From the NCBI RefSeq assembly GCF_037996645.1, contig NZ_JBBMXV010000003.1, forward strand, positions 620,001-684,000: a DNA stretch of 64,000 nt, written 5' to 3'. A model generated the notes under the pieces. That model did no database searches, had not been told where the DNA came from, and worked only from the letters and a program-made list of their open reading frames with translations. This DNA comes from Halalkalicoccus tibetensis. Lineage in GTDB: Archaea; Halobacteriota; Halobacteria; Halobacteriales; Halalkalicoccaceae. The position numbers and the translations under genes were made by a program. Below, piece by piece: positions 1 to 64,000 of the stretch (its first letter is position 1; each line of letters begins with the position of its first letter).

Positions 1-1
1 C

Positions 2-568
2 GTGTTCAACGGCCATCCGACCATCGAAATGAGCTATTTCAACGCGACGCGCCACGCAATCAATGGATTCGGCCATACCGAATGTGGCTATACCCTCGAG
101 GACTCCGTCATCGGTCCGTCAACACTTTCACATGCTGTTGATATGCACGCACTGGCCGAGAACGATTTTGGTGATGACCTTACCGCGGGCAATCGTGTTG
201 AAGTGCGTCGATGCACGTTTACCTTCACGCACGGGATTACAGATACTGCCACACAAGCGATTGCGTTCCGTGGGTATCCTGAAGACGAGTATATTACTGA
301 AAACTGCCGATTCGTTCACGAAATCGATGGTCAGGAACCGCCTGAGAACGTCTCAAACGATGGTGGCTATGCGCCGTATCGACAAGTGAATGTTCCGCAC
401 GGAGAATGGCACGATTGGTTGTTCCAAAATAATCAGTATGGCATCAGCGAACCTCATGAACCTGGAGTCGGCGCTCCAGTCAACCTCGATGATCCGATGG
501 CTGGACAGCCACTGATCGATGAGGAACGCCGCCGCGGCCTACGAATTGCCCTCAGATCGCTCGAATGA
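2..568 (+). CDS. Parallel beta-helix secreted protein, C-terminal part (cut by window start)
   Basis: The frame is open at the left edge, so the true start lies outside the window; the GTG at base 2 is only the first codon seen. The 188 residues align along their length with the C-terminal half of the reverse-strand gene at 2979-4277: both carry MFNGHPTIEMSYFNAT or close variants, GFGHTECGYTLED, AVDMH, RRCTFTFTH, AIAFRGYPED and GAPVNL. The short beta-strand steps suggest a right-handed parallel beta-helix of the pectate-lyase-like or surface-protein kind. This copy has about 25 extra C-terminal residues, rich in Arg, after GAPVNL. No catalytic residues can be assigned. The substrate is unknown. 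Confidence 0.7.
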   Translation: MFNGHPTIEMSYFNATRHAINGFGHTECGYTLEDSVIGPSTLSHAVDMHALAENDFGDDLTAGNRVEVRRCTFTFTHGITDTATQAIAFRGYPEDEYITENCRFVHEIDGQEPPENVSNDGGYAPYRQVNVPHGEWHDWLFQNNQYGISEPHEPGVGAPVNLDDPMAGQPLIDEERRRGLRIALRSLE

Positions 569-1027
569 ACTGTCAGCCCTGCTCACGCTGAGAACGGGGC
601 TTCTAGTTTCACGATGCGCCTTGCGGATACCAAGAGATTATCCATAGAAAGCGTAGTTTTTCAGATGTAAGATTGGAACAAGCCATTTCTTCGCTGGTCA
701 CGGAAAAAGCTGTAAGCGGTGTCGGTCGCAGTCTGCCTTAATTTGTATAGTGGCATCGATGTTTTGACCTTATAGTGGTTTCTTAGCTGAAACGCCGGTA
801 CTCGTATACTCCCTTGCATCCCTGATTGATTGGCGGCAAATGACGTATTCCTTCGCGTTCGCACTGTGTTCCAACATCCGAGTTATTCTCTCTAGGTAGC
901 TTGAGCACGATTTTGGGTGTTCGATGAGCGATGCAGTGGTTCTCCTCACTCAGCATGGTTCTTCTGTCCTCTCTTTACACGATATATTTGGGCCACAAGA
1001 TCTATTATAATAGAATAAAATTAATAC
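569..1027. other. Gene-free AT-rich spacer
   Basis: There is no convincing gene here. A reverse-strand ORF of 67 codons (661-864) has no acidic haloarchaeal composition and no recognisable motif. The last 60 bases before 1028 are very AT-rich and probably carry the promoter of the following lipoprotein gene. Confidence 0.5.
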
Positions 1028-1651
1028 ATGATGAAAAGAAACATAATAGTGGTCCTTCTCGTTTGTGTAATGGTTGTTTCTGCTGGTTGCACTGGTTTGG
1101 GGGCCAATGAGTCTGAAGAGGAATTTAATATGGATCCGGATGAATCCGACGATCCCACAGAGATAGAAGACGGATCCCAGGACGAGGCTGACGAAGCCAA
1201 TAACTCGGATAACAATAGCGGTACTGAAGACGTTAGTAACGAGACTGAAGGTAGCAGCACCTCTAATGAGGCAGCCACTACTTCCTCAGAAGGTAGTGCA
1301 GACGCAGATTCTAAGACTGTAGATACTACACGAACTAATGAGGAGGAGAACTCTGTTGAGAAGAACCGAAATACCGGAGATAACGGTAGTAATGGGGGAC
1401 TCTATATGGCAGAGGAGGTATATATTTTGACCGTCTACGTTGATGAGAGCACCGATATCGATGAGACCACTATTACACTCCAGCAGGACGGTGATAACAC
1501 AACAACTACTCAGGAAATATCTGAGAATGGCTTAGTTGAGTTTGATGTAGTCGATGGCGACTACACCATCAGTAGTACTGATCAGAATAGTAATTCTAGT
1601 GACGTAGATATCACAATCGACGGCAGCGATCGCGAAGTGACACTTGAGTAA
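1028..1651 (+). CDS. Acidic lipoprotein with C-terminal beta-sandwich-like domain
   Basis: The 207-residue protein has a short hydrophobic signal ending in a lipobox, VSAGC, with Cys21 as the predicted lipid-anchored residue. Residues 22-130 are a low-complexity linker rich in Asp, Glu, Ser, Asn and Thr. Residues 135-207 form a compact domain with the pattern TLQQDG, GLVEFDVVDGDYTI and ITIDGSDREVTL, resembling carboxypeptidase-regulatory-like or SpaA-like folds. The layout and the domain match the larger lipoprotein at 45797-47032, which has LLQQDGE and GLEDGDYEL at equivalent places. It should sit on the outer face of the membrane. The function is unknown, possibly surface attachment or ligand binding. 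Confidence 0.8.
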   Translation: MMKRNIIVVLLVCVMVVSAGCTGLGANESEEEFNMDPDESDDPTEIEDGSQDEADEANNSDNNSGTEDVSNETEGSSTSNEAATTSSEGSADADSKTVDTTRTNEEENSVEKNRNTGDNGSNGGLYMAEEVYILTVYVDESTDIDETTITLQQDGDNTTTTQEISENGLVEFDVVDGDYTISSTDQNSNSSDVDITIDGSDREVTLE

Positions 1652-1923
1652 CTCACCCCTCGAGGGTACGACTATTTCTTGAAGATATCTATTGATGGCA
1701 TCTAAATAGGCTAAGGGCCTACCGATTATCCCTCATTCAGATTAGCAATTTCTACCTATCATACATAACTATCGGTCAATTACTGATTCGTCGGAACGAA
1801 CTGAAAAGAATTTTACAATAATGGCTCATACTTTGTATTCGTTATAAATACGAGTTAGACCCAGTGTGACTATCTCCATACTCTATAGAATGGCCTCTAA
1901 CATATAGACTACAGAGAGATCAC

Positions 1924-2295
1924 TCAATTCCACTCCACTTGATCTTCGATCGTTTCTAAAAATGGCTCAACATCTTCAATACCCTTGACATTCACAATAG
2001 CTTCTTTGGCGAGCTCAACGTATTTCAATATCATCATGGGTGTCCCAGCCGGTTCATTCTCCTTTCCATCGTATTTAACATAGTCGAGATGTGCAACACC
2101 ATTATGATCGATATTATAGATAAATTCGACAAATCGATTATCATCTCTGTGCTCCATAATATAACGTGCGGTACGTACCTCTCCACAGAGGTTATACTCT
2201 ACTTCGACCTTTTTTTCCTCATACTCTCTCTCCATATGATCTGTACTATATAACTTCTTAACTATATACCTTTGTAATTTGATATTGGCTCTCAT
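1924..2295 (-). CDS. Hypothetical protein, 123 aa
   Basis: This is an acidic, well-formed ORF with no recognised domain. The N-terminal 20 residues are basic and may be untranslated if the start is the internal Met of MEREYEEKKVEVEYN. The middle alternates hydrophobic and charged residues (TARYIMEHRDDNRFVEFIY), consistent with a small alpha/beta fold. It has no signal peptide and one Cys. It is AT-rich like the rest of the island and has no close operon partner: the IS remnant begins about 140 bases upstream of it in the reading direction. The coding call rests on length and composition only. Confidence 0.55.
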   Translation of the reverse strand: MRANIKLQRYIVKKLYSTDHMEREYEEKKVEVEYNLCGEVRTARYIMEHRDDNRFVEFIYNIDHNGVAHLDYVKYDGKENEPAGTPMMILKYVELAKEAIVNVKGIEDVEPFLETIEDQVEWN

Positions 2296-2433
2296 CTCAT
2301 ATCTCTCTTCACCTTAGATCCTGCCCCCACAGAACGATGACAGTGCTATAGCTCTTCCCTCCTTGTCCGTGTGTTTGACATGCAGCTTAGAGCGAGCTAC
2401 TTGGACTCGAGACAACTGGATTCCTCAAGTGAA

Positions 2434-2629
2434 CTATCTTGCCCTGAGCTCGATCCACTCGCATTTGAGGTTGGAAAGGAACGACTGTTTGGAGTAGGCG
2501 GACGTATCGTCTATTCGATTGAGCCACTGGAGAAAGTAGTCGTAGACCTGCCGGCAGGTATCGGCGGTCCACACTAATCGTTCGTGGAGTTCGTCAGACG
2601 TTTAAGTCGGTATCTGTAGTTGTAGGCAT
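2434..2629 (-). pseudogene. tnpB: TnpB (IS1341-type) N-terminal remnant, frameshifted and truncated
   Basis: Reading from the ATG at 2629 gives MPTTTDTDLNV and then a stop. A shift of one base restores TSDELHERLVWTADTCRQVY, followed by DYFLQWLNRIDDTSAYSKQ and LKCEWIELRAR before a stop at 2434. This is the typical start of haloarchaeal IS1341-type TnpB proteins (RNA-guided nuclease relatives of IS200/IS605 elements). The gene starts 3 bases after the stop of the DUF2080 gene, the usual arrangement. Everything beyond about residue 65 is missing here, including the RuvC-like catalytic part, so it cannot be active. Confidence 0.75.
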
Positions 2630-2632
2630 GGT

Positions 2633-2785
2633 CTACTCGCCGCTTTCGTCGGATGGGTCGGTGACACGAACGACCTTAACGGTAACACTTCGCCACCGCT
2701 TCGGAACGATGACGTGAGCACTGTTGCCAGTAGGATTGACCTCGGATTCGTGGACCTTGTGTCCTTCGATCTCGTACCAATCCAC
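2633..2785 (-). CDS. DUF2080 family transposase-associated protein
   Basis: The 50-residue product (GTG start at 2785) contains WYEIEGHKVHESEVNPTGN followed by SAHVIVPKRWR, the signature of the small DUF2080 protein that precedes tnpB in haloarchaeal IS200/IS605-type elements. An ATG at 2860 would add 25 residues that do not fit the family, so the GTG is preferred. The partner tnpB immediately downstream is broken, so this is probably an intact relic of a dead element. Its role in transposition is not established. Confidence 0.7.
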   Translation of the reverse strand: MDWYEIEGHKVHESEVNPTGNSAHVIVPKRWRSVTVKVVRVTDPSDESGE

Positions 2786-2866
2786 TACGATGTTTACACT
2801 GCGTAGAAACATAACGCTACCAATAGCGTGGGTTAGGTTTTCGGACCGGCAGCATCGCACGACGAT

Positions 2867-2929
2867 GGCGCTGTATCCCCTCCCTACGACCTCGCTTCGC
2901 TCGACCGTTGAGGAAGGAGCCTCAGCGCC
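2867..2929. repeat. Imperfect palindrome at the end of the IS1341-type remnant
   Basis: GGCGCTG at 2867-2873 pairs with CAGCGCC at 2923-2929, closing a hairpin about 63 bases long; GC-rich internal segments may pair further. It lies just upstream of the DUF2080/tnpB remnant on the reverse strand. IS200/IS605 elements are known to carry subterminal hairpins at their ends, so this is read as the element's left end. Confidence 0.5.
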
Positions 2930-2978
2930 TTGAATTTAGATAAAGAAAACCAATCGTGACTAAGCGAACTTCGAGGAT

Positions 2979-4277
2979 TCAGATCGGAAGGTTGACTGGT
3001 GCGCCGATCTCTGATTCTGGGGGCTCCTCGGGGCCGTAGTGATTGCCAGAGACGTACCAGCCGTGCCAGCCACTACCAACATTGACCTGTCGATAGGGAA
3101 CCGGTTCATTGCTCGAGTTTGCGACGTTTTCGATACTATTGTCACCGTCGGCATCGTGGAAGAACCAACTATCCTCCGTGAGGTATATGTCTTCTGGGTA
3201 CCCACGAAACGCGATCGCCTGAGCGTTCTGTCCGTCGATATTATGAGTGAATGTGAACGTACAGCGACGAACCTCGACGCGATCGCCTGCAGTGAGGTCG
3301 CCCTCGTAGCCATTCTCGGCTAGGCTATGCATATCGACGGCATGACTGTAGGTCAATGGTCCGAATAAACAATCCTCAAGGGTATAGCCACACTCGGTGT
3401 GTCCAAACCCACTGACTGAATGACATGTCGCGTTGAAATAGCTCATTTCGATGGTCGGATGGCCGTTGAACACGTCGATGACGTACCCCGCGCCGACCAT
3501 CATACAGTCATGACCGTAGAGGTGATGAAGGTGGGGGGACACGACGATCGAGGAAGTGCCGATCGCAATAGCTTGCATAGGCCACCCATAGATCTCACAG
3601 TTGTCGACCTCAACGTCACTACTCAGAATCGACATTCCACGTGCGTAGCGCTCTTGGCGCATCTCCTGGCGTTCCGCATAGCTGTCGCCGTCATCCAGCG
3701 GAATATATCCAGGATACTCTTCGTTGTCGTAGTGGTCGTGATACGGTCCTCGATATCGGATCCCACTGATACGAGAATCGCCATCTACTGTAATAACTCC
3801 ACGACCAGTTGAACCGCCGTCCCAGGCAGGTGAGTCCTCGCCGTGATCCGTTGTGTACAATAGGGCCCCACTCGAACCATCTACACCTCGATCGGAGACG
3901 ATTGTCTGATCGGTGAGCTCATAGTCTTCTCCTGAAAGGTCGATCTCCGTATCACCGTCAATGCCGATTACGTCAGCATCACTGTCGAGCGCATCAAGCA
4001 GTGAGTCTTGGTCTTCAACAATGGTGTCGGCATCATTGAGACCGATATCGGACTCATAGCCGTTGCCACCAGCGATCTCGCGCCCGTGCAGGCAGTCAAG
4101 CATCTGTTCATTAGTGAAATAATCAGTTTCACTGTCGTCATTGTCACTACTCGCCTGAACATTCATCGACACGCCGGCGATGCCGGTTACACCGAGCGTG
4201 CTCATGAACGTACGCCGTGTCCAATCGTTACGTCGAGCCGCCTTGTTGGTGGATTGCTCGTCCATCACCTGTGTCAT
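2979..4277 (-). CDS. Tat-exported parallel beta-helix protein
   Basis: The 432-residue product (possibly 428 from the second Met at 4265) begins with a twin-arginine signal, RRTFMSTLGVTGIAG, so it is exported folded. Residues 50-120 include DADVIGIDGDTEIDLSGEDY, the type of opening seen in pectate-lyase-like beta-helix proteins. The rest alternates short strands and turns (RISGIRYRG, VEVDNCEIYGWPMQAIAIG, CGYTLEDC). Its last 190 residues match the partial gene at the window start, but on the opposite strand. No acid cluster can be named as a catalytic site, so substrate and even enzymatic activity are open. The neighbouring polysaccharide deacetylases suggest a role in surface or extracellular polysaccharide. 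Confidence 0.75.
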   Translation of the reverse strand: MTQVMDEQSTNKAARRNDWTRRTFMSTLGVTGIAGVSMNVQASSDNDDSETDYFTNEQMLDCLHGREIAGGNGYESDIGLNDADTIVEDQDSLLDALDSDADVIGIDGDTEIDLSGEDYELTDQTIVSDRGVDGSSGALLYTTDHGEDSPAWDGGSTGRGVITVDGDSRISGIRYRGPYHDHYDNEEYPGYIPLDDGDSYAERQEMRQERYARGMSILSSDVEVDNCEIYGWPMQAIAIGTSSIVVSPHLHHLYGHDCMMVGAGYVIDVFNGHPTIEMSYFNATCHSVSGFGHTECGYTLEDCLFGPLTYSHAVDMHSLAENGYEGDLTAGDRVEVRRCTFTFTHNIDGQNAQAIAFRGYPEDIYLTEDSWFFHDADGDNSIENVANSSNEPVPYRQVNVGSGWHGWYVSGNHYGPEEPPESEIGAPVNLPI

Positions 4278-4694
4278 GCACAGATATCAATGTAGTTATA
4301 TGTAGTCTAATAAATTTGTAATATAGCTTAGGTACGGACTAGAAGGTTTTAGAACATCTCATATTGATTTTACGAGATAGCTACTTGAGTTTGCACTCGT
4401 CGCCTTTTGCTGTCTGTATACGCTTTTCTAATTCGCTTCGGAAGGTCTCTCTTCATCGGGGGGTCGAATTCGAACCCATTATCTTATTTTTGAGACTATC
4501 GAATTCTGAAAAATCGATACACCTCTTATCTCAAGAGACCAATCTTCGACATCTACGTGACTACATGTATTTACTAATTTTGAAACGACGAGATCAAGAA
4601 TTGACTCGGCCGGATCGTTCACGGCTTCGGGCCATGTTGTATTTTCCATATATAGATAGAAAATTTTATATCACATGAAGATCGAATATAATTG
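4278..4694. other. AT-rich divergent promoter region
   Basis: This is the spacer between the divergently read beta-helix and deacetylase genes. A 104-codon ORF at 4364-4678 has a basic, non-haloarchaeal composition and is not accepted. The TATA-like run near 4650-4690 is a plausible promoter for the deacetylase. Confidence 0.45.
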
Positions 4695-6125
4695 ATGGCA
4701 AAGAAATCCAACCGCCGAAAATTCTTAGCAGCTATTGGTGGAAGTTCGCTCACTCTTGCAGCGGGCTGTACCGGTCAGTTACCAGACACTGCTGGAGACG
4801 AGGACGAAGACGAGAATAATGAGGACAACGGTCTCAATGGGAACAGTGATAGTGAAAATGCGACGCCACCTGCAATCAATCACGGCGAGGTCGTCAGTAA
4901 CTTTGATGACGATCTTGATGATTGGTTTGAGCTTGATGGTGAACTTACGGGTGATGACGAGGTTCTGCTTACCGGATCTCAGTCAGCACGCATCGAGAAC
5001 ACAGGCGGATTCGCTGGAATCGCTCGCTCATTTCCTGACGGCTTAGACATGGAGAGCCATCATCTTTCGATGGCGGTCCGAGTTGATACTCCTCGTCCAG
5101 CACGAATCACGGTTCGAATCCACGCTCCAGGGCAAGCTGATCAGGTTTGGGGAACACGTACTGTGCTCAGCAACTATGCCGGTTGGCTCCGAATGGACGT
5201 TGGCTACACCGGCGGCCGCGGTGAGCCGCTCTTCGACAATGTCCAAGAGATTGAGATCGTCCTTGATGATCCGAATGCATCAACCGATGACGCAGAAGAG
5301 GTGGAAGAGGACGATGCTGCAGGAGAATTGGATGAAGAAGATGATGATTCACTAGCTCTGACGTTCACTCCCTTGCAGACAGATGACGACGGAGAGGGTG
5401 AAGACGAGGGCAATGCAGATATCCAGTTCTGGGTTGATGATCTCAGGATCACTCCCGCCGCTGACCAAGGGTATGTGATGCTTACATTTGACGATGCAGT
5501 TGAATCTCAGTATGAGAACGTCTTTTCGCTTCTGGAGGAGCGGGATATCCCGGCAGTCGCTGCGGTCGTCCCTGACTCATTGAATCGAGAAAACCGGCTC
5601 ACAATCGACCATCTTCGTGAAATGCGGGATGCTGGTTGGGATATCTCTTCCCATCCTGAAGGAGAGGCATTCAGAGAGTTGGAGGACCCAGACGCGATCC
5701 GACAAGATATCGAATCCGCTCATGCATATCTCGACAACCGAGGTTTCCCAGGCGGGGCACGATCAATGTTTGTCCCGTATCATAATACAAACGAAGAAGT
5801 CGTTGAGATCACCCGTGAGTACCATGAACTGAGTTCGTATTTTGGAGGATCCACAAATGCAGTCCCTTTCACTGATCCGATGCATCTTTCGCGTGTAAAC
5901 ATGTTTGACCTGGATGCCTTTACGTCAATGATCGATTCTGCTGCCGAGTATAACCAACTTGCAATTGGACTTGCACATGGAGTCGTCCCTGAGGACGAAC
6001 TTGAGGATGATCCACTTGCGGATATGAGTACTGAACAGCTTGAAGAACTCCTCGACTATATTGAGGAAAGTGATGTGCAAGTGGTCACTGCCTCTGATCT
6101 CCTCGATAACTCAGAAAATTTGTAA
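4695..6125 (+). CDS. Exported lipoprotein polysaccharide deacetylase (NodB-like)
   Basis: ATG at 4695 is preferred over the TTG one codon earlier. The protein starts with RRKFLAA and a lipobox ending in AAGC, so it is probably Tat-exported and lipid-anchored. An acidic linker follows, then a jelly-roll-like segment (about 65-255) with two low-complexity acidic insertions, then a NodB domain from YVMLTFDDAVESQ to the C-terminus. The catalytic and metal Asp pair (FDD) is present, but the usual HxxxH metal motif reads HPEGE, so the second His is replaced by Glu. Such enzymes remove acetyl groups from polysaccharides outside the cell. The altered metal site leaves activity uncertain. Confidence 0.8.
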   Translation: MAKKSNRRKFLAAIGGSSLTLAAGCTGQLPDTAGDEDEDENNEDNGLNGNSDSENATPPAINHGEVVSNFDDDLDDWFELDGELTGDDEVLLTGSQSARIENTGGFAGIARSFPDGLDMESHHLSMAVRVDTPRPARITVRIHAPGQADQVWGTRTVLSNYAGWLRMDVGYTGGRGEPLFDNVQEIEIVLDDPNASTDDAEEVEEDDAAGELDEEDDDSLALTFTPLQTDDDGEGEDEGNADIQFWVDDLRITPAADQGYVMLTFDDAVESQYENVFSLLEERDIPAVAAVVPDSLNRENRLTIDHLREMRDAGWDISSHPEGEAFRELEDPDAIRQDIESAHAYLDNRGFPGGARSMFVPYHNTNEEVVEITREYHELSSYFGGSTNAVPFTDPMHLSRVNMFDLDAFTSMIDSAAEYNQLAIGLAHGVVPEDELEDDPLADMSTEQLEELLDYIEESDVQVVTASDLLDNSENL

Positions 6126-6280
6126 AGGACAAGAAGAAACACTGATCAACTGTAGCTGTTATCACTTCACTTATTCGTCACCACTCACTCTAAACTGATC
6201 GCAGAGGAGTGTACACGAATATTGATGGATTATAACACTTAACACAAAGTATTTGCTATTGTCGTTAGTTGTAAATCATA

Positions 6281-6514
6281 GTGTATCAAACAGAAAAATA
6301 TGAAAAATCAGATATAGAAGAAGAGATAAACCATATTGACGAACGTCTCTTTTACCTGTATGACATGATGTATGAGAAAGGGGATGAGAAACTGGCTATG
6401 CAGGTACAGCAGTTGTCACAAGACCTCTCTGATATTCATACGCAAGTACAAACAGAGAATGAAAATAAAAATACGGAATCAATACAAACAGTGAAAAAGA
6501 ACCCATCCAACTGA
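6281..6514 (+). CDS. Small acidic coiled-coil hypothetical protein
   Basis: This 77-residue ORF starts at a GTG and has no recognised domain. Residues 5-60 (IEEEINHIDERLFYLYDMMY and following) show heptad-like spacing of hydrophobic residues, suggesting a helical or coiled-coil protein. The C-terminus is polar and probably disordered. It stands alone, about 155 bases after the deacetylase gene, in the same orientation. The codon use is AT-rich like the rest of the island. No function is proposed. Confidence 0.5.
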   Translation: MYQTEKYEKSDIEEEINHIDERLFYLYDMMYEKGDEKLAMQVQQLSQDLSDIHTQVQTENENKNTESIQTVKKNPSN

Positions 6515-6692
6515 TTATTCTCTATAAATAAATCCGCTTCTAAAATATTTACTAGGCTGGCTGGATTTCTTCTTTCGAAATATTCTCATGATCCCTGTAG
6601 TCGGACGTTTCGTGGTAGTATACAGCCACCTGAACTACCCCGCTCTGTTCGGCCTGATGGACTCGCTGAAAACGGGGTCATTCGAGAGACCT

Positions 6693-7350
6693 TCAATCTC
6701 TCGTAATCGCGAAAGGCGCAGAGCGTCTTTCGAACGACTTCTTGTTCCTAGGACGCCGCTTTGCAGGAACCGAATCAGTTCCCGTAGGAGCGCAATCTCC
6801 ACAGGCATTGGATCAGAGTAACCACCTCTGTTTGATTGAGCCCGTGAGCAAGGATGTTTCAGGCCGCGTTTATGTCTCTGTCCACCTCGAACCCAGATGA
6901 GGGACACAAGTGCTCGCGGACTCACAAGGGGTTGTCGGTTGAAACGCCGCACGAGAACCAATCTTCGTCGTTCCTCACGGGTCGACAGCGACAAAGTCGT
7001 TCCTTCCCGCTCGCACTTGTATTCGAGTATCCGCAGGAATGTTCTCTATGACGCCGACGCCCGGGTGCGGCTGTTCGTCAGAAGTTCCATTAGTCCCTGC
7101 GCGCTGAGGTCTTTGACCGCCACGAGGTCGTATTCCCGAGGGTAGTATCTCGAGAGTTTGTACAGGTTAGAAAGAAAGAGTAGAGGCTGACCGCTCGTGT
7201 TATTGAGCTTGGACCCGGTTTGACTGTATCTGATCAAGCGATATTCTTGCCGGGCTTTCCAGCGAAGTTCGCTGACGAGGTAGCCGTTGTCCTTCCGCCG
7301 CTTGAGCGTTGAGAGTTCTCGTACAGTCGTTGTAGGACCTTCTACAGCAC
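6693..7350 (-). pseudogene. tnpB: TnpB (IS1341-type) middle and C-terminal remnant with internal deletion
   Basis: Reverse-strand fragments in shifting frames read KVLQRLYEN, then LSTLKRRKDNGYLVSELRW, then RYSQTGSKLNNTSGQPLLFL, then directly EYDLVAVKDLSAQGLMELL, RTFLRILEYKCEREGT, FVAVDP, FSCGVSTDNPL, VREHLCP and DRDINAA. These are successive haloarchaeal TnpB blocks, including the C-terminal zinc-finger region and the last RuvC Asp. The stretch with the first RuvC Asp is deleted between LFL and EYDLV. Several frameshifts and stops (for example at Trp positions) make it dead. A typical tail, TGTDSVPAKRRPRNKKS, ends at a stop at 6693. Confidence 0.8.
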
Positions 7351-7397
7351 TCTATGTAGAGCATATTTAAAAATATCTTCTATGTATCATTAATTAG

Positions 7398-7721
7398 ATG
7401 AACGAATTAACTGGGTTCCAACGCGACATGCTGTTAGTCATTGCAGGTCTTGATGAGCCGAATGGCCTAGAAGTAAACGATCACCTTCAAAACTACTATG
7501 AGACTGAAATTCTTCACGGAAGACTCTATCCAAATCTTGACGAGCTCGTTGACAGAGGGCTAGTAAACAAGGGTCAGCACGATCTTCGAACTAACAAATA
7601 CGAACTGTCCAACCACGGTAAGAAAGAAGTAGAACTCAACCTCAAATGGCGATTATCATGCATACCCAACGAAATCATAGACAGAGCTAATAGTCTTGAC
7701 CCTGATTCTCAGAATAGTTGA
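7398..7721 (+). CDS. PadR-like winged-helix transcriptional regulator
   Basis: The 107-residue protein begins LTGFQRDMLLVIAGLDEPNG and continues EILHGRLYPNLDELVDRGLV and NKYELSNHGKKEV. This is the winged-helix layout of haloarchaeal PadR family regulators: helix, recognition helix with YPNLDEL, then the wing with a Y-x-LT/SxxG-like turn. It is DNA-binding and cytosolic. No neighbouring gene is an obvious target, so autoregulation or control of nearby orphan genes is possible. The upstream TATA-like sequence around 7360-7385 is AT-rich. Confidence 0.75.
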   Translation: MNELTGFQRDMLLVIAGLDEPNGLEVNDHLQNYYETEILHGRLYPNLDELVDRGLVNKGQHDLRTNKYELSNHGKKEVELNLKWRLSCIPNEIIDRANSLDPDSQNS

Positions 7722-7876
7722 TAAGATGAGAGAGGAGTTAAAAAGTAGCTAAAACTATAGCAACTCTACTACGTTTGTGGTGAGCCTACTTGTGTTCTAT
7801 ACAATATAATTATTTTTAAAGAATTACTAGGGAGTTCTATCAGTTAGATACTCATTCGCGCCCCAGTATGTAGTGA

Positions 7877-8293
7877 TCAAGTCTTTTTGCCAACCGATGT
7901 ATCGGTGGTGATCGAAGTGGTGCTGCTGCTCTCTAATCCCATAAAATCGATCATTCCGTTACGGACCTCCTCACTGATATCTTGATAGCTGTACTCATTG
8001 CTCTCGCTAATGATCTCATGGTACAGGGCTGCATCATCTTTACTGCTGATGATTTCGAATGGTTCGTCGGCCCACCGTCCGAGACCAGAGTACTCATTGC
8101 ATGGTTGAAAATCTTCCGAGCAGGTGCCGAGAGCGCCGCTGTCATAGACGAGGTAGGCTACGACTCCTGAAATATCTGAACGGCACACCTTCCGTACCTC
8201 TGAACACACACCCAACTTCTCCAGCTGGATGTATTCACACAGTTCTCTATTAACAAGCAGATGTTTTTGTTGCGGGTTATGGGATGTGTGCAT
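7877..8293 (-). CDS. Hypothetical protein, 138 aa
   Basis: The ORF is moderately acidic and has no recognised domain or signal peptide. Features include ELCEYIQLEKLGVCSEVRKV near the N-terminus, four Cys in the first 65 residues and a Ser/Thr-rich C-terminal tail (SSSTTSITTDTS). The Cys positions do not form clear CxxC pairs. It is convergent with the PadR-like gene. No function is proposed. Confidence 0.5.
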   Translation of the reverse strand: MHTSHNPQQKHLLVNRELCEYIQLEKLGVCSEVRKVCRSDISGVVAYLVYDSGALGTCSEDFQPCNEYSGLGRWADEPFEIISSKDDAALYHEIISESNEYSYQDISEEVRNGMIDFMGLESSSTTSITTDTSVGKKT

Positions 8294-8513
8294 CGTTCAT
8301 CTACCTTCCTGTATATTGCCCTAACTATTAATTTTTATTCATATTTAAATTTGATCATGACCTCCTCTACAAGCTGCAGATGTGGTTTTCGCTGTTCTAC
8401 TACATTGTCCATTTCAAACACTACTTGATTGACATACTGATTTTTACTTTATGTTTAATTTATTGTAATATATTATAACAAGGTTAAAACATACGCTTAT
8501 TGTACGTAGTAAC

Positions 8514-8636
8514 ATGGCAAAAGATAACACATCTCGAAACCATCCACAGGGATGTTGCCAAGAGTGTGGGGCTCCACTTCGGTTCAAGCCGTGCTTGAAC
8601 TGTATGGAACGTACAAATCTCAACAAAAGTGGTTAA
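8514..8636 (+). CDS. Very small zinc-ribbon protein, 40 aa
   Basis: The ORF reads from ATG at 8514 to TAA at 8634-8636. The peptide has two CxxC pairs: CQEC followed by GAPLRFKP and then CLNC, ending ERTNLNKSG. The spacing is that of a treble-clef or zinc-ribbon knuckle, as in the many tiny CPxCG-like proteins of haloarchaea. It is below the length most gene callers accept. It is the first of three such genes within 1.4 kb. Confidence 0.6.
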   Translation: MAKDNTSRNHPQGCCQECGAPLRFKPCLNCMERTNLNKSG

Positions 8637-9465
8637 CTTGGCGCAGGACTTTTTCCACCCCTAATAAACTACTGCACTGATCAACTCTATGGTGGCAGTA
8701 TTACCCTCTCTGAAGGCTACCCTCTCTTAACCGTTCCTAAGCGACAGTAGTGCTAGTGTTCACTTGCTTGTTGCACGTCTTAGAACATTGAGCTATACCC
8801 TGATTTAGTAGCGGTCGTACCGTCCTGCTCTTCCTATTTGGGCGATTTGTTGAGAGGCAAAGAGCGCCATATCGTTGCTCTCCTAAGTAACGCTGTGCCG
8901 GTCAATCGACTAACCAGGGAGGCAACGGTGGATGTGGTATCGGAAGGGATCCGTAGTTCGCATCGTTGTTTCCATAGATAGCGGTGGTGTCCGTGCTACT
9001 AGCCGAATTCCTCTCTACACTAACTTAACTATGTATCAAGGATTTCCTCGCTCTCTGTTACATCGATATCGCTTCAACCGACTTAGTGTTCATTATCGTG
9101 TTTCCATTATCGATGGCTACTGGATGACCGTCTCTGTGAGTAGAGGCTGATCGTTGTCTGTCTGAGGTAGCTTCACCAACGTAAGATAATAAATCATTAA
9201 TAAATAGAAAGGATTAAATAGAGAAAAGATGTGATAGAAAATGGCGGCTCAATTCCGCTGGTCGCCACCTGAGTAGGGATCATGTTTCGTTCCTCTCCTA
9301 TCCGGAGAGGTTTTCTGGACTAACTAATCGACGATCAAGAGGTAGACTGTGGCGCGTCAATAGGTGTCTCTACGAAACGTGTGCAATCAGCCGAAACTAT
9401 AATCGTTCCAATTGACACTCACAATCCTTAATAGAATGACACTTCTATCGCTTATATACAATCTC
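8637..9465. other. Long gene-poor stretch
   Basis: No gene is supported here. A forward ORF of 72 codons (8932-9150) is basic and motif-free and is rejected. The only structure noticed is the hairpin with a T-run at 9292-9314. The stretch is AT-rich and may be decayed coding DNA. Confidence 0.4.
9292..9314 (+). terminator. Hairpin followed by T-run
   Basis: CCTCTCC at 9292-9298 pairs perfectly with GGAGAGG at 9304-9310 around a five-base loop, followed by TTTT. It resembles an intrinsic terminator or the 3' end of a small RNA. No coding gene lies immediately upstream. Confidence 0.35.
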
Positions 9466-9603
9466 ATGAAACTAATTGTTCAGTGTATCGAGTGTGACCG
9501 GCTCTTCACAGCTACTCGTCGTGAGAACAATACTCTTTATGTAATCGATTCGATGGGGTGTCCTCAGTGTGCGGGGACGGATGTCACAGTCATCACAGAA
9601 TAG
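9466..9603 (+). CDS. Very small zinc-ribbon protein, 45 aa
   Basis: The likely start is the ATG at 9466 (MKLIVQCIECDRLFTATRR). The in-frame ATG at 9436 and the ORF start at 9412 only add hydrophobic residues that do not fit. Two knuckles, CIEC and CPQC, are 27 residues apart with TLYVIDSMG before the second, typical of a zinc ribbon. Such proteins in haloarchaea are thought to bind zinc and often influence stress or biofilm phenotypes; the specific role here is unknown. Confidence 0.6.
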   Translation: MKLIVQCIECDRLFTATRRENNTLYVIDSMGCPQCAGTDVTVITE

Positions 9604-9728
9604 ATATTTGAGACTTGATATCTGCGTTCTACTTCCTGTGTGATCTATCCATTAGTGTCATTTATCTGTTATTATAATTTCTTATACCAAAAGTTATATT
9701 ATCGTCAGACAACTATATGAATATAGAT

Positions 9729-9887
9729 ATGTCCTCTGTAGAGTATGACGAATGCAGTGAGTGTCGAACCTGGTCGAAATCAACTAAAAGTGTAGAGCCG
9801 ACAGGTAATGGGGTACCCATGTGGGTATTTTTATGCGACAACCCAAAATGTGGAAACAAGTGGGCTTCTCTGATCGAAAATTCCTAA
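9729..9887 (+). CDS. Very small zinc-ribbon protein, 52 aa
   Basis: The ORF starts at ATG 9729 (an alternative in-frame ATG at 9717 adds MNID) and ends TAA at 9885-9887. The peptide has CSEC near the N-terminus and CDNPKC near residue 40, followed by GNKWASLIENS. A WVFLC strand precedes the second knuckle, as in rubredoxin-like ribbons. It lies 125 bases after the preceding zinc-ribbon gene in the same orientation and could share its transcript. Confidence 0.55.
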   Translation: MSSVEYDECSECRTWSKSTKSVEPTGNGVPMWVFLCDNPKCGNKWASLIENS

Positions 9888-10079
9888 AACATTGCGTTGT
9901 CCCTCCTATGCATAGCATCGGGAAGATGAGTGAAAAGACAACCAAACACACCTTATCAATTTTCTTAAATGTATGAGAACACGGACTGATTTCATTGAGC
10001 TACTCTCTTGTTTTCGAACACTTATATTTGAACACCCGTGAGCAGCAGAATTAATACAATAGAGAAATAACAGGTATTA

Positions 10080-11066
10080 ATGATACAGACGAAGAATATA
10101 AAGAGAACATTTCTGCTAATCACTGTCGGGGTGCTTGTGATCACAAGTATTATTTTCGTCTCGAGCGTTATTGCCGAATCAGAAGTGTCTGAAGAAGAAT
10201 TTATCCAACCAGCTCCAGAACGTGGTGACCCCTACTTTGAGGCAACCGCTCCTGACGGAAGCTGGATCAGCTATGATAACCCACGGGACGAATACCGGAG
10301 CCCTTATCTTGGCGAAGGATCGGCAAAAATTTGCATTGCGCTTCATAATGAGAACGGTGAACCAATCGTCGGTGAAAGCATTCCGAACACAACAGTTGCG
10401 GTGCCGACTGGAAACTCGCTCAGCTGGCACTCCAGTACAGACCCGATAACGGTCCAACTTCCGCTAACGGACCACTACGACCACCCTCTTGATTCCGATC
10501 AGTTTGGAACGAGCGACTTACCGCAAGGTGATGGATATCTAGATTCTCATTGCTACGAGTTCCACGGACTCCCTAATGACGACACTATCACATATGCCGA
10601 GGCAGAAATTGACGGCGAACACGCTGACGAGATCGACGTAGTTGGCTACCATCAGCAGACACACGCTGCTTGGGATTCAGACGTTGATCCGATAGCTGAT
10701 GCCGAATCATATGAAGACGTAGGCGGCGGTTGGACGTTCCAACCAGAGGCCTCCCATGGACAGGTTACCGTCGTCCTTCAGCTTGACACACCAGAAGACG
10801 ATGACACCAGTTCTACCGGAGTCGACGAAACGAACCACGACATCGAGGATGAGTCCGATGAAGTCAATGAAAATGAGGGAGTGACTCAAGGAGAATCGAT
10901 CGGTATTGAGGAAGATCACAATAGCGATCCAAGCGATAGCGCTGCCATGGAGCACGACACAGATACAGAACCGAGCACCAATCAGGACGATGAAATGCCA
11001 GGCTTTGGTGTTATAGGTGCTCTCGTAGCGTTGGCAATAATTGTTCTTGCGAGAACACAGCGCTGA
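10080..11066 (+). CDS. PGF-CTERM surface protein
   Basis: The 328-residue product has an N-terminal Sec-type signal (basic start, then LLITVGVLVITSIIFVSSVI). A central domain of about 210 residues contains DPYFEATAPDGSWISYDNPR and GDGYLDSHCYEFHGLPNDDT. A Thr/Asp/Glu-rich linker of about 75 residues follows. The C-terminal sorting signal is MPGFGVIGALVALAIIVLAR followed by TQR. PGF-CTERM proteins are cut and lipid-anchored to the haloarchaeal surface by archaeosortase A. The linker is the expected O-glycosylated, wall-spanning part. The central domain has no recognised function. Confidence 0.85.
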   Translation: MIQTKNIKRTFLLITVGVLVITSIIFVSSVIAESEVSEEEFIQPAPERGDPYFEATAPDGSWISYDNPRDEYRSPYLGEGSAKICIALHNENGEPIVGESIPNTTVAVPTGNSLSWHSSTDPITVQLPLTDHYDHPLDSDQFGTSDLPQGDGYLDSHCYEFHGLPNDDTITYAEAEIDGEHADEIDVVGYHQQTHAAWDSDVDPIADAESYEDVGGGWTFQPEASHGQVTVVLQLDTPEDDDTSSTGVDETNHDIEDESDEVNENEGVTQGESIGIEEDHNSDPSDSAAMEHDTDTEPSTNQDDEMPGFGVIGALVALAIIVLARTQR

Positions 11067-11273
11067 CGTCTCTACACGATTTACCATGATTGGTGGCGAT
11101 ATCTAGCCCGGAGAGGTGAGAAATTCTCGTTCCACCCGTGAATTCGGAGCAATACACAGGTATAATTCTACCAGAACAAGTTTTATTGGATTAAAAATGC
11201 ACCAAACCAAATGTATTGTCTTGATAATTCAATCTTTCGAGCTAGTGTGCGAGTTGACACGCTTTGCGTAGCG

Positions 11274-12295
11274 TTAGTACTTCGATTCCGCGTTCATCGA
11301 TCCATTCAAGAGTCTCATAGATTCTTTTTCTGTGACATTTTCTTTGAAGGTGTGAGCTCCGATAACGCCCAATGTACCCTGATATGTGATTATATTGAGG
11401 TCTTCTTTGACGTGATCGGAGGTAGTGAATTCGATGAAATAATCACGCTGCGTATGGAAGGGATCGAACTCCTCCGGATCGTTAACCCGTGAGCCATGCT
11501 CAGCGTTCACGATGCCATCGTAGTATTCCGCAGCGAATTCTCGTGAGTAGTCGTCAAAATTATCGTACGGCGCGAGAAAAGAGTCAATCTCGAAGCCGAG
11601 GCGCTTGAGTTCCTGTTTCGACTCGCCCAGTGCCTCATGCATTGCCTCTTTTCCGAAGCGAGTAACTGTTTCACCCTTGGCGAAAGACTGTCCTAGTGGT
11701 TCATCCAGTTCGATATATTGTCCTCTCTCATTTTCGTCATAGCCTAGTATAGTACGTGTAACAGTTTTCTCACTGTCGGCGATCTCCAGGTTTTTTGAGG
11801 TCCAGTAGCCATGTTGATCTCTTCTGGGTATACTTGCAGGTCTGCTGATTCGGCATCTCTAATGAGTTCGTATGTTCCTACGACAGTATGCTCAGTTGTA
11901 TGTGAGGCGATCTCCCAGCCAGCATCTTCGAGTTCCTCGAGATGCTCGACGTCCATCCAATCGGTCCCATTGTACTCTTGACATCCGATCCATTCAGTAA
12001 CGATTCCAGTGGTTGCAGGAGCATTGAAAGCTTGATGAGCTGGGAGTGCTTGCGTATAATCTTCTATCAGTCCATCATCATAAGCGAAAATAACTGCACC
12101 ATCCTCAGGTATTCCATCTAGTTCTCTTTTTGATGTATCCACAGTCTCCGCTGCATCTGAGTCTATTTCATCGTCAGAAGAGCCATTATCATCTGTTGCT
12201 TCATTATTAAGCCTGTCAGCACAGCCAGCGAGGCATGCAGTGCCAGTCGCTCCGAGACTAAGATACTGTCTTCTGGTTGTCAACCATCGACCCAT
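11274..12295 (-). pseudogene. Polysaccharide deacetylase, Tat lipoprotein, broken by one frameshift
   Basis: The reading frame from 12295 gives a Tat-type start (TTRRQYLSLGATGTACLAGC, with a lipobox Cys), an acidic linker, and a NodB start AVIFAYDDGL with the complete HTTEH metal motif. It leaves frame at a run of six T on the plus strand (11791-11796). Adding one base restores NLEIADSEKTVTRTILGYDE and joins the downstream frame (MHEALGESKQELKRLGFEID, FLAPYDNFDDY) to 11274. The joined product would be about 340 residues, normal for the family. Either an A was lost from a seven-A run on the coding strand or the base call is wrong. If the frame is intact, its metal site is better preserved than that of the 4695 gene. 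Confidence 0.75.
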
Positions 12296-13155
12296 ACCGT
12301 AATGTCTGAATTCTATTAGATAGTTAACAGTCTAGTAAGAGAACTCAATATTAATATCTGATACGGCCTCTTTCGCCCCAATTATACCATCTCAAAAGCC
12401 GAAACGATATCAGTATCTCGTTCTCTAGTAGCAAAACAAGGCGCACACTCCTACCTAAGTGCATGCTAACAGCACGATCGCGGAGATTACGTTGAATTAC
12501 CCTACGGTGAGAATCAAAAAGCGGCAGCAAGAACACCAACACATTTCTCCCACCCAGAGATTGTATTGCTTACTTCCGGACCCAGATAACGGTTCATTCC
12601 ACCAGTAAAAATGGCCCGAGCTGAGCTGTCCGGTTGTTACAAATACCCCTATCCGACTGATTGTAATCAACAACTCCACTGTCAGCAAGTGCGGGCATAT
12701 GATTCTGATAAAGAGCAACATACACTCTTTACCGCTTATCAGAATATTTATGTTGTTTGTGACGGTTCCGCCCGTCTACACGCTACTCGAACGTACCTCG
12801 ATCAACCTCCGGATTAGATTTGTAGTAGCAGTGTCCCGCACCAAAATATCGTCTTCATGAATAGTCCATAAGGCGTTGGGAACAGTGAATCTCTATCAGC
12901 AGGAACGGATTCTGGAGTAAGGATATGAACTATCCAGGGATTTCAATTGATTAGTGGTTTTCGCTCGCGTATCAGTAGACGGTACGAAGAGAGCTATAAA
13001 CGAGAACGCTCGAAGGACCCCGGGAGTCGTCGGTCAGGTTTGTGGGATTGTCTACCAGTCCATTCATCCCGGATCAGCGGAGGGTATCCCTCTTTCGGGC
13101 CTCTTCTGTTCCGTGATAGATGATTTCATCAGTGTATAGGGCTACGTGACGATCA
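12296..13155. other. Gene-poor boundary between AT-rich island and GC-rich DNA
   Basis: No gene is supported. Short ORFs on both strands at 12351-12817 have unusual composition (Cys- and Trp-rich or basic). The forward one at 12611-12817 could be a decayed gene, since its C-terminal half reads plausibly (QQVRAYDSDKEQHTLF). Base composition rises from about 13,140 onward, so this marks the right edge of the AT-rich island. Confidence 0.4.
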
Positions 13156-13605
13156 ATGGGCAGTCGTCGGGCCGCTGGCTACCTGCTTCGGGTTCGGGAG
13201 TCGCTTCGCGCGGCGTTCGTGGAGGACCACCCACCGCATCTCCTTGCAGCGAGCTTCGCGATTGGAGTTTTCGTCACCACGCTTCCGTCCTTCGGCGCTG
13301 GGCTCCTTCTGCTCACATGGATCGGGTATCGGTTCGCGTGGGCCAATGTTCCCACGATGTTCGCCGCGGTCGCGGTGCTGAACCCACTTGTGAAAGGCGG
13401 CGTTTACGTGGTGAGCTTCGTCATCGGCGCACGGCTGCTCGGGCCGGTCCCGGGGATCACTCGTGGTGACATCGGGATGGACGCCGGTTTCGACGTGCTC
13501 GTTCGCCTCCTTGTCGGGAACGTGCTGCTTGCGGTCGTCCTCGCGATGGTCGGGTACGCGGTTGCTTACCGAGCCGGCCAGGCAGCTCGTCGGTACGGGC
13601 ACTGA
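13156..13605 (+). CDS. DUF2062 membrane protein
   Basis: The 149-residue protein matches the DUF2062 pattern: an amphipathic start, then ASFAIGVFVTTLPSFGAGLL, NVPTMFAAVAVLNPLVKGGVY and a C-terminal hydrophobic segment VLLAVVLAMVGYAVAY. Three to four membrane segments are predicted. The family is widespread and uncharacterised, sometimes next to glycosyltransferases. An ORF in another frame overlaps it fully and is a shadow. Confidence 0.8.
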   Translation: MGSRRAAGYLLRVRESLRAAFVEDHPPHLLAASFAIGVFVTTLPSFGAGLLLLTWIGYRFAWANVPTMFAAVAVLNPLVKGGVYVVSFVIGARLLGPVPGITRGDIGMDAGFDVLVRLLVGNVLLAVVLAMVGYAVAYRAGQAARRYGH

Positions 13606-13762
13606 GCGCTCACTTGGTTCGCCCCATTGTAGACTTACCGAACTCCAGGTGATGTGCTAAATCGAGGACGTGACCTTGTCTTACTTGATGCGATTTTCCC
13701 TTGTTATCACCGATCGAGAGATACCCCGATCCTGATAGCTGTCTGACGAGCGTTCATAACGA

Positions 13763-14170
13763 TTGGGTATACAGACCACGGTGCCGATGAGCCCTGGATG
13801 GATCCCGGATCGGCCTCCGAGGAGGCGTGAACAGCCGAAATGGCCCGTGATCTTGTTGATCGCGGGGCTCACGTTAACTATCGCCGGGCTCGTCCTCACC
13901 GTCGGGCCGCTCGCGCTTGATTTCGGGAATACTGACTCGCCGTCTATCGACGAGTCAGCGGACGATTCAGCTGATACCGATGTCGATGCCGGCGACGACG
14001 TCGGTGGGACCGGTGATGCTAGTGTGAACGGCGACGAGGCGACCGGGGCCGACGACACCGAGGAACCCGAGACGACCGGCATATCGGCCACGATCGGCAC
14101 CCTGTTCTCGGGGGGCGATGAATCCGCAGACGCGGACGATGAGGAGCAAGAGAAGTGTGTTGTTGACTAG
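13763..14170 (+). CDS. Single-pass membrane protein with acidic tail
   Basis: The 135-residue ORF has a basic, Pro-rich N-terminus (PDRPPRRREQPKWP), one strong membrane segment (VILLIAGLTLTIAGLVLTVG) and a long tail of Asp, Ser and Thr. The ATG at 13763 or the in-frame ATG at 13787 (MSPGWIPDRPP) could be the start. The tail probably faces outward. No family is recognised. Confidence 0.55.
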   Translation: MGIQTTVPMSPGWIPDRPPRRREQPKWPVILLIAGLTLTIAGLVLTVGPLALDFGNTDSPSIDESADDSADTDVDAGDDVGGTGDASVNGDEATGADDTEEPETTGISATIGTLFSGGDESADADDEEQEKCVVD

Positions 14171-14329
14171 ACTGTAGCGTCAGCTCCGGTGTCCGTGGGC
14201 GAGACGAACCGACCGATGTCCAGTGGAACGGTGGTCGGGATACACTCAAGGGGGGAGTTCGTCACTGGCGTCGCTCATTACAGCGACGGCCACCTCATCC
14301 CACGATACGTACCTTGTTCTTCGATCGCA

Positions 14330-15145
14330 CTATCCCGTACTGCCTCCGATATTTCGGAGATAGATCCCGGCGAACACCATCCCGACGAGCGGTGGCACGA
14401 TCGTTCCGACGAGGATCGGCGGTGAGATCTCGAGTCCCTCTTGGAGATCGACCACCGTGATTGCGGTCACTGTCGGCGCCACGAGTGCAGCAAACACCAA
14501 CAACACGCCGGTGAAGACGTATCCCCACGAACGCTGCTGACAGAGTCAGACCGCCGAGATCACGAGACAGAAAACGAGCACACCGAGATCGATCACATAG
14601 GTGTGGGCGGCTTCGGACCCGAGTTGTGCAATCGCCGACGGGAGCTCCCCTGCGAGGAGTGCGGGAACGATATCGAACAGCCCCATCGCTGTTAGCCCGA
14701 CCGCTGCGACAGTGAGAAATCCCCCCGAAAAGAGTATCGCCCGCTCGCCATGGACTGTCTCGTGTCTTCGAGTCGGGTCCGTCGTCGCAGTTCCGCTCAT
14801 CAGGGTGAAAACCGACAGTGAGAACAATGCGATATATCCGAGGAAGAACTCGTTGTACGTGATAACGAGGTCGTAATGGGTCCACATATACGCCATGAAT
14901 GCAAGCGACCCAAGCCAGACGATCCGCCCACGAATCGAACCACGGGTCGCAAACCAGAGTCCCACAGCCAGGACAGGAACGCCGATCACGAGGAGGACGA
15001 CGTCCTGTGCGTAGATCCGCAGGAGGGTCTCCGTCGGATCAGCGTAGTGGCCGTCCCGGAGGAGTCCGAGGAGACTCGAGACGGCCGAGAGCAGAACGAT
15101 CGCTATTGTCGCGGCGAACTCCCACGGGTTCGGGCCGTTTTGCAT
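14330..15145 (-). pseudogene. Multi-pass membrane protein with an in-frame stop
   Basis: The frame from ATG 15145 encodes 199 residues with about six hydrophobic helices, stopping at a TGA after CLVISAV. The same frame continues without interruption: LCQQRSWGYVFTGVLLVFAA, then VAPTVTAITVVDLQEGLEIS and PPILVGTIVPPLVGMVFAGI, ending at TAG 14330. The full product would be 271 residues including the stop position. The downstream part is clearly coding membrane sequence, so this looks like a recent nonsense mutation (CGA or TGG to TGA). The family is an uncharacterised haloarchaeal membrane protein. Confidence 0.65.
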
Positions 15146-15228
15146 ACTCCGTTCTCACCGGCATTCGCCCCACGACTATTCATCTCGAGATGAAAATACA
15201 CGTTCCCGGGCTTCAGAGCTTTCCTTCT

Positions 15229-15486
15229 CTAGGCGGCGACTGTGATCGTCTCGCCGTTGCGCTCGATGAGGTCCTCGTCCTCGAGGGTTCTGAGGGTGGG
15301 AAACAGCGTGAGCTGCTGGATCTCGAGTGCCGTCTGCAGGTCATCGATGGACGCCTCCTCGACGGTGGCAAGATAGAGATAGACGAGCTTCGCGTTGCTC
15401 GAGTCGAGTTCCGCGAGGAGCGAGTCGATGGCTGCGGTCGTAGGTGTGGTCGCGGCCGCCTCCTGGGTGAGTGTTGCCTGGCTCAT
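15229..15486 (-). CDS. Small winged-helix regulator (TrmB-like)
   Basis: The 85-residue protein has an Ala/Thr-rich start and then a winged-helix: SSNAKLVYLYLATVEEASID, DLQTALEIQQLTLFPTLRTL, EDEDLIERNGETITVAA. It is a close relative of the protein at 47173-47418, sharing the LFPxLxTLExEDLIxRNGET recognition helix and wing. It is probably a DNA-binding regulator without a ligand domain. The upstream region 15487-15560 is AT-rich and likely holds its promoter. Confidence 0.75.
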   Translation of the reverse strand: MSQATLTQEAAATTPTTAAIDSLLAELDSSNAKLVYLYLATVEEASIDDLQTALEIQQLTLFPTLRTLEDEDLIERNGETITVAA

Positions 15487-15753
15487 TGTGACTACCTAGA
15501 TCGATGCTGCTCGACCATATAATTCCTCTCAACAAACACTTAATGGTATTAATTTGTGTGTATGTCTTATATTAACGCGAATACCGGGAAGGGTCGCCCC
15601 TCGTGGTCAGCTGTCGGTGGTGGTCGACGAGGGCCGCTTGGATGACCGGCGCCGTTCGGGGTCGGTATCGTACCGTCAGTAGCAGACAGCCGCGTGACTG
15701 TAACGAGATTTCGATAGTCGGTTCGCCGGTTGCAGGGGACCTACCACGAGAGA

Positions 15754-16106
15754 CTATCGTAACTCAGGGTGACGTACGCGGCTCCGAGTCCGGCCCACGG
15801 TGGTCGCGATCGCGATCAGGACGATATCGACGAGGAGCTCGCCGACCCCATCGACCTCCCCACTCCCGCCGGTGCCCATCCCGCCCGTGTCCGGAATTTG
15901 TGCGCACATTATGAACATCGCTAGGACGATGGCGACGATCGTCCCACCAAGCACTCCGGCGCCGATCGGGTCGTCGACGACACGAACACTGCGATCTGGG
16001 ACCTGAGTGATCCCGGGAGTGTGCTCGAGGAGGTCTTCGTCGAGTCCGAGGCCGACGAGGGAATCCTGTCCAGGCTCGATTTCGATCTCGATCTGGGACT
16101 GGGCGA
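15754..16106 (-). pseudogene. Membrane-protein fragment without a good start
   Basis: The reverse frame between a TAG near 16107 and a TAG at 15754 reads QSQIEIEIEPGQDSLVGLGL, DEDLLEHTPGITQV, RVVDDPIGAGVLGGTIVAIV, LAMFIMCAQIPDTGG and ends RVRHPELR. It has coding character (acidic domain plus a membrane helix) but no ATG or GTG before the helix region. It is probably a truncated remnant of a larger membrane protein; the identity is unknown. Confidence 0.4.
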
Positions 16107-16213
16107 GCTATTCGTCGTCGGGGTCATGTTCGTCATCGTGGGGGAGCCGTTGCACGGAGAGCCAGCTACTCGCTCCCTGGGTTCGAATCTATGTAAGGAT
16201 CGTATTCTAATTC

Positions 16214-16510
16214 TCAGTCATCTGCTACGCGCTCCTCCGAGATAAGCTGGGTGGGTTCGCCGACGAGCGCCTCGTCGAGCTCTGCCGATTTAACCCGCGC
16301 ATCACAGTCGATCAACGAGTGATCGATCTCGCTATCCTCGATCGTCGCGTTATCGAAGACGACCGAGTTGTCGATGGTTGCGTTGTGGAGCTCCGCGCCC
16401 GAGAGCGCGTGGGCGTTTGTCTTGAGTTCCGACCCCTCGATGATCACGTCGTCTGAAACGTAGTTCTCGCCGTCGAGATGCCACTCGAGTGCCTCGCAGT
16501 GTTTCGCATG
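16214..16510 (-). pseudogene. C-terminal left-handed beta-helix of a sugar-phosphate nucleotidyltransferase
   Basis: The reverse frame reads HCEALEWHLDGENYVSDDVI, then IIEGSELKTNAHALSGAELH, NATIDNSVVFDNATIEDSEI and DHSLIDCDARVKSAELDEAL. These hexapeptide-like repeats are the C-terminal left-handed beta-helix of glucose-1-phosphate thymidylyl- or uridylyltransferase (RmlA/AglF type) enzymes used in glycan precursor synthesis. The N-terminal nucleotide-binding domain is absent and the sequence upstream of 16510 is unrelated, so only the tail remains. A Met at 16447 could start a 77-residue peptide, but it would lack any catalytic part. Confidence 0.6.
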
Positions 16511-16619
16511 GAGCCTGCGAGGTGGGTGTGGTCCTGTTCTCGCTACTTTCGGCGAAAGTAAGGGTTCTCCTTAGAAGCCAGATCTTTGACGCCAACAGAT
16601 ATAGATAGTTGAGTCTGAT

Positions 16620-17071
16620 CTACAATACTTTGTGATCGTATACCGCCGCTGTCTTACGAAACTCACGCTCAACATAGTATCCAAGTAGCTCCTCGAACTC
16701 CTCATCTGTAGCTGTCCGCACTGTCTTGAGCTTGCTATCTTTCAGCTGCCGCTCGAGGTTGATGGACCGATCGATCTTAGCTCGAATATTTCGCTCCTTG
16801 ACAAGCTCATCTTGATCATGTGCATCATCGGCCATTTGATGAAGCCGTTGACGATTTCGTCGAACCTTGCGAGTAGTGACATCCCTTGGACTTCTCTAAG
16901 GAGATCCAGTTTGGGAATCCAGTCGTCTACAGTTTTGAAATCGTTTTCGACAGTCTCATCGCTCACGTCGAACTCGCCAGCAATCGTCTCAACGATACGG
17001 AAAGGAGTGGTATCCTCATATATTAGGAGCTCTCGAATACGCCGTCGACGTTCGTGTTCTTCTAGCTTCAT
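16620..17071 (-). pseudogene. HTH and coiled-coil DNA-binding protein, frameshifted
   Basis: From the Met at about 17071 the frame reads MKLEEHERRRRIRELLIYED, then an HTH-like FDVSDETVENDFKTVDDWIP. Around 16870-16890 the sense moves one frame: RKVRRNRQRLHQMADDAHDQ, ERNIRAKIDRSINLERQLKD, EEFEELLGYYVEREFRKT, to the stop at 16620. Joined, this gives about 150 residues with an N-terminal winged helix and a charged helical C-terminus. It lies downstream of the orc gene in the same orientation. The family is not identified; it could be plasmid- or virus-derived. Confidence 0.5.
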
Positions 17072-17308
17072 TAGGGAAGCACCACTAGTCTGTATAGTCC
17101 GTATTCGCGATCGGACATATCTCTGGAATACTAATTGCAAGGAAGTCGTATAACGCTTTGCCGATCCTGCAACTGTGATGTCATTAGACTAATAGTGACG
17201 CCATTAGGATATTTAGCCATCCCAATCATCGCCTGACGTTGTATCTATAAGCCAACCCTATTCAATGCAGATTACCGAGTCGAACTCAAACTGGGTACAC
17301 TGCAGTTT

Positions 17309-18520
17309 TCACGCTCCGTCCGTCTCCGTTGACCGCGCGCGTCGTTCGAGTGCGTCATGTACCCACTCGGGCTCGAACGTTGTTTTGTGCTGTTTTACAC
17401 GTCCACCACGGCCACGCGATTCGATCCATGTTTCGATCAGGCCCATTGTCTCAAGGTCAGTCAGCACACTATGGACGGCTCGGTTGCTTAGTTTGAGCTT
17501 CGCCAGCGAACTTTCGTCCAGTGCTTGTTTAATGTCCGCCGTCGATACCGGCTGTTCGATTATACCGGTCTCTACATTCCTCAAGCCACTCAGACAGAGC
17601 AAGATCGCATGGTGGTTCTTCGGCAGCGTAGTGAGCTTCTCAAGAACCGCTTCCTTATCGGTCGTCTCGATACACTCATCGAAACAGCTTCGAGTAATCT
17701 CCTCAAGGCTCCGTTCATTAGCTAGTTCGCCCGCGTTCCGAAACAGCGAGAGTGCTTTGCGGGCATCCCCCCAGTAGTTCGCTGCTTGCTGAATCCCATA
17801 CTCACTGACCTGGTCGGAGAGCACGCCGGATTTAAATGCCTGCTCGAGGCGAGGCGCTAACAGCGCGGTCAGTTTCGCCTTCCCATACGGTCCAAAGAAG
17901 ACGGACTCATCACTCATTGCACTCTCGACACGGCTATCAAGGCGCAGATCCACGTCGATAATCTGATTACTGACCAACCACGCCGAGAGGGTGATTCCCC
18001 GTTTGAGCTTGCCCTCACCGCGCAATAATCGGTAGAAGAACTCGTTGGGGTCGTAGTTCGCGTCGTGTTGGATCTGATCGATCTCATCGAGGATCAGTAC
18101 CGTATACTCCGGGTAATCCTCGAGTGCGATCCAGATTCCTTCGAAGACGCCATCCAGTCCTACGTACGATTTCTTTCGTTCACCGGTCAGTTCGAGATGG
18201 ATCTCGTTGGCTGCGCTAAAGAGCGTTCGACACTCCTTGAGATTCACATATTCGGCAGCGAGCTCCTCATGACGGGTGGCGAATGCCTGGCATATCCGTC
18301 GTGCCGTCAGCGTTTTCCCCGTTCCAGGCGGTCCATAAATCGATACCGTTGGTGGAAGATACCCTTCCTTGATGCCGTTCAGGATCGTCGCGAGTTCCCG
18401 TTCCTGCTCATCGCGAGCCATGATTTCATCCGGTTCAGCTAATGGATCGAGTGCGCCTTTATCGGTAAAGACGCTATCATCGGGGGCTGTCTCATCGAAG
18501 AGGTCGTCGTACTTGCTCAT
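17309..18520 (-). CDS. orc: Orc1/Cdc6 replication initiator (AAA+ ATPase)
   Basis: The 403-residue protein has Walker A GPPGTGKT (63-70), Walker B LILDEID (142-148), a sensor-like LVSNQ, and a C-terminal winged helix (about 310-390). This is the full archaeal Orc1/Cdc6 layout. It is closely similar to the second copy at 34626-35813, with identical opening MSKYDDLF and identical spacing of motifs. Such proteins bind origin recognition boxes and load MCM. Haloarchaea carry many paralogues, some on integrated plasmids. No clear origin recognition boxes were found nearby, so it may be a secondary copy. Confidence 0.9.
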   Translation of the reverse strand: MSKYDDLFDETAPDDSVFTDKGALDPLAEPDEIMARDEQERELATILNGIKEGYLPPTVSIYGPPGTGKTLTARRICQAFATRHEELAAEYVNLKECRTLFSAANEIHLELTGERKKSYVGLDGVFEGIWIALEDYPEYTVLILDEIDQIQHDANYDPNEFFYRLLRGEGKLKRGITLSAWLVSNQIIDVDLRLDSRVESAMSDESVFFGPYGKAKLTALLAPRLEQAFKSGVLSDQVSEYGIQQAANYWGDARKALSLFRNAGELANERSLEEITRSCFDECIETTDKEAVLEKLTTLPKNHHAILLCLSGLRNVETGIIEQPVSTADIKQALDESSLAKLKLSNRAVHSVLTDLETMGLIETWIESRGRGGRVKQHKTTFEPEWVHDALERRARSTETDGA

Positions 18521-18644
18521 GGTGTCGGAGGTATCGTTTCGTCGTTGCGTCCTGCGGAACTACGTATCCATCTAGTCCCGGTTCATGTAAACTATCGGTC
18601 CAGCAGTTCTGAGGATGGTATCATCAAGCCATGCGATGATTCGC

Positions 18645-18875
18645 TTAGGTCGAGTGGACTCGGATCGTACGAACATCAATGGCGTTCACATACTCGCTGT
18701 TGTCGCCCTCATCTTGCCATCTATCTAGCGAATCGAGAACAGGCACATACCGACTCTCGACAGAGCTAGCGATCCGTAACGTGTTCAGCGGAGCCTTCGC
18801 ATGCGAGAGTGTCGACATCTCATAGCCCGCGGTGGCCTCTACAGTGATGCGGTCTACGAGCCGACTTTTATCAAA
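18645..18875 (-). pseudogene. Protein fragment, short acidic C-terminus
   Basis: A reverse frame open from 18875 to a TAA at 18645 reads DKSRLVDRITVEATAGYEMS, TLSHAKAPLNTLRIASSVES, RYVPVLDSLDRWQDEGDNSE and YVNAIDVRTIRVHST. The composition is clearly haloarchaeal. A Met at 18818 would give a 57-residue product; otherwise this is the tail of a larger lost gene. The family was not recognised. It lies between the orc gene and the AbiE-like pair. Confidence 0.4.
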
Positions 18876-18999
18876 CTAGCTCTCAACGAAGATCTTTATG
18901 GCTGGTGGATCTAGAGTCTATGTACGCTGAGCGGCTATAGGATCAACAAGCGACACGGAGATTCAACGAAAGAGCCTGTCGACACGCGAGTCACAGGCA

Positions 19000-19770
19000 T
19001 TGTCACGACTCGCAAGCGGGAACCGGAAGGTCATTACTATTGGTGATATTATGGGCGCACTTGACATCCCACGGAAATCGGCGAAGGACATGGCGTATGC
19101 GCTCAAGGAGAAAGGCTGGCTTGAGCATATCGCGCACGGGGAGTATCTCATCTTACCACTCGCTGCGGGTGAAAATGCCGTGTATACCGAACACGAGTTT
19201 GTGATTGCGTCCGCCCTCGTGGAGCCGATGTACGTTGGGTACTGGAGCGCGCTGAATCATCACGGGCTAACGGAGCAGCTGTCTCGGACGGTGTATCTCG
19301 CGACAACAGATCGCGCTCAGGAGCGTAAAATCCACAGGGTCACGTATCGGCCGGTGACCGTCACTGCGCAGAAATTCTTCGGCTACCAACCGACTGCAGT
19401 CGGGTCGAACCAGGTGAACATTTCGAGTATCGAAAAGACGCTGGTCGATTGTGCCGATCATCCGGAGTTCTGCGGCGGTATCGGCGAGCTTGCAAAGGCA
19501 ATACAGAACGCGGTCGAAATGCGATGTTCGTGGGAACGAGTCATCGAGTATTTGCGGCGAGTCGGGAACGGTGCCGCAACGAAACGCATCGTCTACCTCG
19601 CCGACCAGTTGGACCTCGACTTTCCGGAGTACGACGAGCTCGTCGAGAACTTCACGACTGGGTACCCTCTGCTTGATCCGACGAGAGAAGCGACGGGTAC
19701 CCGCGACAGCAAGTACCAACTCCGACTGAACGTGGCTCCCGAATCGTTTCTCCCGGAAGACTTCTCATGA
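19000..19770 (+). CDS. AbiEi-like antitoxin / transcriptional regulator (type IV toxin-antitoxin)
   Basis: The 256-residue product has an N-terminal winged helix (VITIGDIMGALDIPRKSAKD, YALKEKGWL) and the AbiEi C-terminal domain (YVGYWSALNHHGLTEQL, KIHRVTYRPV, SSIEKTLVDCADHPEFCGGI). AbiEi proteins repress their own operon and counter the AbiEii toxin. The only start in frame is TTG at 19000; homologous sense continues upstream (KSLSTRESQAL) with no ATG or GTG, so the start may be a rare codon or damaged. It overlaps the next gene by 4 bases, implying translational coupling. Confidence 0.8.
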   Translation: MSRLASGNRKVITIGDIMGALDIPRKSAKDMAYALKEKGWLEHIAHGEYLILPLAAGENAVYTEHEFVIASALVEPMYVGYWSALNHHGLTEQLSRTVYLATTDRAQERKIHRVTYRPVTVTAQKFFGYQPTAVGSNQVNISSIEKTLVDCADHPEFCGGIGELAKAIQNAVEMRCSWERVIEYLRRVGNGAATKRIVYLADQLDLDFPEYDELVENFTTGYPLLDPTREATGTRDSKYQLRLNVAPESFLPEDFS

Positions 19771-20387
19771 TTTCTGAAGCGCAATTACGACGGCTGGCTA
19801 GAGGTCTGGATGTTCGCCTCGGCTACGCGGAGAAGAACTACGTCAATTCGTGGATCCTGTGGGCGATCGACACGAATCCCTACGGCGACAACCTGCTGTT
19901 CAAAGGCAGAACCGCTCTCAGCAAGTTGTACTTCCCTAAAACGTGGCGTTACTCGGAAGATCTTGATTTCGGTGTTAAGGGTGCGTACCACGGGACCGAG
20001 GCGGAGTTTCAAGACGCATTGGAAAACGCGGCCAGGGTCTCCGGTATCGACTTCCAGATGACCAAACACCGCGAACTGCAGAAAGAAGCGTATCCGACGT
20101 ACTACGTCGATATCGATATCCAGTACAACGCCGTTCTCGGTCACAAGAACACGACGAGTCTGGACATCATGATCGACGAATACGTTCCGTTCGCCTCAAT
20201 GGACCATCGTCACAGCTACCAAGACGCCCCTGAATTCGAGCTGACCGCATACAGCTTGGAGGAGGTCTTCGCAGAGAAGTTGCGAGCGCTTTACCAGCGG
20301 TCACTGGCTCGTGACTACTACGACCTCTATCGGATGATTACGGAGGCTGACATCGACGACTCGGGTATTCTCTCGCCGGAACCGTGA
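19767..20387 (+). CDS. AbiEii-like nucleotidyltransferase toxin, probably shortened
   Basis: The 206-residue protein has the DUF1814/AbiEii nucleotidyltransferase pattern: NLLFKGRTALSKLYF, then RYSEDLDFGV with the D-x-D metal pair, then YVDIDIQYNAV and, late, EVFAEKLRALYQRSLARDYY. The motif normally written KGGTxLSK reads KGRTALSK, replacing a conserved Gly. The family usually continues well past the final Lys/Asp region, but here a stop follows after GILSPEP, so the C-terminus looks cut by tens of residues. It may be inactive. Confidence 0.75.
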   Translation: MISEAQLRRLARGLDVRLGYAEKNYVNSWILWAIDTNPYGDNLLFKGRTALSKLYFPKTWRYSEDLDFGVKGAYHGTEAEFQDALENAARVSGIDFQMTKHRELQKEAYPTYYVDIDIQYNAVLGHKNTTSLDIMIDEYVPFASMDHRHSYQDAPEFELTAYSLEEVFAEKLRALYQRSLARDYYDLYRMITEADIDDSGILSPEP

Positions 20388-20472
20388 TGGACGAGTTCAT
20401 TCTCGACGGCCGCGTTGCCCTCGGTTTCTGAACCTGAAGAACTCGATAGGTGAATTCGGAGTCGAACCAGAA

Positions 20473-22152
20473 TCAGTGATCGCTCTCGTGGGGGTTGAGC
20501 GTGGTGCCGTAGTTCTCGACGTGGTCGGTGTACTCGATGAACCGCGGCGCCTCGGGATCGAACGGCCGTTCCAGTGACTCGAAGGCCTGCTTCTTGTCCC
20601 AGCCCTGGAGCTTGCCGACCGCCGACCGATCCTCCAGATCGTGATACTCGAGATCCGGCGCGGTGAGTTCCCAGGCGTCCATCCCGCGCTCGGTCCGGAC
20701 GATCACGCTGGAGAACTCGTCGCTCGAACCGACGGAGCCGACGGTCAGGTCCGCACAGTAGCCGGTAAAGTCAGCACACTCGCTACACCCCTTCAACGTC
20801 GCGTCGTGGAACTCCGTCACGTCCTCCTCGACCAGTAACTCGCCCTCGTGGTCGTAGACGATCATGTCGCCGTGAAGCACGTCCATCTTCCCGATTTCAT
20901 CCGTACTGATCCCGCGCTTCTCCTCGAGCTGCTCGCCGATGAGCCGATGGTAGTTGAAGTTCTTCGTGCACATCAGCGCGATCGTGTAGTCGATCGCGCG
21001 CACGCCGCTTTCCTGGGAGCCGTACTCCCATTCGAAGTCCTGCAGGGCGCGGATCCCCTCGATCTCGCAGGGGGTGCCCACCAGCGCGAGGCTGATCTCC
21101 TCGGCGGGCTTGTCGGGGAGTTTCTCCGCCCAGCGATCCAGATCGAGGTTGCCAAGCGCCATCGTCTGGTTGTAGAAACTGCCGGCGTTCGCGACGACCT
21201 CCTCGTGGCTCGTCGCGAGGAAGCTTTCGGCCTTCCAGGGCTCGTCGTCGGACTCGGTGGCGATCAGCGCGCCGTCGATCTCGCCAGCTTCCAGGAGGTG
21301 CGACAGGACGCTGGTGACGACGCCGCCGTCCTGGGCGTTCTCGCGAGTTTCGCGAGCGGGGGCTTGGGACGACTCCGTCGTCCCAGTGTTTCGCTGCCAG
21401 GACGATCCGACCTTCGCGGAGAACTCCGTGATCGGGTCACTCGCACCCTTGACGTTGTCCTCGCCGCCGGTGATCGTCCACTGGCGCTCGTATCGCAGGC
21501 CGCCGCGAGGACAGAAGTCCCAACAGAGCGAGCAGCCGGTGCACATCTTCACCAGCTCGGGCAGGTCGTCGTCGCCGATTCCGATCGAATCGGAGGGACA
21601 CGCGGCGACGCAGGTGCCACACTGGATACAGCGCCCGTCGTCAATGACGGCCGCATCGAGCTCCATGAACCACGTCTTCTCGTCCGGCGTCTCGATGTCG
21701 TTCATCTCGCTTCGGATCGAGTACGAGGGCGTCTCGAGCTCGACGCCGTCGGGAACGCCGACGCGCTCGGCGGGATCGTCCGAGAGGTCCTGGGTCGGCT
21801 CGATCGAGGGTTCCGTGAACGCGATGTTGCCGAGATCGCCGTCGGGACCGACGTTGACCACACCGCCGCTGCCATCGGCGGCGACCACCGAGCCGTCGAT
21901 CTCCTTGCTCACGCCGTCGCCACAGCCACAGCTTCCACAGCCACACGCCTCCCGATCACCGATATCGGAGCCATCGGTGCCAGTACCAGCGCCGTCGGCG
22001 TCACCCGTGCGCCGGTAGCGGATCGGCTTGGTATCGGGATCGGTGCCGGCGGGATCGCGGGCCCCGCTCGTCGGCGGGACGCTCGCGCCATCGCTTCCCT
22101 CGTCGCCGCTCTCCGGAACGCGGGGGAGCGGATCGGTGTCGCGCTCAGTCAT
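20473..22152 (-). CDS. FrhB/FqoF-like F420-dependent iron-sulfur flavoprotein
   Basis: ATG at 22152 is chosen because it overlaps the stop of the upstream reductase by 8 bases (ATGACTGA); an earlier in-frame start at 22266 would lie inside that gene. The 559-residue product has an N-terminal Cys cluster CGCGSCGCG (70-78), two 4Fe-4S motifs CIQCGTCVAACP (175-186) and CTGCSLCWDFCP (204-215), and the FrhB core (LALVGTPCEIEGIRALQ, KNFNYHRLIG, GCSECADFTGYCADLTVGSV). FrhB-type subunits pass hydride from reduced F420 through FAD to iron-sulfur clusters. Fusion of such a module to a siroheme reductase is known from methanogen Fsr, so this is probably the electron-input subunit for the 22145 gene. Confidence 0.8.
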   Translation of the reverse strand: MTERDTDPLPRVPESGDEGSDGASVPPTSGARDPAGTDPDTKPIRYRRTGDADGAGTGTDGSDIGDREACGCGSCGCGDGVSKEIDGSVVAADGSGGVVNVGPDGDLGNIAFTEPSIEPTQDLSDDPAERVGVPDGVELETPSYSIRSEMNDIETPDEKTWFMELDAAVIDDGRCIQCGTCVAACPSDSIGIGDDDLPELVKMCTGCSLCWDFCPRGGLRYERQWTITGGEDNVKGASDPITEFSAKVGSSWQRNTGTTESSQAPARETRENAQDGGVVTSVLSHLLEAGEIDGALIATESDDEPWKAESFLATSHEEVVANAGSFYNQTMALGNLDLDRWAEKLPDKPAEEISLALVGTPCEIEGIRALQDFEWEYGSQESGVRAIDYTIALMCTKNFNYHRLIGEQLEEKRGISTDEIGKMDVLHGDMIVYDHEGELLVEEDVTEFHDATLKGCSECADFTGYCADLTVGSVGSSDEFSSVIVRTERGMDAWELTAPDLEYHDLEDRSAVGKLQGWDKKQAFESLERPFDPEAPRFIEYTDHVENYGTTLNPHESDH

Positions 22153-23848
22153 CGGCAGCGACACCTCCGGCGACGTTCGCCTCGGCGCCCTGCATGATCG
22201 TGCGCAGGCGCCCGTTGTCGACCCGCCGAGTCCACTCGTAGAAGCGCTCGTCCTCGTGGCGCTCATCGGCGTAGCTCGCGAACAGCTGTTCGAGCGCCGG
22301 GATGACCGACTCGGCCGGAACGGCCGTCTCCACCCAATCGAGAAACTCGTTGTCGGTGCCGAGGCTCCCCCCGAGGCCGAAGTCCATGCCCTCGACGATC
22401 GCGTCGTCGGCGTTGCCCTCGGTCTCGACTTTCACGGTCTCGCCGCGAAAGCCGATGTCCGCGATCTGGGGCTGGGCACACGAGGCCGAACAGCCGCTCA
22501 TGTGCATCCGCACCACCTCGAGGTCGTCGGGCGTCTCGATGCGCTCGTCGAGCTCGCGCGCCCAGTGCTTCACGCGGTTTTTCGTCTCGATGATGCCGTA
22601 GTTGCAGAACTCCGAGCCCGTACAGCCGACCGCCCCTCTCGAAAACGGACCGGGATCGGGCTGGTAGTCCGCGGCGAAGGGTTCGGCGAGCAGGTCCGAG
22701 ACGCGCTCTTCGGGAACGTGGCTGATCAGGAAGTTCTGATCGGTCGCGAGCCGGATCGACGCCTCCTCGGTGCCGTACTCGCGGGCCGCACGGGCCGCCT
22801 CGACGAACTCGTCGCCGCCCATCCGGCCCGTGATCACGTTGAAGCCGACGTATTTCAACCCAGGCTCGCGCTGGTCGTGGACGCCGACGTGATCGCCGGT
22901 GTACCCCTCGGTGAGATCTCGCCCGCGCGAGCGGAGATCGACCGAACATCGATCACGGATGGCCGCCTCGAAGTTCTCAGGACCCATCTGCTCGACGAGA
23001 TAGCGCATCCGACAGACCCCGTGGTTGTGCCGGTCGCCGAGCTCCTTGAACGTCTGGGCGACTGCCCGACAGAACTCGACGGCGTCCTCGGGACGGACGA
23101 AGACGTTGAGCGTCGAGGCCATCCGCGGGCCGTCCGAGAGGCCGCCGCCGACCCGAGCGTGAAAGCCGTAGTGGGGCTCGCCGTCGATCTCCTTTCGAGC
23201 CGGCACGAGCCCGACGTCGTTGATCTGGGACTGGGCACAGTCCTGCCGGCAGCCGGTGATGGTCATCTTGAACTTCCGGGGCAGGTTCGCATACTCGCGA
23301 TTGCCGGTGAAGTACTCCGAGACCGCATCCACCACGGGCTGGGCGTCGAAGCACTCGTGGTCGTCGAGGCCGGCGGCCGGACAGCCCAGCACGTTGCGCG
23401 CGCCGTCGCCACAGCCCTGGACCGTCGTCAGGCCGACCTCGTCGTAGCGCTCCCAGATCTCGGGGACGTCCTCGATCTCGATCCAGTGCATCTGGACGTC
23501 CTGGCGGGTCGTGATGTCGAGATAAGCGTCGCCCCACAGCTCGTTTTGTTCGCTGCCGCCGTGTTCCTCGGGGGCGGTGGCGAACTCGTCTGCGACCTCG
23601 CCGATCACTTCTGCCTGCTCGGGGGTGAGATACCCACCAGGGACCTTCGTCCGCATCATCAGATAGCCCCGCTGGCGGCCGTGGGTGTACATCCCCGTCC
23701 ATTTCATGCGCTCCCAGACGCCCTCGCCCGCCCGGTCCTCGATCTCGTCGAACGACAGGCCCTCCTCGGCGTACTCGTAGACGTCGTCGATGACGTCGAG
23801 CGGGTGTTGCTCCTGTTTCCACTGCTCGACCGTGTTCACGGTGACCAC
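22145..23848 (-). CDS. Siroheme and 4Fe-4S sulfite/nitrite reductase
   Basis: The product (567 residues from GTG 23848, or 564 from GTG 23839) has two ferredoxin-like half-domains and two sulfite/nitrite reductase domains. The cluster and siroheme ligands are C409-x5-C415 (CTGSEFC) and C453-x3-C457 (SGCSASCAQ). Another Cys set (GCGDGARNVLGC, TGCRQDCAQ) lies in the first half. The family reduces sulfite to sulfide or nitrite to ammonia with six electrons. No nitrate reductase, ATP sulfurylase or PAPS gene is in the window, so the substrate cannot be fixed. A perfect palindrome spans the start codon region. Confidence 0.85.
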   Translation of the reverse strand: MVTVNTVEQWKQEQHPLDVIDDVYEYAEEGLSFDEIEDRAGEGVWERMKWTGMYTHGRQRGYLMMRTKVPGGYLTPEQAEVIGEVADEFATAPEEHGGSEQNELWGDAYLDITTRQDVQMHWIEIEDVPEIWERYDEVGLTTVQGCGDGARNVLGCPAAGLDDHECFDAQPVVDAVSEYFTGNREYANLPRKFKMTITGCRQDCAQSQINDVGLVPARKEIDGEPHYGFHARVGGGLSDGPRMASTLNVFVRPEDAVEFCRAVAQTFKELGDRHNHGVCRMRYLVEQMGPENFEAAIRDRCSVDLRSRGRDLTEGYTGDHVGVHDQREPGLKYVGFNVITGRMGGDEFVEAARAAREYGTEEASIRLATDQNFLISHVPEERVSDLLAEPFAADYQPDPGPFSRGAVGCTGSEFCNYGIIETKNRVKHWARELDERIETPDDLEVVRMHMSGCSASCAQPQIADIGFRGETVKVETEGNADDAIVEGMDFGLGGSLGTDNEFLDWVETAVPAESVIPALEQLFASYADERHEDERFYEWTRRVDNGRLRTIMQGAEANVAGGVAADD

Positions 23849-23865
23849 CCGTGGTCACCGTGAAC
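23834..23865. promoter_or_regulatory. Perfect 15-bp inverted repeat over the reductase start
   Basis: GTTCACGGTGACCAC (23834-23848) and its exact reverse complement (23851-23865) are separated by two bases. The left arm contains the first codons of the reverse-strand reductase gene. It could be an operator bound by a dimeric regulator or an RNA hairpin hiding the start. Confidence 0.6.
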
Positions 23866-24255
23866 CAGATGAACCAACGGTTCGTCGCTGTTCACGTGGG
23901 GTCACCCCTTGCAAAACCCGCCTCCCGCCGTCGCTCACTCGGGGTAGCCGTCTCTCGTTGCCGCGCTCGTGCTGTCTCGTCGATTGTAGACCGAATCATG
24001 CTGTATCGGGCGGTGACCTGTGTTACATGGTCACACCACTCGAAGAGAGGGTCGGGCCCCACTCGTATAGACCCCTGCCTCTTGGCGAAGACTGTCATGA
24101 ATAACGATTAGCGGAGATTATTGACACTATCCGTGACAGGGATTTCCGTGATCGGCGACTCGGACCAGCTACGGAGGATAGGGTGGACAAAAACCGGCGA
24201 TAATATCCGGTAGGTGCGTCGGGCGAAACGGGCAGCGAGGGATCGCCGAGGACCG
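23866..24255. other. Upstream region of the reductase operon, no gene
   Basis: ORFs on both strands here have basic, Arg- and Ser-rich composition and are not accepted. The promoter of the reverse-strand reductase operon must lie in the first part. No further repeat was noticed. Confidence 0.4.
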
Positions 24256-24468
24256 TTAGGGTATGATCGCCCGCACACTGGTATCGGAATCGTCGTCGGC
24301 GCTGGTATCGGCACCCTCACCGTCGGCGGACGCGGGCGTTATCTCGATTGTGACTCCGTCATCGCCCAGCACTGAGAGCGGCAAGTGCATCGTTTCGTAG
24401 CTATCGGCCTCCACGTATGCCTTACACTCAGCCGCTATTCTGCCCGCCGATTGCTGATCGCGTTTGTC
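24256..24468 (-). pseudogene. Possible C-terminal fragment of an acidic protein
   Basis: A reverse frame between TAA near 24469 and TAA at 24256 reads SAGRIAAECKAYVEADSYE, LPLSVLGDDGVTIEITPASA and then an Asp-rich tail ending SVRAIIP. The composition is haloarchaeal and acidic, but there is no good start before the Met of ETMHLPL. It is probably the relic of a longer gene. Confidence 0.3.
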
Positions 24469-24876
24469 TGCTTAGTGGCCCGTCGTCAACGGTGATAGCT
24501 CTCGCTACCGTCGCTCTTCACTCATCGGGCGAACCCATCTGATTCTATTCGTCTCCCGTTCAGCTGTCTCCTACAGAGATATGGACAGAAGAACCGATGA
24601 ATGCCGACTCACTCAGTACCGGTTACTAATGACGTAGACTATTACAGGCTGATGACCTCTTCCTTCTCTGTGGAGCTTAATTGATCTCGATGGGGTATCG
24701 GTCACCATCAGTCGGAACAGCAACATATTGACTCAAGGATCGATCGGGTCGGGAAAGACGGCCCCGTTCAACGTTCTCCCAGTCAGAACGACTGTGTCCA
24801 ATTGCCCAGGAAGGTGCATTTGCAGGACCTACATCTTAGTACAGAGGTTTGTTGAGACCCAAGCGGAGGGAAAACC
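24469..24876. other. Intergenic stretch with no gene
   Basis: No ORF of coding character is visible on either strand. The last 60 bases before 24877 presumably hold the promoter of the Tat-secreted protein. Confidence 0.4.
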
Positions 24877-25437
24877 ATGAGTGACTATAACAAAACACGC
24901 CGAACGTTCCTGAAAGGAGCTGCAGCGACTGGTGTAGCAGCGACTGGCATTACTGCCTTCAGCGGTAGTGCTGCTGCAGACGAACCCACCGTTACGGTCG
25001 ACGGGGTTGAGGCAGACGAAAGCGATGTCAGCATCGAGCGAGGCAACCCGAACGCCGTAATTGAGAATCTGGACATCGAATTCGACGAGGTCGACTTCGA
25101 TCAGGACTTAGACGAGGACTTCGACGTCGATGCAAACGACGTAACAGGAACTGCAAGCGGGACAGTGACTGGGAGCGCACTGCCGAACCAGAACGCAAAC
25201 GAAAATGCCGCCAAGGATATCAATACGGACTTCGATGATCTCGAGTTCATCGTGACTGATGTGGATGCAGTGGGCAATCCAAGTCAGCTCGTCCTGCTGG
25301 AGATCCCGGATCTGTTCCTTGACGTGCTCGGACTCCTTGTGAGCTTGGACCTCGAACTATCGGTGGAAGCCGATCCGGAAGGCGGACTGCTGGGTCAGCT
25401 ACTCGAAGGTCTCGGCCGAGACGGCGGGCTTGTCTGA
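24877..25437 (+). CDS. Tat-secreted acidic protein
   Basis: The 186-residue product starts with TRRTFLKGAAATGVAATGIT and a cleavage-like SAAA, a clear twin-arginine signal. The mature part is very rich in Asp and short beta-strand patterns (VTVDGVEADESDVSI, IEFDEVDFDQDLDEDF), followed by a hydrophobic C-terminal stretch (LVLLEIPDLFLDVLGLLVSL). There is no lipobox. No domain family was recognised. It is monocistronic. Confidence 0.7.
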   Translation: MSDYNKTRRTFLKGAAATGVAATGITAFSGSAAADEPTVTVDGVEADESDVSIERGNPNAVIENLDIEFDEVDFDQDLDEDFDVDANDVTGTASGTVTGSALPNQNANENAAKDINTDFDDLEFIVTDVDAVGNPSQLVLLEIPDLFLDVLGLLVSLDLELSVEADPEGGLLGQLLEGLGRDGGLV

Positions 25438-25746
25438 GTAACGGCCTCCCCGCTCTCAACAGGACTCATTATTTTGCGCTAACTGTGGTAGCGGTACCAG
25501 AGCGAAGAGTGCTGTATTTGTTGTTGCTATTGGTCGCTCTCGTGGGAGTTGAGCGTGGTGCCGTAGTTCTCGACGTATACGTCATTACTGCTGTATCAGA
25601 GATGACAGATAACGCTGATCCCCCCTTCCCGAGAGACATCTCTAAACCCCGCAGTCAGTGTAGCTCGATCCCGAACTCGTTCGCCGACCGACCACCGCAC
25701 ACTGTTAATAGATAGCACATGGAATGGGGAGATACCGATCCTCACT
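25438..25746. other. Spacer containing a duplicated gene tail
   Basis: No gene is supported; a 76-codon forward ORF at 25485 is a by-product of the duplicated segment described separately. The last 40 bases contain TTAATAGATA, a TATA-like element for the esterase gene. Confidence 0.4.
25532..25575 (-). repeat. Partial copy of the 3' end of the FrhB-like gene
   Basis: About 44 bases (GGTCGCTCTCGTGGG and following through TTCTCGACG) match 20478-20522, the last codons and stop of the FrhB-like gene, with only one or two differences. The copy encodes the same C-terminal residues (ENYGTTLNxHESD). Sequence on both sides is unrelated. It suggests a past tandem duplication or recombination that left a tail. 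Confidence 0.6.
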
Positions 25747-26718
25747 ATGGCGACGGAACTCCATCCCCAGGCGGAAGCACTGCTCCACGAGCTCTCGGAG
25801 GGCGGCGTTCCGCCGCTCTATCGCCAGTCGACCGCCAAGGCCCGTGAGACGTATCTCGAGTTGACCGTATCCGAGGGCGGCGAATCACCGGAGCCGGTCG
25901 ATCGGGTCAACGATACGACGTTCGAGGGGCCGAACGGGCCGGTATCGGTCCGGAGCTACGACCCCGATAGCACCGTCGAGGGGGCTCGCCCGACACTGCT
26001 GTTCTTCCACGGCGGGGGCTGGGTCGTCGGCGATCTCGAGACCCACGACCTGACGGCACGCGCGCTCGCGAACGCCGCCGACTGTCTCGTCGTCGCCGTC
26101 GAATACCGACGTGCACCCGAGGCGCCGTTTCCCGCTCCGCTCGAGGACTGCTACGGCGCTCTCGACTGGCTGGCCGGCGACCCCGACCTCGGCTTCGAGA
26201 CGAACGTCGACGTCGACCCCGATCGGATCGCGATCGGCGGCGACAGCGCCGGCGGAACGCTGGCGACCGGCGTTGCACTCCTCGCGCGCGCCCGCGACGG
26301 GCCCGCAATCGCACGCCAGCTGCTGGTCTATCCCGTGACCGACCACGCCTTCGAGACCGAGTCCTACACAGAGAACGCCAGTGGCTACTTCATCACGCGC
26401 GGCGACATGGAACGCTTCTGGGGGGCGTACCTCGAGACCAACCAGGATGGGAACCACCCCTACGTCTCCCCGCTTCGGGCGCCCGACCTCACGGGCCTCC
26501 CGCCGGCGACCGTTCTCACGGCGGGATTCGACCCGCTTCGCGACGAGGGGCAGGCCTACGCCGATCGTCTCGAGGATGCCGGCGTCCCTGTCTCCCGTCT
26601 TGAGTACCCCGACATGATCCACGGGTTCCTCACGATGCTCACCGATCCCGAGTGGGACCGCGCCCACGAAGCGATCGGCGACCTCGCGGCCGACCTCCGA
26701 ACCGCCTACGACGCCTGA
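25747..26718 (+). CDS. Alpha/beta hydrolase, hormone-sensitive-lipase family esterase
   Basis: The 323-residue protein has HGGG (88-91) for the oxyanion hole, GDSAGG with the nucleophile Ser167, an Asp in AGFDPLRDEG and the His in YPDMIHGF. This complete triad and spacing define the HSL (family IV) esterases, which hydrolyse short acyl esters. It has no signal peptide. It lies 80 bases upstream of the E1 alpha gene in the same direction, so it may belong to the same regulon. Confidence 0.9.
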   Translation: MATELHPQAEALLHELSEGGVPPLYRQSTAKARETYLELTVSEGGESPEPVDRVNDTTFEGPNGPVSVRSYDPDSTVEGARPTLLFFHGGGWVVGDLETHDLTARALANAADCLVVAVEYRRAPEAPFPAPLEDCYGALDWLAGDPDLGFETNVDVDPDRIAIGGDSAGGTLATGVALLARARDGPAIARQLLVYPVTDHAFETESYTENASGYFITRGDMERFWGAYLETNQDGNHPYVSPLRAPDLTGLPPATVLTAGFDPLRDEGQAYADRLEDAGVPVSRLEYPDMIHGFLTMLTDPEWDRAHEAIGDLAADLRTAYDA

Positions 26719-26797
26719 GGAGACGCACTTCCGACAGTAGTACGTAGTACTGTGGTGTGGTAGCACCCAACAGTTAATATCGATCATTACGTTTCCC

Positions 26798-27856
26798 TTG
26801 GCGATGCCAAGCATTGATCTAGAGACGGAAAACGGACGCAAGGAGGCGTTGCGACGGATGCTCACGATCCGGTGGTTCGACGAGACGGCGGGCGAACGGT
26901 TCGCCGACGGCGAGATCCCGGGATTCGTCCACCTGTATATCGGCGAGGAGGCGGTCGGCGTCGGGGCATGTGCCGCCTTGGAGGACGACGATTATATCAC
27001 GAGCACGCATCGGGGCCACGGCCACTGCATCGCGAAGGGACTCGATCCGAAGCTCATGATGGCCGAGCTGTACGGCAAACGCGACGGCTACTGCAACGGA
27101 AAGGGCGGCTCGATGCATATCGCTGACGTCGACGCTGGCATGCTCGGCGCCAACGGGATCGTCGGCGCCGGTCCGCCGCTTGGAACGGGGGCGGCGCTCA
27201 CGATCGAGCGCAACGACGAGGAACAGGTCGCGCTGTCGTTCCTCGGGGACGGCGCCGTCGCCCAAGGACAGGTCCACTCGGCGGTGAACCTCGCCGCGAC
27301 GTGGGACTTGCCTGTAATATTCTTGGTCGAGAACAACGGCTACGGCGAGGGGACGCCGGCCGAGGAACAACACAACGTCGAGAACCTGAGCGCGACCGCC
27401 GGCGCCTACGATATCCCCGGGATCACCGTCGACGGGATGGACGTCACCGCGGTCAACGAGGCGGTGCTCGAGGCCCGAAAACGCGCTCGGGACGGAAAGG
27501 GGCCGACGTTCATCGAGGCCGAGACCTACCGGTTCCACGGGCACTTCGAGGGCGACGAGGAGCTCTACCGCGAGGACGACGAGGTCGAACGCTGGAAGGC
27601 GCGCGACCCGATCGACTCCTTCGCCGAGCGCCTGATGGACCGCGACGAACTCACCGACGAGGGCTTCGAGGAGCTGACAAAGGAGTCGAAGGCGACCATC
27701 GAGGAGGCCCTCGAGTACGCTCAGAATGCCGAGGAACCCGCTCCTCAGGAAGCCTACGATGACATGTTCGGTGCCGAGGTACCCGAGCTCACGGAGTTCG
27801 CCCAGCAGGTGCGTGCCGACGGTGGGCATCATCCTGAGAAAGGAGGTGAGCGCTGA
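26798..27856 (+). CDS. acoA: Thiamine-diphosphate dehydrogenase E1 alpha (acetoin/pyruvate dehydrogenase type)
   Basis: The 352-residue protein carries HRGHGH (71-76), the ThDP motif from GDGAVAQGQ (150) to ENN (178-180), and the region ETYRFHGHFEGD. This fits the alpha subunit of acetoin or branched 2-oxoacid dehydrogenases. The following genes (E1 beta, then AcoX) are the aco order, favouring acetoin over pyruvate. It overlaps the E1 beta start by one base (TGATG). It would decarboxylate or cleave the substrate and pass the acyl group to lipoyl E2. Confidence 0.9.
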   Translation: MAMPSIDLETENGRKEALRRMLTIRWFDETAGERFADGEIPGFVHLYIGEEAVGVGACAALEDDDYITSTHRGHGHCIAKGLDPKLMMAELYGKRDGYCNGKGGSMHIADVDAGMLGANGIVGAGPPLGTGAALTIERNDEEQVALSFLGDGAVAQGQVHSAVNLAATWDLPVIFLVENNGYGEGTPAEEQHNVENLSATAGAYDIPGITVDGMDVTAVNEAVLEARKRARDGKGPTFIEAETYRFHGHFEGDEELYREDDEVERWKARDPIDSFAERLMDRDELTDEGFEELTKESKATIEEALEYAQNAEEPAPQEAYDDMFGAEVPELTEFAQQVRADGGHHPEKGGER

Positions 27857-28857
27857 TGGCGAGCGCGGGACTCGAGGCCGAGAAGACCGAGACGATGACG
27901 GTTCGGGAGGCGATCCGCGAGACGCTGCGCGAGGAGCTGGCCCGCGACGAGGACGTCTTCCTCATGGGCGAGGACATCGCGACGATGGGCGGCGTCCTCG
28001 ATGTGACCGGCGACCTTCACGAGCAGTTCGGCAAGGACCGAGTGCGGGACACCCCGATCGGCGAGTCGGGGTTCATGGGCGCGGCGACCGGCGCGGCCGC
28101 GACCGGCTCGCGGCCCGTCGTCGAGCTCATGTTCTCGGACTTCATCGGCGTCGCGATGGAACAGATCATGAACCAGATGGCGAAGATGCGCTACATGTTC
28201 GGCGGGAAGACCGAGATGCCCCTGACCGTCCGGACCACCGAGGGCGGGGGCATGGGCGCGGCGAGCCAGCACTCGGGGACCGTCCACACCTGGATCGCCC
28301 ATTTCCCGGGGCTGATGGCCGTCGCGCCGGGGACGCCAGCCGCTGCCAAAGGACTGCTCAAGTCGGCGATTCGCTCCGATGATCCCGTCTTCTTCTTCGA
28401 GAACAAGATGATCTACGAGCAGTCGGGCGAGGTGCCCGTTGATGAGGACTTCACTATTCCACTAGGAGAGGCGAACGTCGAACGCGAGGGTGCGGACGTG
28501 ACCGTGGTCGCGACCCAGCGCCTCGTCGGCGAGTCCCTGTCGGTCGCCGACGAGCTCGACGGCGAGACCGACGTCGAGGTGATCGACCTCCGGTCGCTCT
28601 ACCCGCTCGACACCGACACCATCGTCGAGAGCCTGAACAAGACCGGCCGGCTGGTCGTCGCTGACGAGAGCCCGCTCTCCTACGGTACGCACGCCGAGGT
28701 GATGGCCCGTGCCGTCGAGAACGCCTTCTACAGTCTCGACGCGCCGATCCAGCGGGTGGGCGTGCCCGATACGCATATGCCCTTTAGCCCGCCCCTCGAG
28801 CAGGAGGTCCTTCCAGGGAGCGAGGACGTTCGAGAGGCCATCGAGCGGATCGCCTAG
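27856..28857 (+). CDS. acoB: Thiamine-diphosphate dehydrogenase E1 beta
   Basis: The 333-residue protein shows the transketolase-like pyrimidine domain (DEDVFLMGEDIATMGGVLDV, DTPIGESGFMGAATGAA, VVELMFSDFIGVAMEQIMNQ) and the C-terminal transketolase domain (DVTVVATQRLVGESL, VIDLRSLYPLD). It forms the heterotetrameric E1 with the preceding gene. The start ATG overlaps the stop of E1 alpha. There is no E3 gene in the window, so lipoamide dehydrogenase must come from elsewhere. Confidence 0.9.
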   Translation: MASAGLEAEKTETMTVREAIRETLREELARDEDVFLMGEDIATMGGVLDVTGDLHEQFGKDRVRDTPIGESGFMGAATGAAATGSRPVVELMFSDFIGVAMEQIMNQMAKMRYMFGGKTEMPLTVRTTEGGGMGAASQHSGTVHTWIAHFPGLMAVAPGTPAAAKGLLKSAIRSDDPVFFFENKMIYEQSGEVPVDEDFTIPLGEANVEREGADVTVVATQRLVGESLSVADELDGETDVEVIDLRSLYPLDTDTIVESLNKTGRLVVADESPLSYGTHAEVMARAVENAFYSLDAPIQRVGVPDTHMPFSPPLEQEVLPGSEDVREAIERIA

Positions 28858-28859
28858 CG

Positions 28860-29855
28860 GTGGGCGATCGTTCCCGGATCGGCCTGATCGTCAACCCCTC
28901 GGCCGGACGCGACATTCGGCGGCTGACCGGCGGCGCGACCGTCGTCGACAACTACGCGAAGCGCCGCGTCGCCGAATGCGTCCTCCAGGGGCTGGGAGTC
29001 GTCGACGAGCCGCCGGTCGCGATGTTGATGCCCGATACGGCGGGGATCGCCGCGAGCGCTGCCGAGGAAGTCCCGGATGCCTCGACGGAGCTGCTCGATC
29101 TCCCCGTCGAGGGAACGGCCGCGGACACCCGCCGGGCGGCCGAACACTTCCGTGAGGTGGCGGACGCGATCGTCGTCCTCGGGGGCGACGGGACGAGCCG
29201 CGATACCGCCCTCGAATGTGGCGACGTCCCGCTGCTTTCGGTCTCGACGGGGACGAACAACGTCGTCCCGACCGCCGTCGACGGGACGGTCGCCGGGGCG
29301 GCCGCCGCGCTCGTCGCGACCGGCGCGGTCGACGCCGAGGCAGTCACGACCCATCATGGCATGGTCGAAGCCCGCACCGCGTCCGGAGAGAGCATCACTG
29401 GACTGGCGTCGGTCGAGCTCTCGAACAGATCGTTCATCGGGACCCGCGCGACGCTCGACCCCGCCGACCTGGCGGGTGGGATCGTTTCGCGTGCGAATCC
29501 GGCCGATATCGGCCTCAGCAGCGTCGCTGGTGCGTTCGAAGCACTCGCGCCCGACGAACCGGATGCCGTCGGTCTCCGACTGGTCGATGCCGAGGCCGCT
29601 CCGCGGACGGCAAAGGCGATCGTCGCCCCCAGGATGGTAGCCGAACTCGGCATCGAGGCGTGTCGGCGCCTCTCTCCAGGAGAAGTGATGACGGCCGACG
29701 TCGCCGAAGGTGTGCTTGGAGCCGACGGCGAGCGCGAACTCGAGATAGTCGATGAGACCGTCGAGTTCCGAACGATCAGTGACGGTCCCCGTCTCGTCTC
29801 GTTCGAAGCGGTCTTCGAGGAAGCCGCCCGAAGCGGTCTACTCGAGGGCGGATAA
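28860..29855 (+). CDS. acoX: AcoX-like ATP-NAD kinase family protein
   Basis: A GTG start 2 bases after the E1 beta stop gives 331 residues. It opens IGLIVNPSAGRDIRRLTGGA and has VVLGGDGTSRDTA and LLSVSTGTNNVVP, the nucleotide-binding GGDGT motif of the NAD/diacylglycerol kinase fold. AcoX proteins occur in acetoin catabolic operons; their biochemical role is unsettled. Its position right after E1 beta supports the acetoin assignment. Confidence 0.85.
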   Translation: MGDRSRIGLIVNPSAGRDIRRLTGGATVVDNYAKRRVAECVLQGLGVVDEPPVAMLMPDTAGIAASAAEEVPDASTELLDLPVEGTAADTRRAAEHFREVADAIVVLGGDGTSRDTALECGDVPLLSVSTGTNNVVPTAVDGTVAGAAAALVATGAVDAEAVTTHHGMVEARTASGESITGLASVELSNRSFIGTRATLDPADLAGGIVSRANPADIGLSSVAGAFEALAPDEPDAVGLRLVDAEAAPRTAKAIVAPRMVAELGIEACRRLSPGEVMTADVAEGVLGADGERELEIVDETVEFRTISDGPRLVSFEAVFEEAARSGLLEGG

Positions 29856-29997
29856 GGCTCACTCAGCGGAGTTTATCCGATCGCCGCCTGAATCGCCGTC
29901 TTTCCCATAGTAGTTACCAGGCACACGAGTCGCTCACTTACGCTCCGTTCTCGGCTAGGAAATCGTTTAGTAGGACAGGTACGTATTACTAATTGGT

Positions 29998-30225
29998 ATG
30001 ACGAAGACCGTCTCGGCGAAGGTCCCCGATGAACTGAAAGAGGAGCTCGAGCGCGAGGGGATCAACGTCAGCGAGGTCATCCGTGATGCACTCAGCGAGG
30101 AGCTCGCAGAACGGCGACGGGAGACCCTTCAGAACGACGTGGCCGACCTCCGTGAACGGGTCGGCAACAGTGTTTCGACCGAGACGATCGTCGATTCGGT
30201 TCGCGAGACGCGCGAGGAACGATAG
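29998..30225 (+). CDS. vapB: VapB-type antitoxin (ribbon-helix-helix)
   Basis: The 75-residue protein begins MTKTVSAKVPDELKEELE, followed by GINVSEVIRDALSEELAERR, a ribbon-helix-helix DNA-binding fold. A C-terminal helical tail (DVADLRERVGNSVSTETIVD) would wrap the toxin. The stop is immediately followed by the ATG of the PIN gene. It should repress the operon and neutralise the toxin. Confidence 0.85.
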   Translation: MTKTVSAKVPDELKEELEREGINVSEVIRDALSEELAERRRETLQNDVADLRERVGNSVSTETIVDSVRETREER

Positions 30226-30651
30226 ATGGCAAATCGTCGGCTGTTCGACGCGAGCGCGCTTGTGGACGTCATTCTCGGCGAGGGCAGCGGAACGGTCGGC
30301 ATCGACGTCGTCTTCGACGAGGTCTTGTTGGACTTGACGCGGTATGAGGCAGCGAACGCCCTCTGGAAGATCGCGGTCGCTCGTGATCTGCTCTCCGACG
30401 ATGAGCTCCGGACTGCGGTCGATATACTGGGACGGCTCGATAACGAGGTGCGGTTCGAGAGCGCGACCGGGGCCGAACTACATCGAACGATGCAGGTCGC
30501 CCATCGAGACGGTCTCACGTTCTACAACGCGTCGTATCTCTCGATCGCGGAGCGCGACGATCTCTCCCTCGTCACTGAGGACGGGGCGCTCCGGGATGCG
30601 GCGATCCGACAGGACGTTCCGACCGAGACGGTCCGTGAGATCGGTGAGTAG
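30226..30651 (+). CDS. vapC: VapC-type PIN-domain toxin with altered active-site residue
   Basis: The 141-residue PIN protein has Asp8 (LFDASALVDV), Glu41 (RYEAANAL) and Asp119 (VTEDGAL). The third acidic position, normally YDASYL, reads TFYNASYL with Asn101. PIN toxins cut RNA using a magnesium site built from these acids. Loss of one may lower activity, so this copy could be attenuated, or could use another residue. Confidence 0.85.
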   Translation: MANRRLFDASALVDVILGEGSGTVGIDVVFDEVLLDLTRYEAANALWKIAVARDLLSDDELRTAVDILGRLDNEVRFESATGAELHRTMQVAHRDGLTFYNASYLSIAERDDLSLVTEDGALRDAAIRQDVPTETVREIGE

Positions 30652-30793
30652 CGGCTTCGATTTCCGGTGGCGCCGGACACTCGTCGATCTCCTCGTTGTT
30701 TTCGAGAGAGCACCGAACTTCCGAGGCGATGCCCGACCCGGCGATTTCTGATGGCGAGGCGTACGGCCGGGCTGTCGCTGTACTCTTACCCTA

Positions 30794-32170
30794 CTACGGG
30801 CTGCGTTTCCCGTAAGTCCGCAACACGAGTTCGGGTGCGTTTTCGATCCGTTCGAGGAGGGCATCGAGGAACGCCTCCGCGTCCCGGTCGCCGAGGACGC
30901 GCGTATCATAGACCAGCGACAGCGAGAGACATCGCTCGAGGGAGACGCCGTTCTCGGCCGGGACGGCCCGCCGCCGTGAACTGTTTACGAGCAGACCGGC
31001 CGCCGTCGGCGCTTCGATCAGGGACTCGACGTCGTCGACCTCCGATTCGAGCCCTAACGCGAACGTCGCACGACCGTCGCTCATGCCGCTCGCGATTGCC
31101 TCGTCGACGACCTCGTGGCGCGTCTCGACGAGCTCCGCGAACGACAGCTCCTCGACGCCGTCGATGACAGGTGTGAGCAGTTCCCCGTCCGATTCGGCCG
31201 CGACGGCGACGTCCTGTCGGGTATGGAGGTGATGGGTCTCGTCCTCGATCGTCGCGTTGAACGCGGGGTGATCGATCAGTGTTGCCGAGACGGCCACCAG
31301 CAACACGTCCAACGGCGACGGTTCGACGTCGAAGGCCTGCCCTGCGAACTCGGTCGTCTCCATCAGCGCGTCGGCCTCCTCGCCGTCGATCACGAGCGTC
31401 GCAGTCCGGTACTGCCCTGGCCGGACGGCGGCGCGCTCGCCTTCGGCGGCCGCAGCTTCGATCGCTTCCGACGGCGTATCGTCGGCCGCTGCCTCGACGT
31501 CAGCCTCGGTGATCGCCCCCTGGGGACCCGAACCCTCGACCGTCATGAGATCGACGCCGATCTCCTCCGCACGGCGTTCAGCCCGCGGGGAGGCTTTGAT
31601 CTGTTCAGCGGTCGTTCTCCCGGTCGAGCCAGTATCCTCGGCCGCTGCCGCCGCTTCGACATCGTCTTCGGTGATCGCCCCCTGTGGGCCACTCCCGTCG
31701 ACGTCGGCGAGGCCAACGCCGAGCTCCTCCGCCCGGCGTTCGGCCCGCGGTGAGGCCTTTATGTCCACGCTTTCGGCTGTCTCGGCATCCGTACTCGTCC
31801 CCGCCGTTTCGCCGCCCTCCGAGGGTGTGCCCTCCAGCGCCGAATCAGCCGATTCCGTCGTCTCGTCAGATCCGGGCTCGTCCAACCCCTCATCAGTCTC
31901 GAACTCGGCTTGTAGATCGGCGATGTCCTCATCGGCGCCGGCGACGATCCCGATCGGCGTTCCCGGTGGAACCGACTCACCTTCCTCCAGCGCCGTCATT
32001 CTGAGTACGCCGTCTTCGCGCGCCTCGATCTCGCCGATGCTCTTCTCGGACTCGATCTCGGCGATCACCTCGTCTTCCGCGACGGAGTCGCCCTCCTCGA
32101 GGTGCCACTCGAGCATCGTCCCCTGCTCCATCTCCAGCCCGAGCTTCGGCATCTTGACAACATATCCCAT
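30794..32170 (-). CDS. Lipoyl E2 acyltransferase with aberrant catalytic motif
   Basis: The start at ATG 32170 begins exactly at the lipoyl domain (MGYVVKMPKLGLEMEQGTML), with the lipoylated Lys43 in ESEKS. Two nearly identical peripheral-subunit-binding domains follow (KASPRAERRAEELGV near 138 and KASPRAERRAEEIGV near 192). Then comes the catalytic domain (DVLLVAVSATLIDHPAFNAT). The C-terminal motif, usually DHRxxDG, reads DTRVLGD (422-428), lacking the catalytic His and displacing the Asp. The gene is convergent with the AcoA/B/X operon and is probably its E2 partner. It may act as a lipoyl carrier rather than a full acetyltransferase. Confidence 0.85.
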   Translation of the reverse strand: MGYVVKMPKLGLEMEQGTMLEWHLEEGDSVAEDEVIAEIESEKSIGEIEAREDGVLRMTALEEGESVPPGTPIGIVAGADEDIADLQAEFETDEGLDEPGSDETTESADSALEGTPSEGGETAGTSTDAETAESVDIKASPRAERRAEELGVGLADVDGSGPQGAITEDDVEAAAAAEDTGSTGRTTAEQIKASPRAERRAEEIGVDLMTVEGSGPQGAITEADVEAAADDTPSEAIEAAAAEGERAAVRPGQYRTATLVIDGEEADALMETTEFAGQAFDVEPSPLDVLLVAVSATLIDHPAFNATIEDETHHLHTRQDVAVAAESDGELLTPVIDGVEELSFAELVETRHEVVDEAIASGMSDGRATFALGLESEVDDVESLIEAPTAAGLLVNSSRRRAVPAENGVSLERCLSLSLVYDTRVLGDRDAEAFLDALLERIENAPELVLRTYGKRSP

Positions 32171-32323
32171 GACACCATGCAACGTAGGCTGCCGATAAAA
32201 TCCCTTTCCTGCTGAACGATCCTGGGACACCAAGGACTGGTGATCTGGTTCGGAATCGTTCTTCGAGTAGTCGGCTCCGAGATGCCGAATCCGATGCCAA
32301 CGCTTTTCATATTACTCAATAAG

Positions 32324-32338
32324 TTGCATATTATGCAA
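32324..32338. promoter_or_regulatory. Palindrome at the start of the truncated nucleotidyltransferase copy
   Basis: TTGCATATTATGCAA is a 15-base palindrome apart from its central base and includes the start codon (ATG at 32333). The same site, on the opposite strand reading, occurs at 33788-33802 at the start of the intact copy. It is a candidate operator for autoregulation. Confidence 0.5.
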
Positions 32339-32482
32339 GAAAATGCGAGTGTTTCCCTTGATGTTCCTCTGCCGGAGAAGCGCGTGTTCCGATACCAGGC
32401 GATGCAGGACGTCCTCCAGCAACTGATCACGGATCCGTTCGACGAGTTCACACAGCAGGAACTGGCGATGTCGATAGTGTAG
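32333..32482 (+). pseudogene. Truncated copy of the HTH-nucleotidyltransferase gene
   Basis: The frame from ATG 32333 reads SLDVPLPEKRVFRYQAMQD, VLQQLITDPFDEFTQQEL, AMSIV and stops at 32482. This is nearly identical to residues 1-47 of the intact protein at 33797-34483, at both protein and DNA level. The nucleotidyltransferase domain is absent. It is a partial duplication that retained start, operator and half of the HTH. It could encode a 49-residue peptide, but function is doubtful. Confidence 0.7.
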
Positions 32483-32625
32483 GGACGAAGCGTGGTGGTC
32501 TCCGGAGGAGTGGATGGATGAACGAGGCAGTGACTGTGTCACGTTCAACTTCGAGCCCGATCGTAACCGAAGGTGTCAGTAGGATAACCGTCCATTTCTG
32601 CTCCAGTTCGACCGACTCAGCTATG

Positions 32626-33645
32626 TCACAACAGAACGTAGAGCACCCCCATCACGTACACACCCAGGATGAGGTAGCTCTCGGTACCGATCCGCGCCCC
32701 GAGTCCCTCTGACTCCCGGCGGACGAACATGATCAGGAGAATACTGCTCATGAGGACGGTGATAACGGTGAGAAACGGGATCTCGACGGTCACACCGCCG
32801 TAGATCGGACCGTCGCGATAGGCGAAGTCAGCGATCGCGATGATGAGCGTATCGAAGACGTTGCCGCCGATGATGTCCCCGATCGCCAGCGCCACCGCGC
32901 CGCGTCTGACCGCCGAGACGGCCGTGACCAGCTCCGGCAGCGACGAGGCGATCGCCATCCCCGTCATCCCGACGAGCATCGGCGGCGCGCCCGTCTCATC
33001 GATCAGCCCCTGGCCGCTAAACGAGATCAGCCAGCCGGCACCGCCGATGAGTGCGGCAAAGACCAGAAACCGGCCGACGAGCCGGCCAGTCAGCTCCACC
33101 TCTACGTCGTCTTCGTCGCCGGCTACCTGCTTTCGGATCTCGGCGGTCAGCCGACGAGAGTACCACTTCGGCTCGATCTCGGAGGTCTGGATCATTCGAA
33201 AGCCGGCGAAGACGGCAGTGATGAGCAGGTACGACACCGGATGGACGCCAAAGAGAGCGACCCCGCCGGGGGCCAACATCGCAAGCAGGATGAGCGTCAG
33301 CAGGGAAATCAGGACCGCGAGCTGCATGAGGCTCGCTGCCACCGTCACCTCCCGGCCGAGTGGCCCGCGTCGCATCGCCGCATCCGCAACGGCGATGAAA
33401 ACGGTCTGGGCGGCGATCCCGCCGATCGCGTTGCTCACCGATAGCGTCGCCTGCCCGGCGAGAGCCGTATCGAACGAGATGATGACGCCGGGCAGTGACG
33501 TCGTCGCCCCCAGAAAGATCAGGCCGCCGAGCGTCTGTGCGATACCGATGGCATCGGCGAGCTCCTCGGCCGCGCGGCTGAGCCGTGGCCCGACGAACAA
33601 CACGGCGGCAGCACCGAACACGAACAGCGCGATTAGATCCCACAT
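32626..33645 (-). CDS. Sodium/calcium exchanger family membrane protein
   Basis: The 339-residue protein has about ten membrane helices and two alpha-repeats typical of the CaCA family: GATTSLPGVIISFDTALAGQ in the first half and TGMAIASSLPELVTAVSAVR with GNVFDT in the second. In the first repeat the usual Glu of the (G/S)TSxPE motif is Gly, while the second keeps SSLPE. A cytosolic loop of about 40 acidic residues separates the halves. It probably moves Ca2+ or another cation against Na+ or H+. It is inserted between the two nucleotidyltransferase copies. Confidence 0.85.
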   Translation of the reverse strand: MWDLIALFVFGAAAVLFVGPRLSRAAEELADAIGIAQTLGGLIFLGATTSLPGVIISFDTALAGQATLSVSNAIGGIAAQTVFIAVADAAMRRGPLGREVTVAASLMQLAVLISLLTLILLAMLAPGGVALFGVHPVSYLLITAVFAGFRMIQTSEIEPKWYSRRLTAEIRKQVAGDEDDVEVELTGRLVGRFLVFAALIGGAGWLISFSGQGLIDETGAPPMLVGMTGMAIASSLPELVTAVSAVRRGAVALAIGDIIGGNVFDTLIIAIADFAYRDGPIYGGVTVEIPFLTVITVLMSSILLIMFVRRESEGLGARIGTESYLILGVYVMGVLYVLL

Positions 33646-33787
33646 TTTTCCTCAGCGCCCGGTACCGAGACCAGGGTGAACTAGGTGGCGGATCACCGAT
33701 CAACCAGTGATAATTGGTACTTCGATGGTTCTCCTTCTCTTGGCACCGTTCCGGTTCTATCGCGAGACTTTTCCTATTAGAAATTGA

Positions 33788-33802
33788 TTGCATAATATGC
33801 AA
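33788..33802. promoter_or_regulatory. Palindromic operator at the start of the nucleotidyltransferase gene
   Basis: TTGCATAATATGCAA overlaps the start codon (ATG at 33797). It is the reverse complement of the site at 32324-32338. Conservation of this 15-mer in both copies, while neighbouring bases differ, suggests selection, most simply for binding by the encoded HTH protein. Confidence 0.5.
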
Positions 33803-34483
33803 GAACAAGCGACCGTCTCCCTAGACGTTCCTCTGCCGGAGAAGCGCGTGTTCCGGTACCAGGCGATGCAGGACATCCTCCAGCAGTTGATCACTGATCC
33901 GTTCGGTGAGTTCACACAGCAGGAACTGGCGATGATGATCGATGCCGACGTCTCATCGGTGTCACGATCGGTCGATCTACTCGATCGACTCGGCGTACTC
34001 GCGATCGATACAGGACGACCGGCCCGGATTCGACTGGACCCCGATCATCTCTCCTGTTCGGATCCGCTGTTCCTGATCGCCCAATCCGAGTTCCGAAAGC
34101 CGATACGGGCGTTTCGTGATACGCTCGAGAGCCGTGTCGACTCGACCAGAAGCATCGAGGGCGTCGTCGGCATCGTACTGTATGGAAGCGTCGCACGCGG
34201 GACCGCGGATCGTCGCAGCGACATCGATCTCCTGGTAGTTCTCGATGGCGATACGAACCACGGACGACGGCTCGTCTCACGTATCGAGCGCGATCTCGGG
34301 GAGGAATCGTTCGATGGCGATCGCTACGAGTTCGACGTTCGCGTCGAGACGCTCGAAAGCTCGCTGTCGGTCACCGATGCGCTTCGGTCCGTTTTCGACG
34401 ACGGGATCGTCATAGAGCGAACCGAGACGCTGGGGAACCTCCGACGGACCGTCTATGAGCATACGGGACCTCGAGAGGACTGA
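33797..34483 (+). CDS. HTH regulator fused to a nucleotidyltransferase (MNT) domain
   Basis: From ATG 33797 the 228-residue product has a winged helix (DPFGEFTQQELAMMIDADVS, SVSRSVDLLDRLGVL) and a Pol-beta-like domain with GIVLYGSVARGTADRRSDID, whose GS and DxD residues bind the nucleotide and metal. Haloarchaeal MNT/HTH proteins occur as regulators or as MNT antitoxins next to HEPN toxins. No HEPN gene is visible beside it. Its neighbour on the opposite strand is the second orc gene. Confidence 0.8.
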   Translation: MQEQATVSLDVPLPEKRVFRYQAMQDILQQLITDPFGEFTQQELAMMIDADVSSVSRSVDLLDRLGVLAIDTGRPARIRLDPDHLSCSDPLFLIAQSEFRKPIRAFRDTLESRVDSTRSIEGVVGIVLYGSVARGTADRRSDIDLLVVLDGDTNHGRRLVSRIERDLGEESFDGDRYEFDVRVETLESSLSVTDALRSVFDDGIVIERTETLGNLRRTVYEHTGPRED

Positions 34484-34625
34484 CTCTCGACCACGTCGTT
34501 TCGCGATCACGATAGAGAACTGAGCACCCGTCCCTGAGCGATAGAACCGTGATCCGGTGCATCTGCTACTGAGACCCCGAGCGAAGGGAGCAGTACTGGG
34601 CGAAGCGCCCTTTCTCTCTACGTCG

Positions 34626-35813
34626 TCATTCTTTGAGTTGGTCGAGTGCCTGACCGATCCACTCCGGATCGAAGGTCGTTTCGCACTTCTTGACTCGCCC
34701 GCCCTGGCCGCGTGATTCGATCCACGTGTTGACCAGTCCGATGGTCTCGAGCTCCCTGAGAACATCTCGAACGGCTCGTTCACCGAGCGCGCTTTCCGGG
34801 CGTATTCTCTCCGTTGCGTCTACGATCTCGCTCGTCGTGACCGATTTGGCGATCTCGCCCGTAGCCTTGTCGCGCCAGAACGCCATGCCGGAGAGAACGA
34901 CTAAGCAGTTGTACGGAAGTGCCTTCAGCTTCTCGAGAGTTGCCTCCTTGTTCGTTGCATCGAGGCTATCGTCGATACATGCTTTTGTGATCCGTGCCTG
35001 TCCGCGTTCGTTCGCGAGCTCGCCGGCGTTCCGAAACAGGCTTATCGTCTTGCGAGCGTCCCCCCATCGCTTCGACGCCTCCCTGATACCGTACGAACGA
35101 ACCTCGTCGGGCACTGCTCCATCCCTGAAGCCCTGCTCGAGACGAGGATGAAGCAGTTTGTCGAGACGTCCCATATCGTACGGCCCGAAATACACCGATT
35201 CCTCGCCCATCGCGCTTTCAACTCGGCTATCGAGTCGGAGATCGACATCGATGAGTTGGTTGCTGATGAGCCATGCCGAGAGGGTGATGTCTCGCTTGAG
35301 CTTCCCTTCGCCACGCAGCAGTCGATAGAAGAAGTCGCTGACATCGTAGTTCGAGTCGTGTTTGATGTGATCGACCTCATCGAGGAGGAGGATCGTATAC
35401 TCCGGGTACTCCTCCAAGGTGGTCCAGATGCCCTCGAAGATTCCGTCGAGCCCTTCGTATGCCTTCTTCCGTTCACCAGCCACCTCGAGGAGGATCTCGT
35501 TTGCGGCGCTGAACAGCGTGCGACACTCCTTCAAGTTCACGTATTCGACGGCACAGTCGCTGTGGCGGCTGGCGAACTCCCGACAGACACGGCGAGTCGT
35601 GAGCGTCTTTCCGGTTCCTGGCGGACCGTGGATCGAAACCGTCGGCGGAAGATACCCCTCGTTGACGCCGTTGAGAATCGACGCGAGCTCCGCTTCCTTG
35701 GGATCGCGAGCGATGATCTCGTCGGGTTCGGTTAGCGGGTCGAGTGCACCTTTATCGATGAAGACGCTGTCCTCGTTTGCAGCCGCCGTGAAGAGGTCGT
35801 CATACTTACTCAT
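34626..35813 (-). CDS. orc: Orc1/Cdc6 replication initiator, second copy
   Basis: The 395-residue protein repeats the layout of the 17309-18520 copy: MSKYDDLF, Walker A GPPGTGKT at 63-70, Walker B LLLDEVD at 142-148, LISNQ, and a C-terminal winged helix. It is convergent with the nucleotidyltransferase gene. The base composition is higher in GC than that of the first copy. Close paralogues of this sort are often secondary initiators. No clear origin recognition boxes were seen in the 150 bases upstream. Confidence 0.9.
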   Translation of the reverse strand: MSKYDDLFTAAANEDSVFIDKGALDPLTEPDEIIARDPKEAELASILNGVNEGYLPPTVSIHGPPGTGKTLTTRRVCREFASRHSDCAVEYVNLKECRTLFSAANEILLEVAGERKKAYEGLDGIFEGIWTTLEEYPEYTILLLDEVDHIKHDSNYDVSDFFYRLLRGEGKLKRDITLSAWLISNQLIDVDLRLDSRVESAMGEESVYFGPYDMGRLDKLLHPRLEQGFRDGAVPDEVRSYGIREASKRWGDARKTISLFRNAGELANERGQARITKACIDDSLDATNKEATLEKLKALPYNCLVVLSGMAFWRDKATGEIAKSVTTSEIVDATERIRPESALGERAVRDVLRELETIGLVNTWIESRGQGGRVKKCETTFDPEWIGQALDQLKE

Positions 35814-36057
35814 GGTGGATTTCAGCGGAATTACGTGTATCTATGTAGCCGGGGATCATATCTTTTCCCAACCTAGAGATTTCATATATATACACAAGAG
35901 ATTGAATATACGACCCGAGACGTCTATGAAGCGGCTCTCAGTTCTCCTTTCGATTGCTGATCACACCCAGTTTAGCATCACTACTACGAACGACGGTTCG
36001 ATTCGGGTCGGTCTCTCGAAACCAGAGCTTAAGCGGTGGACCCTCGTTGAGGGGGGT

Positions 36058-36987
36058 ATGCCGTCGCTTTCGATCCCGGAAATCGAGGATCGATCCGGGA
36101 TGGAGAAACAGACCAGTGAGACGCTCAACGAGTACCTGCGGCGGGTGGGCGAACGCACCGATCTCCCGTCCGAGGACATCGAGGCGGTCATCGACCACGC
36201 GGCCCACACGCAGTTCGGCCCGGAGCCGACCACCGGTGGCGACGTCAGCACCGACGTGCCGATCGAGCGGTTCCTCCGGGCGGCCGACGAAATCGGCGAG
36301 CGAGAGCCCGAGCGATCGACCGAAAACGACGAGACCGAAAGCGACGATTCGGAGGTCCATATCGGGCTGGGCGCGCGCAACAACGCCGCCCGGAGCGCCG
36401 GTTCGACCGCCACCTCGGGCACCACCGAGACGTCCGACTCCGGGACGAGCCGCCGGTCGTTCGTCCTCCCCGTCGTGTTGGTGCTCGGGGTCGTCGTGCT
36501 CGCCGCCGGCGTGCTCTTCGTCGGCGGCGGCCAGCTCCCGGCCACCGACGCCGGCCCGGAGTCGACCGACGGCGAGCCCGAGCCCTCGGGCGACGATGAG
36601 CCCGACACGATCGACTCCGCGGCCGACGCGGAGGGCGATCTGGAGGTGACTGACATGGCTGTCGACGCCTCGCTCGAGCCCGACGAGGAGTTCGTCGAGC
36701 TCACCAACGCCGGCGACGCCACCCTCGACATGTCCGACTGGACCGTCCGCGACCGCGAGGGCGGCGCGGTCGACGAGCGCGGCATCGAACCCGTCACCTT
36801 CCCCGAGGAGTTCACCCTCGAGCCCGGCGAGAGCGTCCGGATCGTCACCGGACCCGGCGAGGACACCGCCGACACCGTCCACTGGGGCTCCGAGACGCGC
36901 AACTGGCACGAGGACGGCGACGTGATCGTCGTCCTCGACGGCGACGGCGAGGAGGTGCTCGCCAGCGAGTACGGCTCGCCGCCGTAG
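36058..36987 (+). CDS. Membrane-anchored lamin-tail-domain protein
   Basis: The ATG at 36058 follows a purine run GAGGGGGG and is preferred over the upstream ATG at 35926; a third choice is ATG 36100 (MEKQTSETLNEYLRRVGERT). The N-terminal cytosolic part (EYLRRVGERTDLPSEDIEA, IERFLRAADEIG) is helical. One membrane helix follows (VLPVVLVLGVVVLAAGVLF), then an acidic linker, then a lamin-tail domain (EFVELTNAGDATLDMSDWTV, FTLEPGESVRIVTGPG). Such outer domains are found on haloarchaeal surface nucleases and adhesion proteins. The exact role is unknown. Confidence 0.75.
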   Translation: MPSLSIPEIEDRSGMEKQTSETLNEYLRRVGERTDLPSEDIEAVIDHAAHTQFGPEPTTGGDVSTDVPIERFLRAADEIGEREPERSTENDETESDDSEVHIGLGARNNAARSAGSTATSGTTETSDSGTSRRSFVLPVVLVLGVVVLAAGVLFVGGGQLPATDAGPESTDGEPEPSGDDEPDTIDSAADAEGDLEVTDMAVDASLEPDEEFVELTNAGDATLDMSDWTVRDREGGAVDERGIEPVTFPEEFTLEPGESVRIVTGPGEDTADTVHWGSETRNWHEDGDVIVVLDGDGEEVLASEYGSPP

Positions 36988-37004
36988 ACGTTCGAACCGA
37001 CCCC

Positions 37005-37178
37005 TCACTCCTCGGTCTCGTCGCCCTCCCAGCCCTCCGAGAAGACGCACTCGTCGGGAACGCCGAACCCCGAGATGAATATCCGTTCCCGGCATCGCCG
37101 CGAGCAGAACGCCGACGGGAACCCACCACACTATCGTGATTCTTCCGAGCATCGAGCGAAGCGGGGAAGCGCCGTCAT
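37005..37178 (-). pseudogene. Small zinc-ribbon gene with an in-frame TAG
   Basis: The frame from ATG 37178 to TGA 37005 has 58 codons: MTALPRFARCSEESR, then TAG, then CGGFPSAFCSRRCRERIFIS and GFGVPDECVFSEGWEGDETEE. The part after TAG has strong coding character, with four Cys and an acidic tail. No start codon exists after the TAG. It may be a pseudogene by nonsense mutation or may begin at a non-canonical codon. Confidence 0.4.
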
Positions 37179-37190
37179 CCCTCTCCCCGG

Positions 37191-38357
37191 CTACTCCAGC
37201 GAGTCGGTCATCGTCACGCCAGCGAACTCGAAGCGGGCACCGCCCTCCGTGCCCTCGGTCACCGACGTCTCCCAGCCGTGTGCGCTCGCGATCCGCGCAA
37301 CGATCGTGAGCCCGTAGCCCGTCCCGTCCTCCCGGGTCGAGTAGCCCTGATCGAACGCGAACTTCCCGACCGATTCCGGGATCCCCGGCCCGTCGTCCTC
37401 GATGTAGAACCCCGACTGATCCGGCAGCCGCCCGACGCGGACGGCCACCGACGATCCGGCGTGTTCGACGCTGTCGTCGGCCTTCGGCCGACTGCTCGTT
37501 GAACCGTGTTCAACGCTGTCGCCGGGATTCGGTGGATCCCGGCTGCAAGTCGAGCCATGCTCGACACTGTTGCGAAAGACGTTGCTCAACAGCGCGTAGA
37601 CACGGCTGCTGTCGGCCTCGATGCTCCCGAGGCCCTCGACGATCTCCAGGCTCGCGTCCTCGGTCCCGACCTCCTCCCAGGCGTCGAGAACGTGCTGTCG
37701 AAGCGAGATGTACTCCCGTTCGCCGATGTCCGCGCCGTTTCGCGAGAGCATGAGGACGTCCTCGACGAGCTCCTCGATCCGTGCCAGCGCGTCGGCGACC
37801 TGCCGGAGCTCCTCCGAGTCGTCCTCCTCGCGCGCGATCTCGGTGTAGCCCTGGGCCGACTGGAGCGGGTTCCGGATGTCGTGGGTCAGGATGCTCGCGA
37901 ACTCGTCGAGGCGTTCGCGTTCCCGTTGGAGCTGGGTTCGGCGTTGCTTCTGCTCGCTGATGTCCCTGATGACTCCCGTGAACAGGCGCTGCCCGTCGAG
38001 TCTGTGCTCGCGGATGCTGATCAGCGTCGGGACCTCGTGGACCTCCTTGTGGAGCGCGGGGAGCTCGATCCCCTCCCACTCGATATGGCGCTCGTTCGAC
38101 GCCAGATACGACTCGAGCGCCTCGGCATGGACCGGGCGGAGACGCTCGGGGATGATCTTCATCTTCGAGCTCCCGATCAGCTCCTCGGGGCTGTAGCCGA
38201 GGATCTCCTCGATCGCCGGGTTCGCGTGGACGATCCGGCTCTCGGCGTCGATCGTGAGCAGCCCCTCGGAGGCGTTGCGCACCAGCGTCCGATAGAAGGT
38301 CCCCGTGTCCGGTGCCTCCATGGGGGCCCCCTCCGGACTGCCGACGTCGTCGCCCAT
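37191..38357 (-). CDS. PAS-domain sensor histidine kinase with palindromic insertion in the N-box
   Basis: The 388-residue soluble kinase has a PAS domain (about 18-135; ELIGSSKMKIIPERL), the H-box LTHDIRNPLQSAQG with phospho-acceptor His159, and an HATPase domain with NVFRNSVEHGS (N-box) and DDGPGIPES (G1), ending in a GTGYGL-type G2 box. The N-box segment SVEHGST occurs, with variations, three times in a row. The PAS is closely related to the second PAS of the Bat-type protein at 56903. No response regulator gene is adjacent. The ATG at 38357 or the Met at 38321 could start it. Confidence 0.85.
   Translation of the reverse strand: MGDDVGSPEGAPMEAPDTGTFYRTLVRNASEGLLTIDAESRIVHANPAIEEILGYSPEELIGSSKMKIIPERLRPVHAEALESYLASNERHIEWEGIELPALHKEVHEVPTLISIREHRLDGQRLFTGVIRDISEQKQRRTQLQRERERLDEFASILTHDIRNPLQSAQGYTEIAREEDDSEELRQVADALARIEELVEDVLMLSRNGADIGEREYISLRQHVLDAWEEVGTEDASLEIVEGLGSIEADSSRVYALLSNVFRNSVEHGSTCSRDPPNPGDSVEHGSTSSRPKADDSVEHAGSSVAVRVGRLPDQSGFYIEDDGPGIPESVGKFAFDQGYSTREDGTGYGLTIVARIASAHGWETSVTEGTEGGARFEFAGVTMTDSLE
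37461..37571. repeat. Array of four perfect palindromes inside the kinase gene
   Basis: Three copies of a GTGTTCGACGCTGTC-like segment (37461, 37506, 37557) alternate with hairpins GTCGGCC-TTC-GGCCGAC (37476-37492) and GCCGGGAT-7-ATCCCGGC (37521-37543). Further palindromes are GTTGAAC-CGT-GTTCAAC (37498-37514) and GTCGAGC-CAT-GCTCGAC (37549-37565). Unit spacings are 45 and 51 bases, both multiples of three, so the reading frame is kept. Confidence 0.75.
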
Positions 38358-38645
38358 AGTGTCTCGGTCTCTAGTCGGTCGTGTATTAACTCTGGCCGCT
38401 ATCGATGCTGGGATCGAACGACCCCTCGCTCCCTCTCCCTTAGATGACCGGTTCGCCTCCCACGTCCCACCCTGTTTTCTGGATCGTCAGTGAGCGGTAT
38501 ATGACTCCGTAGAGCGGGCCGGCTTGGCGCGGCGTCGTGTGAACGGCGTCGCCGCTTCCCCCGTAATTTGCCGGTAGACGACCTATAAGACACCGCCGCA
38601 CCTGCCCGCCAACGGCTTTTCAGTCGTGCTCCCATAGCGTAGTTG

Positions 38646-40136
38646 ATGGTACAGTCCCTCTCTATCGACGCCGACTGGAACAGTCTCTACATCGACGGCG
38701 AGTGGACCTCCTCGGAGAGCGACGAGGAGATCGTCGTCGAGGACCCCTCGACGCGCGAGGAGGTCGCGCGCGTGCCCTCCGGCACCGAGGCGGACGTCGA
38801 CGCCGCCTACGAGGCCGCCGCGGAGGCACAGGCGGAATGGCAGAAGGCGCCGCCCGCGGAGCGCGAGCGGGTCGCACAGAACTTCGCGCGGACGCTCCAG
38901 GAGTACGACGAGGAGATCAAGGAGCTGCTGACCCATGAGGCGGGCGGGTCGCGGATCATGGGCGAGACGTCGGTTCAGATCGCCACCGATCAGGCGAACC
39001 AGGCCGCGACGCTCCCCCGCCAGATGGGCGGCGAGCAGCTCGAATCCAACATTCCCGGCAAGGAGAACCTCGTCCGCCGGGAGCCCCAGGGCGTCGTCAC
39101 CGTCATCTCGCCGTGGAACTTCCCGCTGAACCTCTCGGGGCGGGCGATCGCGCCCGCGATCGCCTCCGGGAACGCGGTCGTCGTCAAGCCCGCCTCGAAC
39201 ACGCCGATCACCGGCGGGCTCCTCATGGCGAAGCTCTACGAGGAGGCGGGCCTCCCCGACGGGCTGATCAACGTCGTCACCGGCAGCGGATCGGACATCG
39301 GCGACCCGATCGTCGAACACCCCGAGAGCGACGTCGTCGCCTTCACCGGCTCGACGCCCGTCGGCCGCGGGGTCGCCGCGAAGGCCGGCGAGAACGTCTC
39401 CGAGGCGGCCATGGAGCTCGGCGGCAACAACGCCCACATCGTCACCGCCGACGCCGATGTCGAGGCGGCGGTCGACTCTGCGGTGTTCGGCTCGTTCGTC
39501 CACCAGGGGCAGGTCTGCATGTCGATCAACCGCCACCTCGTCCACGAGGACGTCTACGACGACTACGTCGACCATCTCGCCGACCGCGCGGCGTCGCTCC
39601 CAGTCGGCAGCGCCCACGAGGACGACACGGTCGTCGCCCCGATCATCGACGAGGGCCAGCGCGACGAGATGCTCAAGTACGTCGAGGAGACGATCGACGC
39701 CGGCGCGACGCTCGAGACCGGCGGCGAAACCGTCGAGATGGACGGCGTCGACGACTCCCTGCTGGTGGCGCCGACGGTGCTCTCGGACGTGGACAACGAC
39801 ATGGCCGCCGCGTGCAACGAGCACTTCGGCCCGATCGCCCCGGTCATCCCGTTCTCTGACGTCGACGAGGCGGTCGAGCTCCACGACGACACCCAGTACG
39901 GCCTCTCGGGATCGGTCCACGCGGGCGACGTCGGTACCGGCCTGCGGATCGCAGAACGACTGGACACCGGCAACGTCCACGTCAACGACCAGCCGATCAA
40001 CGACGAGGCCCACGTCCCGTTCAGCGGCACGAAGGCCTCCGGCGTCGGCGGCTACAACGGCACCGACATCATGGAGGAGTTCACCGAGAAGAAGTGGATC
40101 TCCCTGCAGCACGAGCAGCGGGAGTACCCCTTCTGA
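38646..40136 (+). CDS. NAD(P)-dependent aldehyde dehydrogenase
   Basis: ATG 38646 follows a TTG in frame at 38643 and is preferred. The 496-residue protein has SPWNFPLNL, the general-base Glu in AMELGGNNAHIV and the catalytic Cys in HQGQVCMSINR, with FTGSTPVGRGV for the nucleotide fold. The order and length are standard for the ALDH superfamily. The ending GTKASGVGGYNG resembles benzaldehyde- or vanillin-type enzymes. It precedes a MetE-like gene and two dehydrogenases in the same direction, perhaps a catabolic set. The substrate is unknown. Confidence 0.9.
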   Translation: MVQSLSIDADWNSLYIDGEWTSSESDEEIVVEDPSTREEVARVPSGTEADVDAAYEAAAEAQAEWQKAPPAERERVAQNFARTLQEYDEEIKELLTHEAGGSRIMGETSVQIATDQANQAATLPRQMGGEQLESNIPGKENLVRREPQGVVTVISPWNFPLNLSGRAIAPAIASGNAVVVKPASNTPITGGLLMAKLYEEAGLPDGLINVVTGSGSDIGDPIVEHPESDVVAFTGSTPVGRGVAAKAGENVSEAAMELGGNNAHIVTADADVEAAVDSAVFGSFVHQGQVCMSINRHLVHEDVYDDYVDHLADRAASLPVGSAHEDDTVVAPIIDEGQRDEMLKYVEETIDAGATLETGGETVEMDGVDDSLLVAPTVLSDVDNDMAAACNEHFGPIAPVIPFSDVDEAVELHDDTQYGLSGSVHAGDVGTGLRIAERLDTGNVHVNDQPINDEAHVPFSGTKASGVGGYNGTDIMEEFTEKKWISLQHEQREYPF

Positions 40137-40250
40137 TCGCGCCGGTCTTCTCTACGGGACCCACGTGATTGATCGAACGGGCCGGCCGACCGACCCGTAC
40201 CGCCTGAATACCGTTGGTTATATTACTCACTCAGTATATTACTCATATCA

Positions 40251-41405
40251 ATGGCAGCCACCGAAGACCGGATCCCCACGACCCACATCGGAAGCCTCCC
40301 GCGACCGCCGGAACTGCTCGAACTGCTGAAGGCGCGCCAGGACGGCGAGGCGGTCGACCCCGACGACTGGGATCGCACCGTCGCGGACGCCACGCAGGAC
40401 GTCGTCGAGCGCCAAGCGGAGGTCGGCCTCGACGTCGCCAACAACGGCGAGCAGTCCCGCGTCTCCTTTAACTGGTACGTCGCCGACCGCCTGAGCGGCA
40501 TCGACGGCAAGCGCGAACAGGAGCTCTGGGCGGACCTCCAGGAGTTCCCCGACTACGCCGAGGAGACGTTCAAGACCGACGTCATCGATCTCTCGATGCA
40601 GCCCGTCATCGCCGGCCCCATCGAATACACCGGCCACGAGGAGGCCGAGGCCGAACTCGAGGGGTTCCGCGAGGCGCTCGCGGGGAGCGACGCGGAGTTC
40701 GAGGGGACGTTCGTGACCTCGGCGTCGCCGAGCATCGTCACGGCGACCCACGTCGACGACTACTACGACGACTACGAGGAGTTCCTCTTCGCCGCCGCCG
40801 ACGCGATGGCCGAGGAGTACGAGCTCGTCGCCGAGGCCGGGATGGACATCCAGATCGACGCGCCCGAACTCCTCACGGCCGGCCAGACGGCGGCGTTCGC
40901 CGACGCACCCCTCGAGGAGGTAACGGAGGTCACGCGCCTGCACGTCGAGGCGCTCAACGAGGCGCTCTCGGACATCCCCGAGGAGCGGGTCCGGCTTCAC
41001 ACCTGCTGGGGGAGCTACGAGGGCCCCCACCACCTCGATACGGACCTCGCCGAGATGCTGCCGGTGATCTACGAGGCCGACATCTCGGGGCTGAGCGTCG
41101 AGCAGGCCAACCCCCGCCACCAACACGAGTACCGCGCGTTCGCCGAACAGCCGCTGCCCGAGGGCTGGACGCTGATGCCGGGCGTCGTCGACGTGAAGAC
41201 GAACGTCATCGACCACCCGGAGACGATCGCCGACCGGCTCGAGCGCGTCGCCAACGCGGTCGACGACTCGACGCCGCTGGTCGCCGCCCCCGACTGCGGC
41301 TTCGGCACGCAGGCCGGCATCGGGATGGTCGACCCCGAGATCGCGTGGGCGAAGCTCGAGGCGCTCGTCGAGGGCGCCGAGATCGCGACCGAGCGGCTCT
41401 TCTGA
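40251..41405 (+). CDS. Cobalamin-independent methionine synthase-like protein (MetE C-terminal type)
   Basis: The 384-residue protein starts with PTTHIGSLPRP and carries the zinc-binding residues of the MetE barrel: RLHTCWGSYEGPH (His and Cys) and APDCGFGTQAG (last Cys), with a Glu/Asp region in between. Short archaeal MetE homologues use methylcobamide or act in coenzyme M-type thiol transfers rather than with folate. Here the gene stands between an aldehyde dehydrogenase and two short-chain dehydrogenases, so a thiol-dependent catabolic role is as likely as methionine synthesis. TATA-like repeats lie at 40220-40245. Confidence 0.85.
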   Translation: MAATEDRIPTTHIGSLPRPPELLELLKARQDGEAVDPDDWDRTVADATQDVVERQAEVGLDVANNGEQSRVSFNWYVADRLSGIDGKREQELWADLQEFPDYAEETFKTDVIDLSMQPVIAGPIEYTGHEEAEAELEGFREALAGSDAEFEGTFVTSASPSIVTATHVDDYYDDYEEFLFAAADAMAEEYELVAEAGMDIQIDAPELLTAGQTAAFADAPLEEVTEVTRLHVEALNEALSDIPEERVRLHTCWGSYEGPHHLDTDLAEMLPVIYEADISGLSVEQANPRHQHEYRAFAEQPLPEGWTLMPGVVDVKTNVIDHPETIADRLERVANAVDDSTPLVAAPDCGFGTQAGIGMVDPEIAWAKLEALVEGAEIATERLF

Positions 41406-41471
41406 CGGCGTCACCGGAACCCGTTTCACCGCCACACCAACGCTGAGGTAGCGGGCGCCCCTCCACCCACC

Positions 41472-42278
41472 ATGGGTTCACTCAATCCCGATTTCACCGG
41501 CGAGACGGTCGTCGTCACCGGCGCCAGCTCCGGCATCGGCCGCGCAATCGCGCTGGCGTTCGGCGAGGCAGGCGCGGCAGTGCTCAACGCGGACGTTCGG
41601 GCCGATCCGAAGGACACGGACCTCGATGTGCCGACACACGAGGCCATCCGCGAGGACGGTAGGACGGCCGAATTCGTCGAGTGTGACGTCTCCGATCCCG
41701 ACCAGCTGGACGTCGTCATCGAGGCGGCCCGCGAGCTCGCCGACGCCGAGGAAGGGAGCTCCTCCGGCGTCGACGTGATGATCAACAACGCGGGGGTCTA
41801 CACCAAGCGCCGCTTCCGGGAGGTGACGCCCGCGGAGTTCGAGGAGGTCCACGCTGTCAACGCCCGCGGGACGTTCTTCGGGACCCAGAAGGCCGCAAAC
41901 GACATGATCGACCGCGGCGAGCCGGGCGTCGTCATCAACACGGCCTCGGACACGCAGGGCCGCGCCGCGTGGGACCACTCCCACTACGCCGCGACCAAGG
42001 GCGCGATCCGGATGATCACCCGGAGTGCGGCGCTCGAACTCGCGGGCGAGGGAGTTCGAGTGAACGCCGTCGCCCCCGGACCCGTCGCCACCGAGATCCG
42101 CGAGGGCTGGAAGGAGGAAGCTCAGGAGATGGGACCCGGCGGGGAGACGCCCGACCTCCCGTTGCGGGCCGCGACGGCCGACGAGCTCCCCGGCGCATAT
42201 CTGTATCTGGCGAGCGACGAGGCGAGCTACGTCACCGGCGAGACGGCCTGGGTCGACGGGGGCGGGCACGTCTCCTGA
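41472..42278 (+). CDS. Short-chain dehydrogenase/reductase
   Basis: The 268-residue classical SDR has TGASSGIG (16-23) for the cofactor, NNAG, a catalytic Tyr-Lys in HYAATKGAIRM, and the C-terminal DGGGHVS typical of FabG-like enzymes. An acidic insertion (RADPKDTDLDVPTHEAIRED) follows the first beta-alpha-beta unit. The substrate cannot be inferred. It starts 66 bases after the MetE-like gene. Confidence 0.9.
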   Translation: MGSLNPDFTGETVVVTGASSGIGRAIALAFGEAGAAVLNADVRADPKDTDLDVPTHEAIREDGRTAEFVECDVSDPDQLDVVIEAARELADAEEGSSSGVDVMINNAGVYTKRRFREVTPAEFEEVHAVNARGTFFGTQKAANDMIDRGEPGVVINTASDTQGRAAWDHSHYAATKGAIRMITRSAALELAGEGVRVNAVAPGPVATEIREGWKEEAQEMGPGGETPDLPLRAATADELPGAYLYLASDEASYVTGETAWVDGGGHVS

Positions 42279-42353
42279 CGGGACCCCCTCGGAACGCGTC
42301 CCCGTCCGAGCGGCGGACCTGCCCGTTTTGTAACCCGTTCCCGTTCATCGGAT

Positions 42354-43229
42354 ATGGAACGGACCGATAGCGACGACCCCACGGTACTGTTGACGGGCGG
42401 GACGAGCGGCATCGGCGCCATCGCTGCCCGAACGCTCGCGGAGCGGGGGGCGACGGTCGCGGTCGTCGGCCGCGACGAGGACAAGGGTACCCGGCTCGCC
42501 GACGAGCTCACGGGCTCGACGGGCGGAACCGTGCGGTTCCATCGGGCCGACCTCGCGACCCAGGACGCGGTTCGCCGGCTGGCCGAGGAGGTCACGGCCA
42601 CCTACGACCGCCTCGACGTGCTCGTCCACAACGCCGGACTCTCGCGACAGGACCACACGATCACCGACGACGGGATCGAGCTGACCTTCGCGGTCAACCA
42701 CCTCGCGCCGTACTTGCTCACCCACGAGCTCATGGACCCCCTCCGCGCGACGCCGGGCGCCCGAGTCGTCGTCACCGCGTCGGGGGTCCACAGGCGGGGC
42801 GAACTCGCGCTCGACGACGTCCGGTTAGAGGACGGCTACGAGCCGCTCGACGCCTACGCGCGCTCGAAGCTCGCGAACGTCGCCTTCACCCTCGAACTCG
42901 CCGACCGGCTCGACGGGGAGGATATCGTCGCGAACTGCTTCCATCCGGGGTTCGTGCCCTCAACGGCGCTGTTCCGGGACGCATCGCTTCGCACGCGGCT
43001 GTTCACCCGGATCGCCGCGGTCGTCCCCGGCATCGGCACGACGCCCGAGACGGGCGCCGACCGGCTCGTCGAGCTGGCGACGGCCCCGGAGTACGGACGA
43101 CGATCCGGGGGATACGTCGGGTCGGACGGCCCGGAGGAACCCGCGCCGGCCGCGACCGACCCCGACCGCCGCGAGCGCCTCTGGAACGTCAGCGCCGACC
43201 TCGTCGGCATCGATCCCGACTGGCCCTGA
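42354..43229 (+). CDS. Short-chain dehydrogenase, retinol-dehydrogenase-like
   Basis: The 291-residue protein has TGGTSGIG near the N-terminus, VHNAG, a Ser region VVTASGVHRRG and the catalytic DAYARSKLANV. The pattern NCFHPGFVPSTALFRD is characteristic of retinol-dehydrogenase/WW-oxidoreductase-like SDRs. It follows the previous SDR by 75 bases in the same direction. The substrate is unknown. Confidence 0.88.
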   Translation: MERTDSDDPTVLLTGGTSGIGAIAARTLAERGATVAVVGRDEDKGTRLADELTGSTGGTVRFHRADLATQDAVRRLAEEVTATYDRLDVLVHNAGLSRQDHTITDDGIELTFAVNHLAPYLLTHELMDPLRATPGARVVVTASGVHRRGELALDDVRLEDGYEPLDAYARSKLANVAFTLELADRLDGEDIVANCFHPGFVPSTALFRDASLRTRLFTRIAAVVPGIGTTPETGADRLVELATAPEYGRRSGGYVGSDGPEEPAPAATDPDRRERLWNVSADLVGIDPDWP

Positions 43230-43420
43230 CGGCGGTAGACCGGCTTCTCGGACTCCCTCCCCACCGTCTTCCGGACGGCTCGGCTCATTCACTCCCCGAT
43301 ACCCATCCTACCCTGCTCCCGGCTAGTCCTCGTTTACATACTACCTCTCGCCACCACACGAACTAGATGAACGTACGATAATTAATGGAACTACTACGCT
43401 ACCAACCTAATTTTGGGTCG

Positions 43421-43437
43421 AATACTGCAAAAGTATT
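43421..43437. promoter_or_regulatory. Inverted repeat upstream of an HTH gene
   Basis: AATACT (43421-43426) and AGTATT (43432-43437) are perfect inverted copies around five bases, 28 bases before the ATG at 43465. This position overlaps the expected TATA/initiator region and could be an operator. Confidence 0.4.
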
Positions 43438-43464
43438 ATGTAGAGGGAGATGATATGTCATCGT

Positions 43465-43893
43465 ATGTCAAGAGCCGATTCCGGCTACGGACACATCGTG
43501 ACCGAGCGCGTCCCGTCGGACGCGAACAGATACCGGTGGCATCTCCTACGTTACCTCCGTAGCTGTCGCTACCCGGCGTCGGTCGCCGAGCTGAGCGAGT
43601 ACATCGCTCCCCGGGTCGGCGCGGACCCGGACGTCATCGAGGAGACGATCGAGGAGCGGGACCTGCCGGCGCTGGCCGACTGTGACGCGATCGAGTACGA
43701 CCCCGGCTCGGGGCTGGCCTGCCTCTCCGAGAGGGGATCGTTCGCGGACTGCGTCCGGTCCGCGTTCGCCGTGGGCGCTCTCTCCCATCTGAAACCCCCG
43801 CGGCTCGAGTCGATCCCGAGCGAGGGGCCCGATGCCTTCGAGGCCGAGATGGCCCTGGCCCCGTCGACGCCGGAGGGCCCCTCCGGACTGTAG
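43465..43893 (+). CDS. Haloarchaeal HTH protein (DUF7344-like)
   Basis: The ATG at 43465 is preferred over 43450. The 142-residue protein has YRWHLLRYLRSCRYPASVAE and LSEYIAPRVGADPDVIEETI, a winged-helix of the kind labelled DUF7344 in haloarchaea, with ALADCDAIEYDPGSGLACL as the wing. A similar architecture occurs at 59635-60015. It is probably a DNA-binding regulator; the ligand is unknown. Confidence 0.7.
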   Translation: MSRADSGYGHIVTERVPSDANRYRWHLLRYLRSCRYPASVAELSEYIAPRVGADPDVIEETIEERDLPALADCDAIEYDPGSGLACLSERGSFADCVRSAFAVGALSHLKPPRLESIPSEGPDAFEAEMALAPSTPEGPSGL

Positions 43894-43987
43894 CGGTCTT
43901 CCCCCACGCAGCCGGAGTCGACTCCCGTTGCCGGCCCGTCACGACGGCCACCGATCCCTTTTTTGTTCGACGGACATCACGTATGCC

Positions 43988-45061
43988 GTGAACCGCCGCT
44001 CCGCACTGCAGACGCTCGGCCTCGGCGCTGCGGCCGGTTCGCTGTCGATGGCGGGCTGTCTCGACCGGTTCACCGCCACGCCCGTCGTCCTCGGGATCTA
44101 TCCGGGCGAGGACTGGGGACGGATCGACCCCTTCGAGCGGTGGCTCGGGCGGGGCTTCGCCGTCACGACCCACTACGTCGACGCGGCGATCCCCGACGAC
44201 AGCCGCCGGCAGTTCGTCTCGGAGGAGATGACGACCCAGTGGGAACGGGGGCGCGTCCCGATGGTGACTTGGCAGCCCTTCCCCCGGGAGTCGACGACGG
44301 GAAGCGTCACCCGGGCGATCGCCGCCGGGTCGTACGACGACCTCCTGTCCGCCTGGGGCGAGGATCTCGCGCGCTGGGTTTCGGACGGATCCGGCGACCG
44401 GATGTTCTACTTCCGGCCGTTCCCGGAGATGAACGGCGACTGGATCCCGTGGGGGGCCGACGCGACGACGATCGACGACTTCGTCGCGGCGTGGCGTCGC
44501 CTCCACGGGACGGTGGCCGAAACGGGTCTGACCGACGAGCAGGTCCAGTGGGTCTGGAACCCGAACGCCACCGAACACGGTAGCCACGACACCGAGTCGT
44601 ACTACCCGGGTGACGAGTACGTCGACTGGATCGGGATCGACGGCTACAATTTCGGCGACAGCCGGGACGGCTCACGTTGGCAGTCCCCCGAGTCGGTGTT
44701 CGACCCGATGTTCGAGCGCCTGACCGACCTGGCCGAGAAGCCGCTCACCCTCCCCGAGTTCGGTACCACCTCCTATCGCGACGGGCGCTATCGCCCGGCC
44801 CAGAAGGCAGCGTGGATCGACGACGCCTTCGACTACATCGAGCGACGTGGGATCCGGATGGCCTGCTGGTTCAACATCGACAAGGAGACCGACTGGGCGG
44901 TCTTCGACGGCGAGCGCGGGACCGACAGCTACGCCGACGGCGACTCGCGGACCTACGACGTCTACGGGACCTATCGCGAACGCGCGACCACCGACCGCTA
45001 CGTCACCAGCGAGGGCGACACGCCCATCCCGACCGATGCGTTCCGCGGTCGACTCGACTGA
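43988..45061 (+). CDS. Glycoside hydrolase family 26-like lipoprotein
   Basis: A GTG at 43988 starts a Tat signal (NRRSALQTLGLGAAAGSLSM) with a lipobox ending at Cys24. The 357-residue protein then shows GIYPGEDWG, WQPFPRESTTG, YFRPFPEMNGDW with the acid/base Glu147 and LPEFGTT with the nucleophile Glu257. This is the GH26 (beta-mannanase, clan GH-A) arrangement. Other frames in the region are shadows. It should act outside the cell on a beta-linked glycan. Confidence 0.82.
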   Translation: MNRRSALQTLGLGAAAGSLSMAGCLDRFTATPVVLGIYPGEDWGRIDPFERWLGRGFAVTTHYVDAAIPDDSRRQFVSEEMTTQWERGRVPMVTWQPFPRESTTGSVTRAIAAGSYDDLLSAWGEDLARWVSDGSGDRMFYFRPFPEMNGDWIPWGADATTIDDFVAAWRRLHGTVAETGLTDEQVQWVWNPNATEHGSHDTESYYPGDEYVDWIGIDGYNFGDSRDGSRWQSPESVFDPMFERLTDLAEKPLTLPEFGTTSYRDGRYRPAQKAAWIDDAFDYIERRGIRMACWFNIDKETDWAVFDGERGTDSYADGDSRTYDVYGTYRERATTDRYVTSEGDTPIPTDAFRGRLD

Positions 45062-45225
45062 CCGGCCCGACTGCACGCCGAGGCGGTCGTCGTCTCTCCG
45101 TTCGCGTCGGAACGAACGGGAGGACGGAGGGGCCCACGAGGGTCGTTTGCATTCATAGGCCGAAGTCTGAAACGGCTCACAGCGCTTCGTTCGGGTACGG
45201 CGGACCCCTACCGCCCGATTCTACC

Positions 45226-45633
45226 ATGCAAGAAAACGCATTTCTCGATGCCGTCGAGCGACACGCGGATCTCGAATCGCGCGACCAAGCATACACCGTG
45301 ACGAGCGCGACGCTGACCGTTCTCGGCCAGCGTATCACCGAAGGCGAGGCCGAGAACGTCGCCTCCCAGCTTCCCGCCCATCTCGACGACCTGCTGATGA
45401 GCAAGAGCGCGGAGGCCGAGGAGTTCTCGGCCGACCGGTTCGTCTCGCGGATCGACGATCGCGAGGACGTCCTGAGCGACGTCGACGCCGACGCCGAGCA
45501 CCACGCCCGAGCCGTACTGACGGTGCTGGGCGACGCCGTCAGCGGAAGCGAGCTCGAGGACGCACGCGAGCAGCTCCCCGACGAGTTCGACCCGCTGTTC
45601 GAGCCCGTCGACCTGAGCGAACAGCAGTACTGA
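45226..45633 (+). CDS. DUF2267 protein
   Basis: From ATG 45226 the 135-residue acidic protein contains two copies of the DUF2267 helical unit: TVTSATLTVLGQRITEGEAE with NVASQLPAHLDDLL, and ARAVLTVLGDAVSGSELEDA with REQLPDEFDPLFE. The family is common in halophiles and cyanobacteria, often in stress contexts, with no known activity. It is cytosolic. Confidence 0.85.
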   Translation: MQENAFLDAVERHADLESRDQAYTVTSATLTVLGQRITEGEAENVASQLPAHLDDLLMSKSAEAEEFSADRFVSRIDDREDVLSDVDADAEHHARAVLTVLGDAVSGSELEDAREQLPDEFDPLFEPVDLSEQQY

Positions 45634-45796
45634 CGCCGCCGATCTTTCCTCGAGTCGTACGGAGCCGCCGCTGACCTTTGATTCCGACGACCCGTTTCGT
45701 CGACGCGCAGCTCCCGCTTCCACTCGCTTCAACAATTCAAATATGTGAAATAAGAGCTATTTAGTTGTAGTTTAATAGGGGTTGTACTTACAACTC

Positions 45797-47032
45797 ATGT
45801 TGAACTCACGATCTACGATCGCGGTCTGTCTCGTCTGCTTGACGGTCCTCCTGGCCGGCTGTGCGGGGTTCGGGACGGAGGACCCGGCGGCCGAGGCCGA
45901 CGAACCCGAACCCGAGGAGGCGGACGACCTCGAGGACGCGGCCGACGCGACCGACGGCGACGACCCGGACGAAGCGAACGTCGGTAACGATGCCGACGAC
46001 GAACCGACCGACGACGCTGACGACGCCTCGCCCGAAAGCGACGACACTGACGGGAGCGAGGACGACGGTGTCTTCAAACTCGACGACGGCGAGGAGGCCG
46101 ACGAGGACGACGCCATCGATGCCGGCGACGGCGACGCCGTCGAGAACGACACCGACGAAACGGCGTCGGGTGCCGACGGGGAAACGAGCGATCAGCAGGA
46201 CGCCGCCGACGCCGATGACGCCGATGCGGCTATCGACGACGGCGGGGAGCAGGACGCGGACGGAACGGACGAGCAGGACGACACCGATGAACAGGACGTC
46301 GATGAGGAAACGAGCGCCGACGAGGAGGGCGACACGAACGAGCAGAGCGATGAAGACGGCGACGGAACCGAGGACGTCGACGAACAGGACGCTGAGGACG
46401 GCGACGGAACCGAGGACGCCGACGAACAGGACGCCGACGACGCTGACGACGGGGAGGAGGCTCACAGCGATGACGCTGACGCCGACGAGGAGCACACCCT
46501 CACCGTCACCGCCGAGGACGTCGTGACAGGCGAGCCCGCCGACGACGCCTCCTTCCTCCTCCAGCAGGACGGCGAGACGATCGGCGAGGAACAGCACGGC
46601 GAGACGGCCACCTTCGAGGGGCTCGAGGACGGTGACTACGAGCTCGCCGTCTACGAAGCCACCGCCGACTGGGGCTACGACACGACGATCACGATCGACG
46701 GCGACGACGTCGAGCACACCGCCCAGGTCGACCGGATGTACGTCTACTGGGCGACCGTCGAAGCCACCGTCGTCGACGAGTCCGGCGACCCCCTCGAGGG
46801 TGAGACCGTGACGGTCAACGGGCAGGGGATCCCGACCGACGAGGACGGCGTCGCGCTCTACGACCGCGAGTTCCACTACGCCGACGAGACCGAGGTAATC
46901 GCCGAGTACGGCGACCAGTCCGAGACGTTCGTCTTCGATCGCGAGAACGACGACGTCGAGACGGTGACCTTCGAGGCCGACACCGAAGGCGGGGACCCCG
47001 ACGAGCAACTGGCACTGACGATCGCCCCGTAG
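45797..47032 (+). CDS. Large acidic lipoprotein with two beta-sandwich-like domains
   Basis: The ATG at 45797 is preferred over the upstream TTG. The 411-residue product has a lipobox ending in LLAGC and then about 220 residues almost entirely of Asp, Glu and small residues with EQDxxDGDGTED-type repeats. A C-terminal part of two carboxypeptidase-regulatory-like domains follows: DASFLLQQDGETIGEEQ with GLEDGDYELAVY, then VVDESGDPLEGETVTVNGQG. It is the bigger relative of the 1028-1651 lipoprotein. The acidic spacer would hold the domains away from the membrane at high salt. Confidence 0.82.
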   Translation: MLNSRSTIAVCLVCLTVLLAGCAGFGTEDPAAEADEPEPEEADDLEDAADATDGDDPDEANVGNDADDEPTDDADDASPESDDTDGSEDDGVFKLDDGEEADEDDAIDAGDGDAVENDTDETASGADGETSDQQDAADADDADAAIDDGGEQDADGTDEQDDTDEQDVDEETSADEEGDTNEQSDEDGDGTEDVDEQDAEDGDGTEDADEQDADDADDGEEAHSDDADADEEHTLTVTAEDVVTGEPADDASFLLQQDGETIGEEQHGETATFEGLEDGDYELAVYEATADWGYDTTITIDGDDVEHTAQVDRMYVYWATVEATVVDESGDPLEGETVTVNGQGIPTDEDGVALYDREFHYADETEVIAEYGDQSETFVFDRENDDVETVTFEADTEGGDPDEQLALTIAP

Positions 47033-47172
47033 CCGTCGGACCCGGTCCGTTCCTCGCCGCTTCGACGCTCCGATCCGTCCCCGTAGTATCTTACTATGTC
47101 ATATTATAGCATCTAGTCTATCGGGATCATATATGGAGAAGGTTTATCAGGGGAAACGGCGATGAACCGGTA

Positions 47173-47418
47173 ATGAGTACTGCACAACCGGAGTACGAAC
47201 ACGACGCCGACGCGACCCTCGAGGGACTCCCGACCACGCTCGAATCGAGCAACTCGAAGCTCGTCTACTTCTACCTGAGCGCCGCCGACAGTGCGACCGT
47301 CGACGACCTCCAGTCGGCTCTGGACATGAAGCAGCTCGCGCTGTTCCCCGTCCTCCAGACCCTCGAAAGCGAGGACCTGATCACGCGCAACGGCGAGACA
47401 TACGCCCTCGCGGCGTAA
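47173..47418 (+). CDS. Small winged-helix regulator (TrmB-like)
   Basis: The 81-residue protein has a winged helix: ESSNSKLVYFYLSAADSATV, DDLQSALDMKQLALFPVLQT and LESEDLITRNGETYALAA. It shares the recognition helix and wing with the protein at 15229-15486, so both belong to one local family. It lies just downstream of the acidic lipoprotein. Confidence 0.78.
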   Translation: MSTAQPEYEHDADATLEGLPTTLESSNSKLVYFYLSAADSATVDDLQSALDMKQLALFPVLQTLESEDLITRNGETYALAA

Positions 47419-47535
47419 GGAGCGAGACGTTGGTTCCCGTCCTTTTCGACTCCCCAGAGCGTTCCGGCGCACCGATCGCGATCGGCAAGCCGAACGGTCA
47501 CGGAACACGGCCACCACCCTGTTACACCTAGATCC

Positions 47536-47730
47536 ATGGACATCACCGAGCTCGCCGCGGAGCTACAGGCCGACGACCCCGACCTCCCACGGGCCGAAGC
47601 GGCGTTCGTCGAGACCGTCGAAGCCGCCCAGGCGGACCTCGAGGCCGGCGAGATCGACCGCGACGAGTACGACGAACGGGTTGCGCGGGCGAGCGACCGC
47701 TACCGGAACGCGACCGAGTCGGACGGCTGA
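47536..47730 (+). CDS. Small acidic helical protein
   Basis: The 64-residue ORF is Ala- and Glu-rich with two predicted helices (AAFVETVEAAQADLEAGEID and EYDERVARASDRYRN). It resembles short helical segments such as SHOCT-like ends but no family is certain. It may form a two-helix hairpin. It is separate from neighbours by about 100 bases on each side. Confidence 0.55.
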   Translation: MDITELAAELQADDPDLPRAEAAFVETVEAAQADLEAGEIDRDEYDERVARASDRYRNATESDG

Positions 47731-47815
47731 TCGGCGACGGGGCCGATAGTCGGGGACGGATCGACCACGCCCCGAACGGCAGAGTCATCACGCTCGATCC
47801 GGTAGTGGAGACCCG

Positions 47816-48028
47816 ATGGCTCAAAGCACCGCGACGTTCACCGTCGAGGGTATCGACTCCGAGGACGACAGCCACGCGATCGCCGACGAGCTCGGCGAGG
47901 TCGACGGCGTGATGGGGATCGATATCGACCCGGAGAGCGGCGAGGCGGCGGTCAAATACGACGAGGACGTCCTCGCGGAGGAGCGGGTCAAGATCACCGT
48001 TCGCGAGCTGGGATACGACGTCGAGTAA
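47816..48028 (+). CDS. HMA-fold protein without metal-binding cysteines
   Basis: The 70-residue protein follows the ferredoxin-like HMA (copper chaperone) pattern: TATFTVEGIDSEDDSHAIAD, then VDGVMGIDIDPESGEAAVKY and ITVRELGYDVE. The metal loop, normally GMTCxxC, reads GIDSEDD, so both Cys are lost. It therefore cannot be a standard copper chaperone. It might have a structural or protein-interaction role. Confidence 0.75.
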   Translation: MAQSTATFTVEGIDSEDDSHAIADELGEVDGVMGIDIDPESGEAAVKYDEDVLAEERVKITVRELGYDVE

Positions 48029-48103
48029 CTGCCGAGGCTTTCTCACGCCTTTCAAGCGCCCTTCGGCCCTCCTCCGTGCCATATCCATTCACCCGGAAGA
48101 CTT

Positions 48104-48114
48104 ATTATATAAAA
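48104..48114 (+). promoter_or_regulatory. TATA-box-like element
   Basis: TTATATAAAA lies about 30 bases before the ATG at 48144, the normal distance for a leaderless or short-leader haloarchaeal transcript. Confidence 0.45.
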
Positions 48115-48143
48115 CATGTGTATGAATACATAAGAGCAACAAT

Positions 48144-48404
48144 ATGTCGACTACGACCGGCTACGAGGGGCTTGATAGGGCTCATGACGGAACCGAGTTC
48201 GCCGTCCGGACGGCACGGGCGCTGTGTCTCGCTGCTGGTATCACCACGTTGATAGCCGCGGTGCTGGTCTGGGCCCTGCTGTTCTCACCGTCCCTGATCG
48301 CCCCAGCGCGGGCCGGGGCGCTGCTCGGCGCGATCGTCTTCGGGTGGAGTTCGGTCTCGCTGCTGGCCGGCGCCGTCTTCGCTGCTGCGAACACCGCCCT
48401 CTGA
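48144..48404 (+). CDS. Two-helix membrane protein
   Basis: The 86-residue protein has a short polar N-terminus and two membrane segments: LCLAAGITTLIAAVLVWALL and ALLGAIVFGWSSVSLLAGAV, ending in AANTAL. No family is recognised. A TATA-like element is placed well for it. Confidence 0.65.
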   Translation: MSTTTGYEGLDRAHDGTEFAVRTARALCLAAGITTLIAAVLVWALLFSPSLIAPARAGALLGAIVFGWSSVSLLAGAVFAAANTAL

Positions 48405-48503
48405 TACCCGAAGCGGGATCGGCGAACGCTCCTTACGAACGACCCTGTAGCAACGCCGGCCCGAGCGACGTCTTCAGGCGGTTGATTTCGCTTCGCCGGA
48501 CCC

Positions 48504-49694
48504 TCACTTCGGATCGAGCGCGCTCGCCGCCGCGCCCGCGCCGGCCTCGGGGTCGACGTCCGCGCCCCCGTCGGCCAGCACCGAGCCGAACGCCGCCATG
48601 AACTGCGTGACGTTGGCCGGCCGGGCCGAGTGACCCATACAGCCCACGCGGAAGACCTCCCCGTCGAGCGCGCCCAGCCCGCCGACGATCTCGATCCCGT
48701 GGTCCTCGATCAGGCGGTCGATAACCTCGCCGTCGTCGACGCCGTCGGGCACGCGAACGGGGTTGAGCGTCGGCAACCAGTGCTCGTCGGCCACGTTCAG
48801 CCCGATACCCATCGCCTCGACGCCCTCCTTGAGCGCGCCCGCGACGCGCTCGTGACGGTCCCACGTCCCCTCGAGGCCCTCCTCGCTCACGAGCCGAAGC
48901 GCCTCGCGCAGCGCGTACAGCGTCGAGATCGGGCCGGTGTGGTGGTAGTTGCGCTCCTCGCCCCAGTACTCCCAGACCCCCTCGAAGTCGAGATACCACG
49001 ACCGGACGGGCTCCTCGCGGGTGCGGACCTTCTCGACTGCGCGCTCGTTGAACGTGATCGGGCTCGCGCCCGGCGGCGCCGAGAGACACTTCTGGGAGCC
49101 CGAGTAGACGGCGTCGACGTCCCACTCGTCGGTATGGAACTCGACGCCGCCCAGCGAGGCGACCGTGTCCGCGACGACGTAGGCGTCGTTCTCGTGGGCG
49201 ATCCCGGTCAGGTCCGAAACGCTCGTCTGGCGAACCCCGGTCGAGGTCTCGCCGTGGACGAACCCGAAGACCGTCGGGGAGTGCTCGTCGAAGGCCGCCT
49301 CGACGTCCGCGGGGTCCAGCGGCTCGCCCCACGGCGCCTCGACGGTGACGACCTCGCCGCCGGCGCGTTCGGCGATCTCGCCCATTCGCGCCCCGAAGTA
49401 GCCGTTGTCGGGCACCAATACGGTCTCGCCGGGCTCGACGAGGTTTCCGAAGGCGGTCTCCATCGCGGCCGAACCGGTTCCACTGACCGCGAACGTATGC
49501 TCGTTGTCGGTCTGAAAGAGGTAGCGAAGCCCGTCCTGGACGTCGTTCATGACCTCGACGCAGTAGTCGTCGAGATAGCCGACCAGCGGCGTCGCCATCG
49601 AGCGCAGCACGCGGGGATGGACGTCGCTCGGGCCGGGGCCCATCAGCGTTCGATCCGGCGGGACGAGCTCGTCGATCTCGGGCGCGTCGTTCAT
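48504..49694 (-). CDS. Class V aminotransferase (alanine/serine-glyoxylate type)
   Basis: The 396-residue protein begins with DRTLMGPGPSDVHPRVL, has HTFAVSGTGSAAMETAFGNL for the cofactor phosphate, Asp in YVVADTVASLGG and the PLP Lys in YSGSQKCLSAPPG. The closing GCMGHSARPANV is characteristic of alanine-glyoxylate/serine-glyoxylate aminotransferases. An overlapping long reading frame (48433-49728) on the same strand is a shadow. It would interconvert glyoxylate and an amino donor. Confidence 0.9.
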   Translation of the reverse strand: MNDAPEIDELVPPDRTLMGPGPSDVHPRVLRSMATPLVGYLDDYCVEVMNDVQDGLRYLFQTDNEHTFAVSGTGSAAMETAFGNLVEPGETVLVPDNGYFGARMGEIAERAGGEVVTVEAPWGEPLDPADVEAAFDEHSPTVFGFVHGETSTGVRQTSVSDLTGIAHENDAYVVADTVASLGGVEFHTDEWDVDAVYSGSQKCLSAPPGASPITFNERAVEKVRTREEPVRSWYLDFEGVWEYWGEERNYHHTGPISTLYALREALRLVSEEGLEGTWDRHERVAGALKEGVEAMGIGLNVADEHWLPTLNPVRVPDGVDDGEVIDRLIEDHGIEIVGGLGALDGEVFRVGCMGHSARPANVTQFMAAFGSVLADGGADVDPEAGAGAAASALDPK

Positions 49695-49926
49695 ACCCCC
49701 ACTCTGCCCGTACCGGGGTAAAAAGCATCCGAACTACATGCTTGCGATCGCGTATTCCTCTTCTGGTATCCGAACTCGACCATTGGAGGCCTGAATCGAC
49801 GGTTCGGTGTCTCTACCGCCCTGATTCCTGCCGTTCTGGAGCTGCATCCCTAACGTGACTATATGACATTACTATACAGATACATTTATAGAAGTATTAA
49901 TATCTTATGAGACTATTTGGAACGGT

Positions 49927-50910
49927 ATGAGGCGACGTAACGCACTCAAGTGGATCGGTGGTCTCGCTGGTGTCGGACTAGTTGGACCGGGCATAGTGAG
50001 CGCGGAGGACGAACTCCCTCGGGAGAACTCGCGATGGTACACACATGATGAGGTCATGGAACGGCTGGATCGGCTAGAGCGAACGGGCCGTGGTACGGTC
50101 TCACTGGAGGAGATCGGTGAGAGTATCGAGGGCCGTGAGCTCGTCGTTGCGACCGTCGGGAGCGGCGAGACGGACGTCTTCATCACGACCGAACAACACG
50201 GCGACGAACCGACTGGGACGAGTACGATCTTCCAGATCCTGCAGAGGTTGTCGGCGGGCGGTCAGAACACCGCACAGATTCGCGAGGCTCTGACCATCCA
50301 CGTTCTTCCGATGCACAATCCGGACGGAGGCATGCGAAACCAGCGTGTAAACGCTGATGGCGTCGACCCGAACCGACAGCACCACTACGATCCCGGATCG
50401 GACGACAACCCGTCCCCGGAGACGCAGGCGATGATCGACTACGTGACTGACCTCGATCCGGAGTGGGTCGCGGACCTCCACACGCAGACGGGTGACTACG
50501 TCGATGATGACGGGGAATCGATCCGTGCGTCGAACTTCTGGCCGATCGCCCCGGACGCCGACGAGGACGCGATCGAGCTCTCGAAGCAGATGAACTGGGC
50601 GATATACGACGAGGTCAACGATCAATACGGCTTCGCAAACATCTCGCAGTATCCGGGCGGCACCGGCGCGAACATCGCCCGCAACGCCTACGGAATTCGC
50701 GGCTACGGTAGCGTCCTACTAGAGATGACTGGTCAGGTCGACGACCGTGGCGAGCGCATGGAGGGGATGATGATTCGTCACATGCGAGCGGAAGTCGAAA
50801 CCCTGCTCGAGGAGACCGCGGACGGATCGCTCTATGACCGCGACTCGGAGCTGGCGGAGACGATCCCGGAGCGTGGCCCCCGTTCACCGTGGCCGTGGGA
50901 CAACGAGTGA
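49927..50910 (+). CDS. Tat-exported M14 zinc carboxypeptidase
   Basis: The 327-residue product has a twin-arginine-like start (RRRNALKWIGGLAGVGLVG) and a cleavage-like SAED. The M14 zinc ligands are His91 and Glu94 (EQHGDEPTG) and the later His in VADLHTQTGD; the general-base Glu is in VLLEMTGQ. The substrate-binding Asn/Arg appears as NPDGGMRNQR and DPNRQHHY. It should cut C-terminal residues from peptides outside the cell. A longer paralogue lies at 60374-61738. Confidence 0.88.
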   Translation: MRRRNALKWIGGLAGVGLVGPGIVSAEDELPRENSRWYTHDEVMERLDRLERTGRGTVSLEEIGESIEGRELVVATVGSGETDVFITTEQHGDEPTGTSTIFQILQRLSAGGQNTAQIREALTIHVLPMHNPDGGMRNQRVNADGVDPNRQHHYDPGSDDNPSPETQAMIDYVTDLDPEWVADLHTQTGDYVDDDGESIRASNFWPIAPDADEDAIELSKQMNWAIYDEVNDQYGFANISQYPGGTGANIARNAYGIRGYGSVLLEMTGQVDDRGERMEGMMIRHMRAEVETLLEETADGSLYDRDSELAETIPERGPRSPWPWDNE

Positions 50911-50972
50911 TCCGAGCATAGCGTCGCGATAGTCCTCCACTCTTTCGATAACAGCGAAAATCGACAGTACGG

Positions 50973-52514
50973 CTACTTCAGGCGCATCGCGTCGGCCATG
51001 ACGTTTGCGATGTCGGTGTTGTCCCGCGCGGTGTTGAAGAACTCCGCGTTCGGGCCGTCGGCGTACAGCGGCACGTCGACGCCCGTGTGCCCGTGGGAGG
51101 TGAAGTCGATCAGCATCTGTCGGTTCATCAGGTCGCGTAGCGCGGGGACCTCGGCATACAGCGGCCCGAGGTCGATCGCCCGGTAGAGGTCCATCTCGCT
51201 CATGTTGCGGTCGAGATCGGCCAGCTCGATCCCGCCCACCTCCGACATGATCCGCTGGAGGTCCTCGATGCCCTCCATTCCCTCGTCGAGCGCCGGGATG
51301 ATCCCCTCGGTCACGCTCGCTTCGAGGGAGTCGATCATCTCGTAGTCGACGTTGTAGATGCCGTCGCGGGCGAGCGAGAACCCGCCACACTCGTGGTCGG
51401 CCGTCGTCACGACCAGCGTCTCGGGGGTGGCGTCATCGCGCGCGAAGTCGAGGCAGGCGCCGACGGCCTCGTCGCCCTCGAGCTGTTCGGCGAGGATCGC
51501 GGGATCGTTCTTGTGCCCGCAGTGGTCGACCCGGCCGGCCTCGACCATCAGGAAGAACCCCTCGTCGTGCCCGGAGAGCAACTCGATCGCCTTGTTCGTC
51601 ATCTCGACGAGCCCCGGCTGTGTCGTCTCGCCCTGGCGGTCGAGGTAGTAGTCCATGTGGCTGTCGTCGTCGGTGAACAGCCCGAGCACCGGCGCCTGCT
51701 CCACGCCGTCGAGCTCGTCCGCGGTCTCGACGATCTCGTAGCCCTGCTCCTCGGCGTCGCTCAGCAGGTCGCGACCGTCCTCGCGCTGGTCGGGATCGAA
51801 GAAGGCCTTCCCGCCGCCCAGCAGGACGTCGACGCCCGCGTCGTCCATGTACTGTTCGGCGATCTCGTCCTCCATGCGCCGGTGGGGGACGTGGGCGGCG
51901 AAGGCCGCCGGCGTCGCGTGGGTGATCCGCGTGGTGGTGACCAGCCCCGTCGCCTTCCCCGCGTCGCGGGCCGCCTCGAGGATGGTCTCGACCGGGGCGA
52001 ACTGGCCGTCCTCGTCGCGGATCCCCCCGATCGCGCCGTTATACGTCTTCACGCCCGCGCCGATCCCCGTCGCCGATCCCGCACAGTCGACGGCCCCCGG
52101 GCTCGTCGCTCCCGCCGCCGAATCGATGATCACCTCGTTGGGGTCCTCCGGGAAGACCGTCATCGTCCCGTGGGCTGCGTGGCGGTCCATATGCAGCGGC
52201 GTCACTGACGGGTCGGCGTTCATCGGGAACGCCTCCGCGTCGGCCTGATACGCCTTCAGGTAGCGCGCGCCGGTGACCTGGGTCGGCCCCATCCCGTCGT
52301 GGATGAAGGTGATCCCGTTGCGCGGTTCGTCGTCGTTCTCGCCCTCCTGGTCCTTCTCGTCGGAGTCGGTGTCGGTGGCCATCGCCGTCCCGCCGAACGC
52401 CGCGGCCCCCGTGACCGCGCCCAACCCCTTGATGAACGTCCGCCGCTCGGCCGAGATCGGCGGCAGGTCGTCCGGATCCGGTGTTGCACCGCCGCCACAA
52501 CAGTTGCTAGTCAT
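50973..52514 (-). CDS. phoA: Tat-exported alkaline phosphatase (PhoA family)
   Basis: The start is ATG 52514, two codons into the open frame, giving 513 residues. A twin-arginine segment (AERRTFIKGLGAVTGAAAFG) follows a Cys-rich N-terminus. Metal ligands appear in IHDGMGPTQ, EAGRVDHCGHKND, TTADHECGG and HGHTGVDVPLY. The nucleophile region reads IIDSAAGATSPGAVDCAG then SATGIGAGVKTYNG, about a dozen residues longer than the usual DSAAxATAxxTGxKTYNG. It releases phosphate from organic esters outside the cell. Confidence 0.88.
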   Translation of the reverse strand: MTSNCCGGGATPDPDDLPPISAERRTFIKGLGAVTGAAAFGGTAMATDTDSDEKDQEGENDDEPRNGITFIHDGMGPTQVTGARYLKAYQADAEAFPMNADPSVTPLHMDRHAAHGTMTVFPEDPNEVIIDSAAGATSPGAVDCAGSATGIGAGVKTYNGAIGGIRDEDGQFAPVETILEAARDAGKATGLVTTTRITHATPAAFAAHVPHRRMEDEIAEQYMDDAGVDVLLGGGKAFFDPDQREDGRDLLSDAEEQGYEIVETADELDGVEQAPVLGLFTDDDSHMDYYLDRQGETTQPGLVEMTNKAIELLSGHDEGFFLMVEAGRVDHCGHKNDPAILAEQLEGDEAVGACLDFARDDATPETLVVTTADHECGGFSLARDGIYNVDYEMIDSLEASVTEGIIPALDEGMEGIEDLQRIMSEVGGIELADLDRNMSEMDLYRAIDLGPLYAEVPALRDLMNRQMLIDFTSHGHTGVDVPLYADGPNAEFFNTARDNTDIANVMADAMRLK

Positions 52515-52706
52515 TATCAATGAAGAACTCGACCCCCCGCCGTGTTAGTTCTTTCCCGGGGTTAGGTTACGTATCCGGTCTGAGGTAATTGAACACCTGC
52601 CGTCGAAAGGACAGTCCGATCCCGGTGTGAATGGACGTGGGGGACGGGCCGCTCGGCGGTCGGTCTGCAGAGCCGAAAACGCTCGCATGCCGCGTTCGAA
52701 CCGCGA

Positions 52707-53180
52707 TCAGTCGATCGAGACGACTTCGACGTCGAACTCGAGGGTCTCGCCGGCGAGCTCGTGGTTGAAGTCGATCCGGACGACCTCCTCGGTGACGTCG
52801 ACGATCTCGCCGACCTGCTGCTGTTCGGTCTGGATCATCATCCCCTCCTCGGGGGGCTGGCCGAGCATCTCGTCGAACCCGTCGCGCTCCTGCTCGATGA
52901 CCTGCTCGTCGGTGTGCTCGCCGTAGCCCTTCTCCGGGGGGACGGTGATCGTCTCGGAGTCGCCCTCCTCGAGGCCGACCAGCCCCTCGTCGAACCCCTC
53001 GATGAGCTGGCCCGCGCCGGGCTCGACGGTGAGCGGCTCGTACTCCCGTTCGGGCTGGGATTCGGCCAGCCCCGCCTCCTCGGCGACCTCCTCGCGGGAC
53101 GTGTCGAACACCGTCCCCTCCTCGTCGGTCAATCGCCCTGTGTACTCGATCGTCGCCTGATCGCCGGGTTCGATTCCCAT
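52707..53180 (-). CDS. slyD: FKBP-type peptidyl-prolyl isomerase (SlyD-like)
   Basis: The start is ATG 53180; a long upstream extension of the open frame belongs to antisense sequence. The 157-residue protein opens with DQATIEYTGRLTDEEGTVFD, has LIEGFDEGLVGLEEGDSETI and VPPEKGYGEH, and carries an inserted IF (chaperone) domain before ending DFNHELAGETLEFDVEVVS. This is the archaeal long/short FKBP arrangement. It acts in protein folding in the cytosol. Confidence 0.9.
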   Translation of the reverse strand: MGIEPGDQATIEYTGRLTDEEGTVFDTSREEVAEEAGLAESQPEREYEPLTVEPGAGQLIEGFDEGLVGLEEGDSETITVPPEKGYGEHTDEQVIEQERDGFDEMLGQPPEEGMMIQTEQQQVGEIVDVTEEVVRIDFNHELAGETLEFDVEVVSID

Positions 53181-53309
53181 GGCCTCACATAGCTCGCGAA
53201 GCCGGAAAAACCCCCAGATACGCACCATAGCTGGCTCCCTTCGGAACCGGCCATCGAGGGTGGGCATGAAAGGGTTATTCCAGACGCCCCCGCTCCCCCT
53301 AGCCACTCG

Positions 53310-54512
53310 ATGGATCGGTTGGCATCCCTCCGACGGGAGGCGAGCGGGCTCTGGGCGGGCGGCACGGGCAAGCTGCTGATCGTGATCGCGCTCGGCTGGG
53401 GGCTGCTCAACGGCACGCGGATGATCTACCCGGTGTTGCTCCCGCAGCTCAGCGCCGACTTCGACCTGACGCTCACCACCGCCGGCTTTCTGGTGACGCT
53501 CATCTGGTTGGGCTACGCGATCGGCCAGGTCCCCGGGGGCGTGCTGGCCGATCGGCGCGGCGAGCGGGCGGTAATGACTGCGAGCGTCGTGCTGGCCACC
53601 ATTAGCCTGCTTTTGGTCGTGCTCGCGCCCTCGGCGCTCGCGCTGTTCGCCGCGACCGCGCTGTTCGGGCTGGGGCTGTCGCTGTACCCCGTCGCCCGGA
53701 TCACCGCCCTCTCGGAGCTCTACCCCGACCGGATCGGGCGCGCGCTGGGCATCACGATGGCGGCGGGCGATACCGGCCAGACCCTCCTCCCGCCGCTCGC
53801 CGGCGCCATCGCGGCCGTGGCCGCCTGGCAGGCCGGGCTGGGGTTCGTTATCCCCGCCCTGGTGGCGGTCGCCGTCGCCCTCTGGCTGACGCTGCCGCCG
53901 TCCACCGATCGGGAATCGGGTGATGGCGACTTCTCGCTCGCGGGCGCCCGGAGCGTGCTCGGGCAGCTTCGCCACCCCACCCTCCTGTTCATGGCCGTCA
54001 TCCTCTTCCTCTACATCGGCATCCTCCAGACGTTCTCGGCGTTCTATCCCACCTACTTGATCCAGGAGAAGGGCCTCTCTTCTGCGGCCTCGAGCACGCT
54101 GTTCGGCCTCTTCTTCGCCGTGGGGATCGTCGCCAAACCTGCGGCCGGGGTGGCCTACGACCGGGTCGGGATCCGTCGCTCGTTGCCGATCGTCCTCGCC
54201 GGGGCGATCGTCGGCTTCTCGTTGCTGCCGGTCGTCGAGAGCCTCGTCCCGCTGGTCGTCGTCACCGTGCTCGTCAGCACGATGCTCGGATCGGGGGCGA
54301 TCACCCAGTCGTACCTCTCGGATACGATCCCCGAGGAGATCCAGGGCACCGGGCTGGGCGCGGTCCGCTCGTTCGCCTCGATGATGGGGGCGATGGGCCC
54401 GGTGCTGTTCGGCGCGGTCGCCGAGCGGGGCTTCTTCGACGAGGGCTACGTCCTGCTCGCGGTGCTCGTCGCGGTCATCACGCTGCTCACGCTTCGCCTG
54501 CCCGAGGACTGA
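53310..54512 (+). CDS. MFS transporter
   Basis: The 400-residue protein has 12 predicted helices with the MFS loop motif GGVLADRRGERAVM between helices 2 and 3 and a related AGVAYDRVGIRRSL after helix 8. A short cytosolic linker (DRESGDGDFSLAGARSVLG) separates the halves. There is no clue to the substrate. It is divergent from the FKBP gene and shares a 130-base promoter region. Confidence 0.88.
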   Translation: MDRLASLRREASGLWAGGTGKLLIVIALGWGLLNGTRMIYPVLLPQLSADFDLTLTTAGFLVTLIWLGYAIGQVPGGVLADRRGERAVMTASVVLATISLLLVVLAPSALALFAATALFGLGLSLYPVARITALSELYPDRIGRALGITMAAGDTGQTLLPPLAGAIAAVAAWQAGLGFVIPALVAVAVALWLTLPPSTDRESGDGDFSLAGARSVLGQLRHPTLLFMAVILFLYIGILQTFSAFYPTYLIQEKGLSSAASSTLFGLFFAVGIVAKPAAGVAYDRVGIRRSLPIVLAGAIVGFSLLPVVESLVPLVVVTVLVSTMLGSGAITQSYLSDTIPEEIQGTGLGAVRSFASMMGAMGPVLFGAVAERGFFDEGYVLLAVLVAVITLLTLRLPED

Positions 54513-54531
54513 TACCGGCCGTCGCCGCCCC

Positions 54532-54765
54532 CTACCCGTCGTTCTCGGTCCCGATCGGCTCGATCTTGAAGATGTACTCGGAGTTGGCCTGATCGAGGTT
54601 GTGGGGCCGTTCCTCGGCGGTGTGCTCCCGACAGAGCGACACCTCAGCCTCGACCGCCCCGAGGTCGTTCTCCTCCTGATAGCGCTCGTACACCCAGAAC
54701 TCGGCGGTCTTCTCGCACGATCGGCGGTGACAGTCGAACGGGGGCACGCCCTCCTCGTCGCTCAT
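54532..54765 (-). CDS. Small Cys/His-containing protein
   Basis: From ATG 54765 the 77-residue protein has DCHRRSC, then SLCREH, suggesting a Cys/His metal knuckle (C-x4-C and C-x2-H). The rest is acidic and helical. The upstream Met at 54792 would add nine residues. No family is recognised. It is convergent with the MFS gene. Confidence 0.6.
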   Translation of the reverse strand: MSDEEGVPPFDCHRRSCEKTAEFWVYERYQEENDLGAVEAEVSLCREHTAEERPHNLDQANSEYIFKIEPIGTENDG

Positions 54766-54852
54766 ACCCCAAGGGAGTGACCGAGGCGACATAGACGTGT
54801 GCTTCTCGACCCGACGCCACTCGATACCCTCGGCTCCCTGGAACTGTCCGGG

Positions 54853-55749
54853 CTACAGCCGGGTGTAGACGCCCGACCCCGGATCGAGGAGCTCCTCGAT
54901 CTCGATCCGGATCGTCCGCGAGTCGATCCGCGTTACTCCCGTCGCGAACGGCAGGGCGTCCGCCAGCGGCGGGGCGTACCGCCTGAGCAGGCCGCCGATC
55001 CGGTCGAGCTTCGAGACGTTCGCCGGCTCGTAGTACCTGATCTCGAGGGCGTAGGGCGACTCGATCCGGTCGTAGGGCTCGATCTCGTCCAGGCGGTCGA
55101 TCGCGTTCGCCGCGCCCCGTCGGATCGCGTCCGCGACCTCCGCAGGATCGCGGTGGCGCGCCGACTCGCGGCCGGTCCCGTACTTGGTGGCGACGGTCTC
55201 GATCCCCGGAACGAACTGGCGGGCCTCGAGGGTCGCCTTGTCGTCGCCCGCGAGAAACACCGTCGGCACGCCCTGGCGGCCCGCGATCAGCGCCCGGCAG
55301 GCGAACTCGCCGACGAAGGTCCCGTTGAGCTTGTAGTAGTCGACCGCGAGCGAGGAGTAGGTGTGACAGAGCGGCGCGTCGGGCGTCCCCGCCATCGCGT
55401 GCTGGCCGACGAACAGCACGCCGTCGTAGTCCTCCCTGTCTTCCTCGTTCCCGTCCCCTCCTTCCCCGCTTTCGCGGTGCTCGCCCGCGAGGTGGAAATA
55501 GGGCCGGCCCTCGCCGAGGTAGCGCCCGCCCTCGAGGTCCGATTCCCGAAGGCCGCCGCTACCGTGGCCGTCCCAGACGTCAATCCCGGCCTCGGGCGCC
55601 CGCGAGCGGATCCCCTCGATGCAGGCGTTGACCTCGCTCGCGAGCCGGTCCATCGCCGAACCTTTCCGCTCCTCGCGGCCCGTTCGGGTCTCGAAGAACG
55701 AGTCGATCCCGGCGACGCCCTCCAGGTCCGTGATCACGAGCAGGCGCAT
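54853..55749 (-). CDS. M55 family D-aminopeptidase-like protein
   Basis: The start is ATG 55749; the frame upstream is antisense to the next gene. The 298-residue protein begins MRLLVITDLEGVAGIDSFFE, where Asp8 and Glu10 are metal ligands. It continues with WDGHGSGG, VLFVGQHAMAGTPDAPLCHT and VFLAGDDKATLEARQF. This is the DppA/M55 pattern of zinc D-aminopeptidases. An acidic insertion (GEHRESGEGGDGNEEDRED) is unusual. It is cytosolic. Confidence 0.88.
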   Translation of the reverse strand: MRLLVITDLEGVAGIDSFFETRTGREERKGSAMDRLASEVNACIEGIRSRAPEAGIDVWDGHGSGGLRESDLEGGRYLGEGRPYFHLAGEHRESGEGGDGNEEDREDYDGVLFVGQHAMAGTPDAPLCHTYSSLAVDYYKLNGTFVGEFACRALIAGRQGVPTVFLAGDDKATLEARQFVPGIETVATKYGTGRESARHRDPAEVADAIRRGAANAIDRLDEIEPYDRIESPYALEIRYYEPANVSKLDRIGGLLRRYAPPLADALPFATGVTRIDSRTIRIEIEELLDPGSGVYTRL

Positions 55750-55885
55750 CAGTTCGTTCCGCGCCGCCGACGGACGAAAGCGCTTCGACACGCCGCGGGC
55801 GTCGGAAACAGCTATTGGCCCGGACCGACTCGCCCCTACCAGATGAGCCGCTCCGATCGCTTTTCCCTCCATTCTCGTCCGTATC

Positions 55886-56386
55886 ATGCGTAGAACTCCC
55901 CTCACGCGGGCGCTCGCCGTCCTCGCCCTGCTCGCCGTCCTCGGCGCCCTGTTCGTCGGCTACGGCGCGACCCCGGCCGATCCCGATCGCCACGACTACC
56001 CCGACGAGGGGGCGCTGATCGACGACTACGACGCCCACGTCGGCGAGCCGGTCGAGCTCTCGGGCCCGGTCGTCGCGACCGATCCCGTAGTGATCGATCC
56101 CGGGACCCCGGCGGGCGAGTCCTTCGAGCTTCGGATCGAGAACGTCGAGGAGCCCGTGAGCGAGGGTGAGGACCTCCGCGTCTTCGGGGTCGCCGGGCCC
56201 GATCGAACGATCGACGCCGAGGAGACCCTCGTCCGCGAGCCCTGGGAGTTCACCTACATGTACGGTGTCTCGATCCTCGCCGGCGGGTGGCTCCTCGTCC
56301 GATTCGTTCGCGACTGGCGGATCGACACCGACGAGTGGGCGTTCGTCCCCCGCGAGGAGCCCCTTCGGCTCCGGGGGTGGGGCTGA
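55886..56386 (+). CDS. Membrane-anchored OB-fold-like protein
   Basis: The 166-residue protein has an N-terminal membrane segment (ALAVLALLAVLGALFVGYGA), an external domain (VGEPVELSGPVVATDPVVID, EDLRVFGVAGPDRTIDAEET) resembling an OB-fold as in CcmE-like proteins, and a second helix (YMYGVSILAGGWLLVRFVRD). Its stop overlaps the next start (TGATG). The family is uncharacterised in haloarchaea. Confidence 0.7.
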   Translation: MRRTPLTRALAVLALLAVLGALFVGYGATPADPDRHDYPDEGALIDDYDAHVGEPVELSGPVVATDPVVIDPGTPAGESFELRIENVEEPVSEGEDLRVFGVAGPDRTIDAEETLVREPWEFTYMYGVSILAGGWLLVRFVRDWRIDTDEWAFVPREEPLRLRGWG

Positions 56387-56874
56387 TGGCCGAGTGGCTC
56401 ACGCATGTCCTCGGGGCCTACGTGCTCGCGACGCTGCTCTCGTGGCGCTACCCGTGGCTCACCCCACGCTACGTCACGATCGCGATGATCGGCTCGATCG
56501 TTCCCGACCTCAACCGGCTGGAGCTGGTGGTGAGCGAGCATACGGTCGAGGCCCTGCTGGGGATCCCCTTCTCGTGGGTCCCGCTTCACTTCTTCAGCGG
56601 CTCGCTCGTCGCGATCGCGATCGGATCCCTGCTGGTCGGCGCCCGCCAGCGCGCCCGCGTGTTCGCGCTGCTCCTCCTCGGGATGAGCACCCACCACGCG
56701 CTCGACCTCCTGTTGGTCGGCCTCTCGGGCCACTCCTATCCCCTCCTCTGGCCGCTGACCCAGTACGCGCCGCCGACGCCGAGCCTCTATCTGAGCACGG
56801 ACTGGTGGCCGGCGCTCGTCGCGGGTGCCGTGGCCGCGGTCGTCCGGGCACTCGATCGTCGCCACGAGGGCTGA
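56386..56874 (+). CDS. YdjM-like membrane-bound metal-dependent hydrolase
   Basis: The ATG at 56386 overlaps the previous stop by one base. The 162-residue multi-pass protein contains EWLTHVLGAYVLATLLSWRY, SIVPDLNRLELVV, PLHFFSGSLV and STHHALDLLLVGLSGHSY. The conserved His and Asp positions match the LexA-regulated YdjM/DUF457 family of putative membrane hydrolases. It is co-transcribed with the preceding gene. Confidence 0.78.
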   Translation: MAEWLTHVLGAYVLATLLSWRYPWLTPRYVTIAMIGSIVPDLNRLELVVSEHTVEALLGIPFSWVPLHFFSGSLVAIAIGSLLVGARQRARVFALLLLGMSTHHALDLLLVGLSGHSYPLLWPLTQYAPPTPSLYLSTDWWPALVAGAVAAVVRALDRRHEG

Positions 56875-56902
56875 AGGGGTCCGTTCTCGGTGAGCCCCGG
56901 TC

Positions 56903-59440
56903 TCACCGTGGCCCGTCGAGAAGGTTCCTCAACAGCTTTCGCTGCCCCGCTCGGAAGTGCTGTTGGAACGTCGCCGAGGAGATCCCGAGCTTCGCGGCGA
57001 TCGCGTTGCCGTCGTTCTCCCGGGGCCACTCGAAGTAGCCGCTGTAGTACGCCGTCTCGAGTGCGGCCCGCTGTCGCTCCGTGAGGTCCTCGAACGCCGT
57101 GGCCGGGGTATCGGTCCGCGAGCGCGTCCGCCGTTTGTGGAGCTCCACGCTCAGACCGGGCTGGATCGCCTCGATCTCCGCGACGAGCCGGGAGACGTCG
57201 GCGGCCGGGGGGAGCTCGATCGTCGTGATCAGGTTCCCGCCCCGGTAGGTCACGCCGAGCATGCGCCCGCCGTGTGCGAGTATCCGCGAAACTATCGGCG
57301 GATCCGACAGCTCCAGTTCGAACCCGATCGTCCCCTCTCCGACCGCGGTCGCCGTCACGTCGGTGACGCTGAGGGGGGAGTCCTCCAACGCGGCGAGCGT
57401 CCCCTCGATCTCCGACTCGCCCTCGCCGTAGAGCAGGTAGCGCTCGTCGCCGACGGGGACGAGCCGGGAGACGCCGAAACTCCCCTCGTGGTCCGTCTCG
57501 ATCCCCGACGCCCCATCGTAGCCCCGGATATCCAGCGTCACGACGGTCCGCTCACGGCCCAGCAGCGTCTGTTCCTGATTGGCCGTCGCGATCGCGTGGC
57601 CGACCGTCTCGCCGAGGACGCCGAGAACGGTCCGGACGGTCCCCCCGAACGCGTCCTCCGTCCCGGCGTAGACGCTGAGGACGCCGAACAGTGCGTCGCC
57701 GTAGACGATCGGGACGGCGGCGACCGAGCGATAGCCCCGCGAGAGGGCCTCCTTGCGCCAGGGGGGGAACTCCTCGGCGGCCGCGATGTCGGGAACGACG
57801 TAGGTCTCGCGGTCATCGACGGCCCGTCCCACTGGTCCCCTCTCCGCCGGTATCCCCTCGCCTCCGCCCGCGACGCGATCCGGATAGCCGTCCTCGTGGC
57901 CGGCGTGGGCCGCCGGCGTCACGCCTCCCGTCGTGGGATCGGCGTGCCAGACCGCCGCGAACCGATAGGTCTCCTTCTCGACGAGGCCGGCACAGACCGA
58001 TCGCTCGATCTCGGCCTGGGACGTCTCCTTGATGATCGACCGGTGAATGCCGTGGATCAGGGCGTTCAGTCGGTTGAGCGCGGCAAGCTGGCGTTGCTGT
58101 GTACGGAGCTGTCTCGTATGGCGGCTTCGGGAAATGGCCGCGGTGAGGATGTAGGCCACCGTTTCGACGAAGTGGACGTCGTGGTCGGTGAACTCCCGGC
58201 TCCGGGTGTCGTGTACGCCGAGGATCCCCCACGGCTCCTCCGGGGAGCCGATGGTGACGCTGACCCCGCTTCGGACGCCGTGATCGGTCAACAACGGTGG
58301 GCCGCTGAAGCGGGTCTCGGAACCGAGGTCCTCGACGACGATGGGGTGGGATTCCGAGAGGGTGTGGCCGGCCTGGGAGTCGTCGGCCGTCGCCGAGATC
58401 GTCGCGCTTCCCACGAGGCCGGGCTCCCATCCGACCCCGGCACGAAGCAGTAGCTCCCGATCGTCCTCGGTGAGCTCCAGGACCTTGGCGTACTCCGCGT
58501 CCAGCCCCGCGGCGACCGCCTCGACGGCCTCGTCGAGGAGGGAATCGATGGCCTCGGCCCGGAGCGCACGGCGCCCGAGGTGTGCGGCCACATCCTGCTG
58601 TGCGAGGCGCGTCGCGAGCGCCTCTTCGGCCCGCTTTCGGGGGGTGATGTCCCGGATCAGGCCGACGAAGTAGCGGGCTCCCCCGTAGGTGAACGTGTTC
58701 AGGGAGACGCCGAGCGGGACCTCGTGGCCCTCCCGGTGCTGGCCGGGCAGTTCGACGTACGACCAGTTGATGTTCCGCTCGCCGGTGTCGAGATACCGTT
58801 GGAGCGCGGCCAGATGCGTCTCTTGGAGGCGATCGGGAATGATCTTCAGCTTGCTGGCCCCGATCAGCTCGGCCGGTGGATAGCCCAGGATCCGCTCGAC
58901 GGCCGGGTTCGCGTACTGGATGTCGCTGTTCGAGTCGAGGACGATGATGCCGTCGCTGATGGCGTTCGCGAGCGCGAGGAAGGACTTCCCGATCGCCGTC
59001 TCGGTCTCCCCTGTCGAGCGGGAGTCGGTCGTCGGATCGGAAACGGCCGTCCGAACGATGCCCAGAACGTCGGCCCCGTCCGGGTCGCTGACCGACTGGA
59101 AGGTCGTTTCACAGGGGATCGATCCGCCGGCCGCCGTCCCGATCCGGTGATCGAACGTGGCTGGCTCGGTCCCCGCTGCCCGGAACCGATCGAAGGGATC
59201 GCCGTCCGTCGTGCCTCCGTTCGGAAGGACCGTCGCGAACGGTCGACCCCGCAGCTCGTCCCGCGAGTAGCCCGTCAGCGTCGTGAACGCGTCGTTGACC
59301 TCCAGAAACGTCCCCTCCGTCGTGAGACGGGCTATCCCGATCCGTGCCGCCTCCAGAAGCCCGTCGAGGTCGCCCACGGCTGCCTCCCGCTCGGCTACCG
59401 CCGCCAGGGGGCCCCGCTCGCCGGGCGAGTGGGTGGTCAT
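56903..59440 (-). CDS. Bat-type regulator: PAS-PAS-GAF-GAF-HTH
   Basis: The ATG at 59440 begins MTTHSPGERGPLAAVAEREA; the longer frame to 59581 adds unlikely sequence. The 845-residue protein has two PAS domains (GTFLEVNDAFTTLTGYSRDE; SDIQYANPAVERILGYPPAE), two GAF domains, a bacterio-opsin-activator linker domain and a C-terminal HTH (LTERQRAALETAYYSGYFEW, KLGISSATFQQHFRAGQRKL). This layout is the haloarchaeal Bat family of redox- or light-responsive transcription regulators. Its second PAS is very like that of the kinase at 37191. Confidence 0.88.
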   Translation of the reverse strand: MTTHSPGERGPLAAVAEREAAVGDLDGLLEAARIGIARLTTEGTFLEVNDAFTTLTGYSRDELRGRPFATVLPNGGTTDGDPFDRFRAAGTEPATFDHRIGTAAGGSIPCETTFQSVSDPDGADVLGIVRTAVSDPTTDSRSTGETETAIGKSFLALANAISDGIIVLDSNSDIQYANPAVERILGYPPAELIGASKLKIIPDRLQETHLAALQRYLDTGERNINWSYVELPGQHREGHEVPLGVSLNTFTYGGARYFVGLIRDITPRKRAEEALATRLAQQDVAAHLGRRALRAEAIDSLLDEAVEAVAAGLDAEYAKVLELTEDDRELLLRAGVGWEPGLVGSATISATADDSQAGHTLSESHPIVVEDLGSETRFSGPPLLTDHGVRSGVSVTIGSPEEPWGILGVHDTRSREFTDHDVHFVETVAYILTAAISRSRHTRQLRTQQRQLAALNRLNALIHGIHRSIIKETSQAEIERSVCAGLVEKETYRFAAVWHADPTTGGVTPAAHAGHEDGYPDRVAGGGEGIPAERGPVGRAVDDRETYVVPDIAAAEEFPPWRKEALSRGYRSVAAVPIVYGDALFGVLSVYAGTEDAFGGTVRTVLGVLGETVGHAIATANQEQTLLGRERTVVTLDIRGYDGASGIETDHEGSFGVSRLVPVGDERYLLYGEGESEIEGTLAALEDSPLSVTDVTATAVGEGTIGFELELSDPPIVSRILAHGGRMLGVTYRGGNLITTIELPPAADVSRLVAEIEAIQPGLSVELHKRRTRSRTDTPATAFEDLTERQRAALETAYYSGYFEWPRENDGNAIAAKLGISSATFQQHFRAGQRKLLRNLLDGPR

Positions 59441-59634
59441 CGGGAGATTTATTCCGCCACTAAAGATAATAATTGCGGTAGGAAAGTCGCTATTACCACC
59501 AACGCCTCTCAGCGAACCCCTCCGAACGGTCCGGCGACATCGATCCGATCCGGTTTTACTATCAAAATTCAACCATACCAATCATAGTAGGGACGAGTAT
59601 TTAGGTGGGGAAACCCGTTGGAGAAACCAGAAGG

Positions 59635-60015
59635 ATGAGCCAATCTACTGATACGGCAAAGCGCGCGGGTCGGTTGTTGTTGAAGTCCGCGGAGATCGGA
59701 CGGGACGAGGGGATTGAACCGCCGTCCGACGTCGTCGTCGACGCCGTCAAGGACCCGCTTCGTCAGGAGACCCTGCTGTACGTTTTCGATGCGAATACGG
59801 ACGTTTCCCGGAACGCGCTTGCGGACCATCTGGCCGACTGGGACCTCGAAGCCGACGACGGATCCGTCTCGGACGAGGACCGCGAGCGGATGCGGGTCCT
59901 CCTCCATCACAAACACCTCCCTCAGCTGGTCGGCGCCGACCTCGTCGAGTACGACCAGGAGGACGGCACGATCGAGCTGACGGAGTACGGACGGAAACTC
60001 GCCTCTACCTGCTGA
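59635..60015 (+). CDS. Haloarchaeal HTH protein (DUF7344-like)
   Basis: The ATG at 59635 gives 126 residues. The core DAVKDPLRQETLLYVFDANT and RNALADHLADWDLEADDGSV form a winged helix, with VGADLVEYDQEDGTIELTEY as the wing. It matches the DUF7344 type also seen at 43465. It is divergent from the Bat-type gene and could share control with it. Confidence 0.72.
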   Translation: MSQSTDTAKRAGRLLLKSAEIGRDEGIEPPSDVVVDAVKDPLRQETLLYVFDANTDVSRNALADHLADWDLEADDGSVSDEDRERMRVLLHHKHLPQLVGADLVEYDQEDGTIELTEYGRKLASTC

Positions 60016-60358
60016 GCGGTTCGTGTCGGGACGTTCTCTGGGAATTCACCGGATCCGTCGAGGGAACTCACTCTGCCGAGCGGATTCAGCTCAGTCGTCG
60101 CCCGATGCTTCGAGGTTCGACTGGGAACCGAGCGGCTCCTTCGGCTCGATCGGCGAGCCTTCGCTGAGGCCGCGTTCGGCGAGCGCCCCGCCATCTATCA
60201 CGCCGCCGGTGGCTGTCCTGCGGTCCGCCGTTCGGTATTTTTCGCCCGTTGACCCGGTAGACTATCCAGTAGTTCGGTATTTTTATTACGTTTTCAGCTA
60301 TGGTTTTCGTATCCCTATTGCGAATCTATGACGCGAGCGCCGCGGGTTCGCGTGGGGT
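60016..60358. other. Intergenic stretch with one possible tiny gene
   Basis: A long forward ORF at 60023 is basic and rejected. The only coding-like feature is the 36-residue reverse ORF at 60091-60201. An AT-rich run near 60270-60295 may be the promoter of the carboxypeptidase gene. Confidence 0.4.
60091..60201 (-). CDS. Possible 36-residue protein
   Basis: A GTG at 60201 opens a short acidic frame: VIDGGALAERGLSEGSPIEP then KEPLGSQSNLEASGDD and stop at 60091. The composition is typical of haloarchaeal proteins, and AAAAATA, a TATA-like element, lies about 35 bases upstream of the GTG. It is too short for family recognition. Confidence 0.35.
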   Translation of the reverse strand: MIDGGALAERGLSEGSPIEPKEPLGSQSNLEASGDD

Positions 60359-60373
60359 GTGATGGGTACTACT

Positions 60374-61738
60374 ATGCAACGACGAACCTTCCTCAGATCG
60401 CTCGGCATCGCGACGACGGCCGGCCTCTCGGCCGCGTCGGTGCCGGTCGCAGGACAGCCCGACGGAGACGACGGCTACGGTCCGGTCGACCTCGACGCCG
60501 GCCCGTACCGGACCAACGAACAGGTCACCGAGGAGCTGAAGCTCCTCGATCGGACTAGCGACCGGATCACCCTCACCGAGATCGGCCGGTCGGCGGGCCG
60601 GAACGACCCCCTCTGGGAGGTGAAACTCGGCGAGGGTGATACCAGCGTCCATATCATCGACCAGATCCACGGCGACGAGCCGACGGGCACGGAGGTCTCG
60701 CTGCTGATGATCCGCCAGCTCTCGCAGGGCACCTCGCCCGAAACCGAGGAGATCCTCGAGAACCTCTCGCTGACGTTCATCCCCCGCTCGAACCCCGACG
60801 GGGCGATGTACCGGGAGGACACCACCGGCGACGGCCACGAACAGCGCGTTTCGCGCCGGCAGAACACCCAGCCGTGGTGCGAGTGCGACTCGCGGTACGA
60901 GCCCTACTACAACTACGGCACGCCAGCCGGCTACGACATGAACCGTGACTTCAACATCGATCCCGGGTTCGACGCGACGCCGGGCGTCGACGACGAGGCC
61001 GACTGGTGGCGCGCCGAGGAGACCGACGACGGCGGGACCGAGTGGTACATGGATCAGCCCCGCGAGGGCCACGTCCTGCGGGGCAGCGGACTGCGGCTCA
61101 CCGAGGAGGTCCGCGCGATCACCGACTCGTTCCTGCGGGCGGACCCCGACGTGGCGATCAGCCACCACCACCAGAACGTCGCGACGGTGCCGGACGAGGA
61201 CGAGGAAAGCGACCCGCAGCGCTCGCTTCTGAGCACCATGCCGGTCTACGGCCCGGCCTACGAGGACCAGGCACCCTTCGCGGACCCTGACGCGCCGGTC
61301 GCGGACAACGTCAACCCCTTCATCGACGCCGAGACCAGCGCCCGCTCGCTGCGACTCAACCAGCTCGTCGGGGAGGCGCTGGCCGACCAGCCGTGGGACG
61401 CCTTCGACACCGTCACCCGTTTCGGCTACTTCCCCATCTGGGGCGACTACTTCGACGCGCTCTGTCCGCTGACCGACGCCGCCGCGATGCTCTACGAGGT
61501 CTCGGGCCAGTCCGACCAGGTCGGCGACGAGTCCTACGGGCTCTACCTCGAAGCCACTCGAATCGGCTACATGGAGACGTTCAGCGCGCTGGCGGAGGAC
61601 CCCCAGCTGAGCGACGTCGACGAGGAGGCGTACTTCGAGACGCCGCTCGTCGGCCCGAGCCTCGAGGAGGTCGAGGACGCGGACCGCGCTAGCCTCGAAG
61701 GACTCGGCCAGGTAGGCGGCGTGGCGCTCCCGCGCTGA
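60374..61738 (+). CDS. Tat-exported M14 carboxypeptidase, longer form
   Basis: The ATG at 60374 starts a twin-arginine signal, QRRTFLRSLGIATTAGLSAA; ATGs at 60359 and 60362 are alternatives. The 454-residue protein has the zinc ligands in DQIHGDEPTG, substrate residues in RSNPDGAMYRED and NRDFNIDPG, the third ligand in AISHHHQNVA, and the Glu in AMLYEVSGQSDQ. An extended middle (NTQPWCECDSRYEPYYNYGT, YMDQPREGHVLRG) is absent from the shorter paralogue at 49927. It should hydrolyse peptides or peptide-like bonds outside the cell. Confidence 0.87.
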   Translation: MQRRTFLRSLGIATTAGLSAASVPVAGQPDGDDGYGPVDLDAGPYRTNEQVTEELKLLDRTSDRITLTEIGRSAGRNDPLWEVKLGEGDTSVHIIDQIHGDEPTGTEVSLLMIRQLSQGTSPETEEILENLSLTFIPRSNPDGAMYREDTTGDGHEQRVSRRQNTQPWCECDSRYEPYYNYGTPAGYDMNRDFNIDPGFDATPGVDDEADWWRAEETDDGGTEWYMDQPREGHVLRGSGLRLTEEVRAITDSFLRADPDVAISHHHQNVATVPDEDEESDPQRSLLSTMPVYGPAYEDQAPFADPDAPVADNVNPFIDAETSARSLRLNQLVGEALADQPWDAFDTVTRFGYFPIWGDYFDALCPLTDAAAMLYEVSGQSDQVGDESYGLYLEATRIGYMETFSALAEDPQLSDVDEEAYFETPLVGPSLEEVEDADRASLEGLGQVGGVALPR

Positions 61739-61963
61739 ATCGGCCCTACCGAAGCCATCCGGGTTCCGACGGACCGATCAACCCGGTATCGGTATACGAA
61801 AATCGGTTCAGTCCGGCGATGCGGCACGTGCCGGTGGTCGGCCGGACGGTCGTTCGTTCCCGTCGACCGTTCTCCCGCCCCGATCTCGGGCCGTTCGAGG
61901 ACGAGCCCGTCGTCGAGGTGCGGCCCGCCGATGTCGTCGTCGGAGCCAGCACGTCGACGAGAC

Positions 61964-63175
61964 TCATCCCTCGATGGCGTTCGCGACCCACTCGCGGTCG
62001 AACAGCCGTTCGTCCTCGGGAAGTTCGGGATAGGCGTCGCCGTCGTGGTCCGCGGGCCACTCGCCGAACTGGTCGGGATAGAGCTGCTTCGCGGCCATCT
62101 CGAGCTGGAAGAGGTTCATGATCGGGCCCTGCTCGGGGTCGCCCGACGGGTACACGCGCCCCTCCTCGACGGCCGTGAGCTGCCCGGCGACGGGGTGGTC
62201 CGCGAGCGTCTCGCGGATCGCCCCCACGTCGTAGTAGGAGGCGATCCCGTACCGATGGAGGATGACCTCGGGGTCGATCTCGAGCATGGTCTCGTAGTCG
62301 TAGGCGGTCTCGTAGGTCACCTCCCTGTCCCCGAAGGCGTCGACGGCTCCGAGGGGACGCAGGTCTGCGGTTGCGAATCCCGGCGCGTCGAGATGCGTCG
62401 GGTAGAACGTCTCGTCCATGAAGATGACCGCGCCGACCGTGGGCCGCTCGTCCTCGGGGGGGAGCCCCGACTCGATCGTCTCGAGCAGCTCGTCGTGGAC
62501 CGCGTTCAGCTCCTCGTACCGTTCTTCGGCCCGGAACACCGCCGAGACCCGCTCGGCGATCTCCCAGAGCGTGTAGTACTCGTACTCTTCTTGATACGCC
62601 TCGGGCGGCTCGCCGTGCTCGCGGCTGTAGACGTTCCCGAACCAGGGCGCGACGTTCTCGGCGATCTCCTCGACGTCCTCGCGCCCCCAGCCGTCGAACG
62701 ACGCCACGAGGGCCGGGTCGACCAGGTGGAGATCCGAGTCCAGCTCGTAGACCTGCTCCTTGTCGATGGTCAGCCCCTCCGAGCCGGTGTTGAGCTGGGC
62801 GATGTCCTCCCGGTCGAACGAGACCCCCTCGAGGTGTTCGTAGTAGGCGTCGAGGGTGTTGCCGCCCGCCTCCGCGTCGAAGCCGAGCGAGTTGACCGCG
62901 TCGCCGTGGCCGTACGCGACCGCCATGTCGGCGTACAGCAGGCTGTAGACCATCACCTCCTCGGGGACGCTCTCGAACTCCACCTCGCCGACCGGCGCCA
63001 TCGACGCCGAATACGTCCCCCCGTCTCCGGTGGAGCCTTCCCCGCTCGACTCCGACTCCGATTCCGTGCCGGCGTCGTCCGCACAGCCGGCGAGTAGGGT
63101 CCCCCCGAGCGCCGCGCCGTAGGTCATGTATTCGCGCCGCGTCGGCCCCGTCTGGTGCGTCCGTTCGCCTTCCAT
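61964..63175 (-). CDS. Iron-type ABC transporter substrate-binding lipoprotein
   Basis: The 403-residue protein starts with a signal containing RREYMTYGAALGGTLLAGC (lipobox Cys) and a Ser/Glu linker. The mature part has the FepB/BtuF-like fold: VMVYSLLYADMAVAYGHGDA, VDPALVASFDGWGREDVEEI, ERPTVGAVIFMDETFYPTHL, EVILHRYGIASYYD. It would bind an iron chelate or related compound outside the cell. Two DtxR-like boxes just upstream indicate iron control. The permease and ATPase are not in the window. Confidence 0.85.
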   Translation of the reverse strand: MEGERTHQTGPTRREYMTYGAALGGTLLAGCADDAGTESESESSGEGSTGDGGTYSASMAPVGEVEFESVPEEVMVYSLLYADMAVAYGHGDAVNSLGFDAEAGGNTLDAYYEHLEGVSFDREDIAQLNTGSEGLTIDKEQVYELDSDLHLVDPALVASFDGWGREDVEEIAENVAPWFGNVYSREHGEPPEAYQEEYEYYTLWEIAERVSAVFRAEERYEELNAVHDELLETIESGLPPEDERPTVGAVIFMDETFYPTHLDAPGFATADLRPLGAVDAFGDREVTYETAYDYETMLEIDPEVILHRYGIASYYDVGAIRETLADHPVAGQLTAVEEGRVYPSGDPEQGPIMNLFQLEMAAKQLYPDQFGEWPADHDGDAYPELPEDERLFDREWVANAIEG

Positions 63176-63179
63176 GGTA

Positions 63180-63195
63180 TTTAGGCCCGCCTAAA
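63180..63195. promoter_or_regulatory. DtxR/Idr-like iron box
   Basis: TTTAGGC-CC-GCCTAAA is a perfect inverted repeat starting 5 bases before the reverse-strand start codon at 63175. It resembles the TTAGG-type sites bound by the DtxR-family iron repressors of haloarchaea, so binding would block the transcription start. Confidence 0.7.
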
Positions 63196-63215
63196 TAGAT
63201 AAATCCGTTTCGGTT

Positions 63216-63231
63216 TTTAGGCCGACCGAAA
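63216..63231. promoter_or_regulatory. Second, weaker DtxR/Idr-like iron box
   Basis: TTTAGGCCGACCGAAA is an imperfect copy of the first box, 36 bases farther upstream. Two boxes spaced like this flank the expected TATA position. Confidence 0.5.
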
Positions 63232-63309
63232 CTGCACTCGGACGGAGAAGTACAGCGGGAGAGGGGTGGAAAAGGGGCAGCTCGATCAGCGTGGGGCGGT
63301 CCCCAGCCA

Positions 63310-63999
63310 CTACGTCTGCTGGCGGCCCTCGACCTGGCCCAGCCCGGGGATCGCGACGCGGCGTTCGACGTGGTTCATCACGGCCGAGGCGCTCAACACC
63401 AGACAGAGGTAGACGAGCCCCACGGTGAGGAACACCGCCGTATAACGGAAGTTCGAGGAGGCGATCGACTGGGCCTGCCTGAACAGTTCGGGGACGGTGA
63501 TGAACGCGGCCAGCGAGGAGTACTTGATCAGGTAGACCAGCTCGTTCGTCCAGCCGGGGATCGCGTAGCGAAGTCCCTGGGGAAGTACCACGTAGCGGAT
63601 CCCTTCGAGCTTCGAGAGCCCGACCGAGCGGGCGGCGGTCAGCTGGCCGCCCTCGACGCTCTGGAGCGCCGCGCGGATGTACTCGGCCTGGTAGGCCGCG
63701 CTGTTGATCGTGAAGGCGATCATCGCGACCCAGACGGCCTGATCGGGGATCGCCCCGTAGCCCACGTACGGCAGCTCGCGGATCCAGCCCGAGAGGCCGA
63801 GCCCGTAGTAGAGCACGAACAGCTGGGCCAGAAGCGGCGTCCCGCGGATCAGCTCGGTGTAGAAGAGCGAGAGCCAGGCCGACCAGCGCCCGTAGACCCG
63901 CGCGACGCTCAGCGGGACGGCGATGAAGAAGCCGAAGAACATCCCGCCGATCGTCAGCACGATCGTGAGCCAGATACCGCCGGCGAACGCCGGCAGCAA
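63310..63999 (-). CDS. Polar amino-acid ABC transporter permease (may continue past window end)
   Basis: The 229 visible residues begin at or before the right edge. They contain LFYTELIRGTPLLAQLFVLY, AEYIRAALQSVEGGQLTAAR and LSKLEGIRYVVLPQGLRYAI, the EAA loop of HisM/GlnP-type permeases, with about five membrane helices. A partner ATPase and binding protein are expected outside the window. The true start may lie beyond the edge. The substrate is probably a polar amino acid such as glutamine or glutamate. Confidence 0.88.
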   Translation of the reverse strand: MLPAFAGGIWLTIVLTIGGMFFGFFIAVPLSVARVYGRWSAWLSLFYTELIRGTPLLAQLFVLYYGLGLSGWIRELPYVGYGAIPDQAVWVAMIAFTINSAAYQAEYIRAALQSVEGGQLTAARSVGLSKLEGIRYVVLPQGLRYAIPGWTNELVYLIKYSSLAAFITVPELFRQAQSIASSNFRYTAVFLTVGLVYLCLVLSASAVMNHVERRVAIPGLGQVEGRQQT

Positions 64000-64000
64000 G

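Follow-up and report, generated by a model that had tools for sequence, protein, structure and literature searches.

How does a run of DNA palindromes come to lie, in frame, inside the gene for a sensor histidine kinase? The question is raised by one locus in the 64-kb stretch of Halalkalicoccus tibetensis DNA analysed here (the window; its genome is G000), where an earlier note had described an N-box motif, SVEHGST, repeated three times as alternating perfect palindromes. The best full explanation, which we consider highly probable, is that the array represents one locally amplified lineage within a family of short palindromic DNA elements, each with two hairpins, that occurs genome-wide in Halobacteria.

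The features of the array are collected in Table 1. The coding-strand stretch of the kinase gene that contains it is RNSVEHGSTCSRDPPNPGDSVEHGSTSSRPKADDSVEHAGSS, and the minus-strand reading over the array itself is NVFRNSVEHGSTCSRDPPNPGDSVEHGSTSSRPKADDSVEHAGSSVAV. The copies of the motif start at 37565, 37514 and 37469, which gives the spacing of 51 and then 45 nt that the earlier note had reported. Two of these copies belong to full SVEHGST units and the third is a degraded, non-palindromic SVEHAGS. With this small correction the initial description is confirmed, and four perfect stems (7, 8, 8 and 7 bp) alternate along the array. Folded as single-stranded DNA, the region reaches −38.6 kcal/mol (z = −4.8), and none of 200 shuffled sequences folded as well; these fold statistics, together with the covariation of the stems across species, place the hairpins beyond chance. 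The window contains no other strong copy of the element. Elsewhere in the window, at 46351–46442, there is a 42-nt tandem repeat (2.2 copies, 92% matches), with other acidic coding repeats nearby.

Table 1. Kinase gene and palindromic array, in positions of the 64-kb window
Feature	Positions	Strand	Basis
Sensor histidine kinase host gene (PAS-HisKA-HATPase_c, 388 aa)	37191–38357	−	ORF; Pfam PF00512, PF02518 and PAS families
Unit 1, 51 nt: VEHGSTCSRDPPNPGDS	37515–37565	−	Sequence; 51-nt length in 15/163 units
Hairpin 1 of unit 1: GTCGAGC-ATG-GCTCGAC, perfect 7-bp stem, codes VEHGS(T)	37549–37565	−	Sequence, fold; G000 pattern match at same place
Hairpin 2 of unit 1: GCCGGGAT-CCACCGA-ATCCCGGC, 8-bp stem, 7-nt loop	37521–37543	−	Fold
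Unit 2, 45 nt (type A): VEHGSTSSRPKADDS	37470–37514	−	Covariance model R1 match at 37464–37514, 73.9 bits, E 2.6e-22 (rough)
Hairpin 1 of unit 2: CGTTGAAC-ACG-GTTCAACG, perfect 8-bp stem	37497–37515	−	Fold
Hairpin 2 of unit 2: GTCGGCC-GAA-GGCCGAC, perfect 7-bp stem, then conserved GAC	37476–37492	−	Fold; pattern match at 37473–37490
Degraded third copy, VEHA (GTCGAACACGCC), without right arm	37458–37469	−	Sequence

The position of the array in the protein was taken from an AlphaFold model (17 sequences; mean pLDDT of 72.9, with the HATPase blocks mostly above 80). Residues 269–301 fall in a loop (pLDDT below 50) that connects the N-box helix (250–267) with a strand (305–310). The array is thus predicted to follow directly after the N-box helix, in a disordered loop away from the G1/G2 ATP lid, and not to lie inside the N-box or in a loop of the ATP site, as had been proposed. 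The left arm of the first hairpin is the N-box VEHG itself; a kinase that lacks the element (L004) reads NSVEHGG at this point. The array may be nearly neutral for the kinase. A role in tuning kinase activity, also suggested earlier, found no support, and the finding of this element in numerous unrelated enzymes speaks against any role specific to kinases.

The earlier note would have counted its reading as refuted had the unit occurred in this gene only, but the unit is not confined to one gene. A covariance model of the 45-nt unit recovers the two-hairpin form from many genes, where it lies in frame. Its general layout is GAC AGC, a 7-bp hairpin, GGGCA, a second 7-bp hairpin and GAC, over about 48 nt; copies also lie between genes. 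A search for hairpin 2 alone, which required neither the reading frame nor hairpin 1, gave matches in 40 of 44 genomes (up to 23 per genome), and a complete hairpin 1 (7/7) stood at one fixed distance from 32 of the 61 perfect hairpin-2 matches. The consensus-like copy GACAGCGAGGGACGAAGTCCCTCGGGCAGCCGGACGCAGTCCGGCGAC and the kinase unit GACAGCGTGGAACACGGTTCCACGGGCAGCCGGACGGAGTCCGGCGAC are, from their sequences, clearly the same element. Among the host genes verified by Pfam are those for PurC, acetyl-CoA synthetase, carboxyltransferase, molybdopterin oxidoreductase, PIN ATPase, NurA, V-ATPase E, LeuC, LeuRS, UvdE, ThiI, nitrite/sulfite reductase and, antisense to the element, LysRS; ten long ORFs over copies for which no gene was identified have no Pfam domain. 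The multiple-of-three register (14) was found in all 10 coding copies and in 11 of the 23 others (p ~0.004, hypergeometric), a comparison that covers pattern-found loci only, as the covariance model imposes the 14-nt register and gives rough E-values. The search patterns themselves account in part for the D-x-V-E flank (GAC NNN GTC GA) that most unit insertions have. Across the phylum, strong matches were found in Halobacteria only, with few candidates scored per genome. Matches to the type-B pattern in the bacteria Microvirga (L238) and Bryobacterales (L240) looked like chance. Three places in one genome (L309–L311, G006:C1) carry near-identical intergenic clusters in which several hairpins follow one another; these may form a larger composite element.

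Outside the kinases, genes with the insert can be set beside relatives without it. In a Rieske 2Fe-2S gene of Natrinema (genus g5), most species read PCEDGVEAWINRCTH or a close variant, an empty site, whereas G005 reads PCEDGVEHGSTNSRPGADDGVEAWINRCTH; in other Natrinema species this codon carries inserts that are decayed, double or mixed. A precorrin (cobalamin) methyltransferase gene is empty in five congeners (for example, KVQDAVEREDPETPVRVVPG) and filled in four, one of which has a second kind of cassette; both gene names come from recognisable motifs. In a third gene family, G025 carries two units and G091 a single decayed one; nine others have none. Such sequence comparisons show insertion of the element in frame at sites that are empty in relatives. 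In G215 one unit lies in the tail of a gene that, by its look, we take to encode an AI-2E-type permease.

How the element moves is a separate matter. It might be a non-autonomous remnant of an IS200/IS605-type transposon, comparable to the PATEs of Haloquadratum and moved as single-stranded DNA by a transposase that recognises hairpins. Such an origin would account for the mobility step only and is compatible with our main explanation. Two hairpins, short length, the lack of long terminal inverted repeats and an occurrence both between and within genes would suit it; a PATE of 52 bp consisting of termini only is on record in the available part of PMC3119063; and one copy (L366, G042:C1:2372693) lies antisense in a tnpB-type gene, the frame of which is shifted. 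However, no transposase with these hairpins at its ends was present in the loci examined, and in-frame tandem arrays at a single kinase site are not among the features of PATEs described in that part of PMC3119063. We regard this origin as rather unlikely. No viral contig matched the general hairpin-2 pattern, and at that sensitivity there was no sign of carriage by viruses.

Arrays like that of the window recur across the class. A pattern of two successive units, for which pairing was not required, matched 54 of 145 Halobacteria genomes (one genome per species) and 24 of 58 genera; the reversed pattern matched none of the 145. Nearly all of the approximately 100 arrays examined are at this same kinase site, with few exceptions such as L105 (the underlying list has 96 N-box stretches, of which a few lack a unit), and the hairpin 1 pattern matched in 39 of 59 genomes. 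Among 163 units, lengths of 45 nt (99), 48 nt (48), 51 nt (15) and 60 nt (1) occur. Automatic annotation flagged 57 of 61 ORFs with VEHGST-type units as kinases and one more is a kinase by eye, a concentration that is unexpected for an element moving freely without site preference or selection. A C-terminal VEHGST in L157 was judged to be natural. Between orthologous kinases, the number of units differs despite similar flanks: 2 versus 3 in L010/L011 (flanks 95.7% identical) and in L090/L094 (96.2%), 3 versus 1 in L096/L101 (93.6%), 4 versus 5 in L055/L058 (93.6%) and 1 versus 3 in L069/L075 (88.9%). Copy number has therefore changed between orthologues. One kinase array (L006, G069:C1:2752745) is followed by a frameshift, and the gene is apparently a pseudogene. 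A cassette type reading SEPSVADAPED (L203–L205, L213–L215, L194, L198, L211 and L221–L224) occurs in kinase arrays, in the Rieske gene and in the precorrin methyltransferase gene.

The arms of the hairpins are kept complementary where the protein does not ask for it. In VEHGST, the protein places little or no constraint on the third codon bases of Val, Ser, Glu and Gly. Nevertheless, the facing third bases of Val and Ser form Watson–Crick pairs in 156 of 179 copies (74.9 expected) and those of Glu and Gly in 157 of 179 (89.9 expected), values that none of 20,000 permutations reached in either case; with one copy per locus, the counts are 82 and 83 of 92. Codon positions that do not face each other have no excess of pairing. 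In type A units, 94.2% of cells are paired (covariation score of 0.34, 130 double changes) and in type B units 95.4% (0.41, 129 double changes), compared with scores of at most 0.09 in a slid control. Among the 179 copies, His is encoded by CAT more often with Glu GAG (31/66) than with GAA (22/113), so that the loop base follows the stem.

These patterns bear on two readings in which the palindromes serve the gene. In the first, the hairpins act as RNA, through pausing, stability or regulation of kinase synthesis, as a selected mRNA structure. The strong covariation of the stems and the stability of the window array when folded as RNA (z = −3.6) are what such a structure would show, but no Rfam family matched positions 36900–38700 of the window, and the same element occurs in unrelated genes, in antisense and between genes. 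In the kinase units, moreover, mismatches outnumber G-U pairs (summed totals of 57 non-pairs versus 15 G-U in alignment A1 and about 33 versus 7 in A2), at the Glu–Gly position A-C mismatches alone exceed G-U pairs (17 versus 2), and in the general element G-U fills 1 of 392 cells. Because a selected RNA stem should tolerate G-U, its rarity favours a DNA-level cause of the pairing, with the caveats that the members of alignment A4 were selected for stem pairing and that codon preference also acts at paired positions. An mRNA structure is accordingly improbable.

In the second reading, the array is a tandem repeat at the level of the protein: extra VEHGST copies or the polar linker would alter kinase activity, and the palindromes would be a by-product of codon choice. 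Units are always in frame, are hydrophilic and lie in a loop, and VEHG is a natural part of the N-box. Against this, third positions of separate residues covary while the protein is unchanged, the longest stem in the spacer averages 6.5 bp compared with 4.0 bp under synonymous redraw, and orthologues range from one to three or more units. Amino acids themselves follow the stems: in alignment A1, Ser AGT goes with Asp GAC, Ser AGC with Gly GGC, Asn AAC with Gly GGT and Asn AAT with Asp GAT, and the two arms read R-T..S, R-P..A or R-A..P. The protein sequence does not account for the stem pairing, and we consider a protein-level repeat to be a poor candidate.

The genome that contains the window offers a closer view of spread. 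A second kinase on contig C1 (L002) has flanks that are only 61.5 and 68.3% identical to those of the window gene, whereas its 45-nt unit is 95.6% identical at the nucleotide level, and these diverged paralogues thus share near-identical units. Two hairpins of L002 are those of the window but for inverted loops (ATG to CAT, giving VEPCST, and ACC to GGT) and one or two substitutions; such flips fit extrusion and template switching. A count of inverted hairpin 1 mostly caught the opposite strand of normal copies, leaving only the in-frame VEPCST of L002. Exchange between paralogues is argued from individual cases such as this genome, because a general test of similarity in genus g6 gave a modest difference (88.3% identity within genomes and 85.9% between them). 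Beyond the kinases, an in-frame copy in the Kae1-Bud32 gene (L306, G000:C1:52268–52324; insert AVEAPSTGNRDSKSSGD) corresponds to an exact 17-aa insert relative to structure 2vwb, and another lies in frame in the prephenate dehydratase gene (L308, G000:C3:36187–36222), where the structure alignment is too unclean to place the insert exactly. An intergenic copy (L304, G000:C2:465102–465158) appears to adjoin a tRNA gene and is followed by further hairpins. An ancient kinase repeat that was never mobile, moved by homologous recombination and gene conversion between kinases only, would suit the majority of VEHGST units being in kinases and the near-identical units of the G000 paralogues and is possible for the kinase arrays taken alone, but as a full account it is very improbable, being contradicted by in-frame copies in the Rieske gene, the methyltransferase gene and many unrelated genes, as well as by intergenic copies.

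The mobile two-hairpin element would work as follows. The length of its unit is divisible by three and none of the six reading frames of its consensus is closed, so it could enter genes and leave them intact; the insertions that survive would mainly be those that are in frame, hydrophilic and compatible with a loop. One copy would have entered a kinase family just after the N-box VEHG, such that the first hairpin now reads VEHGST. Units in the kinases would then have multiplied through tandem duplication and loss and been exchanged between paralogous kinases. Their arms would be kept complementary at the DNA level through codon changes: in the extruded hairpin, one arm most likely templates the other, through either template-switch correction or inversion of the hairpin, and perfect copies would be copied recurrently as well. 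This templating step is one that we infer, and selection on pairing is the alternative to it. A bolder version, which we put forward tentatively and rate at somewhat less than even, is that DNA hairpin geometry and not protein selection writes part of the protein: one arm templates the other time and again, codons and even amino acids to either side of the loop coevolve, and a selfish in-frame element uses a surface loop of the kinase as a nursery while colonising universal genes.

In its behaviour, the element works like the palindromic elements of Rickettsia (RPEs), a likeness that the earlier note had drawn in principle and that the copies described here bear out. It is a hairpin-forming palindromic repeat found between genes and in frame in unrelated genes that are uninterrupted in relatives. 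RPEs and the palindromic elements of Wolbachia are likewise short palindromic DNA, intergenic and in frame in unrelated genes, which adds a peptide without destroying the protein, and their occupancy differs between related genomes. RPEs are bacterial and around 150 bp in length (PMC10969869), whereas the haloarchaeal unit is archaeal, has 45–51 nt with two separate hairpins, is arranged in tandem at a single site within one gene family and covaries synonymously from arm to arm. CGTC- and GTAG-tagged REPs are also small stem-loops within and between genes (PMC3733652); those with the CGTC tag have stems of 8–9 bp and loops of 4–5 nt and occur mostly as head–head dimers (PMC3733652). Our element is instead a fixed two-hairpin unit, in which stem 2 has 7 bp and a 3-nt loop and stem 1 mostly 7–8 bp and a 3-nt loop, which does not fit the CGTC-tagged sizes. 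It has a GTC/CGTC-like motif at the foot of hairpin 2, on the other strand, and a TGC tail on the other side; GACG occurs in about 39 of 52 copies that had been selected for GAC, so this pattern-imposed GAC is not an independent match to the CGTC tag. The PATEs and SMRs of Haloquadratum walsbyi share a haloarchaeal host, the absence of a transposase, near-terminal palindromes (in PATEs) and versions of 52 bp; the available part of PMC3119063 describes them as IS605-linked mobile elements rather than as coding sequence inserted in frame or as arrays in kinases, which sets them apart. In the open-access literature, PATEs and SMRs are the nearest published haloarchaeal elements (PMC3119063, in the part available), and RPEs and intragenic REPs are the nearest in kind (PMC10969869 and PMC3733652). 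No archaeal precedent for such an element was found in that literature. The initial interpretation is thus partly supported and was largely right; the genome-wide extent of the element goes further than had been proposed.

In-frame palindromic elements were already known from Rickettsia and a few other bacteria. Here they are found throughout an archaeal class, with empty sites, changes in copy number and synonymous covariation. In practical terms, repeats in haloarchaeal kinases that could be mistaken for functional motifs are explained. Three questions can now be put to the test: how elements of this kind persist within genes, whether hairpins that template themselves rewrite coding sequence, and where small insertions in universal enzymes such as LeuRS, LysRS, Kae1 and LeuC come from.
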